NCBI RefSeq assembly: GCF_004959925.1
Contig: NZ_SPUW01000003.1
Coordinates: 620,001-684,000, forward strand
Origin: Pseudooceanicola onchidii
GTDB lineage: Bacteria > Pseudomonadota > Alphaproteobacteria > Rhodobacterales > Rhodobacteraceae
DNA length: 64,000 bases
Direction of reading: 5' to 3'
Notes under the pieces: generated by a model
Seen by the model: only the letters and a program-made list of their open reading frames with translations
What the model was told of the DNA's origin: nothing
The model's database searches: none
In this document: positions 1-64,000 of the stretch, piece by piece
Layout of the letters: each line of letters opens with the position of its first letter
Position numbering within the stretch: the first letter of the stretch is position 1
Translations under genes and position numbers: made by a program

Positions 1-1
1 C

Positions 2-1189
2 GTGAAGCTCCGCAAGGAGATGAACGACCAGGACACCGACGCCAACCAGAAGGCGATCGACAGCCTGCTCAACTTCGAGACGGTCAAGTATTTCGGCGCC
101 GAGGCGCGCGAGGCCGCCCGCTATGACCGCGCGATGGAGAAATACGAGGGCGCCGCTCTCAAGACCGCCTATTCGCTGGCTTTCCTGAACTTCGGTCAAA
201 GCTTCCTGATCACCGGCGGGCTGGTGGCGGTCATGGTAATGGCGGCCTATGGCGTGCAGGACGGGTCGCTCAGCGTTGGCGATTTCGTCATGGTCAACGC
301 CTACATGATCCAGATCACCATGCCGCTGAACTTCCTCGGATCGGTCTATCGCGACATCCGGCAGGCGCTGGTCGACATGGGCGAAATGTTCGATCTTCTC
401 GAACAACCGGCCGAAATCAGTGACAAGCCCGGTGCGCGCCAGATCTCCGTGACCGGCGGCCGCATCGACCTGGACGACGTGGTCTTCGGCTATGATGCAG
501 AACGTCCGATCTTGCAGGGCGTGTCCGTCACGGTCGAGCCCGGGCAGAAGGTCGCCATCGTCGGCCCCTCCGGCTCGGGCAAGTCGACCATCGGGCGGCT
601 ACTGTTCCGCTTCTACGACGTTGGCGGTGGCGCGATCCGGATCGACGGGCAGGACCTGCGCGACGTCACGCAGGACAGCCTTCACGCGCAGATCGGCGTG
701 GTCCCGCAGGATACGGTGCTGTTCAACGACACCATCCGCTATAACATCGCCTATGGCCGCGACGGCGCCACGCAGCAGCAGATCGAGGACGCCGCCCGCG
801 CCGCCCAGATCCACGATTTCATCGTGTCGCTGCCCGATGGCTATGACACGACCGTGGGCGAACGTGGGCTGAAGCTGTCAGGCGGCGAAAAGCAGCGCGT
901 CGGCATCGCGCGCACGCTGCTCAAGAACCCGCCGATCCTGCTGCTGGACGAGGCGACCTCGGCGCTCGACACCGAAACCGAACGCGGCATCCAGTCGGCG
1001 CTTGATCGCGCGGGCGAAGGGCGCACGGTCCTGGTCATCGCGCACCGCCTGTCGACCATCGCCGATGCGGACCGGATCATCGTGCTTGAGGCCGGCAGAA
1101 TCGTCGAATCCGGCACCCACGCGGAGCTTCTGGCCAAGGCCGGACGCTACGCGGGTCTCTGGGCCCGTCAGGAGGCCGAGGCGGCGTGA
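2..1189 (+). CDS. Atm1-type ABC exporter, C-terminal part (5' truncated)
   Basis: The reading frame is already open at the window edge, so the N-terminal membrane helices lie outside. What remains is the end of the transmembrane domain (about residues 1-135) and a full ATP-binding domain: Walker A GPSGSGKST near 188-196, signature LSGGE near 292, Walker B LLLDEATSALD near 313, and the switch His in AHRLS near 348. The stretch NQKAIDSLLNFETVKYFGAE is typical of the Atm1/ABCB7/HMT1 half-transporters, which export glutathione-linked sulfur or metal conjugates across the inner membrane. It is a homodimeric exporter by family. Substrate is inferred, not seen. Confidence 0.9.
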   Translation: MKLRKEMNDQDTDANQKAIDSLLNFETVKYFGAEAREAARYDRAMEKYEGAALKTAYSLAFLNFGQSFLITGGLVAVMVMAAYGVQDGSLSVGDFVMVNAYMIQITMPLNFLGSVYRDIRQALVDMGEMFDLLEQPAEISDKPGARQISVTGGRIDLDDVVFGYDAERPILQGVSVTVEPGQKVAIVGPSGSGKSTIGRLLFRFYDVGGGAIRIDGQDLRDVTQDSLHAQIGVVPQDTVLFNDTIRYNIAYGRDGATQQQIEDAARAAQIHDFIVSLPDGYDTTVGERGLKLSGGEKQRVGIARTLLKNPPILLLDEATSALDTETERGIQSALDRAGEGRTVLVIAHRLSTIADADRIIVLEAGRIVESGTHAELLAKAGRYAGLWARQEAEAA

Positions 1190-1537
1190 GGTCTGCGCGT
1201 TGAGACGCGCCGGAGCCCTTCGGTCCCGCCCTGACATGACGTCAGGCAGGGGCCGACTTGCGGGATGTACAGCACCAGACCTCTTGCAATAAAAGCGATT
1301 CTCGGATTGCAATTGCCGCCAGCCGCACCTTTATGACAGCGGGGCGAAACCGTTTGCGTCCCGCGTCGCTTGTGATATGAGCGGCGCAGTTCGGCTGGAT
1401 CGCCTCTCGTGGTCCGGCCACTCGCATAGTGCGGGTTAACCGCCCTGGCACAGGGCATCATAGCACGACCCCGACCACGTTGATTGGGGCTAGGGCAGAA
1501 CCGGGCCGCGAGCCCAAGAGATATGAGGGGAAATCCC
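1190..1537. other. Intergenic region before acpP
   Basis: No credible gene is seen in these 348 bases. They contain a small inverted repeat (CCTGAC at 1230-1235 with GTCAGG at 1241-1246) just after the ABC gene and a possible promoter for acpP (TTGCGT at 1354-1359, 16-base spacer, TATGAG at 1376-1381). The long minus-strand open frame across this area is antisense to acpP and is not believed. Confidence 0.5.
1354..1381 (+). promoter_or_regulatory. Possible sigma-70 promoter of acpP
   Basis: TTGCGT and TATGAG are separated by 16 bases, about 155 bases before the acpP start. The match is moderate and the leader long, so this is a suggestion only. Confidence 0.3.
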
Positions 1538-1771
1538 ATGAGCGATGTCGCAGAGCGCGTGAAGAAGATCGTCGTTGAGCATCTGGGTGTGGAAGAGGAC
1601 AAAGTGACCGAGAACGCATCGTTCATCGATGACCTGGGCGCAGACAGCCTCGACACCGTCGAGCTGGTCATGGCTTTCGAAGAAGAATTCGGCATCGAGA
1701 TCCCCGATGACGCCGCCGAGAACATCCAGACGTTCGGCGACGCCGTGAAATTCATCAAGGATGCCGCCTGA
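1538..1771 (+). CDS. acpP: Acyl carrier protein
   Basis: A 77-residue acidic protein that carries acyl chains in fatty acid and phospholipid synthesis. The phosphopantetheine site is Ser37 in GADSLDTVE. Length and the whole sequence are typical of AcpP. The ATG at 1538 is chosen because it follows a GAGGGG ribosome site and gives the standard N-terminus [10 protein letters not shown]; an upstream in-frame ATG at 1484 would add 18 non-homologous residues. fabF, its usual partner, lies downstream but agmatinase is inserted between them. A strong terminator follows. Confidence 0.97.
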
Positions 1772-1798
1772 TCCATCAGGCACCCTTGGGTGATTTTG

Positions 1799-1833
1799 AA
1801 ACCCCTCGTGCGGCGCACGGGGGGTTTTATTTT
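1799..1833 (+). terminator. Intrinsic terminator of acpP
   Basis: AACCCCTCGTGC (1799-1810) pairs with GCACGGGGGGTT (1815-1826) with one G-T wobble, followed by T-rich sequence to 1833. It sits 28 bases after the acpP stop. Confidence 0.8.
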
Positions 1834-1865
1834 GCGCAGGCGCACGGGGGGTTTTGTTTTGCGCA
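1812..1865. repeat. 27-bp tandem duplication of terminator arm
   Basis: Bases 1812-1838 (GGCGCACGGGGGGTTTT followed by ATTTTGCGCA) recur at 1839-1865 with a single A to G change. The copy duplicates the 3' arm and T tract of the acpP terminator, so either T-rich 3' arm could pair with the single 5' arm. Confidence 0.85.
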
Positions 1866-1931
1866 GACGGCGGCGGGTCTTGTCATCCGGGCGGCCCCGG
1901 TCTTCTCTGAGCGGCAGAACAGGAGAGACCC

Positions 1932-2981
1932 ATGGCAAAATCCCTCGACGAACTGCGCGCGCTTTATGGCAACGACAAGGGCACGGCCTTCCACGACCCG
2001 CGCCTGAAGGCCGTCGCGGATGCCCAGTTCGGCGAAGGCGGCCGCCGCGCCTGGCCCTTCGCGGGCGTGTCGACCTTGCTCGACGCGCCCTATCGCCCCG
2101 ACATCATGGCGCAGATCGAGGCGGGCGATGCGGTGACGGACATCGACATCGCGCTGGTCGGCGTGCCGATGGACCTGGGCGTGACCAACCGCGCGGGCGC
2201 CCGCCGCGGCCCCAAGGCGGTTCGCGAGATCGAACGCATCGGCCCCTGGAACCGCGTCACGGACGTCGCGCCCCTGCAGGTCCGGCGGTTTGCCGACCTG
2301 GGCGATGTTGCGATGCGGTCGCGCTATGACCTGACCTCCTGCCACGAGGATATCGAGGCCTTCTATGACAAGCTTGTCGCGGCAGGTCTGCTGCCGCTGA
2401 CGGTCGGCGGCGACCATTCGATCTCCCGGCCCATCATCGCCGCGCTGGCCAGGAAACACGGGCCCGTCGGCATGGTGCATATCGATGCCCATGCCGACAC
2501 CTCGGGCGTCTACGAGGGCGCCAAGTTCCACCACGGCGGCCCGTTCCGCCAGGCGGTGCTTGACGGCGCGCTGGACCCGACGCGCACGATCCAGATCGGT
2601 ATCCGGGGCGGCGGGGATTACCTGTGGGAGTTCTCGTACCAAAGCGGCATGACGGTGATCCACGCCGAGGAGGTGCGCGAGATGGGGCTGCCTGCGGTCA
2701 TCGCCAAGGCGCTTGAGGTCATCGGCGCCGGGCCGACCTATGTCAGCTTCGATATCGACAGCCTCGATCCCGGCTTCGCCCCGGGCACCGGCACGCCCGA
2801 GGTGGGCGGGTTGGCGCCGCGCGAGGTCATGGCGATCCTGCGCGGTCTCAAGGGGCTGAACATGGTGGGCGGCGACGTGGTCGAGGTCGCGCCGTCCTAT
2901 GATCCGACGTCCAACACCGCTCAGGCCGGCGCGCAGATGCTGTTCGAACTGGCCTGTCTTGCCGCGACGGCACGGGGGTAG
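1932..2981 (+). CDS. speB: Agmatinase (arginase/ureohydrolase family)
   Basis: A 349-residue ureohydrolase that splits agmatine to putrescine and urea using two manganese ions. The metal-binding motifs are all present: GGDHS at 159-163 (His162), DAHAD at 185-189, and SFDIDSLDP with Asp274 and Asp276. The N-terminal extension of about 70 residues before the core is usual for the alphaproteobacterial agmatinase subgroup. Guanidinobutyrase or guanidinopropionase activity cannot be excluded from sequence. A GAGAG ribosome site precedes the ATG. It stands alone, between two terminator or repeat regions. Confidence 0.88.
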   Translation: MAKSLDELRALYGNDKGTAFHDPRLKAVADAQFGEGGRRAWPFAGVSTLLDAPYRPDIMAQIEAGDAVTDIDIALVGVPMDLGVTNRAGARRGPKAVREIERIGPWNRVTDVAPLQVRRFADLGDVAMRSRYDLTSCHEDIEAFYDKLVAAGLLPLTVGGDHSISRPIIAALARKHGPVGMVHIDAHADTSGVYEGAKFHHGGPFRQAVLDGALDPTRTIQIGIRGGGDYLWEFSYQSGMTVIHAEEVREMGLPAVIAKALEVIGAGPTYVSFDIDSLDPGFAPGTGTPEVGGLAPREVMAILRGLKGLNMVGGDVVEVAPSYDPTSNTAQAGAQMLFELACLAATARG

Positions 2982-3130
2982 GGGCTCTGTCCCCGCCGCC
3001 GGATGGCGGCAATCGGATACTGAAGGGGGCGCTGCCCCCGCCGCCTGACGGCGGCAAATGGATGCTGAGGGGGCTCTGCCCCCGCCGTCGGATGGCGGCA
3101 AATGGATACTGAGGGGGCTCTGCCCCCGCC
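2981..3130. repeat. 44-bp tandem repeat, three units plus a partial fourth
   Basis: Units at 2981-3024, 3025-3068 and 3069-3112, with a partial unit from 3113. Each unit holds two small inverted repeats: GGGGGCTCTGCCCCC and CCGCC...GGCGG, followed by AAATGGATACTGA or a variant. The first unit starts on the last base of the agmatinase stop codon. There are no unique spacers, so this is not a CRISPR array. Confidence 0.9.
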
Positions 3131-3232
3131 CTGCGGGCGCCCCCGGAGTACTTGGGGCAAGATGACGGGGCGGGCTTTCTTTTTGCCAGAAATATCCTCG
3201 GGGGTCGGGGGGCAGACAGCCCCCCGTCTTCG
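3113..3232. repeat. Two copies of an intergenic hairpin element, tail to tail
   Basis: A forward copy at about 3113-3170 (GGGGGCTCTGCCCCC head, then CCCCGGAGTACTTGGGGCAA tail) meets a reverse copy at about 3172-3232, read on the minus strand as a GGGGGCTGTCTGCCCCC head and a CCGAGGATATTTCTGGCAAA tail. The reverse copy head forms an 8-bp perfect stem on DNA (3206-3213 with 3219-3226). Same family as the copies at 32859, 39388, 41318, 49726, 53160, 56448 and 57579. Confidence 0.8.
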
Positions 3233-3337
3233 CGCAAAGATTGCGCAGACTTGTGCCATGGGCGGACCGCGCCCCCTTGCCCCGTGCCGGGCGCGCGGGG
3301 TAAGAGCATCTGACGAAAAATGTGAAGGGGCGGATAT

Positions 3338-4600
3338 ATGCGTCGTGTCGTTGTCACCGGGCTTGGTCTTGTCACTCCGCTGGCCTGCGGGGTCGAGGAA
3401 AGCTGGAGCCGTATTCTGGACGGAAAATCCGGCGCGGGTCCGATCACCCGCTTCAATCCCGAGCGTGTGACCACGAAATACGCCTGCGAAGTGCCTTATG
3501 GCGACGGCACCGACGGTACCTTCAACCCCGACGACTGGATGGAGCCGAAAGAGCGCCGCAAGGTCGACGACTTCATCCTTTACGGGATCGCCGCCGCCGA
3601 ACAGGCCGTGCGCGATGCGGACTGGATGCCCGAGGATGACGAGGGCCAGCTGCGCACCGGCGTCATGATCGGGTCCGGCATCGGCGGGCTGCAGTCCATC
3701 GAACAGACCACGCTGATGATGGCCGAAAAGGGCCCCCGGCGGGTGTCGCCCTTCTTCATTCCCGGCGCGCTGATCAACCTGATCTCGGGCCAGGTGTCGA
3801 TCCGCTATGGCTTCAAGGGCCCGAACCACGCGGTGGTCACCGCCTGTTCGACCGGCGCGCATGCCATCGGTGATGCGGCGCGGCTGATCCAGTGGGGCGA
3901 TGCGGATGTCATGGTCGCCGGCGGGGCCGAGGCCGCGATCTGCGAGATCGGTATCGCGGGCTTCAATGCCTGCAAGGCGCTCTCGACCAAGTACGGCGAC
4001 GACCCGACCAAGGCCTCGCGCCCCTATGATGCGGACCGGGACGGGTTCGTCATGGGCGAAGGTGCCGGTGTCGTGGTGCTTGAGGAATACGAACACGCCA
4101 AGGCGCGCGGTGCGAAGATTTACGGTGAGTACCTGGGCTACGGCCTTTCGGGCGATGCCTATCACATCACCGCACCGTCCGAGGACGGCGACGGCGGCTA
4201 TCGGTCGATGCAGGCGGCACTGAATCGCGCGGGGCTGACGCCCGAAGATATCGACTACATCAACGCGCATGGCACCTCGACCATGGCCGACACGATCGAA
4301 TTGGGCGCGGTGGAGCGTCTGATGGGCGATGCGGCCGACAAGGCCACCATGTCCTCGACCAAGTCCGCCACCGGGCACCTGCTGGGCGCGGCCGGTGCGA
4401 TCGAGGCGATCTTCTCGATCCTCGCGATCCGCGACCAGGTCGCCCCGCCGACCATCAACCTCGACAATCCCGCGATCGAGCCGAAGCTGAGCCTTGCGCC
4501 CAACACCGCCGAAAAGCGCGAGATCAACGTGGCGCTGTCGAATTCGTTCGGGTTCGGCGGCACCAATGCCTCGATCATCTTTGGCAAGGTGCGCGATTAA
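3338..4600 (+). CDS. fabF: Beta-ketoacyl-ACP synthase II
   Basis: A 420-residue condensing enzyme that elongates acyl-ACP with malonyl-ACP in fatty acid synthesis. The nucleophile is Cys170 in VTACSTGAH; the two catalytic histidines lie in NAHGTST and in KSATGHLLGAAGA. The glycine-rich C-terminus NSFGFGGTNAS is intact. Length is typical. The ATG at 3338 follows a GAAGGGG ribosome site. The mltG start codon directly follows its stop codon (TAAATG), so the two form an operon. Confidence 0.96.
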   Translation: MRRVVVTGLGLVTPLACGVEESWSRILDGKSGAGPITRFNPERVTTKYACEVPYGDGTDGTFNPDDWMEPKERRKVDDFILYGIAAAEQAVRDADWMPEDDEGQLRTGVMIGSGIGGLQSIEQTTLMMAEKGPRRVSPFFIPGALINLISGQVSIRYGFKGPNHAVVTACSTGAHAIGDAARLIQWGDADVMVAGGAEAAICEIGIAGFNACKALSTKYGDDPTKASRPYDADRDGFVMGEGAGVVVLEEYEHAKARGAKIYGEYLGYGLSGDAYHITAPSEDGDGGYRSMQAALNRAGLTPEDIDYINAHGTSTMADTIELGAVERLMGDAADKATMSSTKSATGHLLGAAGAIEAIFSILAIRDQVAPPTINLDNPAIEPKLSLAPNTAEKREINVALSNSFGFGGTNASIIFGKVRD

Positions 4601-5758
4601 ATGTGGAAGGCCGTCGCCTCTAACGCGCTGACGCTGCTGATCGTCGTCATCTTCCTGGCGGGGGGCGTGGTGATCTGGGGCAAGAACCAGTACACCGCCG
4701 ACGGCCCCCTGGCCGAGGCGATCTGCGTCCGCGTGCCGTCGGGTGGCCGCCTGTCCGCCGTGTCGAAAGACCTCGAGGACAAGGGCGCCGTCACCAGCGG
4801 CACCATCCTGCGCCTGGGGGCGGATTACACCAAGAAGACCAACCAGCTGAAGGCCGGATCCTTCCTGGTGCCGCCGCATGCCTCGATGGAAGAGATCGTG
4901 GATATCGTCACCCGGGGCGGCGCCAACACCTGCGGCAGCCAGATCATCTATCGCATCGGCGTGACCTCGGCCGTGGCCGAGGTGCGCGAATTCGATGCCG
5001 CCGCGGGCCGGTACGAGGAACGGGCGGAATTCGAACTGGCCTCGGATGCCGAGAAGCCCGCCGAATTCACCGCCATGCGGGACCGGGGCGACACCGTCTA
5101 TCGCGTCGTGGTGGCCGAGGGCGTGACCTCCTGGCAGGTGGTCGATGCGCTGGCGCGTGTCGACGTGCTGGACGGCGAGGTCGGGCCGGTGCCGGACGAG
5201 GGGTCGTTGGCCCCCGACAGCTACGAGGTGCGCGTGGGCGCCGATCGGAGAGAGCTTGTCGACCGGATGCAGCGCGCCCAGGCCGAGATCCTGGCGGAAG
5301 CCTGGGCCAACCGCACGGATGATCTGCCCTATGACACGCCGGAAGAGGCGCTGATCATGGCCTCGATCATCGAAAAGGAAACCGGCGTGGCCGAGGAACG
5401 GCGGCAGGTGGCCTCGGTCTTCGTGAACCGCCTGAACACCGGAATGCGCCTGCAGACGGACCCGACGGTGATCTACGGCATCACAGGCGGCGAAGGCGTG
5501 CTGGGCCGTGGCCTGCGCCGCAGCGAACTGGACCGCGCGACGCCCTATAACACCTACCAGATCGACGGCCTGCCGCCGACCCCGATCGCCAACCCCGGCC
5601 GCGCCTCGATCGAGGCCGCGATGGACCCGGCCGAGACGGACTATGTGTTCTTCGTGGCGGACGGATCGGGCGGCCACGCCTTCGCCGAGACGCTGGACGA
5701 ACACAACGCCAACGTCGCCAGGTGGCGCCAGATCGAGGCGGAGCGGGCGGGGAACTGA
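4601..5758 (+). CDS. mltG: Endolytic murein transglycosylase MltG (YceG-like)
   Basis: A 385-residue inner-membrane enzyme that cuts nascent peptidoglycan strands and so limits glycan length. One membrane helix is visible at residues 9-28. The YceG domain follows, with the conserved ASIIEKETG motif (catalytic Glu258) and the segment VNRLNTGMRLQTDPTVIYG. Its start is directly adjacent to the fabF stop, which indicates translational coupling. A perfect terminator follows 86 bases after the stop. Confidence 0.93.
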   Translation: MWKAVASNALTLLIVVIFLAGGVVIWGKNQYTADGPLAEAICVRVPSGGRLSAVSKDLEDKGAVTSGTILRLGADYTKKTNQLKAGSFLVPPHASMEEIVDIVTRGGANTCGSQIIYRIGVTSAVAEVREFDAAAGRYEERAEFELASDAEKPAEFTAMRDRGDTVYRVVVAEGVTSWQVVDALARVDVLDGEVGPVPDEGSLAPDSYEVRVGADRRELVDRMQRAQAEILAEAWANRTDDLPYDTPEEALIMASIIEKETGVAEERRQVASVFVNRLNTGMRLQTDPTVIYGITGGEGVLGRGLRRSELDRATPYNTYQIDGLPPTPIANPGRASIEAAMDPAETDYVFFVADGSGGHAFAETLDEHNANVARWRQIEAERAGN

Positions 5759-5844
5759 GCGGTCCGCGGGGGGGAGCGGTACTGTCGCCCCAGCCGAAGC
5801 GCCCAGGCGATCCGATCAGGCTTCAGGCCGATCACTCGACATGA

Positions 5845-5878
5845 AAAACGGGGCCTCGCAGTGCCCCGTTTTCTTTTT
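5845..5878. terminator. Intrinsic terminator between mltG and the convergent VPLPA gene
   Basis: AAAACGGGGC (5845-5854) pairs perfectly with GCCCCGTTTT (5863-5872) across an 8-base loop, with T tracts on the plus side. The A run on the other side allows use in both directions. Confidence 0.9.
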
Positions 5879-5894
5879 CACTGCCGTGTGAACG

Positions 5895-6632
5895 TCAGGC
5901 CGCGGGCTTGCGCCTGCGGCGGGCAACAAAGCCCAAGCCGGCCAGGCCACCGACCAGAAGCGGCAGGGCGGCGGGGACGGGAACGGCGGGCATGCTGGCG
6001 GTGACGGATTTCACCATGAAGCCCTTGTCGTCTTCGGCGTTGTCATTGTTGCAGGGCGAACAGCTCAGCCCGACAAGATAGAAGATCGATCCGACAATAT
6101 TGTAAGACGCCAGATCCAGGGTGAAATAATCGCCACCGGTAGATTGCGGCTGGATCAGGAAATTGCCGTTCGGGGTGTCCGTGGAAATGATCTTGGACTT
6201 GTCCTGGTTGTACAGAGCGAGGCTTTCGGTTTCCGCCCCGAATTCATAGGCGACAAAGTTCGTCAGTTTGACTTCGGTCGAGAATGTGAACTTGAGCGTA
6301 TCGCGACGGCCAACGCGGAAGTCTTCTTCCCGTTCCTCACCGTCTTTCGCCTCAATACCAATGCCGGTTTCATTCTGCGTGATTTTGCGATTGCTGCGGT
6401 TGGGCAGGGTCTCGGTGGTGCTTTCGCCGATATTGCCATTGTTGGTCGTCAGGCCTTTGACCTCGAGGCCGATCCCACCACTGGTGCCGAAACTTTCCGT
6501 ATTGGACAGCGTTGTCAGGGACGATCCGCTTGCCCCTGCGAGGTCGAAAGTGACCGACACGGCATGAGCAGGCGCGGCGGCGAAAAGGGCGGCCATTGCG
6601 GCGGCCCCGGTAACAAGTCTTGGATCGAACAT
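5895..6632 (-). CDS. Secreted protein with VPLPA-type C-terminal sorting tail
   Basis: A 245-residue exported protein of unknown role. It has a signal peptide (about residues 1-24, ending AAAPAHA) and a C-terminal sorting tail: VPVPAALPLL, a hydrophobic helix and RRRRK. This tripartite tail is the VPLPA-CTERM type, thought to be processed by an exosortase-like enzyme. The middle is rich in Ser, Thr, Gly and Asn, with one CSPC motif near residue 192 on the C-terminal side. A GAGGAAAC ribosome site precedes the ATG. It converges on mltG across a shared terminator. Confidence 0.75.
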   Translation of the reverse strand: MFDPRLVTGAAAMAALFAAAPAHAVSVTFDLAGASGSSLTTLSNTESFGTSGGIGLEVKGLTTNNGNIGESTTETLPNRSNRKITQNETGIGIEAKDGEEREEDFRVGRRDTLKFTFSTEVKLTNFVAYEFGAETESLALYNQDKSKIISTDTPNGNFLIQPQSTGGDYFTLDLASYNIVGSIFYLVGLSCSPCNNDNAEDDKGFMVKSVTASMPAVPVPAALPLLVGGLAGLGFVARRRRKPAA

Positions 6633-6801
6633 GCTGTTTCCTCGAAACCAATGAATAAAATATATACCGTTTCGTATCCGAAAGTTCGAACCAGGTCAAA
6701 CTCGCATTCACGAAACAGGCGCGGAATTAATGCAATGCACCTTATTCAAGCGTCGCGTTGCCGTTTGCAACACCCACCGTACGCATCCCTGCACCGCCAA
6801 T

Positions 6802-6830
6802 TTGACCGACCGCACGCATTAACGTATAAG
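6802..6830 (+). promoter_or_regulatory. Strong sigma-70 promoter upstream of GTA g1
   Basis: TTGACC (6802-6807), exactly 17 bases, then TATAAG (6825-6830). This is the best promoter match I found in the window. Predicted transcription start is about 6837. A CtrA-like half-site pair, TTAA-N7-GTAA (6819-6833), overlaps the -10 box. It would drive the leader and, if the terminator at 6859 is read through, the GTA operon. Confidence 0.75.
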
Positions 6831-6836
6831 TAACCC

Positions 6837-6894
6837 TACGCTGGACAGGCACGTCCGCAAGGCCCCGGGGCAATCGCCCTCGCGGGCCTTTTTT
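6837..6894 (+). ncRNA. Short leader RNA or small RNA ahead of GTA g1
   Basis: From the predicted start at about 6837 to the end of the T tract at 6894 the transcript would be about 58 nt. It holds a small hairpin (GGAC...GTCC, 6843-6855) and the terminator hairpin. It contains no start codon with a ribosome site. It may be the terminated 5' leader of the GTA operon or an independent small RNA. Confidence 0.5.
6859..6894 (+). terminator. Intrinsic terminator between the promoter and GTA g1
   Basis: AAGGCCC (6859-6865) pairs with GGGCCTT (6884-6890). An inner stem GGGGC/GCCCT closes an AATC loop, and six T residues end the structure (6889-6894). It lies 52 bases upstream of the g1 ATG, inside the expected GTA transcript. 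Confidence 0.8.
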
Positions 6895-6946
6895 CGTGCC
6901 TAAACCACGGACGGGCCAATCAAAAACAACAACAAGGGCACCAAGA

Positions 6947-7288
6947 ATGACTCTCATCAAGGCAGAGCACCAGACCACCGACCTTTCCGGTCACATCGCG
7001 GAAATCGTTGAAGAGTTAAAACGGCTCAAGGACGATCTGCGCGCCATGCAGGGGTACGTCCAAAGCGACGAACCCGCCGCCACGCGCGAAGCATTGCGCT
7101 GTGCCGGGGACGTCCGGAATTTCCTGAAACTGGCATATGACGTGGAGGCACGGGTTCATGAAGAACAACGCAAACACCTTGGAATCGCAGGCGACAGCGG
7201 ATTTGACCTTGGCGTCGCCCGGGCTGAGATCGGGTGCAAGCTGGATAGCCTCCGTCGATGCTGCGGCGCAGGACCTGTTTCTGGATGA
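6947..7288 (+). CDS. orfg1: GTA g1, small terminase-like protein
   Basis: First gene of the GTA structural cluster, 113 residues. By position and size it matches orfg1 of the R. capsulatus GTA, described as the small terminase subunit that helps load DNA for headful packaging. The N-terminal half (about residues 12-60) is a charged helix likely to form a coiled coil; the C-terminus (FDLGVARAEIGCKLDSLRR) is the conserved part. The ATG at 6947 has AAGGG eight bases upstream. Its 3' end overlaps the likely start of g2 in another frame. Confidence 0.75.
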   Translation: MTLIKAEHQTTDLSGHIAEIVEELKRLKDDLRAMQGYVQSDEPAATREALRCAGDVRNFLKLAYDVEARVHEEQRKHLGIAGDSGFDLGVARAEIGCKLDSLRRCCGAGPVSG

Positions 7289-8567
7289 ACTGACGGAGGG
7301 AGAGCTCATGGCTCTCCCTTTCCTTTTCGAATTCTGGGCGATGGACCATCAATTGCCGCCCGAGGGCGATTGGCGGTCCTGGGTGATCCTGGGCGGGCGT
7401 GGTGCGGGCAAGACGCGCGCCGGGGCCGAATGGGTGCGCGCCCAGGTCGAAGGGGACCGGCCGCTTGATGCCGGGCGCGCCTCGCGCGTGGCGCTGGTCG
7501 GCGAGACGATCGACCAGGTGCGCGAGGTGATGATCTTTGGCGACAGCGGGATCCTCGCCTGTTCGCCCCCCGATCGCCGCCCCCAGTGGGAGGCCGGGCG
7601 CAAACGTCTGACCTGGCCCAATGGCGCGCAGGCCCATGCCTTTTCCGCCCATGACCCCGAAGGCCTGCGCGGGCCGCAGTTCGACGCCGCCTGGGTGGAT
7701 GAACTGGCCAAGTGGAAACGCGCGCAGGACACCTGGGACATGCTGCAGTTTGCCCTGCGCCTTGGCGATGCGCCGCGCGTCTGCGTGACCACCACGCCGC
7801 GCCCCGTGGCGATCCTGCGCGACCTGATGGCGCTGCCCTCGACCGTCATCACCCATGCCCCGACCGAAGCGAACCGCGCCAACCTGGCCGCGTCCTTCCT
7901 GGCCGAAGTGCGGGCGCGCTATGCGGGCACCGCGCTTGGGCGGCAGGAATTGGACGGGGTGATGCTGGACGCGACCGAGGGCGCGCTCTGGACGCATGCC
8001 ATGGTCGAATCCGCGCGGGTCAGCGACGCACCGATGCTGGACCGGATCGTCGTGGCGGTGGACCCGCCGGTGACGGGCCATGCCGGGTCCGACGAATGCG
8101 GGATCGTGGTGGCGGGCGTGGTGCAGGCGGGCGCGCGCGGCGACTGGCGGGCCTATGTGCTGGAAGACGCCTCTGTCACCGCCGCCAGCCCGGCGAAATG
8201 GGCCGAGGCGGCGGTCGAGGCCTATCACCGCCACCGCGCCGACCGCATCGTGGCCGAGGTCAACCAGGGCGGTGACCTGGTCGAGGCCGTGATCCGCCAG
8301 ATCGACGCCCAGGTGCCGCTGCGCAAGGTGCGCGCGTCCAAGGGGAAAGAGGCCCGGGCCGAACCTGTCGCCGCGCTTTACGAACAGGGCCGGGTGCATC
8401 ACCTGCGCGGGTTTGGCACGCTGGAGGATCAGCTTTGTGCCATGACATCAAGGGGATGGGAGGGCAGGGGATCGCCCGACCGGCTCGATGCGCTGGTCTG
8501 GGCCTTGACCGACCTGATGATCGACGCCGCCCCGTTGCGTGGAAACCCCCGGGTGCGAACGGTCTAG
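7158..8567 (+). CDS. orfg2: GTA g2, terminase large subunit
   Basis: DNA-packaging motor and nuclease of the GTA, 469 residues from the ATG at 7158. Walker A is GGRGAGKT (79-86); Walker B ends at Asp181-Glu182 in AAWVDELAKW; the RNase H-like nuclease begins with VVAVDPPVTG (Asp302) and ends with LDALVWAL. I chose 7158 because GGAGG lies nine bases upstream and the segment before MALPFLFEFW (LDELTEGEL) looks like family sequence. A start at 7308, also with GGAGG, would avoid the 131-base overlap with g1. Either way the catalytic core is complete. Confidence 0.93.
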   Translation: MKNNANTLESQATADLTLASPGLRSGASWIASVDAAAQDLFLDELTEGELMALPFLFEFWAMDHQLPPEGDWRSWVILGGRGAGKTRAGAEWVRAQVEGDRPLDAGRASRVALVGETIDQVREVMIFGDSGILACSPPDRRPQWEAGRKRLTWPNGAQAHAFSAHDPEGLRGPQFDAAWVDELAKWKRAQDTWDMLQFALRLGDAPRVCVTTTPRPVAILRDLMALPSTVITHAPTEANRANLAASFLAEVRARYAGTALGRQELDGVMLDATEGALWTHAMVESARVSDAPMLDRIVVAVDPPVTGHAGSDECGIVVAGVVQAGARGDWRAYVLEDASVTAASPAKWAEAAVEAYHRHRADRIVAEVNQGGDLVEAVIRQIDAQVPLRKVRASKGKEARAEPVAALYEQGRVHHLRGFGTLEDQLCAMTSRGWEGRGSPDRLDALVWALTDLMIDAAPLRGNPRVRTV

Positions 8568-8625
8568 GAAGGCTCCGTTTACCAATTCTTGGCAAATTGT
8601 CTTCACCGAAAGCGAGGAGACCCCA

Positions 8626-9792
8626 ATGGGCATGATCGACTACTTCCGCAAGGAAGCCGCCCCCGAACAGAAGGCCAGCGCCGCCGGGCCCGTGATCTCC
8701 TATCACTCGGCCGGGCGCGTGGTCTGGTCGCCGCGCGACGTGGCCTCGCTGACCCGCACCGGGTTCGCGGGCAACCCCGTCGGCTTTCGCGCGGTCAAAC
8801 TGATCGCCGAGGCCGCCGCCGCCCTGCCGCTGATCTGCCAGGACGACTGCGCCCGCTATGACAGCCACCCGGTGATCGACCTGCTGGCACGCCCCAATCC
8901 TGCCCAAGGCCGGGCCGAGCTGTTCGAGGCGCTCTATGGCCAGCTGATCCTCACCGGCAATGGCTATGTCGAGGCCGTGGCGGCCGACGAGGGCGCGCCG
9001 GTCGAACTGCACGTGCTGCGCTCGGACCGGATGTCGGTCGTGCCCGGCGCGGATGGCTGGCCGATGGCCTATGACTACACCGTCGGCGGGCGCAAGCACC
9101 GGTTCGCCGTCACCGACCGCAGCCCGATCCTGCATGTCAAAAGCTTCCATCCGCAGGACGACCACTACGGGTTCTCGGCGCTGCAGGCCGCCGCACAGGC
9201 GATCGACGTGCACAATTCCGCCTCGGGCTGGTCCAAGGCGCTTTTGGACAATGCGGCGCGGCCCTCGGGCGCGCTGGTTTATGACGGCCCTGATGGCGCG
9301 ACCATGACGACGGAACAATTCGACCGTCTTTCCAACGAGTTGGAGGCGCACCACATGGGCGCCCGCAACGCAGGCCGCCCGATGCTTCTGGAAGGCGGGC
9401 TGGATTGGAAACCCATGGGATTTTCGCCCTCGGACATGGAATTCCACCGCACCAAGGAAGCCGCCGCGCGCGACATCGCGCTGGCCTTCGGGGTGCCGCC
9501 GATGCTGCTGGGGATCCCCGGCGACGCGACCTATGCGAACTATGCCGAGGCACATCGCGCGTTTTTCCGCCTGACCGTCCTGCCGCTGGCGACCCGCGTG
9601 ACGGCGGCGATTTCCGGCTGGCTGCAAGGCTATACCGGAGAGGCGCTGACCCTGCGCCCGGACCTTGACCAGGTGCCTGCGCTGTCCGCCGAACGTGACG
9701 CGCAATGGGCTCGCGTGGCCGGGGCCGATTTCCTGACCCGCGCCGAAAAACGCGCGCTTCTGGGCCTGCCGGCGGAGGCTTCGGATGACTGA
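8626..9792 (+). CDS. orfg3: GTA g3, portal protein
   Basis: Portal (HK97 family) of 388 residues, the dodecameric ring through which DNA enters and leaves the GTA head. Typical portal segments are visible: NPVGFRAVKLIAEAAAALPL near the N-terminus, LLARPNPAQGRAELFEAL, and LAFGVPPMLLGIPGDATYANY in the clip/wing region. The start at 8626 follows GCGAGGAG; an upstream in-frame ATG at 8539 is rejected because the added residues look unrelated. It ends inside the start of g3.5. Confidence 0.93.
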   Translation: MGMIDYFRKEAAPEQKASAAGPVISYHSAGRVVWSPRDVASLTRTGFAGNPVGFRAVKLIAEAAAALPLICQDDCARYDSHPVIDLLARPNPAQGRAELFEALYGQLILTGNGYVEAVAADEGAPVELHVLRSDRMSVVPGADGWPMAYDYTVGGRKHRFAVTDRSPILHVKSFHPQDDHYGFSALQAAAQAIDVHNSASGWSKALLDNAARPSGALVYDGPDGATMTTEQFDRLSNELEAHHMGARNAGRPMLLEGGLDWKPMGFSPSDMEFHRTKEAAARDIALAFGVPPMLLGIPGDATYANYAEAHRAFFRLTVLPLATRVTAAISGWLQGYTGEALTLRPDLDQVPALSAERDAQWARVAGADFLTRAEKRALLGLPAEASDD

Positions 9793-10024
9793 CCAGACCG
9801 ATATCCGCCGCTATGGGTTCGAACGGTTCGACTGCGCGCCCGCCCTGCGGCTGGAAGCCCACGAACGTGTCTCGCGGCTTCAGGTCGAGGCATTGCACGA
9901 CCGCATCGCGCGACTGGAGGTTGTGATCGAACGGGTCGAACGCCGCCTCTGGCTCACCGTCTACGGAGTCGTTGCGGTGATACTTGCAGAAGGCTTCCAG
10001 TCGCTCTTAGCGCGCTTGCCTTAA
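9785..10024 (+). CDS. orfg3.5: GTA g3.5, small membrane-helix protein
   Basis: A 79-residue protein whose start overlaps the g3 stop by eight bases. It has a helical N-terminal part (about residues 20-52, HERVSRLQVEALHDRIARLE, probable coiled coil) and one C-terminal hydrophobic helix (about 55-74). Its place between portal and protease matches g3.5 of the R. capsulatus GTA. Function is not established; the layout suggests a membrane-associated assembly helper. Confidence 0.75.
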   Translation: MTDQTDIRRYGFERFDCAPALRLEAHERVSRLQVEALHDRIARLEVVIERVERRLWLTVYGVVAVILAEGFQSLLARLP

Positions 10025-10069
10025 ATCTGAGTTTATCTCTCACCAGAACTGAGAGAGGGGGACCAACCA

Positions 10070-10597
10070 ATGGATCTGGAACGGAAATTCAGCGGCACGG
10101 AAAGTGCCATCACGGTCAGTGACGACCTCTCGATCGAAGGCTATGCGTCGATCTTCGACGCCGCCGATCGTGGCGGGGATCGCGTCGCCAGGGGCGCTTA
10201 TGCCGCCTCGCTCGCCACGGGCCGCGCGGTCAAGATGCTCTGGCAGCATGATCCGGCACAACCTATCGGCGTGTGGTCCGAGGTGCGCGAGGATGCGAAG
10301 GGGCTCTACGTCAAGGGCCGCCTGCTGGACGGTGTGGCCCGCGCGACCGAGGCCGCGGCGCTGATCCGGGCGGGGGCGATCGACGGGCTGTCGATCGGCT
10401 ATCGGACCGTTCGGTCCAGCAAGAACGACGGGGGCGGACGCCTCCTCATGGAACTGGAGCTCTGGGAGGTGTCGCTTGTCACCTTCCCGATGCTGCCCAG
10501 TGCGCGGGTGGCGGCCAAGGGCACGGCCCTGGACGACACGATGCGCGAATTGGCGGCGGTCTTTGACGACGCGCGGCTGGAACTGTCGGGGCACTAG
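10070..10597 (+). CDS. orfg4: GTA g4, prohead maturation protease
   Basis: HK97-family prohead protease (peptidase U35), 175 residues. It trims the N-terminal scaffold domain from the capsid protein during head maturation. Family signatures are IEGYASIFDAADRGGD at the N-terminus, the His-containing MLWQHDP and GLSIGYR (the catalytic His/Ser region), and WEVSLVTFPMLPSARV. It lies directly upstream of the capsid gene as in HK97-type phages. A GAGAGGGGG ribosome site precedes the ATG. Confidence 0.93.
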   Translation: MDLERKFSGTESAITVSDDLSIEGYASIFDAADRGGDRVARGAYAASLATGRAVKMLWQHDPAQPIGVWSEVREDAKGLYVKGRLLDGVARATEAAALIRAGAIDGLSIGYRTVRSSKNDGGGRLLMELELWEVSLVTFPMLPSARVAAKGTALDDTMRELAAVFDDARLELSGH

Positions 10598-10626
10598 GCC
10601 CGGCGCAACCCGTCAACGGGGAATGG

Positions 10627-11832
10627 ATGATGGAACGACCCGAGAGCTTTTCTCGGCCCGGAGAAGGCATGCCCGACGGCAGCGCCCCGATGGCCGAGGT
10701 GAAAACCGCAGTCGCGGGATTTGTTACGGAATTCAAGATGTTCCGCGACCAGATGACAGACCGGATGAAACAACAGGAAAGCCGTATGACCATGCTTGAC
10801 CGCAAGACACACGCCGGGGCCCGTCCCGCGCTGGCCCGCGACGCCGACACGGGCGCGCCGCATCAGAAGGCCTTTGGCGCCTATCTTCGTTCGGGCGATG
10901 ACGACGCGCTGCGCGGCCTCACGCTTGAAGGCAAGGCGATGAGCACCTCTGTCGCCGCCGATGGTGGCTACCTTGTCGATCCGCAGACCTCGGCCGCGAT
11001 CCAGGGCGTGCTGCATTCGGCCGCTTCGCTGCGCCAGGTCGCCAATGTCGTGCAGGTCGAAGCCTCGTCCTACGACGTGCTGGTCGACAAGTCCGAGGTC
11101 GGTTCGGGCTGGGTGACGGAAACCGGATCGGTCAGCGAAAGTGCGACCGCCCAGGTTGATCGCATCTCGATCCCGCTCTTTGAACTCGCCGCGCTGCCCA
11201 AGGCGTCTCAGCGGCTGCTCGACGACAGCGCCTTCGACATCGAAGCCTGGCTGGCCGAACGCATCGCCGACAAGTTCGCCCGGTCCGAAGCCGCGTCGTT
11301 CATCACAGGCGACGGATCCGACAAGCCCACGGGCATTCTGGAACACCCCCAGGTGGTGGATACCGGCTGGAGCTGGGGCAACATCGGCTTCATCACCACG
11401 GGCGTCGGCGGCGATTTTGCCGCGACCGATCCGGCGGATGCGATCATTGACCTCGTCTATGCGCTTGGCGCCCGTTACCGCGCCAACGGAACGTTCGTTA
11501 TGAATTCCAAGACCGCCGGCGCCGTGCGCAAGCTCAAGGACGGCGAAGGTCGCTTCCTGTGGTCCGACGGTCTGGCTGCGGGCGAACCTGCGCGGCTGCT
11601 GGGCTACCCGGTTCTGGTGGCCGAGGACATGCCGGACATGGTCACCGACGCCTGTGCCATCGCCTTCGGGGATTTCCACGCGGGCTATACCGTGGCCGAA
11701 CGTCCGGACCTGCGCGTGCTGCGCGATCCGTTCAGCGCCAAACCGCACGTTCTGTTCTACGCGACCAAGCGCGTCGGCGGGGATGTCACCGATTTCGCGG
11801 CGATCAAGCTGCTGAAGTTCTCGGCCTCCTGA
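10627..11832 (+). CDS. orfg5: GTA g5, major capsid protein
   Basis: HK97-fold capsid protein, 401 residues. The first hundred or so residues form the delta domain, with a helical segment (about 20-60, EVKTAVAGFVTEFKMFRDQM) that is expected to be removed by g4; the mature shell domain probably begins near STSVAADGGYLV. Later features include FELAALPKASQRLLDDSAFD and GDGSDKPTGIL, both usual in HK97-like capsids. Two adjacent in-frame ATG codons (10627, 10630) can serve as start. A GC-rich hairpin follows the stop. Confidence 0.93.
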   Translation: MMERPESFSRPGEGMPDGSAPMAEVKTAVAGFVTEFKMFRDQMTDRMKQQESRMTMLDRKTHAGARPALARDADTGAPHQKAFGAYLRSGDDDALRGLTLEGKAMSTSVAADGGYLVDPQTSAAIQGVLHSAASLRQVANVVQVEASSYDVLVDKSEVGSGWVTETGSVSESATAQVDRISIPLFELAALPKASQRLLDDSAFDIEAWLAERIADKFARSEAASFITGDGSDKPTGILEHPQVVDTGWSWGNIGFITTGVGGDFAATDPADAIIDLVYALGARYRANGTFVMNSKTAGAVRKLKDGEGRFLWSDGLAAGEPARLLGYPVLVAEDMPDMVTDACAIAFGDFHAGYTVAERPDLRVLRDPFSAKPHVLFYATKRVGGDVTDFAAIKLLKFSAS

Positions 11833-11845
11833 GGGTCGTGACGGT

Positions 11846-11863
11846 CGGGGCGTGCGCGCCCCG
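11846..11863 (+). promoter_or_regulatory. Hairpin after the GTA capsid gene
   Basis: CGGGGCG (11846-11852) pairs with CGCCCCG (11857-11863) around a TGCG loop, 14 bases after the g5 stop. No T tract follows, so it is a better candidate for an mRNA-protecting or partial termination structure than for a full terminator. The 132-base g5-g6 gap holds no gene. Confidence 0.5.
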
Positions 11864-11964
11864 GCCAGGCGCGTGGTCGCACGGGCTGACCAGCTGCTCC
11901 CTCCGTCCGTATCGGTTCGGGCGGGCACGCGCCAGATTTCGCCGCAGTTAGAAGGGGTTCGGGG

Positions 11965-12561
11965 ATGTTGATCGAAGACGAGGAAATACTGGCCGCCACC
12001 CTGCCGGTCGAGGAATTCAAGACGCACCTGCGGCTTGGACGGGGGTTCGCCAATGACACGGTGCAGGACGCGGTGCTGGAATCGTTCCTGCGCGCCGCCC
12101 TGTCCTCGGTCGAGGCGCGGACCGGCAAGGTGCTGCTGACCCGCAACCTGACCTGGAGCTTTCCGCACTGGACCCGCCGCGATGGCGAACCGCTGCCCGT
12201 GGGCCCGGTGACCGCGGTGACCGAGGTCGCGCTGCTGGACGCCAACGGCGATGCCACGCCGGTCGATCCGCTGCTCTACCGGCTTGAAAAGGATACGCAT
12301 TTCCCGGTGTTGCGGGGGCGGTCCCGGGGGCTTCCCATGCCGCCCGCCGACGGGTCGGTGCGGGTCCGGTTCACCGGCGGCTTCGGCCCCGCCTGGTCCG
12401 ATCTGCCGCCCGATCTGGCGCAGGCCGTCATGCTTCTGGCCGCGCATTATTACGAAAACCGCGAGGCAACGGCACTTGGCACGGGGTGCATGCCCTTCGG
12501 CGTCACGTCGCTGCTGCAACGCTATCGCCCGATGCGGCTGTTCCGGGGGGACCTGGGATGA
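11965..12561 (+). CDS. orfg6: GTA g6, head-tail connector (adaptor)
   Basis: A 198-residue protein in the gp6/gp15-type adaptor position that joins the portal to the neck. The all-helical N-terminus (VEEFKTHLRLG, DAVLESFLRAALSSVEARTGKVLL) and the C-terminal LPPDLAQAVMLLAAHYYENRE are typical of the family. The start at 11965 has a GGGG ribosome site. The stop overlaps the g7 start (ATGA). Confidence 0.85.
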   Translation: MLIEDEEILAATLPVEEFKTHLRLGRGFANDTVQDAVLESFLRAALSSVEARTGKVLLTRNLTWSFPHWTRRDGEPLPVGPVTAVTEVALLDANGDATPVDPLLYRLEKDTHFPVLRGRSRGLPMPPADGSVRVRFTGGFGPAWSDLPPDLAQAVMLLAAHYYENREATALGTGCMPFGVTSLLQRYRPMRLFRGDLG

Positions 12562-12893
12562 GCGCGCGTCTGGATCGTCTTCTGGTGCTGGAAGATCCGC
12601 AGCGCGTCCCCGACGCCGCCGGCGGCTTCACCGAAGCCTGGGTGCCCCTGGGCGAGGTCTGGGCCGAAGTGACCGCGCGCACCGGGCGCGGGGCCGAGCT
12701 TGGGCTGATCGGCACCGGCCGCGTCACCTGGCGGATCGTCGTGCGCGGCGCGCCCTTCGGCACGCCCTCGCGCCCCGAGGCCGGGCAGCGTTTCCGCGAA
12801 GGATCAAGGCTTTACCGGATCGAGGCCGTCGCCGAACGCGACCCCCGGGGCCACTACCTGACCTGTTTCGCGACCGAAGAGGTGGCGGCATGA
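12558..12893 (+). CDS. orfg7: GTA g7, head-tail stopper/adaptor
   Basis: A 111-residue protein of the phage head-tail joining family (SPP1 gp16-like), which closes the neck after DNA packaging. LDRLLVLEDPQRVPDAAGGF near the N-terminus and the beta-strand-rich remainder fit this family. Both ends overlap neighbours by four bases (ATGA with g6 and with g8), indicating coupled translation. Confidence 0.85.
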   Translation: MSARLDRLLVLEDPQRVPDAAGGFTEAWVPLGEVWAEVTARTGRGAELGLIGTGRVTWRIVVRGAPFGTPSRPEAGQRFREGSRLYRIEAVAERDPRGHYLTCFATEEVAA

Positions 12894-13300
12894 CCTATGC
12901 GCTTTCTGCCGCGTTGCAAAAGGCCGTCTATGCCGCGCTGTCGGCCGATGCGACGCTGACCGGCCTTGTCGGCACCGCGATCTTCGACGCGCCGCCCGTG
13001 GGGGCGATCCCGTCGCTCTATGTCTCGCTTGGCCCGGAAAAGGCGCAGGAAAGATCGGATCGCAGCGTCTCGGGCGCGCGGCATGATTTCATCGTGTCGG
13101 TCATCACCGACGCGGCGGGGTTCCAGCAGGCCAAGGTGGTCGCGGGGGCCGTCGCCGATGCGCTGGCGCCGCCGCTCGGTCCGCTGGACCGGGGGCGGAT
13201 CGTGACGCTCAACTTTCAGCGCGCTCAGGCCAGACGCGACGAGGCCGGGCAGCAGCGGCGCATCGACCTGACGTTCCGCGCCCTGCTTGAAGACATCTAA
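12890..13300 (+). CDS. orfg8: GTA g8, tail terminator protein
   Basis: A 136-residue DUF3168-type protein that caps the tail tube where it meets the neck. Recognisable are LQKAVYAALSADATLTGLVG, PSLYVSLGPE and the C-terminal QRRIDLTFRALLEDI. The ATG at 12890 overlaps the g7 stop; the open frame extends farther upstream but that part is antiparallel to g6/g7 coding sense and is not used. Confidence 0.85.
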   Translation: MTYALSAALQKAVYAALSADATLTGLVGTAIFDAPPVGAIPSLYVSLGPEKAQERSDRSVSGARHDFIVSVITDAAGFQQAKVVAGAVADALAPPLGPLDRGRIVTLNFQRAQARRDEAGQQRRIDLTFRALLEDI

Positions 13301-13322
13301 CCCCCTGTGAAGGAGACGTAAA

Positions 13323-13736
13323 ATGGCAGCCCAAAGTGGCAAGGACCTTTTGGTCAAGGTGGATATGTCCGACGACGGGCAGTTCCAGACGCTGGCGGGC
13401 CTGCGCGCCACCCGCGTCAGTTTCAACGCCGAGGCGGTGGATGTCACCAGCCTGGAAAGCACCGGGGGCTGGCGCGAACTGCTGGGCGGGGCCGGGGTAC
13501 GTTCGGCCGCGATTTCGGGGGCGGGCGTGTTCCGCGATGCCGACAGCGACGAACGCGCGCGGCAGATCTTCTTTGACGGCCAGACGCCGGCGTTCCAGGT
13601 CATCATCCCCGATTTCGGCATCATCGAAGGACCGTTCCAGGTGACCTCGATCGAATATGCCGGCGCCCATGACGGCGAGGCGACCTATGAGATGGCGCTG
13701 GCCTCGGCCGGGGCGCTGAGCTTCACGGCGATCTGA
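13323..13736 (+). CDS. orfg9: GTA g9, major tail protein
   Basis: Tail tube subunit of 137 residues. The family pattern is visible in GKDLLVKVD, AEAVDVTSLESTGGWRELLGGAGVRSA and DGQTPAFQVIIPDFGIIEGPFQVTSIEYAG. A GAAGGAGA ribosome site before the ATG is among the strongest in the cluster, which fits a protein needed in many copies. The stop overlaps the g10 start (TGATG). Confidence 0.92.
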   Translation: MAAQSGKDLLVKVDMSDDGQFQTLAGLRATRVSFNAEAVDVTSLESTGGWRELLGGAGVRSAAISGAGVFRDADSDERARQIFFDGQTPAFQVIIPDFGIIEGPFQVTSIEYAGAHDGEATYEMALASAGALSFTAI

Positions 13737-14059
13737 TGGGCAACCCCTATGCAGGCGAGGTGACGCTGGTTATCGACGGGCAGGCGCATGTGATGCGGCT
13801 GACCCTGGGCGCGCTGGCCGAGCTTGAGGCGACGCTGCAGACCGGGTCGCTGGTCGAACTGGTCGAACGCTTTGAAACGTCGTCGTTTTCCACGCGGGAT
13901 GTGCTGGCGTTGATCGTGGCGGGGCTGCGCGGCGGGGGCTGGACCGGTCGGTCTGCTGACCTGCTGTCGGCGGAGATCGAGGGCGGGCCGGTTGCGGCCT
14001 CTCGCGCGGCGGCGGCGCTGTTGACCGGCGCCTTTGCCCTGCCGGGGGACGCGGCATGA
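13736..14059 (+). CDS. orfg10: GTA g10, tail assembly chaperone-like protein
   Basis: A 107-residue GTA-family protein found between the tail tube and the tape measure, where tail assembly chaperones lie. The sequence RLTLGALAELEATLQTGSLVELVERF is the family core. It overlaps g9 and g10.1 by one and four bases. By position it and g10.1 may act as the G/GT pair of lambda-like tails, here as two separate genes instead of a frameshift product. Confidence 0.8.
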   Translation: MGNPYAGEVTLVIDGQAHVMRLTLGALAELEATLQTGSLVELVERFETSSFSTRDVLALIVAGLRGGGWTGRSADLLSAEIEGGPVAASRAAAALLTGAFALPGDAA

Positions 14060-14244
14060 GGATCGACTGGCCGGGTCTGATGCGCGCCGGGATCACCGGC
14101 CTGGGCCTGCGCCCGGCCGAGTTCTGGGCGCTCACCCCGGCCGAACTGCGGCTTATGCTGGGCGAGGGCGGCCCGGCACCGCTGGCCCGCACCGGGCTGG
14201 CCCGCCTCATGGCCGCCTGGCCGGACACAGGAGATACGGAATGA
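14056..14244 (+). CDS. GTA g10.1, small tail assembly chaperone
   Basis: A 62-residue protein nested tightly between g10 and g11 with ATGA overlaps at both ends. Sequence MRIDWPGLMRAGITGLGLRP and FWALTPAELRLML is characteristic of the short phage tail assembly chaperone group (TAC_2, rcc01693-like). It is easily missed because of its size. Confidence 0.8.
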   Translation: MRIDWPGLMRAGITGLGLRPAEFWALTPAELRLMLGEGGPAPLARTGLARLMAAWPDTGDTE

Positions 14245-14903
14245 TCGAGGATATCGAAGGCTTTAGCGATCTGCAGGGCCAGGTCGAGGCGCTTGAGACC
14301 ACGCTTGGCGGCGCGACCGGCATGGTCGCCGGGTTCGACAGCGAATTGCGCCGGATGCGCGGTGCGCTGGCCGAGACGGGCAAGGATGTTCAGACGTTGG
14401 AACGGGGCCTGTCGCGGGGGCTGCGCCGGGCGCTGGATGCGGCCGTGATGGATGGGGCGAAGTTTTCCGATGTGCTTGGGATCGTTGGACGATCCGTGGT
14501 GAACACCGCCTATTCCGCCGCCGTGAAGCCGGTCACCGATCACTTCGGCGGTATGCTGGCGCAGGGTGTCGGCGGGCTGTTCCAAGGGCTTATGCCCTTT
14601 GCCAAAGGGGGGGCGCTGTCGCAGGGCCGGGTGATGCCCTTTGCCGACGGCGGTGTCGTGCGCGGGGCCACCGCCTTTCCGATGCGCGGCGGCATGGGCC
14701 TGATGGGCGAGGCGGGGCCAGAGGCGATCATGCCCCTGTCGCGCGGCCCCGATGGCAAGCTGGGCGTGCGGGCCGAAGCCGGGCGGCCGGTGACGGTCGT
14801 GATGAACATCCAGACACGGGATGCCGAAAGCTTTCGCCGGTCGCAAAGCCAGATCGCCGCGCAGATGGGCCGGGTGCTGGGGCGCGGGGGGCGGAACCGG
14901 TGA
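14241..14903 (+). CDS. orfg11: GTA g11, tape measure protein
   Basis: A 220-residue tape measure protein, short as expected for the short GTA tail. The N-terminal half is helical (QGQVEALETTLGGATGMVAG); the C-terminus carries the tail-tip signature GLMGEAGPEAIMPLSRGPDGKLGV. The start at 14241 overlaps the g10.1 stop by four bases. A 209-base structured gap follows, the largest inside the tail gene block. Confidence 0.9.
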   Translation: MIEDIEGFSDLQGQVEALETTLGGATGMVAGFDSELRRMRGALAETGKDVQTLERGLSRGLRRALDAAVMDGAKFSDVLGIVGRSVVNTAYSAAVKPVTDHFGGMLAQGVGGLFQGLMPFAKGGALSQGRVMPFADGGVVRGATAFPMRGGMGLMGEAGPEAIMPLSRGPDGKLGVRAEAGRPVTVVMNIQTRDAESFRRSQSQIAAQMGRVLGRGGRNR

Positions 14904-14911
14904 TGTTCGGG

Positions 14912-15044
14912 CATGTGCGCCGACTTGCCGACAGGCACATGGTCGGGACTTCGACCATAAGGTCCGCCCGGCGGCACGCCGGGCTGCGCCGACCCGCCCC
15001 CCTGGGGCGGCGCATTTGCGCCACCCCGAGGGTCGGCGCAGCCC
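14912..15044. repeat. Cluster of inverted repeats between GTA g11 and g12
   Basis: Four inverted repeats in 133 bases: CATGTGC/GCACATG (14912-14918, 14935-14941), ATGGTCG/CGACCAT (14939-14945, 14952-14958), GCCCGGCG/CGCCGGGC (14966-14973, 14977-14984) and a 15-bp perfect pair GGGCTGCGCCGACCC / GGGTCGGCGCAGCCC (14981-14995, 15030-15044) that encloses a further stem. No T tract follows. It could be a REP-like element or an RNA processing site. Confidence 0.85.
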
Positions 15045-15112
15045 TTCGTACTTCGTTCGATCAATTTGCGTAACTCGCGTCCCTGATGCCCCTCCCAAAC
15101 AGGAGCAACCTC

Positions 15113-15745
15113 ATGTCTTTCCACGAAATTCGCTTCCCCGCTGCGCTCTCCTTCGGCTCGACCGGCGGACCGGAACGGCGCACCGACATCGTCACGCTCG
15201 CCAACGGGTTCGAGGAACGTAATGCCCCCTGGTCCCAGTCCCGCCGCCGCTATGATGCGGGGGTGTCGATGCGGTCGCTTGACGATATCGCGGCGCTGCT
15301 GGCGTTCTTCGAGGCGCGCGAGGGACAGCTTTACGGGTTTCGCTGGAAGGACTGGGGGGATTATGCCTCCTGCCTGCCAAGCGGTCAGATTGCCCATACG
15401 GATCAATTGATTGCGCGGGGCGACGGCACGACCACGACCTTCCAGCTGACCAAGCTTTATCGCTCGGGCCAGCAGGTGCATGCGCGCCGGATCACCAAGC
15501 CGGTCGCGGGCACGGTCCGGATCGGAGTCAACGGGGCCGAACTGCAGGAAGGGCTGGGGTATACCGTCGACCTGACCACCGGAACGGTAGTTCTGACAGA
15601 GGCGCCCGCGCCGGAGGCCGAGGTCACGGCGGGGTTCGAATTTGACGTGCCGGTGCGCTTTGACACCGATCACATCGCCATGTCGGTGGCGTCCTTCCAG
15701 GCGGGCGACGTGCCCTCGGTGCCGGTGGTCGAGGTGCGGGTCTGA
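15113..15745 (+). CDS. orfg12: GTA g12, distal tail protein
   Basis: A DUF2460 protein of 210 residues forming the distal tail ring to which the baseplate attaches. Conserved sequence: FHEIRFPAALSFGSTGGPER near the N-terminus, RNAPWSQSRRRYDAGV and FDTDHIAMSVASFQAGDVPSVPVVEVRV at the end. An AGGAGC ribosome site seven bases before the ATG restarts translation after the structured gap. The stop overlaps the g13 start. Confidence 0.92.
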   Translation: MSFHEIRFPAALSFGSTGGPERRTDIVTLANGFEERNAPWSQSRRRYDAGVSMRSLDDIAALLAFFEAREGQLYGFRWKDWGDYASCLPSGQIAHTDQLIARGDGTTTTFQLTKLYRSGQQVHARRITKPVAGTVRIGVNGAELQEGLGYTVDLTTGTVVLTEAPAPEAEVTAGFEFDVPVRFDTDHIAMSVASFQAGDVPSVPVVEVRV

Positions 15746-16626
15746 TGGCGTTTCACGACGGACTGCGCGCCCATCTGGCCACCGGCACGACCCATGTGGC
15801 CCACGCCTGGGCGATCACGCGCGGCGATGGCGTGGTGCTGGGGTTCACCGACCATGACCGGGATCTGGAGTTTCAGAACATCCGGTTTCGCGCGGACAGC
15901 GGGCTCTCGGCGCTGGCGCTGCAACAGGGAACGGGGCTGGCCGTCGACAACTCAGAGGCGATCGGCGCGCTGAGCGATGCGGCCATTCGCGAGGGCGATA
16001 TCGATGCCGGGCGCTATGATGGGGCCGAGGTGCGCTGTTGGCTGGTGAACTGGCAGGCGGTCGACCAGCACCAGCTGATCTTTCGCGGAACGATCGGTGA
16101 GATACGGCGCGCGGGCGGGGCCTTCACGGCCGAACTGCGTGGATTGGCCGAGGCGCTGAACCAGCCCACGGGCCGGGTTTATCAGAAACCATGCGGTGCC
16201 GTATTGGGGGATGCGGCCTGCGGGTTTGACCTGTCGGCGCCGGGCTACGCGGTCGAGGTGCCGGTGATTTCCGTGGTGGGCGCGCGGGTTACGGTCGAGG
16301 CTCTGCCGGATCACGAACCCGATTGGTTCACACGTGGCAGATTGTCCGTTCTGGGTGGCGCGGCCATGGGGTTGTCGGGCACGATCAAGCGCGATGTGAC
16401 AGACGGGGGCGTACGGAATTTCGACCTCTGGCAGTCGATCCGCGCCCCGCTGGCCCCCGGTGATCTGATCCGGATCGAGGCGGGCTGTGACAAGCGGATG
16501 GACACCTGTCGCTACAAGTTCAACAACCTGTTGAATTTCCGTGGCTTTCCCGACATCCCCGGCGAAGACTGGCTCAAGGCCGTGCCTTCGACCGCCGGGC
16601 AGAGCACGGGGGGCAGCCGCCGATGA
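15745..16626 (+). CDS. orfg13: GTA g13, baseplate hub protein
   Basis: A DUF2163 / BR0599-type protein, 293 residues, at the centre of the GTA baseplate. FTDHDRDL near residue 34 is the family hallmark. Four cysteines near the C-terminal half (CGAVLGDAACGF and GCDKRMDTCRYKFNN) look like a metal or iron-sulfur site, which would agree with what I recall of the solved GTA baseplate, though that memory is not firm. It overlaps g14 by four bases. Confidence 0.9.
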   Translation: MAFHDGLRAHLATGTTHVAHAWAITRGDGVVLGFTDHDRDLEFQNIRFRADSGLSALALQQGTGLAVDNSEAIGALSDAAIREGDIDAGRYDGAEVRCWLVNWQAVDQHQLIFRGTIGEIRRAGGAFTAELRGLAEALNQPTGRVYQKPCGAVLGDAACGFDLSAPGYAVEVPVISVVGARVTVEALPDHEPDWFTRGRLSVLGGAAMGLSGTIKRDVTDGGVRNFDLWQSIRAPLAPGDLIRIEAGCDKRMDTCRYKFNNLLNFRGFPDIPGEDWLKAVPSTAGQSTGGSRR

Positions 16627-17060
16627 CCCCCGAAACATCCCCAGTTCAGGCCGCCCGCGCGTGGATCGGCACGCCCTACCTGCATCAGGCCTCGCACCAG
16701 GGGGTGGGCACGGATTGCCTGGGCCTGATCCGCGGCGTCTGGCGCACCTGTTGCGGGGCGGAGCCTGAACCGATTCCGGCCTATTCGCGCGACTGGTCCG
16801 AACCCTCGGGGGAAGAGGCGCTGTGGCAGGCGGCCCTGCGCCACCTGGTTCCCGCGACGGATCCCGCGCCGGGGCAGGTGGTTCTGTTCCGCATGCGTGA
16901 CCGGGGTGTCGCCAAGCATCTGGGCGTGCTGGGAAATATCGGTGCGCACCCCACCTTCATCCACGCCTATTCCGGCCATGCGGTCGTTGAAAGCGCGCTG
17001 ACCGCCCCCTGGGCGCGGCGCGTCGTGGCGCGGTTCACCTTTCCCGTGACGGAGACCTGA
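16623..17060 (+). CDS. orfg14: GTA g14, NlpC/P60 cell wall peptidase
   Basis: A 145-residue NlpC/P60 hydrolase carried on the tail tip, expected to cut peptide links in the recipient's peptidoglycan. The catalytic Cys32 is in GTDCLGLIRG; His99 in AKHLGVL and His114 in FIHAY fit the rest of the triad. It has no signal peptide, as expected for a particle component. Its start overlaps the g13 stop (ATGA). Confidence 0.93.
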   Translation: MTPETSPVQAARAWIGTPYLHQASHQGVGTDCLGLIRGVWRTCCGAEPEPIPAYSRDWSEPSGEEALWQAALRHLVPATDPAPGQVVLFRMRDRGVAKHLGVLGNIGAHPTFIHAYSGHAVVESALTAPWARRVVARFTFPVTET

Positions 17061-17063
17061 TCC

Positions 17064-20000
17064 ATGGCAACGCTTGTTCTTTCCGCCGCCGGAGCGGCCA
17101 TCGGCGGGTCGCTTGGCGGCACGGTCCTGGGGCTCAGCTCGGTGGTTGCGGGGCGGTTCGTCGGCGCGGTGGTGGGCCGGGCCCTCGACCAGCGGATCAT
17201 GGGGCAGGGGTCCGACCCGGTTGAGACCGGCCGCGTCGACCGCCTGCGCTTCATGGGCGCGGGCGAAGGCGATCCGGTGGCGCGGGTGCACGGGCGGATC
17301 CGCGTGGCCGGGCAGGTCATCTGGGCCACGCAGTTCGAAGAGGTCGTCACGACCTCGGGCGGGGGCAAGGGCGCGCCGCGTCAACCGGTGCGGCGCGACT
17401 ATTCCTACCGGGTCAGCGTTGCGATCGCGCTGTGCGAGGGCGAGATTTCGGGCGTTGGTCGCATCTGGGCCGATGGCACCGAAATCGCGTCGGCCGACCT
17501 GTCGCTGCGGGTCTACACCGGGTCCGACGCCCAGCTGCCCGACCCCAAGATGGAGGCGGTCGAGGGCGCAGTCGCCGTGCCCGCCTATCGCGGCACGGCC
17601 TATGTGGTGATCGAGGATCTGGACCTCTCGGCCTATGGCAACCGACTGCCGCAGTTCGGGTTCGAGGTGATACGCCCGGCTCCCGCCGACATCGCCCCCG
17701 ACGATCCCGCCCGCGCCATCCGCGCCGTGGCGATGATGCCCGGATCGGGTGAATACGCGCTGGCGGTCACGCCGGTGACCTTCGATCACGGCGCGGGGCG
17801 GGTGGAGGCGGCGAATGTCAGCTCCCCCTCCGGGCAGGCTGATTTCCCGACTGCGCTGGACCAGATGGAGGCGTCTCTGCCCGGCTGCGATCATGTCTCG
17901 CTGATCGTCAGCTGGTTCGGGGATGACCTGCGGTGTGGCGCGTGCACGATCCGTCCGGGGGTGGAGCTGCGGGACCGCGACGGGGCGGCGATGCCCTGGA
18001 CGGTCTCCGGTGTCCCGCGGGCCGCGGCGATGCAGATCGCGCAGAAGGACGGTCGCCCGATCTATGGCGGCACGCCCTGCGATGTCTCGGTGATCGAGGC
18101 GCTGCGCGAGATGGCAGGCCGGGGTCAGAAGGTGATGTATTACCCGTTCATCCTGATGCTGCAGGGGGCCGGAAATGACCTGCCTGACCCTTACGGCGGC
18201 GATGACGGCCAGCCCGTTCTGCCATGGCGGGGGCGGATCACCGCGTCGCTGGCCCATGGCGTGGCGGGCAGCCCGGACGGGACGGCGGCAACCACGGCAG
18301 AGGTCGCGGCGTTCTTTGGCACCGTAAGCGCCACGGATTTTACCGTGGGCCCTGGCACGGTCAGCTACACCGGCCCGGCGGAGTGGACGTATAGACGGTT
18401 CGTTCTGCATCAGGCCGCGCTCTGTGCCGCCGCAGGCGGTGTCGATGCGTTCTGCATCGGGTCGGAAATGGTCGGCCTGACCCGCATCCGCGATGATCAG
18501 GGCTTTCCGGCGGTGGCGCAGCTGATCGCGCTGGCGGCTGAGGTGCGGGCGCTGCTGCCCGAGGCAAAGATCGGCTATGCGGCGGACTGGACGGAATATT
18601 CCGGCTATCAGCGCGACGGGGATCTCTATTTCCCGCTCGACCCGCTTTGGGCCGATCCAAACATCGATTTCGTGGGGATCGACAATTACCTGCCCCTGTC
18701 GGACTGGCGCGAGGGCGAGGATCACGCGGATGCCCACTGGGGCGCGGTGCATGACCTTGGCTACCTCAAGGCCAATATCGAGGGCGGCGAGCTTTACGAC
18801 TGGTATTATCATTCGGACGCGGCCCGGGCGGCGCAGATCCGCACGCCGATCACGGATGGCGAGGGCGAGCCCTGGGTCTGGCGGGTGAAGGACATCCGCA
18901 ACTGGTGGCAGAACCGTCATTACGAACGCATCGGCGGGGTCCGCGCGCTGGAGCCGACGGCGTGGGAGGCGCAGTCGAAACCGGTCTGGTTCACCGAGCT
19001 GGGCTGCGCGGCCATCGACAAGGGAACGAACCAGCCGAACAAGTTCCTCGACCCGAAATCGTCGGAATCCGCGCTGCCGTATTTCTCGACCGGGCGGCGG
19101 GATGACGTGATCGCCATGCAGTACCTGCGGGCGATGCTGTCCTATTGGGGTGATCCGGCCATGAACCCCGTCTCGGCCGTCTATGACGCGCCCATGATCG
19201 ACATGGACCGTGCCCATGTCTGGGCCTGGGACGCGCGCCCTTTCCCTTGGTTTCCGAACGCCCGCGACCAGTGGGGCGACGGGGAAAATTACGCGCGGGG
19301 GCATTGGATCACCGGCCGCGCCTCAGCCCGGTCGCTGGCCGGCGTCGTGGCCGAGATCTGTGCGCGCGCCGGGGTTGCGGCTTATGATGTCAGCGGCTTG
19401 CACGGTGTGGTCTGGGGGTATGAGGAACCGCAGGGCACCGGGCGCGCGGCGCTGCAGCCACTGATGCTGCGCTATGGGTTTGACGCGGTGGACCGCGAGG
19501 GTGTGCTGCAGTTTGTCATGCGCGACGGTCGCGTGGATGCGGTGGTCGACGCCGGATCGGTCTGCATCACGCCCGAGACGGAGGGCGCGGTCGAAGAGCA
19601 CCGCGCCAGCGAGGCCGAGATGGCGGGCCGGGTCCGTCTGCGGTTCATCGAAGCGGAGGCGAATTTCGAAACCATCGCCGAGGAAGCCGTCCTTCCGCGC
19701 GAGGACAGCAATGTCGTCGCGGCGCAGGAGCTGCCGCTTGTCCTGCTGCGCGGCGAGGGGCGGCAGGTGGTGGAACGCTGGCTGGCCGAGGCGTCGGCGG
19801 CGCGGGACACGTTGCGTTGCGTGCTGCCGCCGTCGCGCATGGATCTGGGCGCGGGGGATGTTGTGCGGATTACCGGAACGAGCGATCTCTATCGTGTCGA
19901 CCGGATCGAGCGGGGCGCGGGCCAGTTGATCGAGGCCGTACGGATCGAGGCCGAGGCCTATCGCCCGGTCGACCTGGTCGAGGCCAAGGCGCGGGTCGAG

Positions 20001-20942
20001 GCCTTCGTGCCGCCCGTTCCGGTCTTCCCGCTGTTTCTGGACCTGCCGCTGATGCGCGGGGACGAGGTGCCCCATGCACCGCATGTCGCGGTGACGGCCC
20101 AGCCCTGGCCCGGCACGGTGGCGGTCTATTCGGGCGATCTCGATGCCGATTACGCGCTAGATCAGGTGATCGACCGCCGGGCCGTGATTGGCGTGACGCA
20201 AGCGCCGCTCTCTGCCGCGCCCATGGGCCGGATCGACCGGGGGGAACCTCTGGCCCTGCGCCTGACCAGCGGCAGCCTCACCTCGGTCACCGAAGCGGCG
20301 CTGCTGGCGGGCCGGAACCTGATGGCCATAGGCGACGGCACGCCCGAGGGATGGGAGCTGCTGCAGTTCCGCGATGCCGTGCCTGCGGGCGATGGCGTCT
20401 GGCTGATCTCGCACCGGCTGCGGGGGCAGCTGGGCACGGATGCGACCATGCCTGCGGTCTGGCCCGCCGGATCCTACGTGGTGCTGATGGACGGCGCGCC
20501 GACGCAGCTTGGGCTGACGGCGGCGCAGCGCGGGCTGGCGCGGCACTATCGCATCGGGCCCGCGCGGCGCGACTATGCCGACGGATCCTATCGCCACGCG
20601 GTGCACGCCTTTCCAGGCCTCGGGCTGCGGCCGCTGTCGCCGGTGCACCTGCGCGTCACGCCCGAGGGGGACGATCTGCACCTGCGCTGGATTCGCCGGT
20701 CCCGGATCGCCGCCGACAGCTGGGACGGGATCGACATCCCGCTTGGCGAGGAGGCAGAGCGCTATCTTCTGCGGATCATGGAGGGCACCGCGCTGCGGCG
20801 CGAGGTCATGCTGGACACGCCCGGCTGGACCTACACCGCCGCGCAGCAGGCCGAGGACGGCGGCGCCCCTGGTCTGCGGGTCGAGGTCGCCCAGATTTCG
20901 GCCCTATACGGGGCCGGGGGGTGGACGCGGCAATGGCTCTGA
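17064..20942 (+). CDS. orfg15: GTA g15, megatron baseplate/host-recognition protein
   Basis: The largest GTA gene, 1292 residues, forming the central baseplate spike or host specificity part. The N-terminus has a small hydrophobic stretch (LVLSAAGAAIGGSLGGTVLG), a baseplate segment (VARVHGRIRVAGQVIWATQFEE), and then a TIM-barrel-like domain (about 430-740) with YAADWTEYSGYQRDGDLYF and WFTELGCAAIDKGTNQPNKF. A phage-tail-type domain follows to about 930 and then beta-rich C-terminal domains. It starts three bases after the g14 stop. It closes the cluster. Confidence 0.93.
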   Translation: MATLVLSAAGAAIGGSLGGTVLGLSSVVAGRFVGAVVGRALDQRIMGQGSDPVETGRVDRLRFMGAGEGDPVARVHGRIRVAGQVIWATQFEEVVTTSGGGKGAPRQPVRRDYSYRVSVAIALCEGEISGVGRIWADGTEIASADLSLRVYTGSDAQLPDPKMEAVEGAVAVPAYRGTAYVVIEDLDLSAYGNRLPQFGFEVIRPAPADIAPDDPARAIRAVAMMPGSGEYALAVTPVTFDHGAGRVEAANVSSPSGQADFPTALDQMEASLPGCDHVSLIVSWFGDDLRCGACTIRPGVELRDRDGAAMPWTVSGVPRAAAMQIAQKDGRPIYGGTPCDVSVIEALREMAGRGQKVMYYPFILMLQGAGNDLPDPYGGDDGQPVLPWRGRITASLAHGVAGSPDGTAATTAEVAAFFGTVSATDFTVGPGTVSYTGPAEWTYRRFVLHQAALCAAAGGVDAFCIGSEMVGLTRIRDDQGFPAVAQLIALAAEVRALLPEAKIGYAADWTEYSGYQRDGDLYFPLDPLWADPNIDFVGIDNYLPLSDWREGEDHADAHWGAVHDLGYLKANIEGGELYDWYYHSDAARAAQIRTPITDGEGEPWVWRVKDIRNWWQNRHYERIGGVRALEPTAWEAQSKPVWFTELGCAAIDKGTNQPNKFLDPKSSESALPYFSTGRRDDVIAMQYLRAMLSYWGDPAMNPVSAVYDAPMIDMDRAHVWAWDARPFPWFPNARDQWGDGENYARGHWITGRASARSLAGVVAEICARAGVAAYDVSGLHGVVWGYEEPQGTGRAALQPLMLRYGFDAVDREGVLQFVMRDGRVDAVVDAGSVCITPETEGAVEEHRASEAEMAGRVRLRFIEAEANFETIAEEAVLPREDSNVVAAQELPLVLLRGEGRQVVERWLAEASAARDTLRCVLPPSRMDLGAGDVVRITGTSDLYRVDRIERGAGQLIEAVRIEAEAYRPVDLVEAKARVEAFVPPVPVFPLFLDLPLMRGDEVPHAPHVAVTAQPWPGTVAVYSGDLDADYALDQVIDRRAVIGVTQAPLSAAPMGRIDRGEPLALRLTSGSLTSVTEAALLAGRNLMAIGDGTPEGWELLQFRDAVPAGDGVWLISHRLRGQLGTDATMPAVWPAGSYVVLMDGAPTQLGLTAAQRGLARHYRIGPARRDYADGSYRHAVHAFPGLGLRPLSPVHLRVTPEGDDLHLRWIRRSRIAADSWDGIDIPLGEEAERYLLRIMEGTALRREVMLDTPGWTYTAAQQAEDGGAPGLRVEVAQISALYGAGGWTRQWL

Positions 20943-21034
20943 CCTATTCCGATCCGAAATCAACCAGATCACGTCATTGCGTTTGGGGTGGGACCCCCTA
21001 TCTGCTAGGCTGACGGAAACGGAAAGGATCCCCG

Positions 21035-21838
21035 ATGGCCAAGACCCAACCCCGCGTGGCCCAGGTAGACCCGGTCTGGGAACGGATGACGCAGGAAGCC
21101 GAACAGGCGATCCGCGACGAACCGCTGCTGGGCGGCCAGATCCATTCGGCGCTGCTGCATCACCCGTCGATCGAGAACGCGCTGGCCTATCGCGTCGCGA
21201 TGAAACTGTCGAATTCCGAGATGTCCGAACAGCTTCTGCGCGAGATCTGCGACGAGGCCTATGCCGCCGACCCGACGCTGGCCAATGCCGCGCGTGCCGA
21301 TATCGTGGCCACCTTCGAACGCGACCCGGCCTGCCACCGGTTTCTGCAGCCGCTGCTCTATTTCAAGGGGTTCCAGGCGGTTCAGGCCTATCGCGTGGCG
21401 CATTGGCTGTGGACCGAAGGGCGCCGCGACCTGGCGTATTTCTTCCAGATGCGCAGCTCCGAGGTGTTCGGCATCGACATCCACCCGGCGGCCCGGATCG
21501 GGCAGGGGATCATGATCGACCACGCCCATTCCATCGTCATCGGCGAGACGGCGGTGGTCGGCAACAACGTGTCGATGCTGCATTCGGTGACCCTGGGCGG
21601 GACCGGCAAGGAAGATGACGACCGCCACCCCAAGATCGGTGACGGCGTGCTGATCGGCGCGGGCGCCAAGGTGCTGGGCAACATCCGCATCGGCCATTGT
21701 TCGCGGATAGCGGCCGGGTCCGTGGTGCTCCACGATGTGGAGCCCTGCAAGACGGTCGCCGGTGTGCCTGCCAAGGTCGTGGGCGAGGCCGGCTGCGATC
21801 AGCCCGCGATGTCGATGAACCACCTGTTCGGGGGGTAA
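21035..21838 (+). CDS. cysE: Serine O-acetyltransferase
   Basis: A 267-residue enzyme that makes O-acetylserine from serine and acetyl-CoA, the first step of cysteine synthesis. The helical N-terminal domain is followed by the left-handed beta-helix of hexapeptide repeats: FGIDIHPAARIGQGIMIDHA, VSMLHSVTLGG and IAAGSVVLHDVEP. Catalytic His residues lie in IDHAHS. GGAAAGGATC precedes the ATG. The position right after GTA g15 is, as I recall, shared with R. capsulatus. A possible own promoter is in the 92-base gap but is weak. Confidence 0.95.
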   Translation: MAKTQPRVAQVDPVWERMTQEAEQAIRDEPLLGGQIHSALLHHPSIENALAYRVAMKLSNSEMSEQLLREICDEAYAADPTLANAARADIVATFERDPACHRFLQPLLYFKGFQAVQAYRVAHWLWTEGRRDLAYFFQMRSSEVFGIDIHPAARIGQGIMIDHAHSIVIGETAVVGNNVSMLHSVTLGGTGKEDDDRHPKIGDGVLIGAGAKVLGNIRIGHCSRIAAGSVVLHDVEPCKTVAGVPAKVVGEAGCDQPAMSMNHLFGG

Positions 21839-21850
21839 TACGGTCGCGGC

Positions 21851-21877
21851 GGTGCGTGCAGAGCACGCACCCTACGG
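21851..21877 (+). repeat. Hairpin with CTACGG tail (copy 1)
   Basis: GGTGCGTGC (21851-21859) pairs with GCACGCACC (21863-21871), followed by CTACGG. A similar unit lies at 41052-41075, so this is a dispersed repeat and not only part of the cysE 3' end. Confidence 0.6.
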
Positions 21878-21893
21878 CATGTGGTGAGATTTG

Positions 21894-21920
21894 AAAGGCG
21901 GCCTTGGGGTCGCCTTTTTT
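21894..21920 (+). terminator. Intrinsic terminator of cysE
   Basis: AAAGGCGGCC (21894-21903) pairs with GGTCGCCTTT (21908-21917) through a TTGG loop with one wobble pair, ending in six T. Confidence 0.85.
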
Positions 21921-22024
21921 GTGAGCGATATTTGGGGCGCTGCAGGTTCCAGCGTCGCTAGCCAGGTTTTTTCGACCTATTGCGACACGTCGTGGATCGT
22001 TTGCAAATGTCTGGGAGGTGGTCC

Positions 22025-22885
22025 TTGGTTCTTTACGTTGCTCTCGCAATTTTCGGTTTGGGGCTTCTCGCGGCCTTGCTCAGGGGCAGGACCAGCCGAG
22101 GCAAGGGGGGCGACGCGGAGCGGCGCGCATCCCGGCTTGACGACCACCGTCGCGAAGCCGAACGCCTGATGCTGCGTGGCGCGATTTTCGCGGTCACGGC
22201 TGAGGATCGGGTGGATGGATACGAGCTAACAGAACTTGGTGCTGTCAGTTGTGACGCGTCTGAGCGCGGGCGGGCCGAGTCGATTTTGGCGGTCCGGGCG
22301 GCGCGGACTTTCGTGCAGGCCAACGTGTTGTGCAACCTAACCCGAAAGACGCAGAAAACGCGGTATCAGGCAGGGACCGGCCCGCGCGGGAACCCCTATT
22401 ACAAGACCCGGACCCGCACCGTGTGGGAGGCCACGGCCTGCGAAGCGACGCCTGTGGTCGCCGCACCCGTTAGACGCCGCCGTTGGCGTCGGCCGCGCGT
22501 GATCGTGGACGGGTCGAACGTGGCGCATTGGGGGGCGGACACCTGCCCCAGTTTGAAATCCGTGTCGGCGGTGATCGCCATCCTCAAAGACGAGGGTTTG
22601 AAACCGCTCGTCGTGTTCGATGCGAGCATCGGGTACAAGGTGGGCACGCGCTATCTCGGTGCTGCTGAACTCCGATCGCGACTTGGCGGGCGGCCCCGTG
22701 TCGAAGTTGTCGCAAAGGGCGTGAATGCGGATGTCCGCATTATCGAAGCGGCTGCCAAATTGGACGCTGATATCGTGTCGAACGATCTGTTCAGAGACAG
22801 TCGTGCCGCGCGCAATCTGCGAAAAAGGCGGGGGTTCTTCGTCCCCGAATTCAACCATGCCGAGGTACTTGCTGCGCGCAGGTAG
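22025..22885 (+). CDS. Membrane-anchored NYN / Zc3h12a-like ribonuclease
   Basis: A protein of about 286 residues with one N-terminal membrane helix (VLYVALAIFGLGLLAALL), a charged linker, an uncharacterised middle region, and a C-terminal PIN-like NYN domain of the Zc3h12a (regnase) type: VIVDGSNVAHW, PLVVFDASIGYKVG, VNADVRIIEAAAKLDADIVSNDLFRD. The acidic residues of these motifs would bind the metal. The TTG at 22025 is chosen because GGAGGTGGTC, almost a full anti-SD match, lies six bases upstream; ATG 22007 has no ribosome site. Codon use is less GC-biased than its neighbours. Role unknown; RNA degradation at the membrane is inference. Confidence 0.75.
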   Translation: MVLYVALAIFGLGLLAALLRGRTSRGKGGDAERRASRLDDHRREAERLMLRGAIFAVTAEDRVDGYELTELGAVSCDASERGRAESILAVRAARTFVQANVLCNLTRKTQKTRYQAGTGPRGNPYYKTRTRTVWEATACEATPVVAAPVRRRRWRRPRVIVDGSNVAHWGADTCPSLKSVSAVIAILKDEGLKPLVVFDASIGYKVGTRYLGAAELRSRLGGRPRVEVVAKGVNADVRIIEAAAKLDADIVSNDLFRDSRAARNLRKRRGFFVPEFNHAEVLAARR

Positions 22886-22907
22886 AGTCGGTGGCCAAGC
22901 CAACAAA

Positions 22908-22931
22908 AAACGCGCCCCGTAAGGCGCGTTT
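22908..22931. terminator. Bidirectional terminator between the NYN and cyclophilin genes
   Basis: AAACGCGCC (22908-22916) pairs perfectly with GGCGCGTTT (22923-22931). A and T tracts lie on both sides, and the flanking genes converge here. Confidence 0.8.
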
Positions 22932-22954
22932 CTTGGTCTGTCGCATGGCAGCGA

Positions 22955-24014
<1,060 letters not shown>

Positions 24015-24273
24015 GGGTGCCTCCGTTTCGTGTTCGGGGGTTGGTGTAAGCGGGGTTGGCGCAAAATGGAAGTGTCGGCGCGTCAAGAGGGGGTGAGGAG
24101 GTGGGGTCCCCGGACCGCCCTTCGGGCCTGTCGCACCGGATGTCATGCCAATGTCGTGCCGGTCGGTGCATTGTTTCGCGGCATGCGCGCGGTAACGCTA
24201 TCAGTGTTGACGCCCCATGCTGCGCGCGCAACAAGGCGCGGGACTTGGAACGGCACAGGGGTGAGGGCAGGCT

Positions 24274-25470
24274 ATGGGCTGGAAAACCATTGACGACATG
24301 GATCTTTCGGGCAAGCGCGTGCTGCTGCGCGTCGACATCAACGTGCCCGTCGAAAAGGGCCGGGTGACCGACGCGACGCGGATCGAACGGATCGTGCCCA
24401 CGGTCGAGGATATCCTGGCCAAGGGCGGCACCCCGATCCTGGTGGCGCACTTCGGGCGGCCCAAGGGCAAGGTCGTGCTGGACATGTCGCTGCGCCAGGT
24501 GTTGCCGGTCCTGCGCGAGAAGCTGGGCCATCCGGTGGCCTTCATCGAAACGCTCGAGGCCGCCGAACGCCATACCGAGGAACAGGACACCGCCGAGGTG
24601 ATGCTGCTGGAGAACATCCGCTTTCACCCCGGCGAGGAAAAGAACGACCCGGAGTTCGCGCGTCGGCTCGCCGGTCTGGCGGATGTCTATTGCAACGACG
24701 CTTTCAGCGCGGCGCACCGGGCGCATGCCTCGACCGAAGGCGTGGCGCATCACCTGCCGTCCTGCGCGGGTCGCCTGATGCAGGCCGAGCTTGAGGCGCT
24801 GGAGGCCGCGCTTGGCCAGCCGCAGCGGCCCGTGGTGGCCGTGGTGGGCGGCGCCAAGGTGTCGACCAAGCTGGACCTGCTGGGCAATCTGGTGGCCAAG
24901 GTCGATCACCTGGTGATCGGCGGCGGCATGGCGAACACCTTTCTTGCCGCGCAGGGCATCGATGTGGGCAAGTCGCTGTGCGAACACGACCTGGCCGACA
25001 CCGCGCGCGCGATCCTGGACAAGGCCCAGGCGGCGGGCTGCGAGATCGTGCTGCCCGAGGACGTCGTCGTCGCGCGCGAATTCAAGGCCGGGGCCGAGAA
25101 CGAGGTCGTCGCGGCTGATGCCTGCCCCGAGGATGCGATGATCCTGGACGCGGGGCCGCGGGCCGTCGCGAAGATCGACGCGGTGCTGAGCGGGGCGAAG
25201 ACGCTGATCTGGAACGGGCCGCTTGGCGCGTTCGAAATCCCGCCCTTCGACACCGCCACCAACGCCGCCGCCGCCCGGGCCGCCGCGCTGACGCAGGCGG
25301 GGCAGCTGATCTCGGTCGCGGGGGGCGGTGACACGGTCGCGGCGCTGAACGGCGCGGGCGCGGCCGAGACGTTCACCTATATCTCCACCGCCGGGGGCGC
25401 GTTTCTTGAATGGATGGAAGGCAAGGATCTGCCCGGGGTTGCGGCGCTGGCGCAGTCGGCGGCCGCTTGA
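24274..25470 (+). CDS. pgk: Phosphoglycerate kinase
   Basis: A 398-residue glycolytic kinase that transfers phosphate from 1,3-bisphosphoglycerate to ADP. The N-terminal substrate site ([19 protein letters not shown]), the hinge region ([20 protein letters not shown]) and the C-terminal nucleotide site ([26 protein letters not shown]) are intact. Length is standard. A GTGAGGG ribosome site lies upstream. The fructose-bisphosphate aldolase gene follows 103 bases later, a glycolytic pair. Confidence 0.97.
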
Positions 25471-25573
25471 CGACATCGAAACAACCGCTTCGGGCTGGCG
25501 CTGCGCAGGGTGCGCGGCCTAGTCTCGGGGCAAAGGGGCCGTGCGCCCGATCACAGGACGAAGGACGGACATC

Positions 25574-26467
25574 ATGAGCAAGGATCAGCAGACGGCGCAG
25601 ATCGCCGAGGGCCAGGGCTTCATCGCGGCGCTGGATCAGTCGGGCGGCTCGACCCCCAAGGCGCTGAAACTCTACGGGATCGAGGAAGACGCCTATGCGA
25701 GCGACGCCGAGATGTTCGGACTGATCCATGAGATGCGCGCGCGGATCATCAAGTCGCCCGCCTTTACCGGCGACAAGGTCGTGGGCGCGATCCTGTTCGA
25801 GCGCACCATGGACGGCGACATCGACGGCATCCCGACGGCGCAATACCTGTGGGACAAGCGGCAGGTCGTGCCCTTCCTCAAGGTCGACAAGGGGTTGGCG
25901 GACGAAGAGGGCGGCGTGCAGGTAATGAAGCCGATGCCCGATCTGGACGCGCTGCTGGAAAAGGCCGTGTCCAAGGGGATCTTCGGCACCAAGATGCGGT
26001 CGGTGATCTCTGCCGCCGCGCCCGAGGGTATCGCGGCCGTGGTGGCGCAGCAGTTCGAGGTGGGCAAGCAGATCCTGGGCCATGGGCTGGTGCCGATCAT
26101 CGAGCCCGAGGTGACGATCACGATCAAGGACAAGGCCGAGGCCGAGGACCTGCTGCGCGACGCGATCCTGGCGCAGCTGGACGCGCTGGACGACGGGCAG
26201 GACGTGATGCTGAAGCTGACGCTGCCCGAGGTCGTGAACCAGTACAAGGTGCTGGTGGACCATCCGCGCGTCATCAAGGTGGTGGCGCTGTCGGGCGGCT
26301 ATTCCCGCGAGGAGGCCAACACGCGCCTGTCCCGGCAGACCGGCATGATCGCGTCTTTCTCGCGCGCGCTAACCGAGGGCCTGTCGGCCCAGCAGTCGGA
26401 CGCCGATTTCGACGCGACGCTGGCCGCGACCATCGACGAGATCTATCAGGCATCTGTGGCTGGGTGA
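25574..26467 (+). CDS. Fructose-bisphosphate aldolase class I
   Basis: A 297-residue class I (Schiff base) aldolase of the short bacterial type. [20 protein letters not shown] near the N-terminus, FLKVDKGL (Lys103, Lys106) and VMLKLTLPE with Lys214, the probable Schiff-base lysine, are present. It joins dihydroxyacetone phosphate and glyceraldehyde 3-phosphate, or splits the product. The ATG at 25574 is preceded by GGACGG; an in-frame ATG at 25541 adds only 11 unlikely residues. It probably shares expression with pgk. Confidence 0.9.
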
Positions 26468-26479
26468 GAGGCGTCCCGG

Positions 26480-26572
26480 AAACTCTCCGGTGGAGAGTTT
26501 GAGCCTCGAACAGGCGAAGCCCCGGGTTTGGCCGGTCCGCGTAGCGGCGATTGACCCGGGGATCAATCGAGG
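26480..26572. repeat. Nested inverted repeats after the aldolase gene
   Basis: AAACTCTCC/GGAGAGTTT (26480-26488, 26492-26500) is followed by a nested set: CCTCGA/TCGAGG (26504-26509, 26567-26572), CCCCGGGT/ACCCGGGG (26520-26527, 26554-26561) and CCGC/GCGG (26537-26540, 26544-26547). The first stem may serve as terminator, but only three T residues follow it. The remaining bases up to 26671 hold no gene. Confidence 0.75.
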
Positions 26573-26671
26573 CGCGAACGGGCGGAGCCCCGGCGTCGTG
26601 CGCTGAGGCAATCGCGCGCGACCAACGAGCATCCGTGCGCCGGTCTTCACAGCCGCACCATCCGCCGTGCC

Positions 26672-27067
26672 TCAGGAGCTGAATTCCACCAGATCCCAGA
26701 GCGTGCCGTAGAGGTCCTGAAAGACGGCGACTGTGCCGTAAGGCGCCTCTTTCGGATCGCGCACGAAGGTCACGCCGCGGTCGAGGAAGGCGTTGTAATC
26801 GCGCCAGAAATCGTCCGTCTGAAGAAACAGGAAAACGCGGCCTCCGGCCTGGTTGCCGATGAAGGGCTCCTGCTCCGGCTTCGACGCGCGGGCCAGCAGG
26901 ATCGTCGTGCCGGTGCTGCCCGGCGGGGCGACCAGCACCCATCTCTTGTCCTGCTCGGGCTGGTAGCTGTCTTTGACCAGCGTGAAGCCGAGCGTCCGGG
27001 TGTACCAGGTGATCGCGTCGTCGTAGTCGCGCACGACAAGGGCGATATGGGCGATGGATTGCGGCAT
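26672..27067 (-). CDS. VOC (glyoxalase/bleomycin resistance) family protein
   Basis: A 131-residue single-module VOC protein: IAHIALVVRDYDDAITWYTRTLGF at the N-terminus and TVAVFQDLYGTLWDLVEF at the end, containing the paired beta-alpha-beta-beta-beta units. The conserved metal-side His and Glu are in IAHIALVV and DLVEF. Substrate cannot be told. The start MPQSIAH is where family similarity begins; no good ribosome site is seen, and farther upstream residues are not family-like. Confidence 0.85.
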   Translation of the reverse strand: MPQSIAHIALVVRDYDDAITWYTRTLGFTLVKDSYQPEQDKRWVLVAPPGSTGTTILLARASKPEQEPFIGNQAGGRVFLFLQTDDFWRDYNAFLDRGVTFVRDPKEAPYGTVAVFQDLYGTLWDLVEFSS

Positions 27068-27100
27068 CGGATGGCTTTGCTTTGGGGCGGGGCGGCATGA

Positions 27101-27125
27101 AAAAGGCCACCCGAAGGCGGCCTTT
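27101..27125 (-). terminator. Terminator of the minus-strand VPLPA gene
   Basis: On the plus strand AAAGGCC (27102-27108) and GGCCTTT (27119-27125) form a stem with inner CC/GG pairs and a CGAA loop. On the minus strand it ends in TTTTT. Confidence 0.7.
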
Positions 27126-27149
27126 CCTCGCCGTATCCAGATGTCTGGA

Positions 27150-27809
27150 TCAGGCGGCTTTCTTGCGGCGACGCAGCGCAGCCAGACCACCAAAGCCCAC
27201 GAGGAGCAGAGGCAGGGAGGCCGGAAGCGGCACGGCAGCAGCTTCGTAGTCGACTTCAAGAACCGACGGGTTGCCGTTGGTGGCAACGTAGATCAGTTCG
27301 AAAGGTCCGCCGGCGAAGTCGGGCAGCAAGGTCGTGATTTCGCTTGTCGGCTGAGTGGTGCCGCCAAGACCCGTGATGGACATGCCGTCATCATGGGTGA
27401 TCGCGAAATCACCCGCTGCGACGTTGGCCAGGGTGAACCGGAAGAAAGTGGTCGTCGCGGTGCCCTGGAAGACGTCCGTGTTGCTCAGCAGGGTCGTTGC
27501 GGCGTCCAACAGCCCCGTGCTCCAATCAGCCGACCCGGTGTTCAGGAAGTCTGCCACGTAGGTCGAGCCACTATTGCCGGAACCGATGCGGAAATCGAGG
27601 TCGCCATTGTAGTAACCGGTCCCCTTGACCGCGGAAGCACCCCAGGCTGCCGTGAAAGCCGCAGAGGATGCCGTGGATTCCGCTTCGTCGGCGTTGGTGA
27701 GCTGAACGACCTCGAGTGTGAAGTACGCGTTCATTGTCGCTGCACTTGCCATACCGGCGAAAGTCACCGCCGCTACGGCCGCAGCCAAAAGTGTCTTAAT
27801 TGTCTTCAT
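27150..27809 (-). CDS. Secreted VPLPA-CTERM protein
   Basis: A 219-residue exported protein with a signal peptide (about 1-23, MKTIKTLLAAAVAAVTFAGM, cleavage after ASA) and the sorting tail VPLPASLPLLLVGFGGLAALRRRKK. The mature part is rich in Ala, Thr, Asp and Asn. A GAGAGGAG ribosome site lies six bases before the ATG, and an AT-rich promoter region with TATACT (minus strand, near 27855-27860) precedes it. Function unknown; extracellular or outer surface location is inferred from the tail. Confidence 0.8.
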   Translation of the reverse strand: MKTIKTLLAAAVAAVTFAGMASAATMNAYFTLEVVQLTNADEAESTASSAAFTAAWGASAVKGTGYYNGDLDFRIGSGNSGSTYVADFLNTGSADWSTGLLDAATTLLSNTDVFQGTATTTFFRFTLANVAAGDFAITHDDGMSITGLGGTTQPTSEITTLLPDFAGGPFELIYVATNGNPSVLEVDYEAAAVPLPASLPLLLVGFGGLAALRRRKKAA

Positions 27810-28113
27810 GTTAAACTCCTCTCATAAAGGTAATAATTAACACACGGTTAAAGTATAACTGATTTACCCGCGATTCCGTACTGAAAAATAGGGGTTTGTG
27901 GCATTTTTTGGGCGGCGGGCACCGTCTTGGTGCGGCCTTTCATTTCCGAAACCCAACTTTTTACTGACAGGCTCACGACTTGCGCAGGCAGGACGGTTGC
28001 CGAAACATCAGGCACCTCACTTTTGCCTAGCGTTAACCGGAAAGGGGATTCACAGCGCAAACCACCTGTGCCATGATGCCTGCACCGCCCGAAAGAGGCG
28101 GAGTGAGGTCATC
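27810..28113. other. Divergent intergenic region
   Basis: 304 bases between the VPLPA gene (minus) and divIC (plus). The left part is AT-rich and holds the TATACT box of the VPLPA gene; the right part holds the divIC promoter at 28049-28077. No coding region is supported. Confidence 0.6.
28049..28077 (+). promoter_or_regulatory. Probable promoter of divIC
   Basis: TTCACA (28049-28054), 17 bases, CATGAT (28072-28077). The predicted start at about 28084 gives a 30-base leader to the ATG at 28114. Confidence 0.45.
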
Positions 28114-28413
28114 ATGAGCAACGTGGGTAAGCCCGCCTTTACCGGGCTGGTCTATTTCGCAGGCGTCTTCTGTGTGGGTCTGTATTTCACCTTCTCGGCC
28201 GTTCAGGGCGAGATGGGTCTGTTCCGTCGCGCCGAGATCGCCGCGGATCGCGATGCGCTGGCGCAGCAGCTCAAGGTGCTCGAGGCCGAGGTCGCCGAGA
28301 TGGAGAACATGACGCGGCGGCTGTCGGATGACTTCCTTGACCTCGATCTTCTGGACCAGCAGGCGCGGGATGTGCTGGGCGTCATGCGGTCGGACGAGAT
28401 GGTCATTCGCTGA
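28114..28413 (+). CDS. FtsB/DivIC-type septum formation initiator
   Basis: A 99-residue bitopic membrane protein: membrane helix at about 10-28 (LVYFAGVFCVGLYFTFSAVQG) then a coiled coil (about 38-72, DRDALAQQLKVLEAEVAEMENM) and the short C-terminus LDLDLLDQQARDVLGV. This is the FtsB/DivIC family, which links the divisome to septal wall synthesis. Its place before the pdh operon is common in Rhodobacterales. The ATG at 28114 follows GAGTGAGG; upstream in-frame codons are not family-like. Confidence 0.88.
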   Translation: MSNVGKPAFTGLVYFAGVFCVGLYFTFSAVQGEMGLFRRAEIAADRDALAQQLKVLEAEVAEMENMTRRLSDDFLDLDLLDQQARDVLGVMRSDEMVIR

Positions 28414-28447
28414 AACGCGCTGGATAGGCTTCAAGGCTGTCGATCCC

Positions 28448-28474
28448 AGGGGCGTCCTGACCGGGCGCCTTTTT
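28448..28474 (+). terminator. Terminator after divIC
   Basis: AGGGGCG (28448-28454) pairs with CGCCTTT (28466-28472) including two wobble pairs, followed by T residues. Confidence 0.6.
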
Positions 28475-28575
28475 GCATATCCTGATTGTATCTTCCGCCT
28501 GGTCCGGCATCGGGGCCCGCGTGCGGAACGTGACGTCAAATTCACTCTCGCATGATCGCGTGAAATGCGATAAGA

Positions 28576-28597
28576 GATAGTTCAACGTTAAACTATC
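28576..28597. promoter_or_regulatory. 22-bp palindromic operator candidate before pdhA
   Basis: A near-perfect palindrome: GATAGTT (28576-28582) and AACTATC (28591-28597) flank a centre CAACGTTA, so 20 of 22 positions are symmetric. It lies five bases before the pdhA ribosome site. The regulator is unknown; a dimeric helix-turn-helix repressor is the simple reading. Confidence 0.6.
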
Positions 28598-28615
28598 GCA
28601 CGGGAGGAGGCCCAG

Positions 28616-29653
28616 ATGGCGACCCGCAAATCCAGTGCCGCGGCAAAGAGCAATGTCTCGGCGGATGAGTTGAAGTCCTACTATCGTGACATGCTGCTGA
28701 TCCGGCGCTTCGAAGAGAAGGCCGGCCAGCTTTACGGCATGGGCCTGATCGGCGGTTTCTGTCACCTTTACATCGGCCAGGAAGCCGTCGTCGTGGGTCT
28801 TGAGGCCGCGGCGGAAGAGGGCGACAAGCGCGTCACCTCCTATCGCGATCACGGCCATATGCTGGCCTGCGGCATGGACCCCGACGGGGTGATGGCCGAA
28901 CTGACCGGACGCATCGGCGGCTATTCCAAGGGGAAGGGCGGGTCGATGCACATGTTCTCGAAAGAGAAGCATTTCTACGGCGGTCACGGCATCGTCGGCG
29001 CGCAGGTGCCGCTTGGGGCCGGGCTGGCCTTTGCCGACCGGTATCTTGAGAACGGCCGCGTGACCTTCACCTATTTCGGCGACGGCGCGGCAAACCAGGG
29101 CCAGGTCTACGAGACCTTCAACATGGCCGCCCTGTGGAAGCTGCCGGTGGTCTTCGTGATCGAGAACAACCAGTACGCCATGGGCACGTCGCAGCAGCGC
29201 TCGACCTCGTCGCCCGACATCTACAAGCGCGGGGAAAGCTTCGGCATCCCCGGCGAAATGGTCGACGGAATGGACGTTCTGGCCGTGAAGGCCGCGGGCG
29301 AGACCGCCGTGGCACACTGCCGGTCGGGCAAGGGGCCCTATATTCTTGAGATCAAGACCTACCGCTATCGCGGGCATTCGATGTCGGACCCGGCGAAATA
29401 CCGGACCCGCGAGGAAGTGCAGAAGATGCGCGAAGAGCGTGACGCGATCGAACGTGTCCGCACGATGCTTCTGGACGGTGGCCATGCCTCGGAAGATGAC
29501 CTGAAGGCCATCGACAAGGAGATCAAGGACATCGTCAACAAGTCGGCTGAATTCGCCAAGGACAGCCCCGAGCCGCCGCTGGAAGAGCTTTGGACCGACA
29601 TCTACGCCGATGAAGTGCCGCAGGACGGTGCCAATGTGACCGAGGAGGCCTGA
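28616..29653 (+). CDS. pdhA: Pyruvate dehydrogenase E1 component, alpha subunit
   Basis: A 345-residue thiamine diphosphate enzyme subunit that decarboxylates pyruvate. LIRRFEEKAGQLYGMGLIGG at the N-terminus, the TPP-magnesium motif FGDGAANQGQVYETFN, and the phosphorylation-loop-like YRYRGHSMSDPAKYR are all present. The ribosome site GGAGGAGG is very strong. It begins an operon with a VOC gene, pdhB and pdhC. A palindromic operator candidate lies just upstream. Confidence 0.97.
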   Translation: MATRKSSAAAKSNVSADELKSYYRDMLLIRRFEEKAGQLYGMGLIGGFCHLYIGQEAVVVGLEAAAEEGDKRVTSYRDHGHMLACGMDPDGVMAELTGRIGGYSKGKGGSMHMFSKEKHFYGGHGIVGAQVPLGAGLAFADRYLENGRVTFTYFGDGAANQGQVYETFNMAALWKLPVVFVIENNQYAMGTSQQRSTSSPDIYKRGESFGIPGEMVDGMDVLAVKAAGETAVAHCRSGKGPYILEIKTYRYRGHSMSDPAKYRTREEVQKMREERDAIERVRTMLLDGGHASEDDLKAIDKEIKDIVNKSAEFAKDSPEPPLEELWTDIYADEVPQDGANVTEEA

Positions 29654-29654
29654 G

Positions 29655-30041
29655 GTGCCTCACTTCGAGATACATGTGACCGACAGCGCCCGCGCGCAAG
29701 CCTTCTACAAGGGTCTGTTCGACTGGTCCTTCACCCCCATGCCGGGCGGTGAGGAGATCGGCTATGCGCTGATCGACGGCGCCGAGATCGGCATGGGCAA
29801 GGGCATGACCGGCGGCATGATGCTGCGGACCGGCCCCGCGCCCGAAGCCGGATCGCCCGTGCGCGGCGGCACCATGACCTTCGAGGTCGCGGACTGTGAC
29901 AAGACCTATGCCTGGGCGCTGGACAACGGCGGTGCCGAGGCGTTGCCGCCGATGGATTATCCCGGCGTGGGCCGCTGTGCCTATGTCGAGGATGGGGAAG
30001 GAAATATCGTGGGGATGATCACCCCGCTGGAGGAGGCCTGA
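29655..30041 (+). CDS. VOC family protein inside the pdh operon
   Basis: A 128-residue single-domain VOC protein starting with GTG two bases after the pdhA stop; GAGGAGG at the end of pdhA serves as ribosome site. The sequence starts [22 protein letters not shown] and ends [17 protein letters not shown], typical of the CFP30.5-like VOC subgroup. Its stop is followed after one base by the pdhB start. Why it sits between the two E1 subunits is not known; tight coupling suggests a link with pyruvate dehydrogenase expression. Confidence 0.85.
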
Positions 30042-30042
30042 G

Positions 30043-31419
30043 ATGCCGACAGAAGTACTGATGCCCGCGCTGTCCCCCACGATGGAGGAGGGCACGCTTG
30101 CGAAATGGCTGGTGAAGGAAGGGGACACCGTGTCCTCGGGCGACATCATTGCCGAGATCGAAACCGACAAGGCCACCATGGAATTCGAGGCCGTCGATGA
30201 AGGCGTCATCGGCAAGATCCTCGTGGCCGAGGGGTCGGAAGGGGTGAAGGTCAACACGCCGATCGCCGTGATGCTGGAAGAGGGCGAGAGCGCGGACGAC
30301 ATCGGCGAGGCCCCGGCGCCCAAGGCCGAAGCGTCGGCCGAGGCCGCACCCGCCGCAGAGGCCAAGGCCCCGGCGCAGGCGAAGGCCCCCGAGGCGCCCA
30401 GGCCCGACCAGAGCCCGGACTGGCCCGAAGGCACCGAGATGAAGACCCAGACCGTGCGCGAGGCGCTTCGGGATGCCATGGCCGAAGAGATGCGGATCGA
30501 CCCGACGGTCTTTGTCATGGGCGAGGAAGTGGCCGAGTACCAGGGCGCCTACAAGGTGACCCAGGGCCTGCTGGACGAGTTCGGATCCAAGCGCGTCATC
30601 GACACGCCGATCACCGAACACGGCTTTGCGGGCATCGGGGTCGGTGCGGCCTTTGGCGGGCTGAAGCCGATCGTCGAATTCATGACCTTCAACTTCGCCA
30701 TGCAGGCGATCGACCACATCATCAACTCGGCCGCCAAGACGCTGTACATGTCCGGTGGCCAGATGGGCGCGCCCATGGTCTTCCGGGGCCCGAACGGTGC
30801 CGCGGCCCGCGTGGCGGCGCAGCACAGCCAGGACTACGGTGCCTGGTACGCGCATATCCCCGGCCTGAAGGTCGTGCAGCCCTATTCAGCGGCCGATGCC
30901 AAGGGCCTGCTGAAACAGGCGATCCGCGATCCGAACCCGGTGATCTTCCTGGAAAACGAGATCCTGTACGGCAAGTCCTTCGACGTGCCGGTGATGAAGG
31001 ATTTCACCATTCCCTTCGGCAAGGCCAAGGTCTGGCGCGAAGGCGAGGACGTGACCATCGTCAGCTGGGGCATCGGCATGACCTATGCGCTGGAGGCGGC
31101 GGACAAGCTGGCCGAGGAAGGCATCAGCGCCGAGGTCATCGACCTGCGGACCTTGCGCCCGATCGACTATGACACGGTGATCGCGTCGGTGATGAAGACC
31201 AACCGCTGCGTCACGGTCGAAGAGGGCTTCCCGGTCGCCTCGATCGGCAACCACCTGTCGGCCTACATCATGCAGAACGCCTTTGATTACCTGGATGCCC
31301 CGGTGATCAACTGCACCGGCAAGGACGTGCCCATGCCCTATGCGGCGAACCTGGAAAAGCTGGCCCTGACGACCACCGCCGAGGTGATCGAGGCGGTCAA
31401 GCAAGTGACCTATCGGTAA
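30043..31419 (+). CDS. pdhB: Pyruvate dehydrogenase E1 component, beta subunit with lipoyl domain
   Basis: A 458-residue E1 beta subunit. Residues 1-80 are a lipoyl domain with Lys43 in ETDKATMEF; an Ala/Pro-rich linker follows (about 88-128); then the E1-beta TPP-binding and transketolase C-terminal domains ([55 protein letters not shown]). A lipoyl domain on E1-beta is a known alphaproteobacterial feature. The domain is nearly identical to that of pdhC downstream. Confidence 0.97.
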
Positions 31420-31431
31420 GGGGGAGTAGCG

Positions 31432-32766
31432 ATGCCAACGGAAATCCTGATGCCCGCGCTGTCCCCCACGATGGAGGAAGGCACGCTGGCAAAGTGGCTG
31501 GTCAAGGAAGGGGACACCGTGTCCTCGGGTGACCTGCTGGCCGAGATCGAGACCGACAAGGCGACGATGGAATTCGAAGCCGTGGACGAGGGCGTGATCG
31601 GCAAGATCCTCGTCCCCGAGGGGTCGGAAGGGGTGAAGGTCAATTCGCCCATTGCGGTCCTGCTTGAAGAGGGCGAGTCCGCCGATGACATAGGGTCGTC
31701 CGATGCCACACCTGCGGCGGCGTCCAAGCCCGCGGCCGAGGCGCCCAAGGCCGACGCGGGCAAGTCCGACGCGGGCAAGGCCCCGGCGGCGGACACCGCT
31801 GCCGCGCCCGCAGCACCGAAGAAGGACGGAGAGCGCATCTTCGCCTCGCCGCTGGCCCGCCGGATCGCGGCGCAGAAGGGGATCGACCTGACGTCGCTGA
31901 CGGGATCCGGCCCGCACGGGCGGATCGTGAAGGCGGATGTCGAGGGCGCGAAACCCTCGGCAGCGTCGGCCAAGTCCGACGCGCCTGCCGCGGCGCCTGC
32001 GGCGGCCAAGGCCGATGCGGCGGTGATGCCTGCGGGGCCGTCGACGGAAACCGTGCTCAAGATGTACGGCGATCGGGACTTCGAAGAGGTCAAGCTGGAC
32101 GGGATGCGCAAGACCATCGCGGCCCGCCTGACCGAAGCCAAACAGACCATCCCGCATTTCTACCTGCGCCGCGACATCAAGCTGGACGCGCTTATGGCGT
32201 TCCGGGGTCAGCTGAACAAGCAGCTGGAAAGCCGGGGCGTGAAGCTGTCGGTCAACGACTTCATCATCAAGGCCTGCGCGCTGGCACTGCAGCAGGTGCC
32301 CAATGCCAATGCCGTCTGGGCCGGCGATCGGATCCTCAAGCTGAAACCGTCCGACGTGGCGGTGGCCGTGGCGATCGAGGGCGGGCTCTTCACGCCCGTG
32401 CTGAAGGACGCGCACCAGAAATCGCTGTCGGCCCTGTCGTCCGAGATGAAGGACCTGGCCGGCCGTGCGCGCGACAAGAAGCTGGCGCCGCATGAGTACC
32501 AGGGCGGGTCCTTCGCGATTTCCAACCTCGGCATGTTCGGCATCGACAATTTCGACGCGGTCATCAACCCGCCGCATGGTGCGATCCTCGCGGTCGGCGC
32601 GGGCGTGAAGAAGCCGGTCGTCGGTGCGGATGGCCAGGTCGAAGTGGCGACGGTCATGTCCGTGACCCTGTCGGTCGATCACCGGGTCATCGACGGCGCG
32701 CTTGGGGCGGAATTGCTGCAGGCGATCGTGGACGGGTTGGAAAACCCGATGGCGATGCTGGCCTGA
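31432..32766 (+). CDS. pdhC: Dihydrolipoamide acetyltransferase, E2 of pyruvate dehydrogenase
   Basis: A 444-residue E2 subunit. One lipoyl domain (1-80, Lys43), an Ala/Pro linker, the peripheral-subunit-binding domain (about 140-177, [20 protein letters not shown]), a second linker, and the catalytic core with His417 and Asp421 in [12 protein letters not shown]. It transfers the acetyl group to CoA and forms the complex core. It starts 12 bases after pdhB with GGGGGAG as ribosome site. E3 is not in the window. Confidence 0.97.
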
Positions 32767-32785
32767 TCCTTTCGGGTTCAAGATA

Positions 32786-32822
32786 AAGAACGCCCGGTCT
32801 GTTTGGCCGGGCGTTCTTGTTT
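32786..32822 (+). terminator. Terminator of the pdh operon
   Basis: AAGAACGCCCGG (32786-32797) pairs perfectly with CCGGGCGTTCTT (32807-32818), a 12-bp stem, followed by GTTT. Confidence 0.9.
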
Positions 32823-32858
32823 GCGAGGCAGGTGTGCGGCGGCGCAAGCGGCGCGCGC

Positions 32859-32914
32859 CGGAGGGCGCTGCCCTCCGGACCTCCCGAGGTATTTGGGACC
32901 AGAAGAAGGAGGGC
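32859..32914 (+). repeat. Intergenic hairpin element, copy B
   Basis: Head CGGAGGGCGCTGCCCTCCG, tail CTCCCGAGGTATTTGGGACC then AGAAGAAGGAGG. It lies between the pdh terminator and the end of the convergent DUF4174 gene. Confidence 0.8.
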
Positions 32915-32917
32915 GGG

Positions 32918-33346
32918 TCAGTCCTGCATCTCGCGCTGGCGCATCGGCATGCGGTCGATGGTGGCAAAGATCTCTTCGGGCTGGATGACCTGGTCCGAGC
33001 GCAGTTTGACCCCGCCGTCCTTGCCGACCAGCAGCATGGTGAAGCCGTCGATATCCAACGCGTCGCGCAACTGGCCTTGACCGGGCGTGGCGTCGGTGAG
33101 GACGACAATCTGGCGATCCACAAGCTCGGCCTCGGCCAGGCGGAGCGCGGCGAGGGCCTGCTGGTACTGCGGGTCGTCCTGGCCGGGGGCGAAGATCAGA
33201 ACGGGGCGGTCAGACCAGCGGAAATCGCCCAGGTCGGATCGGTCGGGGGCAAGGGTGCGGAAGGTGCTGCCGGTGGTCGGCTGGGTCGCCTGCGCGGCGG
33301 CGGGCAGCATCAGGGCGGTCAGGGCGGCGAGGGTCAGTCTGGTCAT
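32918..33346 (-). CDS. Exported DUF4174 protein
   Basis: A 142-residue protein with a signal peptide (about 1-20, ending AAAQA). The rest fits DUF4174, a thioredoxin-fold-like family: FRWSDRPVLIFAPGQDDPQYQQAL, RQIVVLTD, FTMLLVGKDGGVKLRSDQVI. It has no CXXC motif, so redox activity is unlikely. Start MTRLTLAAL is preceded by GGAGC. Function unknown; periplasmic location inferred. Confidence 0.8.
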   Translation of the reverse strand: MTRLTLAALTALMLPAAAQATQPTTGSTFRTLAPDRSDLGDFRWSDRPVLIFAPGQDDPQYQQALAALRLAEAELVDRQIVVLTDATPGQGQLRDALDIDGFTMLLVGKDGGVKLRSDQVIQPEEIFATIDRMPMRQREMQD

Positions 33347-33474
33347 GTCGGCTCCGGTCTGGGGTGCCCGTTCAACGTGGGGCCTGCGTCCGGGGTTCGG
33401 CCTGTCACGCCATGGTGAAGCGGCCCGCGGCATGGGCAGCATTGCCTAGAGAGGCGAAGTTGTCTTGCGCCGAG

Positions 33475-33491
33475 GTTTTCAGTCTGAAAAC
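33475..33491. promoter_or_regulatory. 17-bp palindrome upstream of the large surface protein gene
   Basis: GTTTTCAGTCTGAAAAC is symmetric around one central T (8-bp arms, no usable RNA loop), so a DNA-binding site is more likely than a hairpin. It lies 68 bases before the ATG at 33560. Confidence 0.5.
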
Positions 33492-33559
33492 ATACCGTCA
33501 TATTTGCGTACCTTTTTTCGTTCTTTCGGTTTTTCACTCACGATCATTTGGAGCACCTC

Positions 33560-35332
33560 ATGCGTTCCCTCACGACTTCTGTATTGTCCCTGGGCCTTGC
33601 CCTTCCTCTTTCGCTGACAACCTCGCCTGCGATGGCGCAATGCGTCCAGACCGGCTCCAATGTGTCCTGTACGGGCACTGACAATAACGGGTTTGGCGAT
33701 GGCTCGGCCCTTACCGATGGACTGACCATCACGGTCAGCGGCACTGGGGAGGTCACTGACGCGGCGGCCTCTGCCTCTGGTCCGGTCTTCGACCTTAGGG
33801 ACGATGTGAGTCTGTCCTTCGCAAGCGGCACGCTGGTCCGGTCCAACAAGCCCGGCAATCACCTGATCAGTGCCGGGAACACCCTCGATTTCTCGAACAG
33901 CAGCAGCAACACCCGGACCTCGGGCGTTGCGGCAAAGGGGGTGGTTGCCGGAGACGTCGCCACGATCAGGAACACCGGATCGTTCGGGACGACCGGCGCC
34001 AGCAGCACGCTGTTCGACCTTGGGGTCGGGGCCTCCGTGACGAACTTTGTCGGCGGCACGTTGGAGACCACCGGCGCGGCCGCGCGGGGGATCGTGTCAG
34101 GTTCGGGTCTGACCCTGTCGAATGCAGGCCGCTTCAGAACCACCGGGGTCGTTTCGACGCTTGTCAAAACCGGCGACAATTATGACATCACCAACAGCGG
34201 CACGATGAGCACCCTGAACGACAATGCCAACGTCGTTGAAGCCCTGACCGGCAGCGGGATCATCCGGAACGAGACCGGTGGTACGATCAAGTCTGATGGC
34301 AATGATGCCTCTGCTCTCTACCTTCGGGAGGGGGGCGTGAAGAACGCGGTCGGCGCCGAGATCCTGGCCACCGGGGCTGACTCCGACGGGATCCAGGGGA
34401 TCGACGCGGTCGAGGTTCACAACGAAGGCACGATCAAGGGGACGGGCGGCGATGCGGATGGCATTGATGTCGGCGATTTCTCAGAGGTCGAGAACCTGGG
34501 CACGATCGTCGGCACCGCGGCCGGTATCAGGGCCGAAGATGACGTGCTGATCACCAACTCCGGCAGCGGCATCATCCGTGCGCAGGGCGACGGGCTGCTC
34601 GTCGATCGTGACGCCAAGATCTACAATGCCGGGACGATCCACAGCATGGGGGGCTACGGCACCATGCCGAACGATGGTGTCGACATGAAAGGCGGGCTTC
34701 TGACCAACGAGACGGGGGCGCAGATCTGGTCGACCACGGCGGCTGGTGTGCGTGCCGACAACGAAGCAGGCACCGTCGAAATCCGCAACCGGGGCGTGAT
34801 CGAAGGTGTCACGGGCATCGCCGCGCGCCCGGTGAGCGGTGGCGTCACGATCCACAACTACGGCACCATCCAGGGCACCGGTGGCCTGTTCCTTGACCTG
34901 GGCAACGGCAACGATGTCTTTACCCAGTATGCCGGCGCGAACCTGATCGGCGCGGCCAGCTTTGGCCGGGGCGATGACACCATGACCCTGGACGGGATCC
35001 ACACCGGGGCGCTGGCGGGCAATGCGGTGCTGGATGGCGGCGACGGGTTCGACACCTTCACCTTCTCGTTCTACGCCATCGCCGACCTGGTGGGGCTGAG
35101 CTTTGACAACAACATCTGGGACTTTTCGTTCGACAACGGCAACCAGAGCCTGACCGCGCGGCTGACCGACTGGGAGGATTTCTGGATCGGCGGGCAGAGC
35201 TATTCGAACCTTGAGCTGGAAAGCTTCCTGCCCGGCGATCCCGGCACGCCCGCCGTGCCGCTGCCGGCGGGGCTGGTGCTGATGCTGTCGGGGCTGGGTG
35301 GCCTGGGCGTGATGCGTCGGCTGCGGCGGTGA
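33560..35332 (+). CDS. Large repetitive surface protein with VPLPA-CTERM tail
   Basis: A 590-residue exported protein. Signal peptide about 1-27 (ending AMA), then a long ladder of short repeats built on N-[TSEAR]-G-T-[IM]: INNTGS-like, NSGTMST, NEGTIKGTGG, NLGTIVGTA, NAGTIHSMGG, NRGVIEGVTG, NYGTIQGTGG. Such ladders usually fold as a right-handed beta-helix, as in autotransporter passengers. A domain of about 100 residues follows, then VPLPAGLVLMLSGLGGLG and RRLRR. There is no autotransporter barrel; the sorting tail replaces it. The ATG at 33560 follows GGAG. Confidence 0.8.
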   Translation: MRSLTTSVLSLGLALPLSLTTSPAMAQCVQTGSNVSCTGTDNNGFGDGSALTDGLTITVSGTGEVTDAAASASGPVFDLRDDVSLSFASGTLVRSNKPGNHLISAGNTLDFSNSSSNTRTSGVAAKGVVAGDVATIRNTGSFGTTGASSTLFDLGVGASVTNFVGGTLETTGAAARGIVSGSGLTLSNAGRFRTTGVVSTLVKTGDNYDITNSGTMSTLNDNANVVEALTGSGIIRNETGGTIKSDGNDASALYLREGGVKNAVGAEILATGADSDGIQGIDAVEVHNEGTIKGTGGDADGIDVGDFSEVENLGTIVGTAAGIRAEDDVLITNSGSGIIRAQGDGLLVDRDAKIYNAGTIHSMGGYGTMPNDGVDMKGGLLTNETGAQIWSTTAAGVRADNEAGTVEIRNRGVIEGVTGIAARPVSGGVTIHNYGTIQGTGGLFLDLGNGNDVFTQYAGANLIGAASFGRGDDTMTLDGIHTGALAGNAVLDGGDGFDTFTFSFYAIADLVGLSFDNNIWDFSFDNGNQSLTARLTDWEDFWIGGQSYSNLELESFLPGDPGTPAVPLPAGLVLMLSGLGGLGVMRRLRR

Positions 35333-35734
35333 TTGACCGGCGTTTCAGGTGAAAGACCCCGACGCGACCGCGCGTCGGGTTTTGTGGGGGGCGCAGTGTT
35401 CGGCATCGCGGCCGGATCCGTGTTGCGGTGACACGACGGGACCTGTGGTCGAGGTGGCGGAGGTCGCATTGTTACGACCGGCAGCAACTTCAGGCCACGA
35501 ATAGCTCGGATTTTCCCGTTTTGAGATAGTGGATTGTTCGCAATGACAATCAGGGCGGTTGCGGCGGTCAATTTTCCAGGCAACTTGTTTAACTTGAAGG
35601 GTTTTGCAAGTTGACTTCGGGCTCAGGGTTGCGCCTTCTAGATCAGTTTTGGTCTGTTGGCCGCCGCGCCGACGTTTTCACGAAATGACATTGGTCCGAT
35701 GTGGGGACCGACCTGAAGAATTGGGGACAAAGAC
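35333..35734. other. Intergenic region between two VPLPA genes
   Basis: 402 bases. The left end holds the terminator at 35358-35383. The rest is less GC-rich than the genes, with several AT-rich stretches (35500-35620) that may hold the next gene's promoter, but no clear -35/-10 pair with good spacing. No tRNA, RNA gene or coding region is recognised. Confidence 0.5.
35358..35383 (+). terminator. Terminator of the large surface protein gene
   Basis: CCCGACGCG (35358-35366) pairs perfectly with CGCGTCGGG (35371-35379) around an ACCG loop, followed by TTTT. Confidence 0.85.
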
Positions 35735-36361
35735 ATGAAGAAATCACTTTTGGCGCTTGGCGCTGCGCTGGCGCTTCTGTGTGCGCAATCGGTTGCTGCG
35801 GCGACCACGGCTTATGACAATATCACCGGAAACGGCACGCCTACCGTGAGCGGATATCGGACTGTTGGAAATGGGTGGGAAAGTGGCTTCGCATTCACAG
35901 CGCAAGCTTCAGGCGATGTAGCCAGCGTCGAAGGATATTTCGCCAACTTTCGAGGCACCTCGACGATTACCATGACGCTCTATTCATGGAACGCCGGGAT
36001 TGGGTCGAGTCTCGGCTCTTCTGTTTTCACGTTCTCGGCTCCCAATAATGAGAGGAATTTTCTTTCTTTCGAATTTTCGGGCATCTCGCTTCAGAAAGAC
36101 GCGTCTTACGCTTTCCTCGCCGCATCACAGCAGTGGGCCGGGTGGCAGGGCTACGGCAGTGTGGGCGACGGATACATCGATACAATTTATCGTCACACTT
36201 CAGGGGGAATTTCTACAACGAATGTCACCCTTTGGGCGCGCGTGAACCTAAGCGACTCAGCCCCGCAGACGGGCGCACAGGTCCCGCTTCCCGCAGGGGC
36301 TGTCCTCATGCTCTCGGCCCTTGGTGGTCTGGGTCTGGCGCGGCGGCGGCTGCGCGGCTGA
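35735..36361 (+). CDS. Secreted VPLPA-CTERM protein
   Basis: A 208-residue exported protein: signal peptide about 1-22 (MKKSLLALGAALALLCAQSV), a mature part rich in aromatic, Ser, Thr and Gly residues (resembling beta-sandwich choice-of-anchor domains), and the tail VPLPAGAVLMLSALGGLGLA followed by RRRLRG. The tail is nearly the same as that of the preceding gene product. Composition is less GC-biased in the middle of the gene than in neighbours. The ribosome site GGGGA is modest. Confidence 0.8.
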   Translation: MKKSLLALGAALALLCAQSVAAATTAYDNITGNGTPTVSGYRTVGNGWESGFAFTAQASGDVASVEGYFANFRGTSTITMTLYSWNAGIGSSLGSSVFTFSAPNNERNFLSFEFSGISLQKDASYAFLAASQQWAGWQGYGSVGDGYIDTIYRHTSGGISTTNVTLWARVNLSDSAPQTGAQVPLPAGAVLMLSALGGLGLARRRLRG

Positions 36362-36383
36362 CACCACGCCCCTTTGACCGTTC

Positions 36384-36416
36384 AAAACCCGGCGCTTCAC
36401 CGCGCCGGGTTTTTCG
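36384..36416. terminator. Shared terminator between convergent genes
   Basis: AAAACCCGGCGC (36384-36395) pairs perfectly with GCGCCGGGTTTT (36402-36413), a 12-bp stem with a six-base loop and A/T tracts on both sides. Confidence 0.9.
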
Positions 36417-36418
36417 TA

Positions 36419-37237
36419 TTAAACCATGTATTGCCGCAGCATCTCGTCCACCTTCGCGCCGGGGACGGTCTTTTTCAGCATGGCAAAGCTGCCGTCTTCC
36501 ATGATCTCGGAGAAGGCATCCATCACCCGGCGCTGTGCGGCCCGGGCCAATGCGCCGCCAAGCGAGATGCGGGCGACGCCGATGCGGGCGAAATCGTCGC
36601 GCGTGTAGCTGGCGAAGGGGCCGGAGGCCAGCGCGTTCACCGGCTTGTCGGTCATGGCGCAGATCTTCTCGAGATCCTCGAAGCTGGGCGGGATCGGGGC
36701 ATAGAGGCAATCCGCCCCGGCCTCGTCAAAACCGTGCAGGCGGGCCGTGGCCTCCTCCATCCCGTAGTGACCGTTCAGGATGCCGTCGGCGCGGGCCACC
36801 AGTACGAAATCACGCGGCAGGGCGCGGGCGGCGGCACTGGCGGCACGGATGCGTTCGATGGCCAGCGCGCGGTCATAGGGGGCGCCGGGCGGGGCCGGGT
36901 TGTCCTCGATCGAGATGCCGGCAAGGCCGATCTCGGCGGCGAGGCGGACGGTTTCGGCAACCGTGTCAGGGTCTTCGCCGAAGCCATCCTCGAAATCGCC
37001 CGAAACGGGCAGGGGCGTCGCGGCGACCAGATCCTGGGCGTGGGCCAGCGCCTGATCGCGGGTGATGCCGCCGTCGGGCAGGCCAAGTGTGAAGGCATAG
37101 GCGGATGAGGAGGTCGCGAGCGCCTGTGCCCCCATGGCCGCCAGCATGCGGGCCGAGCCGATGTCCCAGGCATTGGCCAGGACAAAGGGATTGCCGGGAT
37201 GGTGCAGGGCGCGGAAGGCGGGACCGGGATCGTGCAT
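36419..37237 (-). CDS. Isocitrate lyase / PEP mutase family protein
   Basis: A 272-residue alpha/beta barrel of the ICL/PEPM superfamily. FVLANAWDIGSARMLAAMGAQALATSSSA at the start and SGDFEDGFGEDPD and GISIEDN for the metal site are typical of the group with oxaloacetate decarboxylase, methylisocitrate lyase-like and phosphonopyruvate hydrolase members. The catalytic KKCGH motif of isocitrate lyases is absent, so it is not isocitrate lyase itself. Exact reaction unknown. The start is preceded by AAGGAG. Confidence 0.82.
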   Translation of the reverse strand: MHDPGPAFRALHHPGNPFVLANAWDIGSARMLAAMGAQALATSSSAYAFTLGLPDGGITRDQALAHAQDLVAATPLPVSGDFEDGFGEDPDTVAETVRLAAEIGLAGISIEDNPAPPGAPYDRALAIERIRAASAAARALPRDFVLVARADGILNGHYGMEEATARLHGFDEAGADCLYAPIPPSFEDLEKICAMTDKPVNALASGPFASYTRDDFARIGVARISLGGALARAAQRRVMDAFSEIMEDGSFAMLKKTVPGAKVDEMLRQYMV

Positions 37238-37449
37238 GGGAAGCTCCTTGTCGTCTGGGGTGCAGGATTGGCGGCGCGGCGGCGAATGGCAAGGGGGCGG
37301 AGGGATGGTTCGGCCGGGACCGAAGCGTTGCGGGGGCGGGTGCGCGGGAAAGTGGCGGTGGCCCAGATCTGCACGCACGGGCGCGCATCAGGGGATAGGG
37401 ACATGGGCAACCGGCTGCGCTATACGGGCGCCTTCGCAAGGAGCGCGCC

Positions 37450-38196
37450 ATGACCATCACCCATGAAGACGAACTCGACGGCCTGAAGGAGATCGGGCGG
37501 ATCGTGGCCAACACGCTGCAGCGCATGTCGCAGGCGATGGAGCCGGGCATGACCACCCGTGAGCTGGACGACCTGGGCCGTCAGTGGCTTGAGACCGAGG
37601 GCGCGCAATCCGCACCGCAGGCGGTCTATGACTTTCCGGGCGCCACCTGCATCAGCGTGAACGAGGAGATCGCCCATGGCATCCCCGGCGACCGGGTGCT
37701 GGCCCTGGGCGATCTGGTGAATATCGACGTCTCGGCCAGCAAGAACGGGTTTTTTGCCGACACCGGTGCGACCTTCCGGCTGGGACAGGTGAAACCCTCG
37801 CTCGACCGGCTGTGCCGGGACGGGCAGAAGGCCATGCAGATCGGCATCGCGCAGGTGCGCGCCGACCGGCCGCTGGCGGGGATCGGGAAGGCCGTGGGGC
37901 AGTTCGCGTCCAAGCGCGGCTATACGCTGATCCGCAACCTGGCGAGCCATGGGGTCGGCCGGTCGCTGCATGAATACCCCGAGGAAATCGCGACCTGGCC
38001 CAACCGCGACCGGCGGCGGATCAATCGCGGGCTGGTGCTGACGGTAGAACCCTTCCTGTCGAAAGGCGGGCTTTGGGCGGCGGATGGTGCGGATGGCTGG
38101 ACGCTTTACGCCGAGCCTGCCGCGCCGACGGTACAATACGAACATACCGTGGTGGCGACCGACCGGGGGGCGATGGTGGTGACGCTTCCGGGCTGA
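37450..38196 (+). CDS. map: Methionine aminopeptidase type I
   Basis: A 248-residue metalloprotease that removes the initiator Met. The five metal ligands are in place: Asp93, Asp104, His167, Glu200 and Glu231, with the substrate His at 76. SVNEEIAHGIPGDRVLALGD is the type I signature. Whether it is the main housekeeping copy or a second one cannot be told from this window. GGAGCGCGCC precedes the ATG. Confidence 0.93.
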   Translation: MTITHEDELDGLKEIGRIVANTLQRMSQAMEPGMTTRELDDLGRQWLETEGAQSAPQAVYDFPGATCISVNEEIAHGIPGDRVLALGDLVNIDVSASKNGFFADTGATFRLGQVKPSLDRLCRDGQKAMQIGIAQVRADRPLAGIGKAVGQFASKRGYTLIRNLASHGVGRSLHEYPEEIATWPNRDRRRINRGLVLTVEPFLSKGGLWAADGADGWTLYAEPAAPTVQYEHTVVATDRGAMVVTLPG

Positions 38197-38215
38197 GGCG
38201 GTTGGGCCGCGCGGG

Positions 38216-38563
38216 TCAGTCGGCGCGGGGTGGCAGGGCGGCCTGCGCCTTTTTCGTCAGCCCACCCCGGATGATGTCATAGGACACGATCAGCCGGTCG
38301 CGCATCAGCGCCGCGTCGGTGCCCCAGGGCAGCAGCACCCAGCTTTTGTGGAAATAGGCGGCGCGCAGGGCATCGCCGGCCTCGATCATCATGGCGGCAA
38401 AGTCGAGATCGGCGGTCTTGACCGCGACGCCCTGATCCATCGCGCCGATGCAGGCGAACATCTTGCCACCGACCTTCCAGGCGTCATGGCCGCCGCCCCA
38501 GGGATCCGAGACCTCGGCGCCGGGCAGGGTTTGGCATATGGAACGGACGAAATCGCGGCTCAT
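38216..38563 (-). CDS. MmcQ/YjbR family protein
   Basis: A 115-residue small protein of the MmcQ/YjbR (CyaY-like fold) family: FVRSICQTLPGAEVSDPWGGGHDAWKVGGKMFAC, and SWVLLPWGTD near the middle. Members are thought to bind DNA through a positively charged surface, but the role is not established. The start MSRDFVRS is chosen since the upstream extension is antisense to the next gene and not family-like. It converges with map. Confidence 0.85.
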   Translation of the reverse strand: MSRDFVRSICQTLPGAEVSDPWGGGHDAWKVGGKMFACIGAMDQGVAVKTADLDFAAMMIEAGDALRAAYFHKSWVLLPWGTDAALMRDRLIVSYDIIRGGLTKKAQAALPPRAD

Positions 38564-38641
38564 GCGGGAAATCTGACCTGTCGGGGCGGCGCTGGCAAGT
38601 TCGCGCTTGGCGGATCGGCGGGTTTGGGTGTGAATGGCGGG

Positions 38642-39388
38642 ATGAGCCAGCCAGATCCCCTTGCCGTCATCGCCGACATCCATGGCAATGCGCTTGCCCT
38701 TCGGGCGGTGCTGGATGACATCGCCGGGCTGGGGATCACGCGGATCGTCAACCTGGGCGACGTGTTCAGCGGACCGATGGATCCGGCGGGGGTGTGGGAT
38801 CTGCTGCGCGGGCGGGACATCCCGACGGTGCGCGGCAACCACGACCGGTACCTGATCGACATGGCACCGGGGGACATGGGGGCGACCGACCGGCTGACCC
38901 ACGGGCTGCTGCCCGAGGCGGCGCGGGACTGGATCCGTACCCTGCCGGTTGAGCTGACCTGGGACGGGATTTATGCCTGCCACGCCACGCCGCAGGACGA
39001 CAACACCTACTGGACCGAGGAGGTCCTGAATGGCGCGCCCCGGCTGGCCCCCGGATCGATGATCGAGGCGCGGGCCGAGGGGATCGACGCGGGGCTGATC
39101 CTGTTCGCCCATACCCATCTGCCGCGCGTGCTTGAGCTGTCGGGCGGGCGGCTTCTGGTCAATCCCGGGTCGGTCGGCTGCCCGGGCTACACCGATGACG
39201 CGCCCACGCCACATGTCGTCCAGACCGGCACGCCGCGCGCATCCTATGCCGTTGTGCAGCGCGAGGGCGCGGGGTGGTCGGTCTTCCATCGCCACGTGAA
39301 CTATGACTGGGCCGCGGCGGCGCGTCAGGCGCGGGGGCATGGGCGCGAGGACTGGGCGCGGGTGGTCGGTACGGGGTGGCTGGATTAG
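38642..39388 (+). CDS. Calcineurin-like metallophosphoesterase (YfcE-like)
   Basis: A 248-residue phosphoesterase with the full metal-binding set: VIADIHGNALAL, NLGDVFSG, RGNHDRYL, CHATPQDD, FAHTHLP and VNPGSVGCPG. Size and motif order fit the YfcE/MJ0936 phosphodiesterase group. Substrate unknown. The ATG at 38642 is set where similarity begins (QPDPLAVIADIHGN); the ribosome site GGCGGG is weak. Confidence 0.88.
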   Translation: MSQPDPLAVIADIHGNALALRAVLDDIAGLGITRIVNLGDVFSGPMDPAGVWDLLRGRDIPTVRGNHDRYLIDMAPGDMGATDRLTHGLLPEAARDWIRTLPVELTWDGIYACHATPQDDNTYWTEEVLNGAPRLAPGSMIEARAEGIDAGLILFAHTHLPRVLELSGGRLLVNPGSVGCPGYTDDAPTPHVVQTGTPRASYAVVQREGAGWSVFHRHVNYDWAAAARQARGHGREDWARVVGTGWLD

Positions 39389-39458
39389 GGGCGCTGCCCC
39401 TGCGACAAAGCAGGCTTTGTCGCCACCCCGGGATATTTTCGGCAAAAAGAAGCAGGGG
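39388..39458 (+). repeat. Intergenic hairpin element, copy C
   Basis: Head GGGGCGCTGCCCC, an extra inverted repeat GCGACAAAG/CTTTGTCGC (39402-39422), then the tail CCCCGGGATATTTTCGGCAA with AAAGAAGCAGGGG. It ends just before the -35 box of the cysS leader promoter. Confidence 0.8.
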
Positions 39459-39459
39459 C

Positions 39460-39488
39460 TTCACAGACCGCGCGTTCCGGTCTATGCC
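39460..39488 (+). promoter_or_regulatory. Possible promoter of the cysS leader
   Basis: TTCACA (39460-39465), 17 bases, TATGCC (39483-39488). The -35 is good and the -10 weak. The predicted start near 39494-39496 coincides with the ATG of the Cys-rich leader peptide, giving a leaderless transcript. Confidence 0.45.
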
Positions 39489-39495
39489 GGTTCCC

Positions 39496-39540
39496 ATGAA
39501 GACTGCACGCATCATGATCTGCTGCATTTGCGCCTGCTGA
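39496..39540 (+). CDS. Cys-rich leader peptide of cysS
   Basis: A 14-codon frame encoding MKTARIMICCICAC, with four Cys codons (all TGC) in the last six codons. It ends 81 bases before the cysS start. There is no ribosome site; the promoter-like sequence at 39460 would place the transcript start on or next to the ATG. Ribosome stalling at the TGC codons when Cys-tRNA is short could control cysS. The following bases allow alternative pairings: CTCGCGG (39546-39552) with CCGCGAG (39607-39613, covering the cysS ribosome site), CGCGGGC (39548-39554) with GCCCGCG (39594-39600), or CGCGG with CCGCG (39597-39601, 39607-39611). Reading it as a true gene is inference. Confidence 0.55.
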   Translation: MKTARIMICCICAC

Positions 39541-39621
39541 GACATCTCGCGGGCCGCTTCTTCGTTTCCAAAGTTCAACGATCTTGCTAAGCCGCCCGCG
39601 GACCAACCGCGAGGGACCGCC

Positions 39622-41034
<1,413 letters not shown>

Positions 41035-41051
41035 TGCGTGGGTACGGGAAT

Positions 41052-41075
41052 GGCGGGGTGAACCCCGCCCTACGG
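41052..41075 (+). repeat. Hairpin with CTACGG tail (copy 2)
   Basis: GGCGGGG (41052-41058) pairs with CCCCGCC (41063-41069), followed by CTACGG, as at 21851-21877. Confidence 0.5.
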
Positions 41076-41225
41076 ATGTCGGCTCGCGCGACGGAGGGCA
41101 GTGCCCGACCGCGGGGGGGCGCTCGTTCGAGTGAGGTCTTTGCTTTATCGTTTCGTGGTAGCTCTCGATCTATCGTCGCGCCGACGATGACGAAGCGCCC
41201 GCCCGGGGTGCGGCCCCCTTTCGGC

Positions 41226-41298
41226 CGATTGCTTTGCAATCGCCTGTCGGTGCAATGGGGCGCTGCCCGGGCCGCTTTGCGGCCGTATCGGGCATGGG
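41226..41298 (+). repeat. Second dispersed repeat family, forward copy
   Basis: Contains CGATTGC/GCAATCG (41226-41232, 41236-41242) and GCCGC/GCGGC (41271-41275, 41279-41283). The part at about 41261-41298 (CGCTGCCCGGGCCGCT, then GCGGCCGTATCGGGC, then TGGG) reappears in reverse orientation at about 48732-48768 with few changes. Confidence 0.7.
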
Positions 41299-41317
41299 AA
41301 GACCTTAGGGCGGCCGC

Positions 41318-41369
41318 CGCCGGGGTGCTGCCCCGGACCCCGGAATATTTGGGACGAGAAGAACGGGGG
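41318..41369 (+). repeat. Intergenic hairpin element, copy D
   Basis: Head CCGGGGTGCTGCCCCGG, tail ACCCCGGAATATTTGGGACG then AGAAGAACGGGGG. It ends eight bases before the cimA ATG, so its tail forms part of the cimA translation initiation region. The 343-base cysS-cimA gap holds only repeats; the open frame running through it is not believed. Confidence 0.8.
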
Positions 41370-41377
41370 AGCCGGGG

Positions 41378-42994
41378 ATGAAGCGGGAGAGGCTCTACCT
41401 CTACGACACGACGCTGCGCGACGGGCAGCAGACGCAGGGCGTGCAGTTCTCGGCCCCCGAAAAGCACCAGATCTGCGCCATGCTGGACCGGCTGGGCGTC
41501 GACTATATCGAGGGCGGCTGGCCCGGTGCGAACCCGACCGACAGCGCGTTCTTTGCCGAGGCGCCCGAGACGCGGGCGAAAATGGCGGCCTTCGGGATGA
41601 CCAAGCGCGCGGGCCGGTCGGCCGACAATGACGACGTGCTGGCAGCTGTCGTCAACGCGGGCACCGGCAGTGTCTGCCTGGTCGGCAAGACGCATGATTT
41701 CCACGTGACGACCGCCCTTGGCATCACGTTGGACGAGAATGTCGAGAACATCCGCGCCTCGGTCGCGCATCTGGTGACGCTTGGCCGCGAGGCGCTGTTC
41801 GATGCCGAACACTTCTTCGACGGCTACAAGGCAAACCCGGGCTACGCGCTGGAGTGCCTGCGCGCGGCGCTGGAGGCGGGCGCGCGGTGGATCGTGCTGT
41901 GCGACACCAACGGCGGCACCCTGCCGGTGGAAATCGGACGCATCGTGGAGGAGGTCATCGCGGCGGATATCCCGGGCGATCGCCTTGGCATCCACACGCA
42001 CAACGACACGGCCAATGCGGTGGCGGGATCGCTGGCGGCTGTCGATGCGGGGGTGCGGCAGATCCAGGGCACGCTGAACGGGCTGGGCGAACGCTGTGGC
42101 AATGCCAACCTGATCACGCTGATCCCGACACTGCTGCTGAAGGAGCCTTACCGGAGCCTCTACGAGACCGGGGTGAGCGAGGCGGCGCTGGCCGATCTGA
42201 CCTCGGTGTCGCGGCAGCTGGATGACATCCTGAACCGCGTGCCGGTGAAGCAGGCGCCTTACGTGGGCGCCTCGGCCTTTGCGCACAAGGCGGGGCTGCA
42301 TGCCAGCGCGATCCTCAAGGATCCCTCGACCTACGAACATATCGACCCTTCCGTCGTCGGCAACGAACGCATCATCCCGATGTCGAACCAGGCGGGGCAG
42401 TCGAACCTGCGCAAGCGCCTGGCCGAAGCGGGCATCACTGTGCCCGCAGGCGATCCGGCGCTGGCGCGGATCCTGGACGAGGTGAAGGCGCGCGAGGATC
42501 GTGGATACACCTACGACAGCGCGCAGGCCTCGTTCGAGATGCTGGCGCGCGAGGTGCTGGACGGCCCGCCGCAGTTCTTCGAGGTCAAGCGGTATCGCGT
42601 GACGGTCGAACGGCGCAAGAACAAGTACAACAAGATGGTCAGCCTGTCCGAGGCCGTGGTCGTCGTGAAGATCGACGGCGAAAAGAAGATGTCGGTCAGC
42701 GAATCGATGGACGAGGCCGGGACGGACCGGGGGCCGGTGAACGCTCTGGCGACGGCGCTGGCCAAGGACCTGGGGCCGTACCAGGATGCGATCGCGGACA
42801 TGCGGCTGGTCGATTTCAAGGTGCGGATCACCCAAGGCGGGACCGAGGCCGTGACACGCGTCATCATCGACAGTGAAGACCGCGCCGGGCGGCGCTGGTC
42901 GACCGTGGGGGTCAGCCCCAACATAGTGGATGCGTCCTTCGAGGCACTGCTGGATGCGATCAACTGGAAGCTGCTGCGGGAAACTGCGGGCTAG
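41378..42994 (+). CDS. cimA: Citramalate synthase
   Basis: A 538-residue DRE-TIM synthase that condenses pyruvate and acetyl-CoA to (R)-citramalate, giving a threonine-independent route to isoleucine. LYDTTLRDGQQTQGVQFS holds the catalytic Arg-Asp; HTHNDTANAVAGS supplies metal ligands; the C-terminal LeuA dimer/regulatory domain (about 395-530) is present. The residues QTQGV, and the length, separate it from isopropylmalate synthase. The ATG is preceded by GCCGGGG. Confidence 0.92.
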   Translation: MKRERLYLYDTTLRDGQQTQGVQFSAPEKHQICAMLDRLGVDYIEGGWPGANPTDSAFFAEAPETRAKMAAFGMTKRAGRSADNDDVLAAVVNAGTGSVCLVGKTHDFHVTTALGITLDENVENIRASVAHLVTLGREALFDAEHFFDGYKANPGYALECLRAALEAGARWIVLCDTNGGTLPVEIGRIVEEVIAADIPGDRLGIHTHNDTANAVAGSLAAVDAGVRQIQGTLNGLGERCGNANLITLIPTLLLKEPYRSLYETGVSEAALADLTSVSRQLDDILNRVPVKQAPYVGASAFAHKAGLHASAILKDPSTYEHIDPSVVGNERIIPMSNQAGQSNLRKRLAEAGITVPAGDPALARILDEVKAREDRGYTYDSAQASFEMLAREVLDGPPQFFEVKRYRVTVERRKNKYNKMVSLSEAVVVVKIDGEKKMSVSESMDEAGTDRGPVNALATALAKDLGPYQDAIADMRLVDFKVRITQGGTEAVTRVIIDSEDRAGRRWSTVGVSPNIVDASFEALLDAINWKLLRETAG

Positions 42995-43020
42995 GGTGCG
43001 GTATCGGGTGTGTCGGGTTT

Positions 43021-43048
43021 GACGCCAACCGGGCGCTTTGGCGTCCTT
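43021..43048 (+). terminator. Weak terminator-like hairpin after cimA
   Basis: GACGCCA (43021-43027) pairs with TGGCGTC (43039-43045), followed only by CCTTGC. It may reduce read-through into the hydrolase gene. Confidence 0.4.
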
Positions 43049-43065
43049 GCTGAAGTGGGGCAGGA

Positions 43066-44040
43066 ATGGTTCTCAAAGTTCTGACAATCATTGGGATTTC
43101 GGTGGTGATCACCGGAGCGATCGCTCTTGGCCTGATCCTGAGCGATCGGCCCAAGGGGCCGTCCGGCGCGGCGGGTCTGGATTTCGACCGGATCACCGGG
43201 GGCGTGGCGCCGCTGCCGGTGGCGACGGCGCGCCTGCGCGACGGATCGACCACGCTGGTGCGGCACCTGACGGGCCCCGAGGGTGCGCCGCTGGTGGTTC
43301 TGGTCCATGGCTCGGGCTGGGACGGCGGGCAGTTCGATGCGATGGCCGCAGGGCTGTCGCGCGTGGCGGATGTGCTGGTGCCGGACCTGCGCGGGCATGG
43401 TGCGGCCCCGGACCGGCGCGGTGATGTCGATTACATCGGGCAGATGGAAGACGATCTGGTGGATCTGCTGACGCTTTACATTCGGTATGAAAATCAAAAG
43501 GTTGTGCTGCTTGGCCATTCCTCTGGCGGAGGTCTGGTGATCCGGTTTGCCAACGGTGCTTACGGGCCGATGATGGACCGGGCGGTGCTGCTGGCGCCCT
43601 TCGTGCAATATGACGCGCCGATGACGCGCAAGAATTCGGGCGGATGGGCGCGGCCGCTGATGCGGCGGATCGTCGGGCTGTCGATGCTGAATGGCGTGGG
43701 CATCCATGCGCTGGATCATCTGGTCGCGATGGAATTCAACATGCCGCAGTTGGTGCTGGACGGGCCGCAGGGGCACCGGGCCACGACGGCCTATAGCTGG
43801 CGGCTCAACCAGGGTTACGCGCCGCGCCGCGACTGGCAGGCCGACGTGGCGGCGCTGCCTGACTTTCTGCTGATCGCCGGGGCCGAGGACGAGGCCTTCG
43901 TGGCGGAGGGCTATGCGCCTGCGTTCAGCGCGGTCACGGATCGCGGGCGGTACGAGGTTCTGCCGGGGATCGGGCATCTGGATGTGGTGAACGACCCGCA
44001 GGTGATTGCCCGCGTGGCCGGGTTTCTGGCGGATGAGTGA
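43066..44040 (+). CDS. Membrane-anchored alpha/beta hydrolase
   Basis: A 324-residue alpha/beta-fold hydrolase. A hydrophobic N-terminal segment (about 5-26, LTIIGISVVITGAIALGLIL) is a signal anchor. The oxyanion region LVHGSGWDGGQFD, the nucleophile elbow GHSSGGG and the late His in GIGHLDVV complete the catalytic set. Serine lysophospholipase-like homologues exist, but substrate is unknown. The GGGGCAGG ribosome site supports the start. Its end overlaps the next gene by eight bases. Confidence 0.87.
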   Translation: MVLKVLTIIGISVVITGAIALGLILSDRPKGPSGAAGLDFDRITGGVAPLPVATARLRDGSTTLVRHLTGPEGAPLVVLVHGSGWDGGQFDAMAAGLSRVADVLVPDLRGHGAAPDRRGDVDYIGQMEDDLVDLLTLYIRYENQKVVLLGHSSGGGLVIRFANGAYGPMMDRAVLLAPFVQYDAPMTRKNSGGWARPLMRRIVGLSMLNGVGIHALDHLVAMEFNMPQLVLDGPQGHRATTAYSWRLNQGYAPRRDWQADVAALPDFLLIAGAEDEAFVAEGYAPAFSAVTDRGRYEVLPGIGHLDVVNDPQVIARVAGFLADE

Positions 44041-44809
44041 TCCGCTCGATTTCACCGCCTGCGCGGCACTTGTGGAAAAGGGCGACCCGGTGCGGTTCCG
44101 CTGCACCATGGCCGCCCCGGTGGCGGCGCGACCGGTGCTCTTCCCGCTCTATGCCTTCAACCTTGAGGTGGCACGGGCGCCCTGGGTGACGCAGGAGCCG
44201 ATGATCGCACGGATGCGGCTGCAATGGTGGCGCGACGCCTTGGAGGAGATCGCGGCAGGCGGGCTGATCCGGCGGCACGAGGTGGTGACACCGCTGGCGC
44301 TGGCCATCCGGGCCGAGGATGCCCGGGTGCTGGACCGGCTGATCGCGGCGCGCGAGCGGGATGTCGACGGCGAGGCCTTTGCCGATGAGGCCGCGTTCTG
44401 GGCCTACCTCGAGGCGACGTCGGGCGGGCTGATCGAGGTCGCGGCGCGGCGCTTGGGCGGGGGTGAGACGCTGGCCATGGCGGCGGGCCGGGCGCTTGGC
44501 GTGGCGAACTGGCTGATGGCGGTTCCGGCACTGGACCGCGCGGGGCGGCAGCCCCTGGCCGGGCTGGATGCGGCGATGGCGGCGCAGCTGGCGGACAAGG
44601 GGCTGGCGGCGCTGCGCGAGGTTCGGGCCGGGTGGTCCGGGGTTCCGGCCTCGGCCCGGGCGGCGTTTTATCCGCTGGCCGGGATCGGCGGGGTGCTGCG
44701 CCGCGCGGTGTCCGACCCGCAGCGCGTCATGGAGGACAGGTTGGAGCCGGGGCAGTTCGCGGCCCGGGTCCGGCTGGCGCTGACGGCGGGGACGGGGCGG
44801 ATTTTCTAA
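44033..44809 (+). CDS. Squalene/phytoene synthase family protein, NDUFAF6-like
   Basis: A 258-residue trans-prenyltransferase-fold protein. RFRCTMAAPVAARPVLFPLYAFNLEVARAPW and MIARMRLQWWRDALEEI match the subgroup that includes the mitochondrial complex I assembly factor NDUFAF6. The first Asp-rich motif of true squalene/phytoene synthases (YAFCRxxDDxxD) is replaced by YAFNLEVARAPW, so catalytic activity is doubtful. The ATG at 44033 overlaps the hydrolase stop, indicating coupled translation. Confidence 0.82.
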   Translation: MSDPLDFTACAALVEKGDPVRFRCTMAAPVAARPVLFPLYAFNLEVARAPWVTQEPMIARMRLQWWRDALEEIAAGGLIRRHEVVTPLALAIRAEDARVLDRLIAARERDVDGEAFADEAAFWAYLEATSGGLIEVAARRLGGGETLAMAAGRALGVANWLMAVPALDRAGRQPLAGLDAAMAAQLADKGLAALREVRAGWSGVPASARAAFYPLAGIGGVLRRAVSDPQRVMEDRLEPGQFAARVRLALTAGTGRIF

Positions 44810-45116
44810 GGTCGTCGGGGCCTTGCCCTAACGTCAGGATAACAGGAACAAGCCGCGTGTTGTCGGGCCGCGGTGCGGCGATCAACGGGTCGGTAAGCAG
44901 CACTTTATGGTGGCCATGGTAGCGCGCTGTACGAGCGTTCCGCAGACGGTGCCCAATCGCCGTGCCGGGGGGCGGCCCGGCGATGCGCGGCGGCTACGCC
45001 GCTGTTTCGCGCGTGTCGACCAGCCCCGGGCCACGCCCGATCCCTCCCTTGATCGGGCGCGGCCCTCTTCGCCGCTGTTTCGCGCCGGGCGTGGCCCTCT
45101 GCGCGGCTTTGGCGCC
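44810..45116. other. Intergenic region with a GC-rich inverted repeat
   Basis: 307 bases between convergent genes. GCCCGATC (45034-45041) and GATCGGGC (45050-45057) form an 8-bp stem with no T tract. The phrase GCCGCTGTTTCGCGC occurs twice (about 44998-45012 and 45080-45094). No coding region or known RNA is recognised. Confidence 0.55.
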
Positions 45117-46340
45117 TCAGGCCACCTGTTCCTTGGGCCGCATGACCAGCCAGATCAGCGCGCCGCCTGCCAGCACCAGGAAGGGCGCCATGGCCAGGTT
45201 CACCGCCGTCCAGCCGTCCTGCGCGGTGCCGCCGGAACAGTTCATCAGCCCGCCCGAGGCAAAGGAGGCGACGGTGACGCCGCCGAAGACGATCAGGTCG
45301 TTCAGGCCCTGCATCCGGCCGCGTTCATGCGGTTCGTGCGATCCGGCCAGCATGGTCGTCGCGCCAATGAAGCCGAAGTTCCAGCCCACGCCCAGCAGGA
45401 CGAGCGCAAGGAAGAAGTTGCCCAGCTCGACCCCGTGCAGGGCGACGGCCCCCGCGCCCGCCAGGATGACCAGACCCGCCGCCACGATCTTTTCAACGCC
45501 GAAGCGGGCGATCAGGTGGCCGGTGAAGAAGCTGGGGATGTACATGGCCAGCACGTGCGAGGACACGACGTCGGCAGCGTTCGACTTGTCAAATCCGCAG
45601 CCCACGACCGCCAGCGGGGTCGAGGTCATGACAAGGTTCATCAGCGCGTAGGACACCATGGCGCAGATCACCGCGGCGGCGATGCGCGGGGTGGTGATGA
45701 GCTCGCGGCGCGAGCGGCCCTTGGGGGCGTTCTCGGACGGGACGGGCGGTTTTGGGATGTCGAGCCGGAAGAACAGCAGCGCGCCCAGCAGGTTGACCGC
45801 GACCACGGCAAAGTAGGTGCCCATGAAGGGCACGACCATCGCGTCGGCCGTCACCTTGACCAGCTGCGGTCCGATCAGCGCCGACAGCAGCCCGCCCGCC
45901 ATGACATAGGAAATCGCCTTGGGCCGATAGGCGTCGGACGCCGTGTCTGCGGCGGCAAAGCGGTAGAAGCCCTGCGCGGACATGTAGATGCCGGTGAAGA
46001 ACGACCCCAGAAGGAACAGCGGGAACGAGGCATGATAAAGCCCGATCGCCCCGATGATCCCGCCGATCGCGCCGCCCAGGGTGCCCAGGAAAAACCCGGC
46101 GCGGCGGCCGTATTTCTGCATGATCGCCGACACCGGCGTGGCCGAAAGCATCGATCCCAGAACGATCATCGAAATCGGCAGGGTCGCGAAACAAGCGTTC
46201 GAGGCCAGCGACTGTCCGGCAAGGCCCCCGATGGTGAAAATCATCGGCATCTGCGCCCCGAGGAAGGCCTGCGCCGCCACAAGGACCATCACGTTGCGCT
46301 TGGCGCGGGCATCGTCGGGAATGTATTCAGATGTGCTCAT
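45117..46340 (-). CDS. MFS transporter
   Basis: A 407-residue major facilitator with about 12 membrane helices; the cytoplasmic loop motif QKYGRRAGFFLGTLGG lies between helices 2 and 3 and a long polar loop near residues 190-212 (PKPPVPSENAPKGRSRRE) divides the halves. The start MSTSEYIPDD is where the cytoplasmic N-terminus begins; no strong ribosome site is seen. Substrate is not identifiable. Next to it lie cobalamin genes, but that does not prove a link. Confidence 0.85.
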   Translation of the reverse strand: MSTSEYIPDDARAKRNVMVLVAAQAFLGAQMPMIFTIGGLAGQSLASNACFATLPISMIVLGSMLSATPVSAIMQKYGRRAGFFLGTLGGAIGGIIGAIGLYHASFPLFLLGSFFTGIYMSAQGFYRFAAADTASDAYRPKAISYVMAGGLLSALIGPQLVKVTADAMVVPFMGTYFAVVAVNLLGALLFFRLDIPKPPVPSENAPKGRSRRELITTPRIAAAVICAMVSYALMNLVMTSTPLAVVGCGFDKSNAADVVSSHVLAMYIPSFFTGHLIARFGVEKIVAAGLVILAGAGAVALHGVELGNFFLALVLLGVGWNFGFIGATTMLAGSHEPHERGRMQGLNDLIVFGGVTVASFASGGLMNCSGGTAQDGWTAVNLAMAPFLVLAGGALIWLVMRPKEQVA

Positions 46341-46397
46341 GCGTAAGCCGTATCCCGCGCCGCGAGGGGGCGCAAGATACATGCTGTGCGCAGGTGT

Positions 46398-47681
46398 TTA
46401 GGCCCGGTCGATGATATGTGCAAAAGAGCCGTAAGCGCGGCCTTCGCGCAGGCCCATGGCGGGCAGGTCGGTGCCTTCGGCGTCCTCGGCCTGAAACAGC
46501 TTGTCCCCGCTTTGATAAAGCGTTGTGGCGTAATGGAATTCATGCGCCAGGAAGGTGCCGGTGAAGGGGCCCTTGGTGGCCGTCACCCTGCGGTATCCCA
46601 GCTGCATCTTGCGCTTCTTGAACGAGGTCGCGAGGTTCAGCAGCCCGGCCATCTGGTGCGGCACACCGTCCGCATCGGTCAGCACATCGCCCAGCACCAT
46701 GTAGCCGCCGCATTCGCCATAGACCGGCAGGCGTTCACCATGGGTGCGCAGGGTGGTCAAGAAGCGGCCCGCGTTGGCGATCCGGCCTGCGTGCAGCTCG
46801 GGGTAGCCACCGGGCAGGAAGACAAAGCCCGCGCGCGGCACCGGATCGTCATTCAGCGGCGAAAAGAACGTGATTTCAGCGCCCTGCGCATGCCAGTCGG
46901 CCAACATGTGAGGGTAGGAAAAGGCAAAGGCCTCGTCCCGGGCAACCGCGATGCGCTGTGCGGGCGGCGTCATGCGGGGCGCGTCTGAGGCGCCGGGCAG
47001 GGGCGTTGCCAGCTCCAGCAGCGCGGCAAGATCGGGGGGCGCATCGCCCGGCACGCCCTCGGCCAGGATGGCGGCGGCACGGTCGAGAAAGGGGTCGAGA
47101 TCGGGCCGTTCCCCCGCCTGCACAAGGCCCAGGTGGCGCGAGGGCATGGCAAGGTCGGGGTGGCGCGGCAGGGCGGCCAGCACGGGCAGGCCAAGCGGGG
47201 CGAGCGCGGTGCGCAGCATCCGGGCGTGGCGGGGCGATCCGACGCGGTTCAGGATGACGCCCGCCACCCGCACCGCCGGATCATGCGCGGCGAAGCCGGC
47301 GACCAACGGCGCGACCGACTGCGCCATGTGCGAGGCATCGACGACCAGCACCACCGGCAGATCAAGGATGCGGGCCAGGTCCGCCACCGCGCCCTTGCCG
47401 TCGGGGGGCGCGCCGTCGAACAGGCCCATGGCGCCCTCGATCACCAGAAGCTCGTCCCCCGCCGCCAGTGACCGGATCCGGTCGGGCGTCATTGCCCAGG
47501 CATCGAGGTTGAGGCAGGGCGCCTCGCAGGCGGCTTCGTGAAAGCGCGGGTCGATATAGTCGGGGCCGGATTTCGCGGCGCGGACCGGGTGGCCCATCAG
47601 GTTCAGCAGGCGCAGAAGGGCGAGCGTGACCGTGGTCTTGCCCGCGCCGGATGTCGGCGCGGCGAGGATCAGCCCGGGCAT
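46398..47681 (-). CDS. cobB: Cobyrinate a,c-diamide synthase
   Basis: A 427-residue amidotransferase that amidates two side chains of (hydrogeno)byrinic acid in cobalamin synthesis. The ATP site is LAAPTSGAGKTTVTL; SGPDYIDPRFH and VIEGAMGLFDG follow; the glutaminase domain has FLPGGYPELHAG and the nucleophile in YGECGGYMVLG. The start lies four bases after the cobA stop. It forms a minus-strand operon with cobA. Confidence 0.94.
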   Translation of the reverse strand: MPGLILAAPTSGAGKTTVTLALLRLLNLMGHPVRAAKSGPDYIDPRFHEAACEAPCLNLDAWAMTPDRIRSLAAGDELLVIEGAMGLFDGAPPDGKGAVADLARILDLPVVLVVDASHMAQSVAPLVAGFAAHDPAVRVAGVILNRVGSPRHARMLRTALAPLGLPVLAALPRHPDLAMPSRHLGLVQAGERPDLDPFLDRAAAILAEGVPGDAPPDLAALLELATPLPGASDAPRMTPPAQRIAVARDEAFAFSYPHMLADWHAQGAEITFFSPLNDDPVPRAGFVFLPGGYPELHAGRIANAGRFLTTLRTHGERLPVYGECGGYMVLGDVLTDADGVPHQMAGLLNLATSFKKRKMQLGYRRVTATKGPFTGTFLAHEFHYATTLYQSGDKLFQAEDAEGTDLPAMGLREGRAYGSFAHIIDRA

Positions 47682-47685
47682 CGGC

Positions 47686-48546
47686 TCAGGAGGCCTCGGC
47701 CGGGCGCCCGCGTCCAAGCGGATCGAGGTTGCGGGGGGCCTCTCCGGCGGCGAGGCCCTGCCAGTCGAGCACCTGACGCATCAGAACGGACCGGCCCACG
47801 CAGAGGATCGCGGGCGGTTCCAGCCCTGCGGCGTCGATGTCGGTGACCATCCGGCCAAGCGTCGTCTCAAGCACCTGCTGGCGGTCGGTCGTGGCGTTGC
47901 AGACCACGGCGACGGGTTCGTCGGCCGGGCGGCCCGCGTCCATCAGCGCGCCGGAAATCTGCGCGACGTGCTTCATCCCCATGTAGATCACCAGGACCTG
48001 CGCGCCTTCGGCGATGGCCTTCCAGTTGAGGCTTTGCGGCGTCGCGCCCGACTGGTCGTGGCCGGTGACGAAGGTCACGGACTGGTTCACGTCGCGGTGC
48101 GTCACCGGGATGCCCGCATAGGCCAGCCCGCCGATGCCCGCGCTGATGCCGGGGATGATGCGGACGTTGACGCCGTGCTGGATCAGGGTCTGCGCTTCCT
48201 CTCCGCCCCGGCCAAAGACGAAGGGATCGCCGCCCTTGAGCCGCAGCACCCGCTTGCCCTCGCGTGCGAGATCGACGAGCCGGAGAGAGATATCGCGTTG
48301 TTTTGCTGAAGGTTTCCCGCCGCGCTTGCCCGCGTAGACGTGTTCGGCCTGCGGCGCCCAGTCCAGGATCGCCTCTTGCACCAGCGCGTCATAGATCACC
48401 ACGTCCGCCTGCCGCAGCGCGTTCACCGCATGCAGGGTCAGCAGGCCCGGATCCCCGGGGCCCGCGCCGCACAGCCAGACCCAGCCCGGTTCGAGCGTGG
48501 GCCACTGGCCCATGGGGCCGGCAGGAAGGGCGAGAGAGTCGGTCAT
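47686..48546 (-). CDS. cobA: Uroporphyrinogen-III C-methyltransferase
   Basis: A 286-residue SAM-dependent methyltransferase that makes precorrin-2, the entry to cobalamin and siroheme. VWLCGAGPGDPGLLTLHAVN, LKGGDPFVFGRGGEE and PGISAGIGGLAYAGIPVTHR are the family signatures. There is no fused CysG or HemD domain. It is the first gene of the cobA-cobB pair, and the clean N-terminus MTDSLALPAG has no clear ribosome site. Confidence 0.94.
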   Translation of the reverse strand: MTDSLALPAGPMGQWPTLEPGWVWLCGAGPGDPGLLTLHAVNALRQADVVIYDALVQEAILDWAPQAEHVYAGKRGGKPSAKQRDISLRLVDLAREGKRVLRLKGGDPFVFGRGGEEAQTLIQHGVNVRIIPGISAGIGGLAYAGIPVTHRDVNQSVTFVTGHDQSGATPQSLNWKAIAEGAQVLVIYMGMKHVAQISGALMDAGRPADEPVAVVCNATTDRQQVLETTLGRMVTDIDAAGLEPPAILCVGRSVLMRQVLDWQGLAAGEAPRNLDPLGRGRPAEAS

Positions 48547-48731
48547 GCGCTGTATATGGCGGTTTTCGCGGGGTGTGGGAAGGGTTTGGACGGCGTTTCG
48601 GACGGCGTTCCCGACATGATCGCATCGCGTGGAACACTTGCCCGCCTGCGTGGCGCGGCGTGGACGGGTGTTCCTGGTGGGTGCGGGGCACCAGCCTATT
48701 TTCGCCTCATCCCTAATCCCAATTTCTGTCC

Positions 48732-48797
48732 CAAGCCCGATACGGCCGCGCTAGCGGCCCGGGCAGCGGCCGACCGCCCCATGGGCGGCCGCTTCGT
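48732..48797 (-). repeat. Second dispersed repeat family, reverse copy
   Basis: On the minus strand this reads CGCTGCCCGGGCCGCT, AGCGCGGCCGTATCGGGC and TTGGG, matching the copy at 41261-41298. Its right end overlaps the left arm of the 17-bp inverted repeat element. Confidence 0.7.
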
Positions 48798-48893
48798 TGA
48801 CGTAAGTGCCTTGATTGATTGGGGGGCTTCCACGGTTAGATAAAGCGAAGACCAAATGCGGCGGGAGCGGCAGCCCGCGGTCGGCCGCTGCCC
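48761..48893. repeat. 133-bp element bounded by 17-bp perfect inverted repeats
   Basis: GGGCAGCGGCCGACCGC (48761-48777) and GCGGTCGGCCGCTGCCC (48877-48893) are perfect inverted copies 99 bases apart. The inside is non-coding. It fills most of the 365-base cobA-truA gap. Arms this long suggest a small non-autonomous mobile element or a REP pair; no clear target duplication is seen. Confidence 0.75.
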
Positions 48894-48911
48894 TCTTGTT
48901 GGTCCCTCAGG

Positions 48912-49679
48912 TCACGCGAAGGGATAGTCGGGATAGCCCACGCCAACAAGGTACAGCCCCTGTGGCGGACATACAGGTCCGCAGGCGGCGCGGGATCTGG
49001 CCTCGAGCGCCTCGCGCACCCGCTCGGTCGGCCAGGAACCAGCGCCGACGCGTTCCAGCGTGCCGACAATAGACCGGACCTGGTTGTGCAGGAAGGACCG
49101 GGCGCGAAGGTAGAAGCGGAGCTCGGGACCCGAGAGGCCCTCGTGCTCTTCGATCCGGATCTCGTCGAGTGTTTTGACCGGGCTTTTGGCCTGGCAGATG
49201 ACGGACCGGAAGGTGGTGAAGTCGTGATGCCCGACAAGATGCGCCGCGCCCTGGCGCATCAGGTCCGCATCCAGCAGCTGCGGCACCTGCCAGACAAGGC
49301 CCGCATCATGGGTGGCAGGCGCGCGGCGCATCAGCAGGCGGAACATGTAGCGGCGTTCATGGGCCGAGAAGCGGGCGTGCCAGTCGTCGTCCACCTGCGC
49401 ACAGGCACGGATTGAGACGGGCGCGGGCTTGAGGTGGTGATTCAGCGCCTCGGACAGGCGGAAGGGATCCCAGTCCTTGGTCAGATCGGTATGGGCGACC
49501 TGCGCGGTGGCGTGGACGCCCGCATCGGTGCGCCCGGCGGCGGCGATCGTGTGGGGGCCGGGTTCGAGTTTCGCCAGCGCGGCCTCGATCGCGCCCTGCA
49601 CCGAAGGTTGATCGGCCTGGCGCTGCCACCCCGCGAAGGGGGCGCCGTGGTATTCGACCTGGAGGGCAAAGCGGGGCAT
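48912..49679 (-). CDS. truA: tRNA pseudouridine(38-40) synthase
   Basis: A 255-residue pseudouridine synthase acting on positions 38-40 of the tRNA anticodon arm. The catalytic Asp is in [17 protein letters not shown]; the N-terminus [21 protein letters not shown] and [18 protein letters not shown] are typical of TruA. Length is normal. The ribosome site upstream is poor. It is transcribed away from the ycjX operon. Confidence 0.95.
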
Positions 49680-49725
49680 GGGCGGCGTTTAGCCTGAGCG
49701 GAGGGCGTGGTCCAGTGGGGGCGGA

Positions 49726-49785
49726 AGGGGGCGCTGCCCCCGTCCTGCGGACTCCCCCGGAGTATTTTGGGCAAGATGAAGGGGG
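49726..49785 (+). repeat. Intergenic hairpin element, copy E
   Basis: Head GGGGGCGCTGCCCCC, tail CTCCCCCGGAGTATTTTGGG then CAAGATGAAGGGGG. Here the flanking genes diverge, so the element is not simply a terminator of either. Confidence 0.85.
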
Positions 49786-49861
49786 AGAGGCCATGGGGAC
49801 CGGTATCGGCTTCTGCACTGGCATCGGGGCGGGGGGGCGCCTACATTGTCGGCAAAGGCAA

Positions 49862-51304
49862 GTGGGAACCCTGGCAGTGATCATCGGAGATTTTGCGGAC
49901 AGCGTCGTGCGGCAGGTCGAGGCCGTGGGGCAGACCGTGACGGGCGTCTTTTCCGAACCGGTGATCCGGCTGGGGGTGACGGGGCTGGCCCGGGCGGGCA
50001 AGACCGTGTTCATCACTTCGCTGGTGGCCAACCTGCTGGACCGGGCGCGGATGACCGGGCTGGTGGCGCAGGCTGATGGGCGGATCGTGACCGCCTACCT
50101 GCAGCCGCAGCCCGACGACACCGTGCCGCGGTTCGAGTATGAGAGCCACCTGGCCGCGCTGACCTCGGCCGCGCCGCATTGGCCCGACAGCACGCGGGCG
50201 GTGAGCGAGCTGCGGCTGTCGCTGAAGGTCCGGCCTTCGGGGCTCTTGTCGGGGATGCAGGGGCCGCGCGTCGTGCATCTGGACATCGTGGACTATCCGG
50301 GCGAGTGGCTGCTGGATCTGGGCTTGATGGACCGGTCCTATGCCGAATGGTCGCTGGACATGCTGGCGCGGATCGAACATCGGGCGCAGGCGGCGGAGTT
50401 CCTGTCTGCCGCGCAGGCCGCCCATGGCAAGGAGAGCTGGGAGGAGCCGGACGCCCAGGCGCTGGCGCGTGCCTATACCGGCTATCTGGAGGCCGCGCGC
50501 AAGGCGGGCTATTCGGACCTGACGCCGGGACGCTTCCTGCTGCCCGGAGAGATGGCGGGCAGCCCTGCGCTGACCTTTGCGCCGCTGCCGGTCGAAGACA
50601 AGCCGGGGCGCAAGAGCCTGTATCGTGAGATGGAGCGGCGGTTCGAGGCCTACAAGTCCAAGGTGGCCAAGCCCTTCTTTCGCGACCATTTTTCCCGCAT
50701 CGACCGGCAGGTCGTGCTGGTTGATGCCCTGGGCGCGATCCACAAGGGGCCGCGCGCGGTCGAGGACCTGCGCCAGACCCTGTCGGATATCCTCGAGGCG
50801 TTCAGCCCGGGGCGGAATTCGTTTCTGTCGCGGCTGCTGCTGGGGCAGCGGGTCGAAAAGATCCTGTTCGCCGCGACCAAGGCCGATCACCTGCATCATT
50901 CGCAGCACGGCGCGCTGAGCGCGATCATGCAGGCGCTGGTGCGCGATGCGGTGGACCGGGCGCGCTTTGCCGGGGCGGAGACGCAGGCGATGGCGATCGC
51001 CTCGCTTCGTGCGACGGTGGAGGAGACGCTGTCCCACGAGGGGCGGGCGCTGGATTGCGTGCGGGGCACGCTGCTGGAGCCGGATGGCACACGCGGGCGC
51101 AAGGCGGCGATGTATCCCGGTGAGCTGCCCGAGGATCCGGCGCGCCTGCTGAACCCGGCGCGGCAGGGGCAGGAGGCCTGGCTGGACGGGGACTATGCGC
51201 TGATGAGTTTCGCGCCCGGTGTGCTGCGCCTGAAACCGGGCGAGGGGCCACCGCATATCCGGCTGGACCGGGCGGCGCAGTTTCTGCTGGGGGACCGGTT
51301 GTGA
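49862..51304 (+). CDS. YcjX-like P-loop GTPase (DUF463)
   Basis: A protein of about 480 residues in the YcjX family of P-loop proteins. The nucleotide site is IRLGVTGLARAGKTVFITSL; HLDIVDYPGEWLLDLGLMD is the switch/Walker B region, and KILFAATKADHLHHSQH fits the base-specificity TKAD motif. Role is unknown, perhaps membrane stress. Three starts are possible: ATG 49793 (good ribosome site, but directly after repeat E and non-conserved residues), GTG 49862 (AAAGG upstream) and GTG 49877. I chose 49862 because family similarity begins near IIGDFADSV. Confidence 0.8.
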   Translation: MGTLAVIIGDFADSVVRQVEAVGQTVTGVFSEPVIRLGVTGLARAGKTVFITSLVANLLDRARMTGLVAQADGRIVTAYLQPQPDDTVPRFEYESHLAALTSAAPHWPDSTRAVSELRLSLKVRPSGLLSGMQGPRVVHLDIVDYPGEWLLDLGLMDRSYAEWSLDMLARIEHRAQAAEFLSAAQAAHGKESWEEPDAQALARAYTGYLEAARKAGYSDLTPGRFLLPGEMAGSPALTFAPLPVEDKPGRKSLYREMERRFEAYKSKVAKPFFRDHFSRIDRQVVLVDALGAIHKGPRAVEDLRQTLSDILEAFSPGRNSFLSRLLLGQRVEKILFAATKADHLHHSQHGALSAIMQALVRDAVDRARFAGAETQAMAIASLRATVEETLSHEGRALDCVRGTLLEPDGTRGRKAAMYPGELPEDPARLLNPARQGQEAWLDGDYALMSFAPGVLRLKPGEGPPHIRLDRAAQFLLGDRL

Positions 51305-51750
51305 GCCTTGCGATCCGCCAGGCCCAGCCGCTGGACGCGGGCAAGATCGGGGCGATCCTGACGCAATCGGTGCGCGACCAGACCTGGCTGCCCGTGCTGC
51401 ACAGCGAGGCCGAGAACATTCATTTCTTCGGCCGGATGATCGACCATGGGCTGGTCTGGGTGGCCGACGACGGGGTGGTGCGGGGCTTTCTGGCGCGGGA
51501 AGAGGATTACATCCACGCGCTTTACGTGGCGCGCGGGGCGCGGGGGCATGGCATCGGCGCGGCGCTGTTGCGCGCGGCGCAGGCGGTGTGCGGGCGGCTT
51601 GAGCTTTACACTTTCGTCGCGAACACAGGTGCGCGGCGGTTCTATCAGCGGCACGGATTTGCCGAGGTCGACCGGACGGACGGCAGCCAGAACGACGAAG
51701 GCCTGCCGGATGTCTTCATGGTCTGGGAAGGAGCGCATCATGGCGGATGA
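51301..51750 (+). CDS. GNAT family N-acetyltransferase
   Basis: A 149-residue GNAT protein starting with GTG that overlaps the ycjX stop by four bases. The acetyl-CoA site is VARGARGHGIGAALLRAAQ (motif A R-G-x-G-I-G). The C-terminal NTGARRFYQRHGFAEVDRTDG is also typical. Substrate unknown. It overlaps the next gene by 11 bases, so translation is coupled through the operon. Confidence 0.85.
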   Translation: MSLAIRQAQPLDAGKIGAILTQSVRDQTWLPVLHSEAENIHFFGRMIDHGLVWVADDGVVRGFLAREEDYIHALYVARGARGHGIGAALLRAAQAVCGRLELYTFVANTGARRFYQRHGFAEVDRTDGSQNDEGLPDVFMVWEGAHHGG

Positions 51751-52759
51751 GACACGGCGCGGGCCGGTCCTGATCGAACTGGACGAGGCCGGACCCAGCC
51801 CGTCCGAGGCGCCGCCCGTGCCGGACGTGCGCGGCGCAGTCGAGGAACCGCAGGGCCGGGCGATGCAGCTGGCGGCGACGCTGGCAGCGCGGCGTCCCTC
51901 GCGGCTGGCGCGCTGGTTCTGGGGCCTACTGACGGCGGTGATCGGGGTCGTGGTCTCGACCGCGGCCTGGAGCTACGTGACGGCCCTGATCGCGGCGAAC
52001 CCGGTGCTGGGCTGGTCGGTCGGCGCGCTGATCGGAGCCTTCGTGCTGGTGGCCCTGGCGATCGTGGTCAAGGAAGTCGCGGCCTTTTCGCGGCTGGCCC
52101 GGATGGACCGGCTGCACCGGCTGGCCGAAGAAGCGGTGGTCGAGGAGGACCTGACAAAGGCGCGGGATTTCGCCGGGCAGCTGGATGCCATGTATCGCGG
52201 ACGGGCGGAGCTGGAGTGGCACCACGCCCGGTTTGTCGAACGCAAGGACGACCAGTTCGATGCGCCGGGGGTGCTGGCGTTGGCCGAGGCGGAGCTTTTG
52301 GCGCCGCTCGACCGACTGGCCCTGCGCGAGGTCGAGGCGGCGGCGCGGCAGGTGGCCACGGTCACCGCGCTGGTGCCACTGGCCTTTGCCGATGTGATCG
52401 CCGCGATGACCAGCAACATCCGCATGATCCGGCGCATCGCCGAGGTCTATGGCGGGCGGTCGGGCACGCTGGGATCCTTGCGCCTGACACGGGCGGTGAT
52501 GACGCATCTGGTCGCCACGGGCGCGGTGGCGGTGGGCGACGACATGATCGGATCGGTGCTGGGCGGCAACGTGCTGGCGCGGCTGTCGCGGCGGTTTGGC
52601 GAGGGCGTGGTGAACGGCGCACTGACCGCGCGGGTCGGGGTCGCGGCGATGGAGGTCTGTCGGCCCATGCCCTTTGCCGAGGGGCGCAGGCCCCGGGTGA
52701 CGGCGGTGCTGCGCCGCGCCTTGACCGGGCTGTTCGGCGATGACAAGGCCGCGCCATGA
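51740..52759 (+). CDS. YcjF/TIGR01620 family membrane protein (DUF697)
   Basis: A 339-residue inner-membrane protein. Two adjacent helices lie near residues 67-88 and 92-112; the C-terminal half (about 190-320, ALVPLAFADVIAAMTSNIRMIRRIAEVYGG) is the DUF697-like part. YcjF is the known partner of YcjX in Enterobacteria, and here it lies one gene downstream. AAGGAG before the ATG at 51740 supports the start; the in-frame extension upstream is not used. Confidence 0.85.
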   Translation: MADETRRGPVLIELDEAGPSPSEAPPVPDVRGAVEEPQGRAMQLAATLAARRPSRLARWFWGLLTAVIGVVVSTAAWSYVTALIAANPVLGWSVGALIGAFVLVALAIVVKEVAAFSRLARMDRLHRLAEEAVVEEDLTKARDFAGQLDAMYRGRAELEWHHARFVERKDDQFDAPGVLALAEAELLAPLDRLALREVEAAARQVATVTALVPLAFADVIAAMTSNIRMIRRIAEVYGGRSGTLGSLRLTRAVMTHLVATGAVAVGDDMIGSVLGGNVLARLSRRFGEGVVNGALTARVGVAAMEVCRPMPFAEGRRPRVTAVLRRALTGLFGDDKAAP

Positions 52760-53079
52760 GCTGGCTGAGCCGACATATCGAGCGACTGATGCGCAAGGCC
52801 GAGGCCGAGGGGCAGCTCTCGGGGCTGGAAGGCGAGGGGGAGCCCTTGCCGGACCGGGTTGCCGATGCCTCGGACCCGGCGGTGGCCGTGGCGATGCGGA
52901 TCATGGCCGAGGCGGGGGCGCTGCCCGAGGAGTTCAAGCTGGCGAAAGAGCTTGAGGTCGCCAAGGCGGACTACACCGCGGCGTCGGAGGACGAGAAGCC
53001 CGAGGCGATGCGCCGGCTGGCAGAGCTGTCGTTGAAGCATGCGATCGCGCGGGAGGCGCGGAAGAAGTTCATGTCGTAG
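52756..53079 (+). CDS. DUF1992 (DnaJ-like conserved domain) protein
   Basis: A 107-residue protein of the DUF1992 family: IERLMRKAEAEGQLSGLEGEGEPLP is the conserved core, followed by a helical KLAKELEVAKADY region. It shares an ATGA overlap with the ycjF-like gene. The family is linked in databases to DnaJ-like proteins, but no J domain HPD motif is present. Function unknown. Confidence 0.85.
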   Translation: MSWLSRHIERLMRKAEAEGQLSGLEGEGEPLPDRVADASDPAVAVAMRIMAEAGALPEEFKLAKELEVAKADYTAASEDEKPEAMRRLAELSLKHAIAREARKKFMS

Positions 53080-53159
53080 GCGGGGTGTCTGGTCCGTATG
53101 GCGGTGCGGCAATACAGACCGCGCGGCGACGCCATGGGTCTTTTGCGCGACGTCGGCGG

Positions 53160-53227
53160 CGCGGGGGCGCTGCCCCCGTCGCGTGCCGCGACTCCCCCGA
53201 GGTATTTCGGACCAGAAGAAGCCGGGC
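53160..53227 (+). repeat. Intergenic hairpin element, copy F
   Basis: Head CGGGGGCGCTGCCCCCG, a small inner repeat GTCGCG/CGCGAC, tail CTCCCCCGAGGTATTTCGGA then CCAGAAGAAG. It lies between DUF1992 and the ileS leader promoter. Confidence 0.8.
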
Positions 53228-53259
53228 GCGGGCTGTGTCGGGGCGGGGCGTTTCGCCGC

Positions 53260-53288
53260 TTTACCCTTGCGGGGGGCGGGCCTATAAG
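53260..53288 (+). promoter_or_regulatory. Probable promoter of the ileS leader
   Basis: TTTACC (53260-53265), 17 bases, TATAAG (53283-53288). The -10 and the spacing match the GTA promoter. The expected start at 53294-53296 falls on the first ATG of the Ile-rich leader peptide. Confidence 0.65.
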
Positions 53289-53294
53289 GCGGGC

Positions 53295-53345
53295 ATGATG
53301 GGCTGTTTCGCGATCATCATTCGAATTACATGCCCGGCTCTCTGA
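53295..53345 (+). CDS. Ile-rich leader peptide of ileS
   Basis: A 16-codon frame encoding MMGCFAIIIRITCPAL, with four Ile codons in a run of five (ATC ATC ATT CGA ATT). It ends 80 bases before ileS. A second ATG at 53298 is also possible. The transcript would start on or next to the ATG. After it, CGCC (53353-53356) can pair with GGCG (53364-53367), or GGCGC (53364-53368) can pair with GCGCC (53380-53384), but not both. No T tract is present, so translation control is more likely than termination. This is a candidate, judged by codon content and place. Confidence 0.6.
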   Translation: MMGCFAIIIRITCPAL

Positions 53346-53425
53346 CCAGAGACGCCGGGACAAGGCGCATGGGTTCCCCGCGCCGATCTGACCCCCTCAT
53401 CACGACCTGAAACGGATCACACGAC

Positions 53426-56341
<2,916 letters not shown>

Positions 56342-56377
56342 GGTGTGGCTTAGCGCCTGAAAGGGGTAAGAGATTTT

Positions 56378-56408
56378 AGGCCGCCGGGGGGATCCGGCGG
56401 CCTTTTTC
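56378..56408 (+). terminator. Terminator of ileS
   Basis: AGGCCGCCGG (56378-56387) pairs perfectly with CCGGCGGCCT (56394-56403) and is followed by five T. Confidence 0.9.
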
Positions 56409-56447
56409 TTGGGGCGCATGATATGGACAGTGCGGCGGCGTCGCGCG

Positions 56448-56494
56448 CCGGGGCGCTGCCCCGGACTCCGGGATATTTTGGGCAAAAAGAAATT
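56448..56494 (+). repeat. Intergenic hairpin element, copy G
   Basis: Head CCGGGGCGCTGCCCCGG, tail ACTCCGGGATATTTTGGGCA then AAAAGAAATTGG. Between the convergent ends of ileS and the ketopantoate reductase-like gene. Confidence 0.85.
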
Positions 56495-56516
56495 GGAGTC
56501 GGGGCAGGACGTGGGA

Positions 56517-57530
56517 TCACAGATCCCGCGACCGTTCGACGTGGCGCAGGATTTCGACGGCGAGGTCCAGCATCGGGCAGGGTACGCCGCGCGCATGGCT
56601 GACCGAGGCGGCGGCGGCGAAGATCGGTTCGATCTCCATCGGGCGGCCCTTTTCCAGGTCCTGCAGGGTCGAGGTCTTGAACCCGCCGTTGCGCATGGCC
56701 AGCGACAGGCGCTTTTCGGTGGTCATCGCGATCTCGGCCCCTTCGGCGGCAGCGATGGCGCGGACCTCCTCCATGATGGCGCCGGTGAAATCATAAAGCG
56801 GCTTGGCCTGCAGGTTGGTGCCGTTGGGGCTGCGCGTGATGGCCGAGACCGCGTTGAGCGAACAGTTCGACATCATCTTGGTCCAGAGCGCGTTCTGGAA
56901 GGGTTCGGTCTGTCGGATCAGCCAGCCCGCGCTTTCCAGAAGCGCGGCGATGCGGGCCACGTCGGTGCGGTCCTGGCCGGGCAGGCGACCGAGGTCGAGG
57001 TAGCCTTCGATGTCGTAGGAGATCAGCCCCGGCTCGGGGACGGAGGCGCCGAGATAGGCGATGGCGCCGATGGCCCGGTCCGGCCCGATCTTGGTCCAGA
57101 GGGCACCGCCGGGGTCGACCTCGTCCGCGCCCTTGGTGCCGCCCTGGCCGTCGGGCAGCGGATACCACCACGGCACGCCGTTCACGACCGGCAGGATGCG
57201 CCCGTGCGGGGCGAGAAGCGCGGCAAGCGTATCGGCCAGCGGCGGGATCTGGTGGCCCTTGAGCGCGGTGATCACCACGTCCTGCGGCGGCAGGCTGGCC
57301 GGATCGTCGGTGACCGTTGCCGCAATGGTGTCGATCGTGCCGTCGGGGCTGCGCAGGCGCAGGCCGGTCTGCAGCGCGGCGCAATGGTCTCCGCGTGCGA
57401 TCAGGGTCACGCGGCCAATGTCGCCGGATCCCTGAGCCCTTGACAGAAGCGCGCCGATCACGCCGCCGATCGCCCCCGCGCCGTAGATGCAGATGTCGAG
57501 CGGGCGGTCGGGCAGGGGAGGCAGTGTCAT
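56517..57530 (-). CDS. 2-dehydropantoate 2-reductase family protein
   Basis: A 337-residue PanE/ApbA-type reductase. The NADPH-binding motif is ICIYGAGAIGGVIGALLS; the catalytic lysine lies in LWTKMMSNCSLNAVSAIT and the C-terminal helical domain ends near MLDLAVEILRHVE. It may reduce ketopantoate for pantothenate synthesis, but the family includes many paralogues of other specificity, so panE is not assigned. The start at 57530 is supported by similarity; the ribosome site is weak. Confidence 0.82.
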   Translation of the reverse strand: MTLPPLPDRPLDICIYGAGAIGGVIGALLSRAQGSGDIGRVTLIARGDHCAALQTGLRLRSPDGTIDTIAATVTDDPASLPPQDVVITALKGHQIPPLADTLAALLAPHGRILPVVNGVPWWYPLPDGQGGTKGADEVDPGGALWTKIGPDRAIGAIAYLGASVPEPGLISYDIEGYLDLGRLPGQDRTDVARIAALLESAGWLIRQTEPFQNALWTKMMSNCSLNAVSAITRSPNGTNLQAKPLYDFTGAIMEEVRAIAAAEGAEIAMTTEKRLSLAMRNGGFKTSTLQDLEKGRPMEIEPIFAAAASVSHARGVPCPMLDLAVEILRHVERSRDL

Positions 57531-57578
57531 GGGGGGATCCGTCTGATTTGTGTTGCGCGGACGTTACGGGAGCGCCGC

Positions 57579-57630
57579 GCGGAGGGCCAGCCCTCCGCAC
57601 CTCCCGGGATATGGGACCAGGGGAAGGGCG
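57579..57630 (+). repeat. Intergenic hairpin element, copy H
   Basis: Head CGGAGGGCCAGCCCTCCG, tail CACCTCCCGGGATATGGGAC then CAGGGGAAGGGCGGG. This is the most diverged copy (the TTT of the tail is lost). The flanking genes diverge. Confidence 0.65.
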
Positions 57631-57712
57631 GGGGCCGGGCGGGACGGCGTGGGGCATTTACATTGGTCGGTGCGGTTGGTAAGCGAATGGCGTTGACGAA
57701 GGGGACCATGCC

Positions 57713-57778
57713 ATGACCGGCATCCTGTGGCAGGACAATCAGATCGAAGGGCGATGGCGCGGCGTGACCGCCGACTGA
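57713..57778 (+). CDS. Possible Trp-containing leader peptide of trpE(G)
   Basis: A 21-residue frame beginning MTGILWQDNQ and containing two separated Trp codons (residues 6 and 15), ending 60 bases before trpE(G). GAAGGGG (57698-57704) is a good ribosome site and TTTACA at 57657 may be a -35 box. Downstream sequences can form GCGGC/GCCGC stems. Fused trpE(G) of Sinorhizobium meliloti is known to be attenuated through a leader with consecutive Trp codons; here the Trp codons are not consecutive, so the case is weak. Confidence 0.35.
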   Translation: MTGILWQDNQIEGRWRGVTAD

Positions 57779-57838
57779 CCCCAATCCTGTTGCCTGCGGC
57801 CCCCCGATGGTGCGCCGCCCTTCAAAGACGAGATCCAG

Positions 57839-59995
57839 ATGACTGATCTGACGTACCGGACCGACGGCGGGCTGACCGTGTCGCGACGCGAAATTCCTGC
57901 CGAATACCATGGCGACACCGACCGGCTGGCCGAACAGCTTGATGCGCATCGCGGGGCGCTGTTTTCCTCGAATTACGAATATCCCGGTCGCTATACGCGT
58001 TGGGAATTCGGATTTTCTGAACCGCCCGTGATGATCGAAGCGCGCGGGCGGCAGATGCGGATTGCCGCGTTGAATGACCGCGGCCGCGTATTGCTGCACA
58101 TGATGCAGGGCGCGCTGAAGGCCATTCCTGAAGTGGCCGAGATGAATACAGGTGCCGCGGAAATTGAGCTGCGTGTCGTGACGCCGGATCGCGTCTATGA
58201 CGAGGAGGAACGGTCGCGCGCGCCTTCGGTTTTCTCGGTTCTGCGCGCGCTGGTCGCGCATTTCAAATCGGACGAGGATCACCACCTGGGGCTTTACGGT
58301 GCCTTCGGGTATGATCTGGCATTCCAGTTCGAACCGATCGAGTTTCACCTGGACCGGCCGGCGGATCAGCGCGACCTGGTGCTGTTTCTGGCCGATGACC
58401 TGCTGGTGGCCGACCACTATTCAACGACGGCGATCCGGTACCAGTACGATTTCACCGATGGCGATCTGACCACCGTCGGCCTGTCCGGGGGCGGTGAGGC
58501 CGTGCCATTCGAACGGGGGCGCCAGGATGTGCCGCGCGGCGATCACGCGCCGGGGGAATACGCCGAACTGGTGCGCGAGGCGAAGAAAAGCTTCATGCGC
58601 GGCGACCTGTTCGAGGTCGTGCCGGGGCAGGTGTTCTACGAGCCCTGCAAGGACAGTCCGTCGGCCATTTTCAAGCGGTTGAAGAAGATCAACCCCGCGC
58701 CCTTCGGGTTCATCATGAACCTTGGCGATCGTGAATACCTGGTGGGCGCCAGCCCCGAGATGTTCGTGCGCGTGACCGGCAGGCGGGTCGAGACCTGCCC
58801 GATTTCCGGGACCATCAAGCGTGGTGCCGATGCGATCGAGGACAGCGAACAGATCCTCAAGCTGCTGCAATCCAAGAAGGACGAGAGCGAGCTGACGATG
58901 TGTTCGGACGTCGACCGCAACGACAAGAGCCGCGTCTGCGATCCCGGCTCGGTCCGGGTCATCGGGCGGCGCCAGATCGAGATGTATTCACGCCTGATCC
59001 ACACGGTCGATCATATCGAGGGGCGGCTGCGCGAGGGGATGGATGCCTTTGACGCCTTCCTGAGCCACGCCTGGGCGGTGACGGTGACCGGGGCGCCCAA
59101 GCTCTGGGCGATGCGGTTCATCGAAAAGCACGAGAAATCAACGCGGTTCTGGTATGGTGGCGCGGTCGGGGCCATGGGGTTCGACGGTGACATGAACACC
59201 GGCCTGACGCTGCGCACCATCCGCATCAAGGATGGCGTGGCCGAGGTCCGGGCGGGTGCGACGCTGCTTTACGACAGTGATCCAGACGAGGAAGAGGCCG
59301 AGACGGAGCTGAAGGCCAGCGCCATGCGGGCGGCGATCCGCGGTGACGTGCGGGCCAATGACGGTGCGGGCGATGGCTGGCGCGTGGCGCGCGGGCAGGG
59401 GCGGCGGATCCTGCTGGTCGATCACGAGGACAGCTTCGTGCACACGCTGGCCAACTATTTCCGGCAGACCGGGGCCGAGGTGCTGACGACCCGGACGCCG
59501 GTTTCGGATCAGGTCTTCGATCAATTCCGCCCCGATCTGGTGGTCATGTCGCCGGGGCCCGGCAATCCGCGTGATTTCGATTGCAATGCGACGATCGGCA
59601 AGGTTCTGGATCGCAGGCTGCCGCTGTTCGGCGTTTGCCTGGGCCTGCAGGCGATTTCGGAATATTTCGGCGCGACCCTTGGTCAGCTGTCGGTCCCGAT
59701 GCATGGCAAGCCGTCGCGCATTAACGTGACCGACCCGGGCGTTGTTTTCGACGGCCTGCCCGAAACGATCACGATTGGTCGGTACCATTCCCTGCACGCC
59801 CGCGCGGATACAATTCCGCAGGTGCTGCGCGTTACCGCCTCGACCCCGGACGGGATCGTCATGGGCGTCGAACATCGCGATCTTCCGGTGGCCGCGGTTC
59901 AATTCCATCCGGAATCGATCATGTCTCTGGGACAGGATGCCGGGCTGCGCATGATCGAAAATGTCGTTAGCCAGCTTGGGATCGGCAATAAATAG
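57839..59995 (+). CDS. trpE(G): Fused anthranilate synthase TrpE(G)
   Basis: A 718-residue fusion of both anthranilate synthase parts, making anthranilate from chorismate and glutamine. Residues 1 to about 505 are the chorismate-using half ([71 protein letters not shown]). Residues about 518-718 are the glutaminase half with LLVDHEDSF, the nucleophile in GVCLGLQAI, and [12 protein letters not shown]. This arrangement is the rhizobial/azospirillum type. Codon use is somewhat less GC-rich than in neighbours. It has its own terminator. Confidence 0.95.
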
Positions 59996-60033
59996 CCTAT
60001 TCTTTCAGGTAGGTTTTTTGGCCATTTGGTTAA

Positions 60034-60071
60034 TGACCGCTCCGTTTTTGCGACGGGGCGGTCACTTTTTT
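60034..60071 (+). terminator. Terminator of trpE(G)
   Basis: TGACCGCTCCGT (60034-60045) pairs with ACGGGGCGGTCA (60053-60064) with one wobble, followed by C and seven T. Confidence 0.9.
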
Positions 60072-60115
60072 ATTCAAGATCGCGTGCTGACACAAAATAC
60101 GAGATTGAATGGCGT

Positions 60116-60130
60116 TTAACCGCTTATTAG
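60116..60130. promoter_or_regulatory. CtrA-like site upstream of the H-NS gene
   Basis: TTAA-N7-TTAG (60116-60130) differs from the CtrA consensus TTAA-N7-TTAA at one base. It lies about 80 bases before the hns-like ATG, in AT-rich sequence where the promoter is expected. Confidence 0.3.
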
Positions 60131-60209
60131 GTGTTTTTGCCAAGAATGATCGGTGGTTTTATCAGGCCCATCCTCCGGGCCGTATCGACGCATAAAGGAA
60201 CTGACACTC

Positions 60210-60530
60210 ATGGTCGATCTCGATTCGATGTCTCTCGATGAACTGAAGAAACTTCGCAAGGATGCGGATTCCGCGATCCGCAATTACGAAGACCGGAAGA
60301 AAAAGGCTGCATTGGCGGAACTGGAAGCCAAGGCCGCCGAGCTGGGGTTTTCCCTGAATGACCTGACCGGCGCCACGGGCCGTGGCCGCAAGGTGAACCC
60401 GCCGAAATACCGCCACCCCGACGACAGCACCCTGACGTGGAGCGGCCGTGGACGCCAGCCCGACTGGTACAAGGACCTTGTCGGTGGCGGCACGAACCCC
60501 GACGATCTTCTGATCGTCAAAGCAGGCTGA
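60210..60530 (+). CDS. H-NS family nucleoid protein (HvrA-like)
   Basis: A 106-residue H-NS-type protein. The N-terminal oligomerisation part (about 8-46, LDELKKLRKDADSAIRNYED) is a coiled coil; a linker follows; the C-terminal DNA-binding part is PKYRHPDDSTLTWSGRGRQP with DWYKDL. In Rhodobacter the similar HvrA and Spb proteins adjust photosynthesis and nitrogen genes. AT-rich sequence upstream would favour autoregulation. The ATG at 60210 follows AAAGGA. Confidence 0.88.
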   Translation: MVDLDSMSLDELKKLRKDADSAIRNYEDRKKKAALAELEAKAAELGFSLNDLTGATGRGRKVNPPKYRHPDDSTLTWSGRGRQPDWYKDLVGGGTNPDDLLIVKAG

Positions 60531-60569
60531 GCCTGCCCAGACACAACTGAAATCACACCGATTTTCCAG

Positions 60570-60602
60570 AAACCGGGCCGTCGCGACGACTGCCCGGTTT
60601 TT
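60570..60602 (+). terminator. Terminator of the H-NS gene
   Basis: AAACCGGGC (60570-60578) pairs perfectly with GCCCGGTTT (60592-60600); the loop contains CGTCGCGACG. TT follows. Confidence 0.8.
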
Positions 60603-60649
60603 CATCTTTCGGCCCCCTTCGGTGAACGAAAATGAGGGCCTCTCAAAAA

Positions 60650-60665
60650 TTTACCATTTGATAAA
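60650..60665. promoter_or_regulatory. RutR-like operator upstream of preT
   Basis: TTTACCATTTGATAAA is close to the known RutR box TTGACCANNTGGTCAA (differences at three of fourteen fixed positions). It lies 51 bases before the preT ATG, in the expected promoter zone. RutR is a TetR-family regulator of pyrimidine use, which matches the genes downstream. Confidence 0.45.
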
Positions 60666-60715
60666 ATTTTATTCCGTGCCACGCTGAGGGGACAACGCGA
60701 CAGCCGGAGACAGAA

Positions 60716-62050
60716 ATGACCCCTTCGCCACGCACTGACGGAATTGCCGCCGGCCGACTGGATGAGGCCCACCTCGATCGCAATTTCAGCGATCTGCATC
60801 CGCCGTATGAGCCGCACGAGGCGCATGTCGCCGCCGACCGCTGCTATTTCTGTCACGACGCCCCTTGCATGGAGGCCTGCCCGACCTCGATCGATATTCC
60901 GCTGTTCATCCGCCAGATCGCGACCGGCACGCCCGAAGCGGCGGCGAAGACGATTTTCGAACAGAACATCCTTGGCGGCATGTGCGCCCGCGTGTGCCCG
61001 ACCGAAACGCTCTGCGAAGAGGTCTGCGTGCGCGAAGTGGCCGAAGGCAAGCCGGTCGAGATCGGGCGCCTGCAACGCTATGCCACCGACCGCATGATGG
61101 CGCGCGACGTGCATCCCTTCACCCGCGCGGCCCCCACGGGCAAGCGTGTGGCGATTGTCGGCGCGGGGCCTGCCGGTCTGGCCTGTGCACACCGGCTGGC
61201 AATGAAAGGGCATGACGTGGTGATCCACGACGCCCGCGAAAAGCCCGGCGGTCTGAACGAATACGGCATCGCCAGCTACAAAAGCACCGGCGGCTTCGCC
61301 CAGGCCGAGGTCGACTGGCTGCTGGAAATCGGCGGCATCACGATCCAGACGGGATCCGTGCTGGGGCGTGACGTGACGCTTGAAGGCCTGAAGGCCGATC
61401 ACGACGCGGTCTTCCTTGGCATGGGTCTGGCGGGCGTGAACGCGCTTGGGCTTACGGGTGACGACATGGCGGGCAGCCTTGATGCGGTGTCCTTCATCGC
61501 CGATCTGCGCCAGGCCGACGATCTGGCCACCTTGCCCGTGGGCCGTGACGTGGTCGTCATCGGCGGCGGCATGACGGCAGTGGATGCGGCCGTGCAGTCC
61601 AAGCTGCTGGGCGCGCAGACCGTCACGATCGCCTATCGGCGCGGCCAGGACCGCATGGCGGCCTCGGTCTTCGAGCAGGAGCTGGCGACGGCAAAGGGCG
61701 TGCACATCCTGACCAACGTCCAGCCCGTCGCGCTGCATGGCAACGGCAAGCTCGAGGCGGTCGAATTCGAATATACCGAAGATCGCGACGGCCGGTTGGC
61801 AGGGACCGGAGAGACAGTCCGCATCCCCGCCGATCAATGCTTCCGCGCCATCGGCCAGACGCTTGAGGGCGCGCCCGAGGCGCTTGAGATCGCGGGCGGC
61901 AAGATCGCGGTGACGGGGGCCGGGCGGACTTCGGTGGCGGGTGTCTGGGCCGGGGGCGACTGTGCCTTGGGCGGGGATGACCTGACCGTGACGGCCGTGG
62001 CCGAGGGCCGTGATGCGGCCGAGGACATCCACGCGGCGCTGATGGCCTAG
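60716..62050 (+). CDS. preT: NAD-dependent dihydropyrimidine dehydrogenase, subunit PreT
   Basis: A 444-residue flavin and iron-sulfur oxidoreductase like the N-terminal half of eukaryotic dihydropyrimidine dehydrogenase. Cluster ligands Cys43, 46, 51, 55 and Cys90, 94, 100, 104 lie in CYFCHDAPCMEACPTS and CARVCPTETLCEEVC. The FAD motif VAIVGAGPAGLACAHRL and the NAD motif VVVIGGGMTAVDAAVQ follow. It passes electrons to PreA, which reduces uracil and thymine. GCCGGAGA precedes the ATG. Confidence 0.92.
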   Translation: MTPSPRTDGIAAGRLDEAHLDRNFSDLHPPYEPHEAHVAADRCYFCHDAPCMEACPTSIDIPLFIRQIATGTPEAAAKTIFEQNILGGMCARVCPTETLCEEVCVREVAEGKPVEIGRLQRYATDRMMARDVHPFTRAAPTGKRVAIVGAGPAGLACAHRLAMKGHDVVIHDAREKPGGLNEYGIASYKSTGGFAQAEVDWLLEIGGITIQTGSVLGRDVTLEGLKADHDAVFLGMGLAGVNALGLTGDDMAGSLDAVSFIADLRQADDLATLPVGRDVVVIGGGMTAVDAAVQSKLLGAQTVTIAYRRGQDRMAASVFEQELATAKGVHILTNVQPVALHGNGKLEAVEFEYTEDRDGRLAGTGETVRIPADQCFRAIGQTLEGAPEALEIAGGKIAVTGAGRTSVAGVWAGGDCALGGDDLTVTAVAEGRDAAEDIHAALMA

Positions 62051-62137
62051 GCGATGATTGGCGCGGCGGTCATTCCGGGCAAGGCGAATAGGCCCATTTG
62101 TGATATCTTCCCCAAATCTTTTGAGGGGGAGATCACA

Positions 62138-62974
62138 ATGACCGACATTCATTCCGCGCTTCATCACCACTATACCACCGGCACGCTGCGCGACGCTTTC
62201 ATGGCCGGCATCCGCAAGAAGGGGGCCGATCCCGACAACCTTCATTTCGCCGATATCGAGAACGGCGATGAATTCCACACCGGCGGCGGGGTGGCGACCG
62301 ATGATCTGCTGGCGCAGGTGCCGCTGACCCGGGGGATGCAGGTGGTCGACATCGGCTGCGGCGTCGGTGGTCCGGCGCGCAAGCTGGCGCATCACCATGG
62401 CGCCCATGTCACCGGGGTGGACCTCACGCCTGAATTCGTCGAACTGGCCGAGGAGCTGTCGGAACGCTGCGGCCTGTCGAAGCTGACCGACTTTCGCATC
62501 GGCAGCGGCACCGACCTGCCGCTGGACGACGCATCGCAGGACCTGGCCACGCTGCTGCACGTCGGCATGAACATCGCGGACAAGGCCACCCTGATGACAG
62601 AGGCCTTCCGCGTGCTCAAACCCGGCGGGCATTTCGCGATCTTCGACGTGATGCGCGGTGCGGGTGACGGTCAGCCATCCTATCCGTTGCCCTGGTCCAG
62701 CCTGCCCGAAACCTCGTTCCTTGAACCGCTTGAAGCCTACCAGAATCTGGGGGCCAAGGCCGGGTTCACCACCGTCGCCGCGCGCGATCGTTCGCAGTTC
62801 GCGCAGGACTTTACCGCCAAGATGAAGGCGCAGCTGGCCGAAAACGGCCCGCCGCCGCTTGGGCCGCATGTGATGATGGGCCCGAGTGCGCCCGAACGCA
62901 TGGGCAACTTCAACGCCGCCATCGCCGCAGGGCAGGCGGCACCGACCGAACTCATTCTCAGAAAACCGGACTAG
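62138..62974 (+). CDS. Class I SAM-dependent methyltransferase
   Basis: A 278-residue methyltransferase. The SAM motif is VVDIGCGVGGPARKLAHHHG, followed by GVDLTPEFVELAEELS and VLKPGGHFAIFDVMRG; this resembles the Methyltransf_11/UbiE-like group acting on small molecules. It sits between preT and preA, with GAGGGGGA before the ATG and only 16 bases to preA. Its role in pyrimidine catabolism, if any, is unknown. Confidence 0.85.
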   Translation: MTDIHSALHHHYTTGTLRDAFMAGIRKKGADPDNLHFADIENGDEFHTGGGVATDDLLAQVPLTRGMQVVDIGCGVGGPARKLAHHHGAHVTGVDLTPEFVELAEELSERCGLSKLTDFRIGSGTDLPLDDASQDLATLLHVGMNIADKATLMTEAFRVLKPGGHFAIFDVMRGAGDGQPSYPLPWSSLPETSFLEPLEAYQNLGAKAGFTTVAARDRSQFAQDFTAKMKAQLAENGPPPLGPHVMMGPSAPERMGNFNAAIAAGQAAPTELILRKPD

Positions 62975-62990
62975 CTAGGGGAGCCGCGCC

Positions 62991-64000
62991 ATGGCCGATC
63001 TCACGACTGACTTCCTGGGCATCAAAAGCCCCAACCCGTTCTGGCTGGCCTCGGCCCCGCCGACGGACAAGGAATACAACGTCCGCCGCGCCTTTGACGC
63101 AGGCTGGGGCGGGGTCGTGTGGAAGACGCTTGGCGCCGAAGGCCCGCCGGTCGTCAACGTCAACGGACCGCGCTATGGCGCGATCTGGGGGGCGGACCGG
63201 CGGCTTCTGGGGCTCAATAATATTGAGCTCATCACCGACCGCCCGCTCGAGGTGAACCTCGAGGAAATGACGCGGGTGAAGAAGGATTACCCCGACCGCG
63301 CGCTGATCGCCTCGATTATGGTCCCCTGTGACGAGGCCTCGTGGAAGGCGATCCTGCCGCGCGTGGCGGAAACCGGCTGCGACGGGATCGAGCTGAACTT
63401 CGGCTGCCCGCACGGGATGAGCGAACGCGGCATGGGCGCGGCCGTGGGGCAGGTGCCGGAATACATCCAGATGGTCACCGAATGGTGCAAGATGTACTAC
63501 GACCGCCCGGTGATCGTGAAGCTGACGCCCAACATCACCGACATCCGCAAACCGGCCGAGGCCGCGCGGGCCGGTGGTGCCGACGCAGTGTCGCTGATCA
63601 ACACGATCAACTCGATCACCCACGTGGATCTGGACCTGATGGCGCCGGAACCGACGATCGACGGCAAGGGCTCGCACGGCGGCTACTGCGGCCCGGCGGT
63701 GAAACCCATTGCACTGTCGATGGTGTCGGAAATCGCCCGCAACCCGGCGACGCACGGCCTGCCGATCAGCGGCATCGGCGGCATCACCACCTGGCGCGAT
63801 GCGGCGGAATTCATGGTCATGGGCTGCGGCAACGTGCAGGTGTGCACGGCGGCCATGACCTATGGCTTCAAGGTGGTGCAGGAAATGATCTCGGGCCTGT
63901 CGCAGTGGATGGACGAAAAGGGCTATACCTCCACCGACCAGTTCATCGGCAAGGCGGTGCCCAATGTCACCGACTGGCAGTACCTGAACCTCAACTACGT
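62991..64000 (+). CDS. preA: NAD-dependent dihydropyrimidine dehydrogenase, subunit PreA (3' truncated)
   Basis: 336 residues are visible before the window ends; the family is about 430 long, so the C-terminal ferredoxin-like iron-sulfur domain is outside. The FMN barrel is clear: LGIKSPNPFWLASAPPTDKEYNVRRAF, GCDGIELNFGCPHGMSERGMG, VIVKLTPNITDI, SLINTINSI and ISGIGGITTWRDAAEFMVMG. It reduces uracil or thymine to the dihydro form with PreT. GGGGAG precedes the ATG at 62991. Confidence 0.93.
   Translation, partial: MADLTTDFLGIKSPNPFWLASAPPTDKEYNVRRAFDAGWGGVVWKTLGAEGPPVVNVNGPRYGAIWGADRRLLGLNNIELITDRPLEVNLEEMTRVKKDYPDRALIASIMVPCDEASWKAILPRVAETGCDGIELNFGCPHGMSERGMGAAVGQVPEYIQMVTEWCKMYYDRPVIVKLTPNITDIRKPAEAARAGGADAVSLINTINSITHVDLDLMAPEPTIDGKGSHGGYCGPAVKPIALSMVSEIARNPATHGLPISGIGGITTWRDAAEFMVMGCGNVQVCTAAMTYGFKVVQEMISGLSQWMDEKGYTSTDQFIGKAVPNVTDWQYLNLNY

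Follow-up and report, generated by a model that had tools for sequence, protein, structure and literature searches.

A compact leader with an invariant CGA-ATT codon pair and a hairpin upstream of ileS in Pseudooceanicola onchidii and many other alphaproteobacteria, probably sensing isoleucine shortage

How might a bacterium adjust its isoleucyl-tRNA synthetase to a shortage of isoleucine, and what part could a reading frame of a few codons play in this adjustment? The question is raised by a locus of the alphaproteobacterium Pseudooceanicola onchidii (Rhodobacteraceae; assembly GCF_004959925.1), in which a short isoleucine-rich ORF precedes ileS. The locus lies in a stretch of 64,000 nucleotides (contig NZ_SPUW01000003.1, positions 620,001 to 684,000), called here the window. 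An earlier note on this DNA proposed that ribosomes short of Ile-tRNA would stall on the isoleucine codons and expose ileS for translation. We compare the locus with its counterparts in the family and in the class. A tiny gene and an RNA hairpin before ileS recur in many alphaproteobacteria; through them the cell probably senses a lack of isoleucine and regulates the enzyme accordingly. Our preferred reading, to which we give a probability of roughly 0.6, is that of a leaderless, Ile-tRNA-responsive leader peptide controlling ileS: a ribosome waiting at one particular ATT codon would open the adjoining hairpin H1, and the output would probably operate at the level of transcription. The features of the locus are collected in Table 1; the identity of ileS follows the naming of the earlier note and similarity to family and class genomes, without recourse to a protein family library.

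Table 1. Features of the ileS leader region; positions are counted from the first nucleotide of the window.
Feature	Position	Strand	Description	Basis
Promoter	53260..53288	+	TTTACC 53260-53265, 17-nt spacer, TATAAG 53283-53288	Reading of the sequence
Leader ORF	53295..53345	+	MMGCFAIIIRITCPAL, 16 codons and stop, predicted leaderless	Conserved frame in relatives
Ile run	53313..53321	+	ATC ATC ATT	Enriched in the family, not universal
CGA-ATT-A	53322..53328	+	Rare Arg codon, Ile codon, then a codon beginning with A	102/102 family loci
Hairpin H1	53333..53359	+	10 bp; CCCGGCTCTC as 5' arm, which codes for the final PAL; loop with the stop codon; GAGACGCCGGG as 3' arm	Covariation
Hairpin H2	53364..53384	+	GGCGC-AT-GG ... 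CC-GCGCC	Covarying pairs C-G/U-A and A-U/G-C
Spacer	53385..53412	+	C-rich, G-poor stretch from H2 to the SD of ileS; candidate loading region for Rho	Base composition of family and class leaders
SD-like sequence	53413..53416	+	Weak, CGGA	AAGGA in most relatives
ileS	53426..56341	+	Isoleucyl-tRNA synthetase, 971 aa; proposed controlled gene	N-terminal part and full-length similarity to family and class genomes

The transcript is predicted to start at the ATG of the leader ORF, six nucleotides beyond the end of the TATAAG box, which would make the leader peptide leaderless. A generic promoter scan of positions 53000-53500 returned no sites, and the promoter call is therefore founded on reading of the sequence and on conservation. 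A TATA box is present in 90 of the 95 distinct family leaders, the exceptions without a recognisable box being L008, L009, L010, L015 and L021; upstream of the box lies mostly TTTAC (44), TGGAC (32) or TTGT (8). The distance from the box to the first ATG is 6 nt in 43 of the 90 leaders, 7 nt in 37, 9 nt in five and 10 nt in five, the -10 box thus ending 6-7 nt before the ATG in 80 of them. The good promoter placing the transcript start on the leader ATG, as described in the earlier note, is upheld as a predicted start whose spacing is kept in relatives.

The same note had pointed to four Ile codons within five (IIIRI) and to a leader ending 80 bases before the ileS ATG, and both are readily seen in the sequence. 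Family loci were read upstream of ileS in two overlapping sets, 22 of the genus and 80 named, which make up 102 loci and 95 distinct leaders. Absence of the frame from relatives had been held to count against a leader peptide; an in-frame leader ORF was found in all 102 loci. Its end reads RI..PA in 101 of them and RI..PT in one (L061), and its stop lies 67-118 nt from ileS, apart from L109, whose script-chosen ileS start is doubtful and which was omitted from the alignments. The first ATG past the -10 box is in frame with CGA-ATT in 90 leaders out of 90, where chance would predict one third. Within the ORF, third positions are the most variable ones of codons -2 and -1. Frame conservation is good evidence for a translated leader peptide, predicted to be leaderless. 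Two family loci have a more distant leader stop, 118 nt from ileS in L060 and 117 nt in L066, which exceeds the distance of most relatives by about 30 nt; the additional bases of L066 include an enlarged H1 loop.

Which part of the leader is constant? The letters CGAATTA are kept in 102 of 102 family loci. Only CGA, out of six Arg codons, and only ATT, out of three Ile codons, are found at this core, while adjacent Ile codons of the leader switch among ATC, ATT and ATA, and synonymous codons occur elsewhere in the ORF. Both codons are uncommon: in 79 ileS ORFs, CGA accounts for 82 of 5451 Arg codons and ATT for 328 of 3223 Ile codons, and the corresponding figures for five genes of the window are 3 of 190 and 17 of 112. 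The pair CGA-ATT does not occur among the 197 Arg-Ile codon pairs of the 79 ileS ORFs, against an expectation of 0.35; these figures demonstrate that the pair is rare, and do not demonstrate that ileS avoids it. The codon following ATT specifies Ile in 50 of the 95 leaders (32 of them through the rare ATA), Thr in 33, Ser in eight and Met in four.

The Ile run, which the earlier note took for the sensing part, does not share this constancy. Among the three codons before CGA, three encode Ile in 63 distinct family leaders, two in 21, one in nine and none in two, so that 11 of 95 leaders have fewer than two. Most of the 22 core-bearing leaders from other families (see below) have no Ile run at all, yet CGA-ATT and H1 persist in them. 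The invariant part of the leader is CGA-ATT, not the Ile run.

Between ATT and the foot of hairpin H1 there are exactly 5 nt, and this spacing is free of insertions and deletions in every family and class case. The stop codon begins 10 nt (83 leaders), 13 nt (four) or 16 nt (eight) into H1 in all 95 family leaders, just past the 10-nt 5' arm. From the leader ATG into the beginning of ileS (53295-53470), the RNA folds at -59.5 kcal/mol, compared with a shuffle mean of -44.9 (z -3.9; none of 200 shuffles as stable), and H1 and H2 form together in the free fold of the window with a probability of 1.00 each. Consensus folding of 80 leaders with RNAalifold predicts only H1 and part of H2. In a structure-fit test on 47 sequences, 96.1% of alignment cells form pairs, versus 92.2% in shuffles; 43 cells are changed on both sides, versus 15.0, and the covariation score is 0.185, versus 0.111. 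None of 500 shuffles reaches any of these three values. The number of pairs with a double change (4 versus 2.9 in shuffles; reached by 84 of 500) and that of further pair types (14 versus 13.1; reached by 146 of 500) are unremarkable in the same 47 sequences. The first four pairs of H1 are invariant in the family alignment and thus uninformative on covariation; class sequences vary from arm position 5 on. As judged by eye, H2 is shrunk or missing in at least L099, L103 and L105.

The behaviour of H1 was followed with a ribosome footprint model in which the front edge of the ribosome is assumed to lie 12 nt from the first A-site base. The mean predicted probability of H1 is 0.98 in the free leader, 0.96 for a ribosome on either the first or the third Ile codon, 0.75 at CGA and 0.26 at ATT; it is 0.00 with a ribosome one codon past ATT and at the stop. 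By this fall to 0.26, ATT would be the codon at which a halted ribosome opens H1, an arrangement that agrees with the rigid 5-nt spacing. In the mechanism that we propose, scarcity of charged tRNA-Ile would halt the ribosome when its A site holds ATT and its P site CGA. The front edge of the ribosome would then rest on the foot of H1 and hold the hairpin open. A ribosome completing the leader would be released in the H1 loop and allow H1 to refold. The state of H1 would then set how much transcript reaches ileS, the least certain step, and shortage of isoleucine would raise ileS. In Rhodobacteraceae, the Ile run upstream may add to the sensing. A halt at its first codons nevertheless leaves H1 closed in the model (0.96), which speaks against this scheme and implies that the Ile run and ATT need not act in the same direction.

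CGA is presumably decoded through inosine-A wobble and AUU through G-U wobble, and the idea that certain codon pairs are inhibitory stems from work in other organisms. We tentatively suggest, as a possibility that we hold rather less likely than not to be correct, that CGA in the P site and AUU in the A site form a single poised pair 5 nt before the hairpin, by which slow decoding of one Ile codon would serve as a class-wide sensor of charging. The Ile run of Rhodobacteraceae would then be a later addition, and the invariant letters would be constrained at the codon level and not as a protein site.

How an opened H1 could be conveyed to ileS leads to the explanation favoured by the earlier note, in which ribosomes stalled on the Ile run would change the fold of the leader and so free the ribosome site of ileS. 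In the window, the predicted accessibility of SD and AUG is indeed 0.03 in the free RNA, 0.36 with a ribosome at ATT (0.31-0.38 from the third Ile codon through one codon past ATT) and 0.19 at the stop, and this part of the claim stands as a prediction. It does not extend to relatives: with a ribosome at ATT as compared with none, predicted accessibility rises in 29, falls in seven and changes little in 44 of 80 family leaders, and for 22 class leaders with a ribosome one codon past ATT it rises in three and falls in four relative to the free RNA, or rises in one and falls in six relative to the stop. The SD itself is AAGGA in 55, AGGA in eight, GGA in 16 and absent in one of 80 family loci. 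As the shifts are inconsistent in family and class, an SD switch is unsupported as a conserved output. The two mutually exclusive hairpins postulated by the note were not borne out either, H1 and H2 being compatible; a 4-bp alternative pairing between them could form in 74-78 of 80 leaders, and its mean probability is at most 0.08 in every ribosome state, so that a mutually exclusive antiterminator was rejected as well. Control by translation attenuation therefore appears unlikely to us. As far as sequence tells, the leader has the ORF with codons for the pathway amino acid that is expected of an attenuator, frame and Ile codon being present in 102 of 102 family loci; the Rho-independent terminator that classically stands before the gene was not found. 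A terminator scan of 53000-53500 gave no terminator-like sites, and the family alignment has an ACAAGG or CAAAGG-like sequence after H1 and a C-rich sequence after H2, with no U-run. H1 as a class-wide intrinsic terminator was rejected by eye, T-rich sequence lying 3' of it only in L135, L143, L124 and possibly L153. Since there is neither a U-run terminator nor a conserved SD switch, we lean towards an output at the level of transcription rather than towards translational control; it could involve pausing of RNA polymerase or an action of Rho on the C-rich spacer. The spacer averages 39% C and 13% G in the family (C above G in 80 of 80) and 37% C and 24% G in the class (19 of 22), a bias that is unexceptional given that the C-G difference averages 0.04 (sd 0.15) in 33 other leaders of the window, several of which match or surpass ileS.

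The strict letters of the core also invite explanations that need no sensing of tRNA. RNase E prefers RN^WUU, which GAAUU fits, and the core could be a processing site cut at GA^AUU as ribosomes pass, with a ribosome waiting at ATT shielding the cut and stabilising the ileS mRNA. Such a site would explain why the letters, and not the amino acids, are constrained, and the AU-rich single-stranded stretch directly before a strong hairpin in GC-rich RNA suits it. About 7,000 of 23,000 clustered RNase E sites of Rhodobacter sphaeroides carry AU where the RNA is cleaved, and in E. coli U is preferred at +2 (PMC6238624). RNase sites are degenerate, whereas the CGA-ATT core is invariant in the family; the class variant L185 retains the in-frame ATT codon but not the purine, and ileS is unmentioned in the main text of that study (PMC6238624). 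On balance we judge a processing site quite improbable. If, instead, CGAATT and H1 together formed the binding site of a protein, for instance IleRS itself, the ORF would be a by-product; strict conservation of letters beside a hairpin could be read in this way, but a by-product would hardly keep its frame from the promoter-proximal ATG in every leader with a -10 box, vary most at the third positions of codons -2 and -1 and place its stop in the H1 loop throughout, and we regard a protein site as very unlikely. A codon pair, a 5-nt spacer and a hairpin also resemble frameshift signals, and starvation-induced frameshifting at CGA-ATT could extend the leader into the ileS region and couple translation. 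This last explanation is given next to no credence and was rejected, as the +1 frame extends into the final 20 nt upstream of ileS in only 53 of 95 leaders and the -1 frame in only 39.

The breadth of the element was examined with a covariance model, R1, counting matches anywhere in a genome. R1 matches 273 of 295 family genomes (272 of 294 genera) at E<=0.01. The genome of the window has a single good match (E 3.5e-18), the next one having an E-value of 2.79; family genomes such as G026, G034, G058, G099 and G292 have a second match at E<=0.01, which may reflect a further ileS copy, a duplication in the assembly or chance. In the order sample, 60 of 61 genomes match at E<=1, all of the window's family, and at E<=0.1 the class sample of 190 genomes yields 36 with a match, three of which belong to this family. 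Seven genomes outside the family (G388, G372, G398, G374, G436, G375 and G425) have the match directly upstream of ileS; many other weak class matches lie elsewhere or in genomes without a placed ileS. Rfam contains no relevant family for the whole window at gathering scores, and at E<=10 it yields for positions 53240-53480 only two unrelated weak matches and no T-box.

A shorter core was sought directly upstream of ileS in a class sample of 115 genomes, 94 of which have an IleRS match at E<=1e-150, two from the window's family and 92 from others. Upstream stretches were read for 86 of these 92; G379, G393, G418, G421, G431 and G435 were omitted on account of an incomplete ileS start or a contig end. 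Without L126, which has 38 nt upstream, 85 genomes remain; they represent as many families, none of them the window's own. The core CGAATT-N5-CCCG[GA], or one variant of it, lies within 300 nt upstream of ileS in 22 of these 85 alphaproteobacterial genomes. The strict pattern accounts for 21, compared with none on the reverse strand and 0.03 per 85 in Markov sequences. Two chance occurrences of CGAATTA, in L131 and L132, have neither an in-frame ATG nor CCCGG and are excluded from the 22. Of the 22 cases, 21 have CGAATT intact and 20 retain the A that follows it; in the variants CGAATTC (L173, L128) and TCGATTA (L185) the ATT codon is still in frame. An in-frame ATG is present in all 22, with products ranging from MRIIGPAL (L167) and MAARRIINPVL (L138) to those of longer ORFs. 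A hairpin anchored at CCCG was likewise found in 22 of 22, by a fold search biased towards finding one, and that of L146 is without its first pair. Counts were made apart from a MAFFT alignment of the class leaders, which misplaced the 3' arm. In one class member, L158 (genome G359), the CGA-ATT frame reads past the ileS start and, unlike in the others, does not end in the hairpin loop.

The core is missing upstream of ileS in 63 of the 85 class genomes. The end of a ribF-like gene lies upstream in 19 of them, in several within 70 nt of ileS, which leaves little room for a leader. The remaining 44 have neither core nor ribF-like end, and absence of the core is therefore real in many families of the class. 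In L133, L148, L151, L157 and L163, for example, the ribF-like gene lies within 70 nt of ileS, which suggests an operon of ribF and ileS at loci that lack the leader.

How does this leader compare with known systems? Like the trp, ilv and pheST attenuators, it consists of a short ORF with codons for the pathway amino acid followed by hairpins; it differs from them in having neither a U-run terminator nor a supported antiterminator, and in that what stays invariant is a single rare codon pair, set at a fixed distance from a hairpin overlapping the end of the ORF. In attenuation of the tnaC type, which depends on Rho, the amino acid arrests the ribosome at the stop codon. A leader ribosome could similarly govern the access of Rho to a C-rich stretch before ileS, where the proposed sensor would instead be a sense Ile codon and the involvement of Rho is conjectural. 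The leaderless poly-cysteine short ORFs of mycobacterial cys operons are closer in that they are predicted to be leaderless, carry codons for the sensed amino acid and have no obvious terminator, with Rho suggested, according to the accessible part of the source, which also covers terminator-less leader peptides as well as translational T-boxes of ileS in Actinobacteria (PMC1262725). The mycobacterial ORFs concern another amino acid, another phylum and another gene. We know of no invariant codon pair locked to a hairpin in them. The actinobacterial T-box shares with the present leader the control of ileS at the RNA level by Ile-tRNA charging, as far as the consulted portion of that source goes (PMC1262725); it reads the tRNA directly and hides the SD, whereas here a conserved ORF is found and no Rfam T-box match.

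The nearest precedent by position comes from Caulobacter crescentus, where an 'ileS leader CDS (CCNA_03934)' serves as a negative control, as the legend of a figure states (Schrader et al. 2014, PMC4117421). The available part of that paper maps CDSs by ribosome profiling, describes 375 leaderless mRNAs and reports attenuation of the ilv operon via Ile and Val codons with a terminator; it gives no mechanism, hairpin or conservation for the ileS leader (PMC4117421). Both are small CDSs before ileS in an alphaproteobacterium, likened here by position and not by sequence. In the literature searched, which largely leaves out subscription journals, no description of the mechanism or conservation of the ileS element was found, and this paper, in the part accessible, alone names an alphaproteobacterial ileS leader (PMC4117421). 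Should our preferred reading be right, ileS would be governed in many alphaproteobacteria by an old and very compact leader whose essentials are two codons and one hairpin, and which exerts control without the terminator or antiterminator of the textbook scheme. Two questions would then lend themselves to direct test: by what means a leader peptide works when neither an intrinsic terminator nor a visible switch at the ribosome site is present, and whether cells can use a specific wobble-decoded codon pair to sense charging. A family-wide RNA element absent from Rfam now has a working covariance model.

Elsewhere in the window, a short ORF on the forward strand (57713-57778), MTGILWQDNQIEGRWRGVTAD, contains two Trp codons and lies 60 nt before a longer ORF (57839-59995) that resembles, by its sequence, a fused trpE-trpG; the short ORF may be a trp leader peptide.
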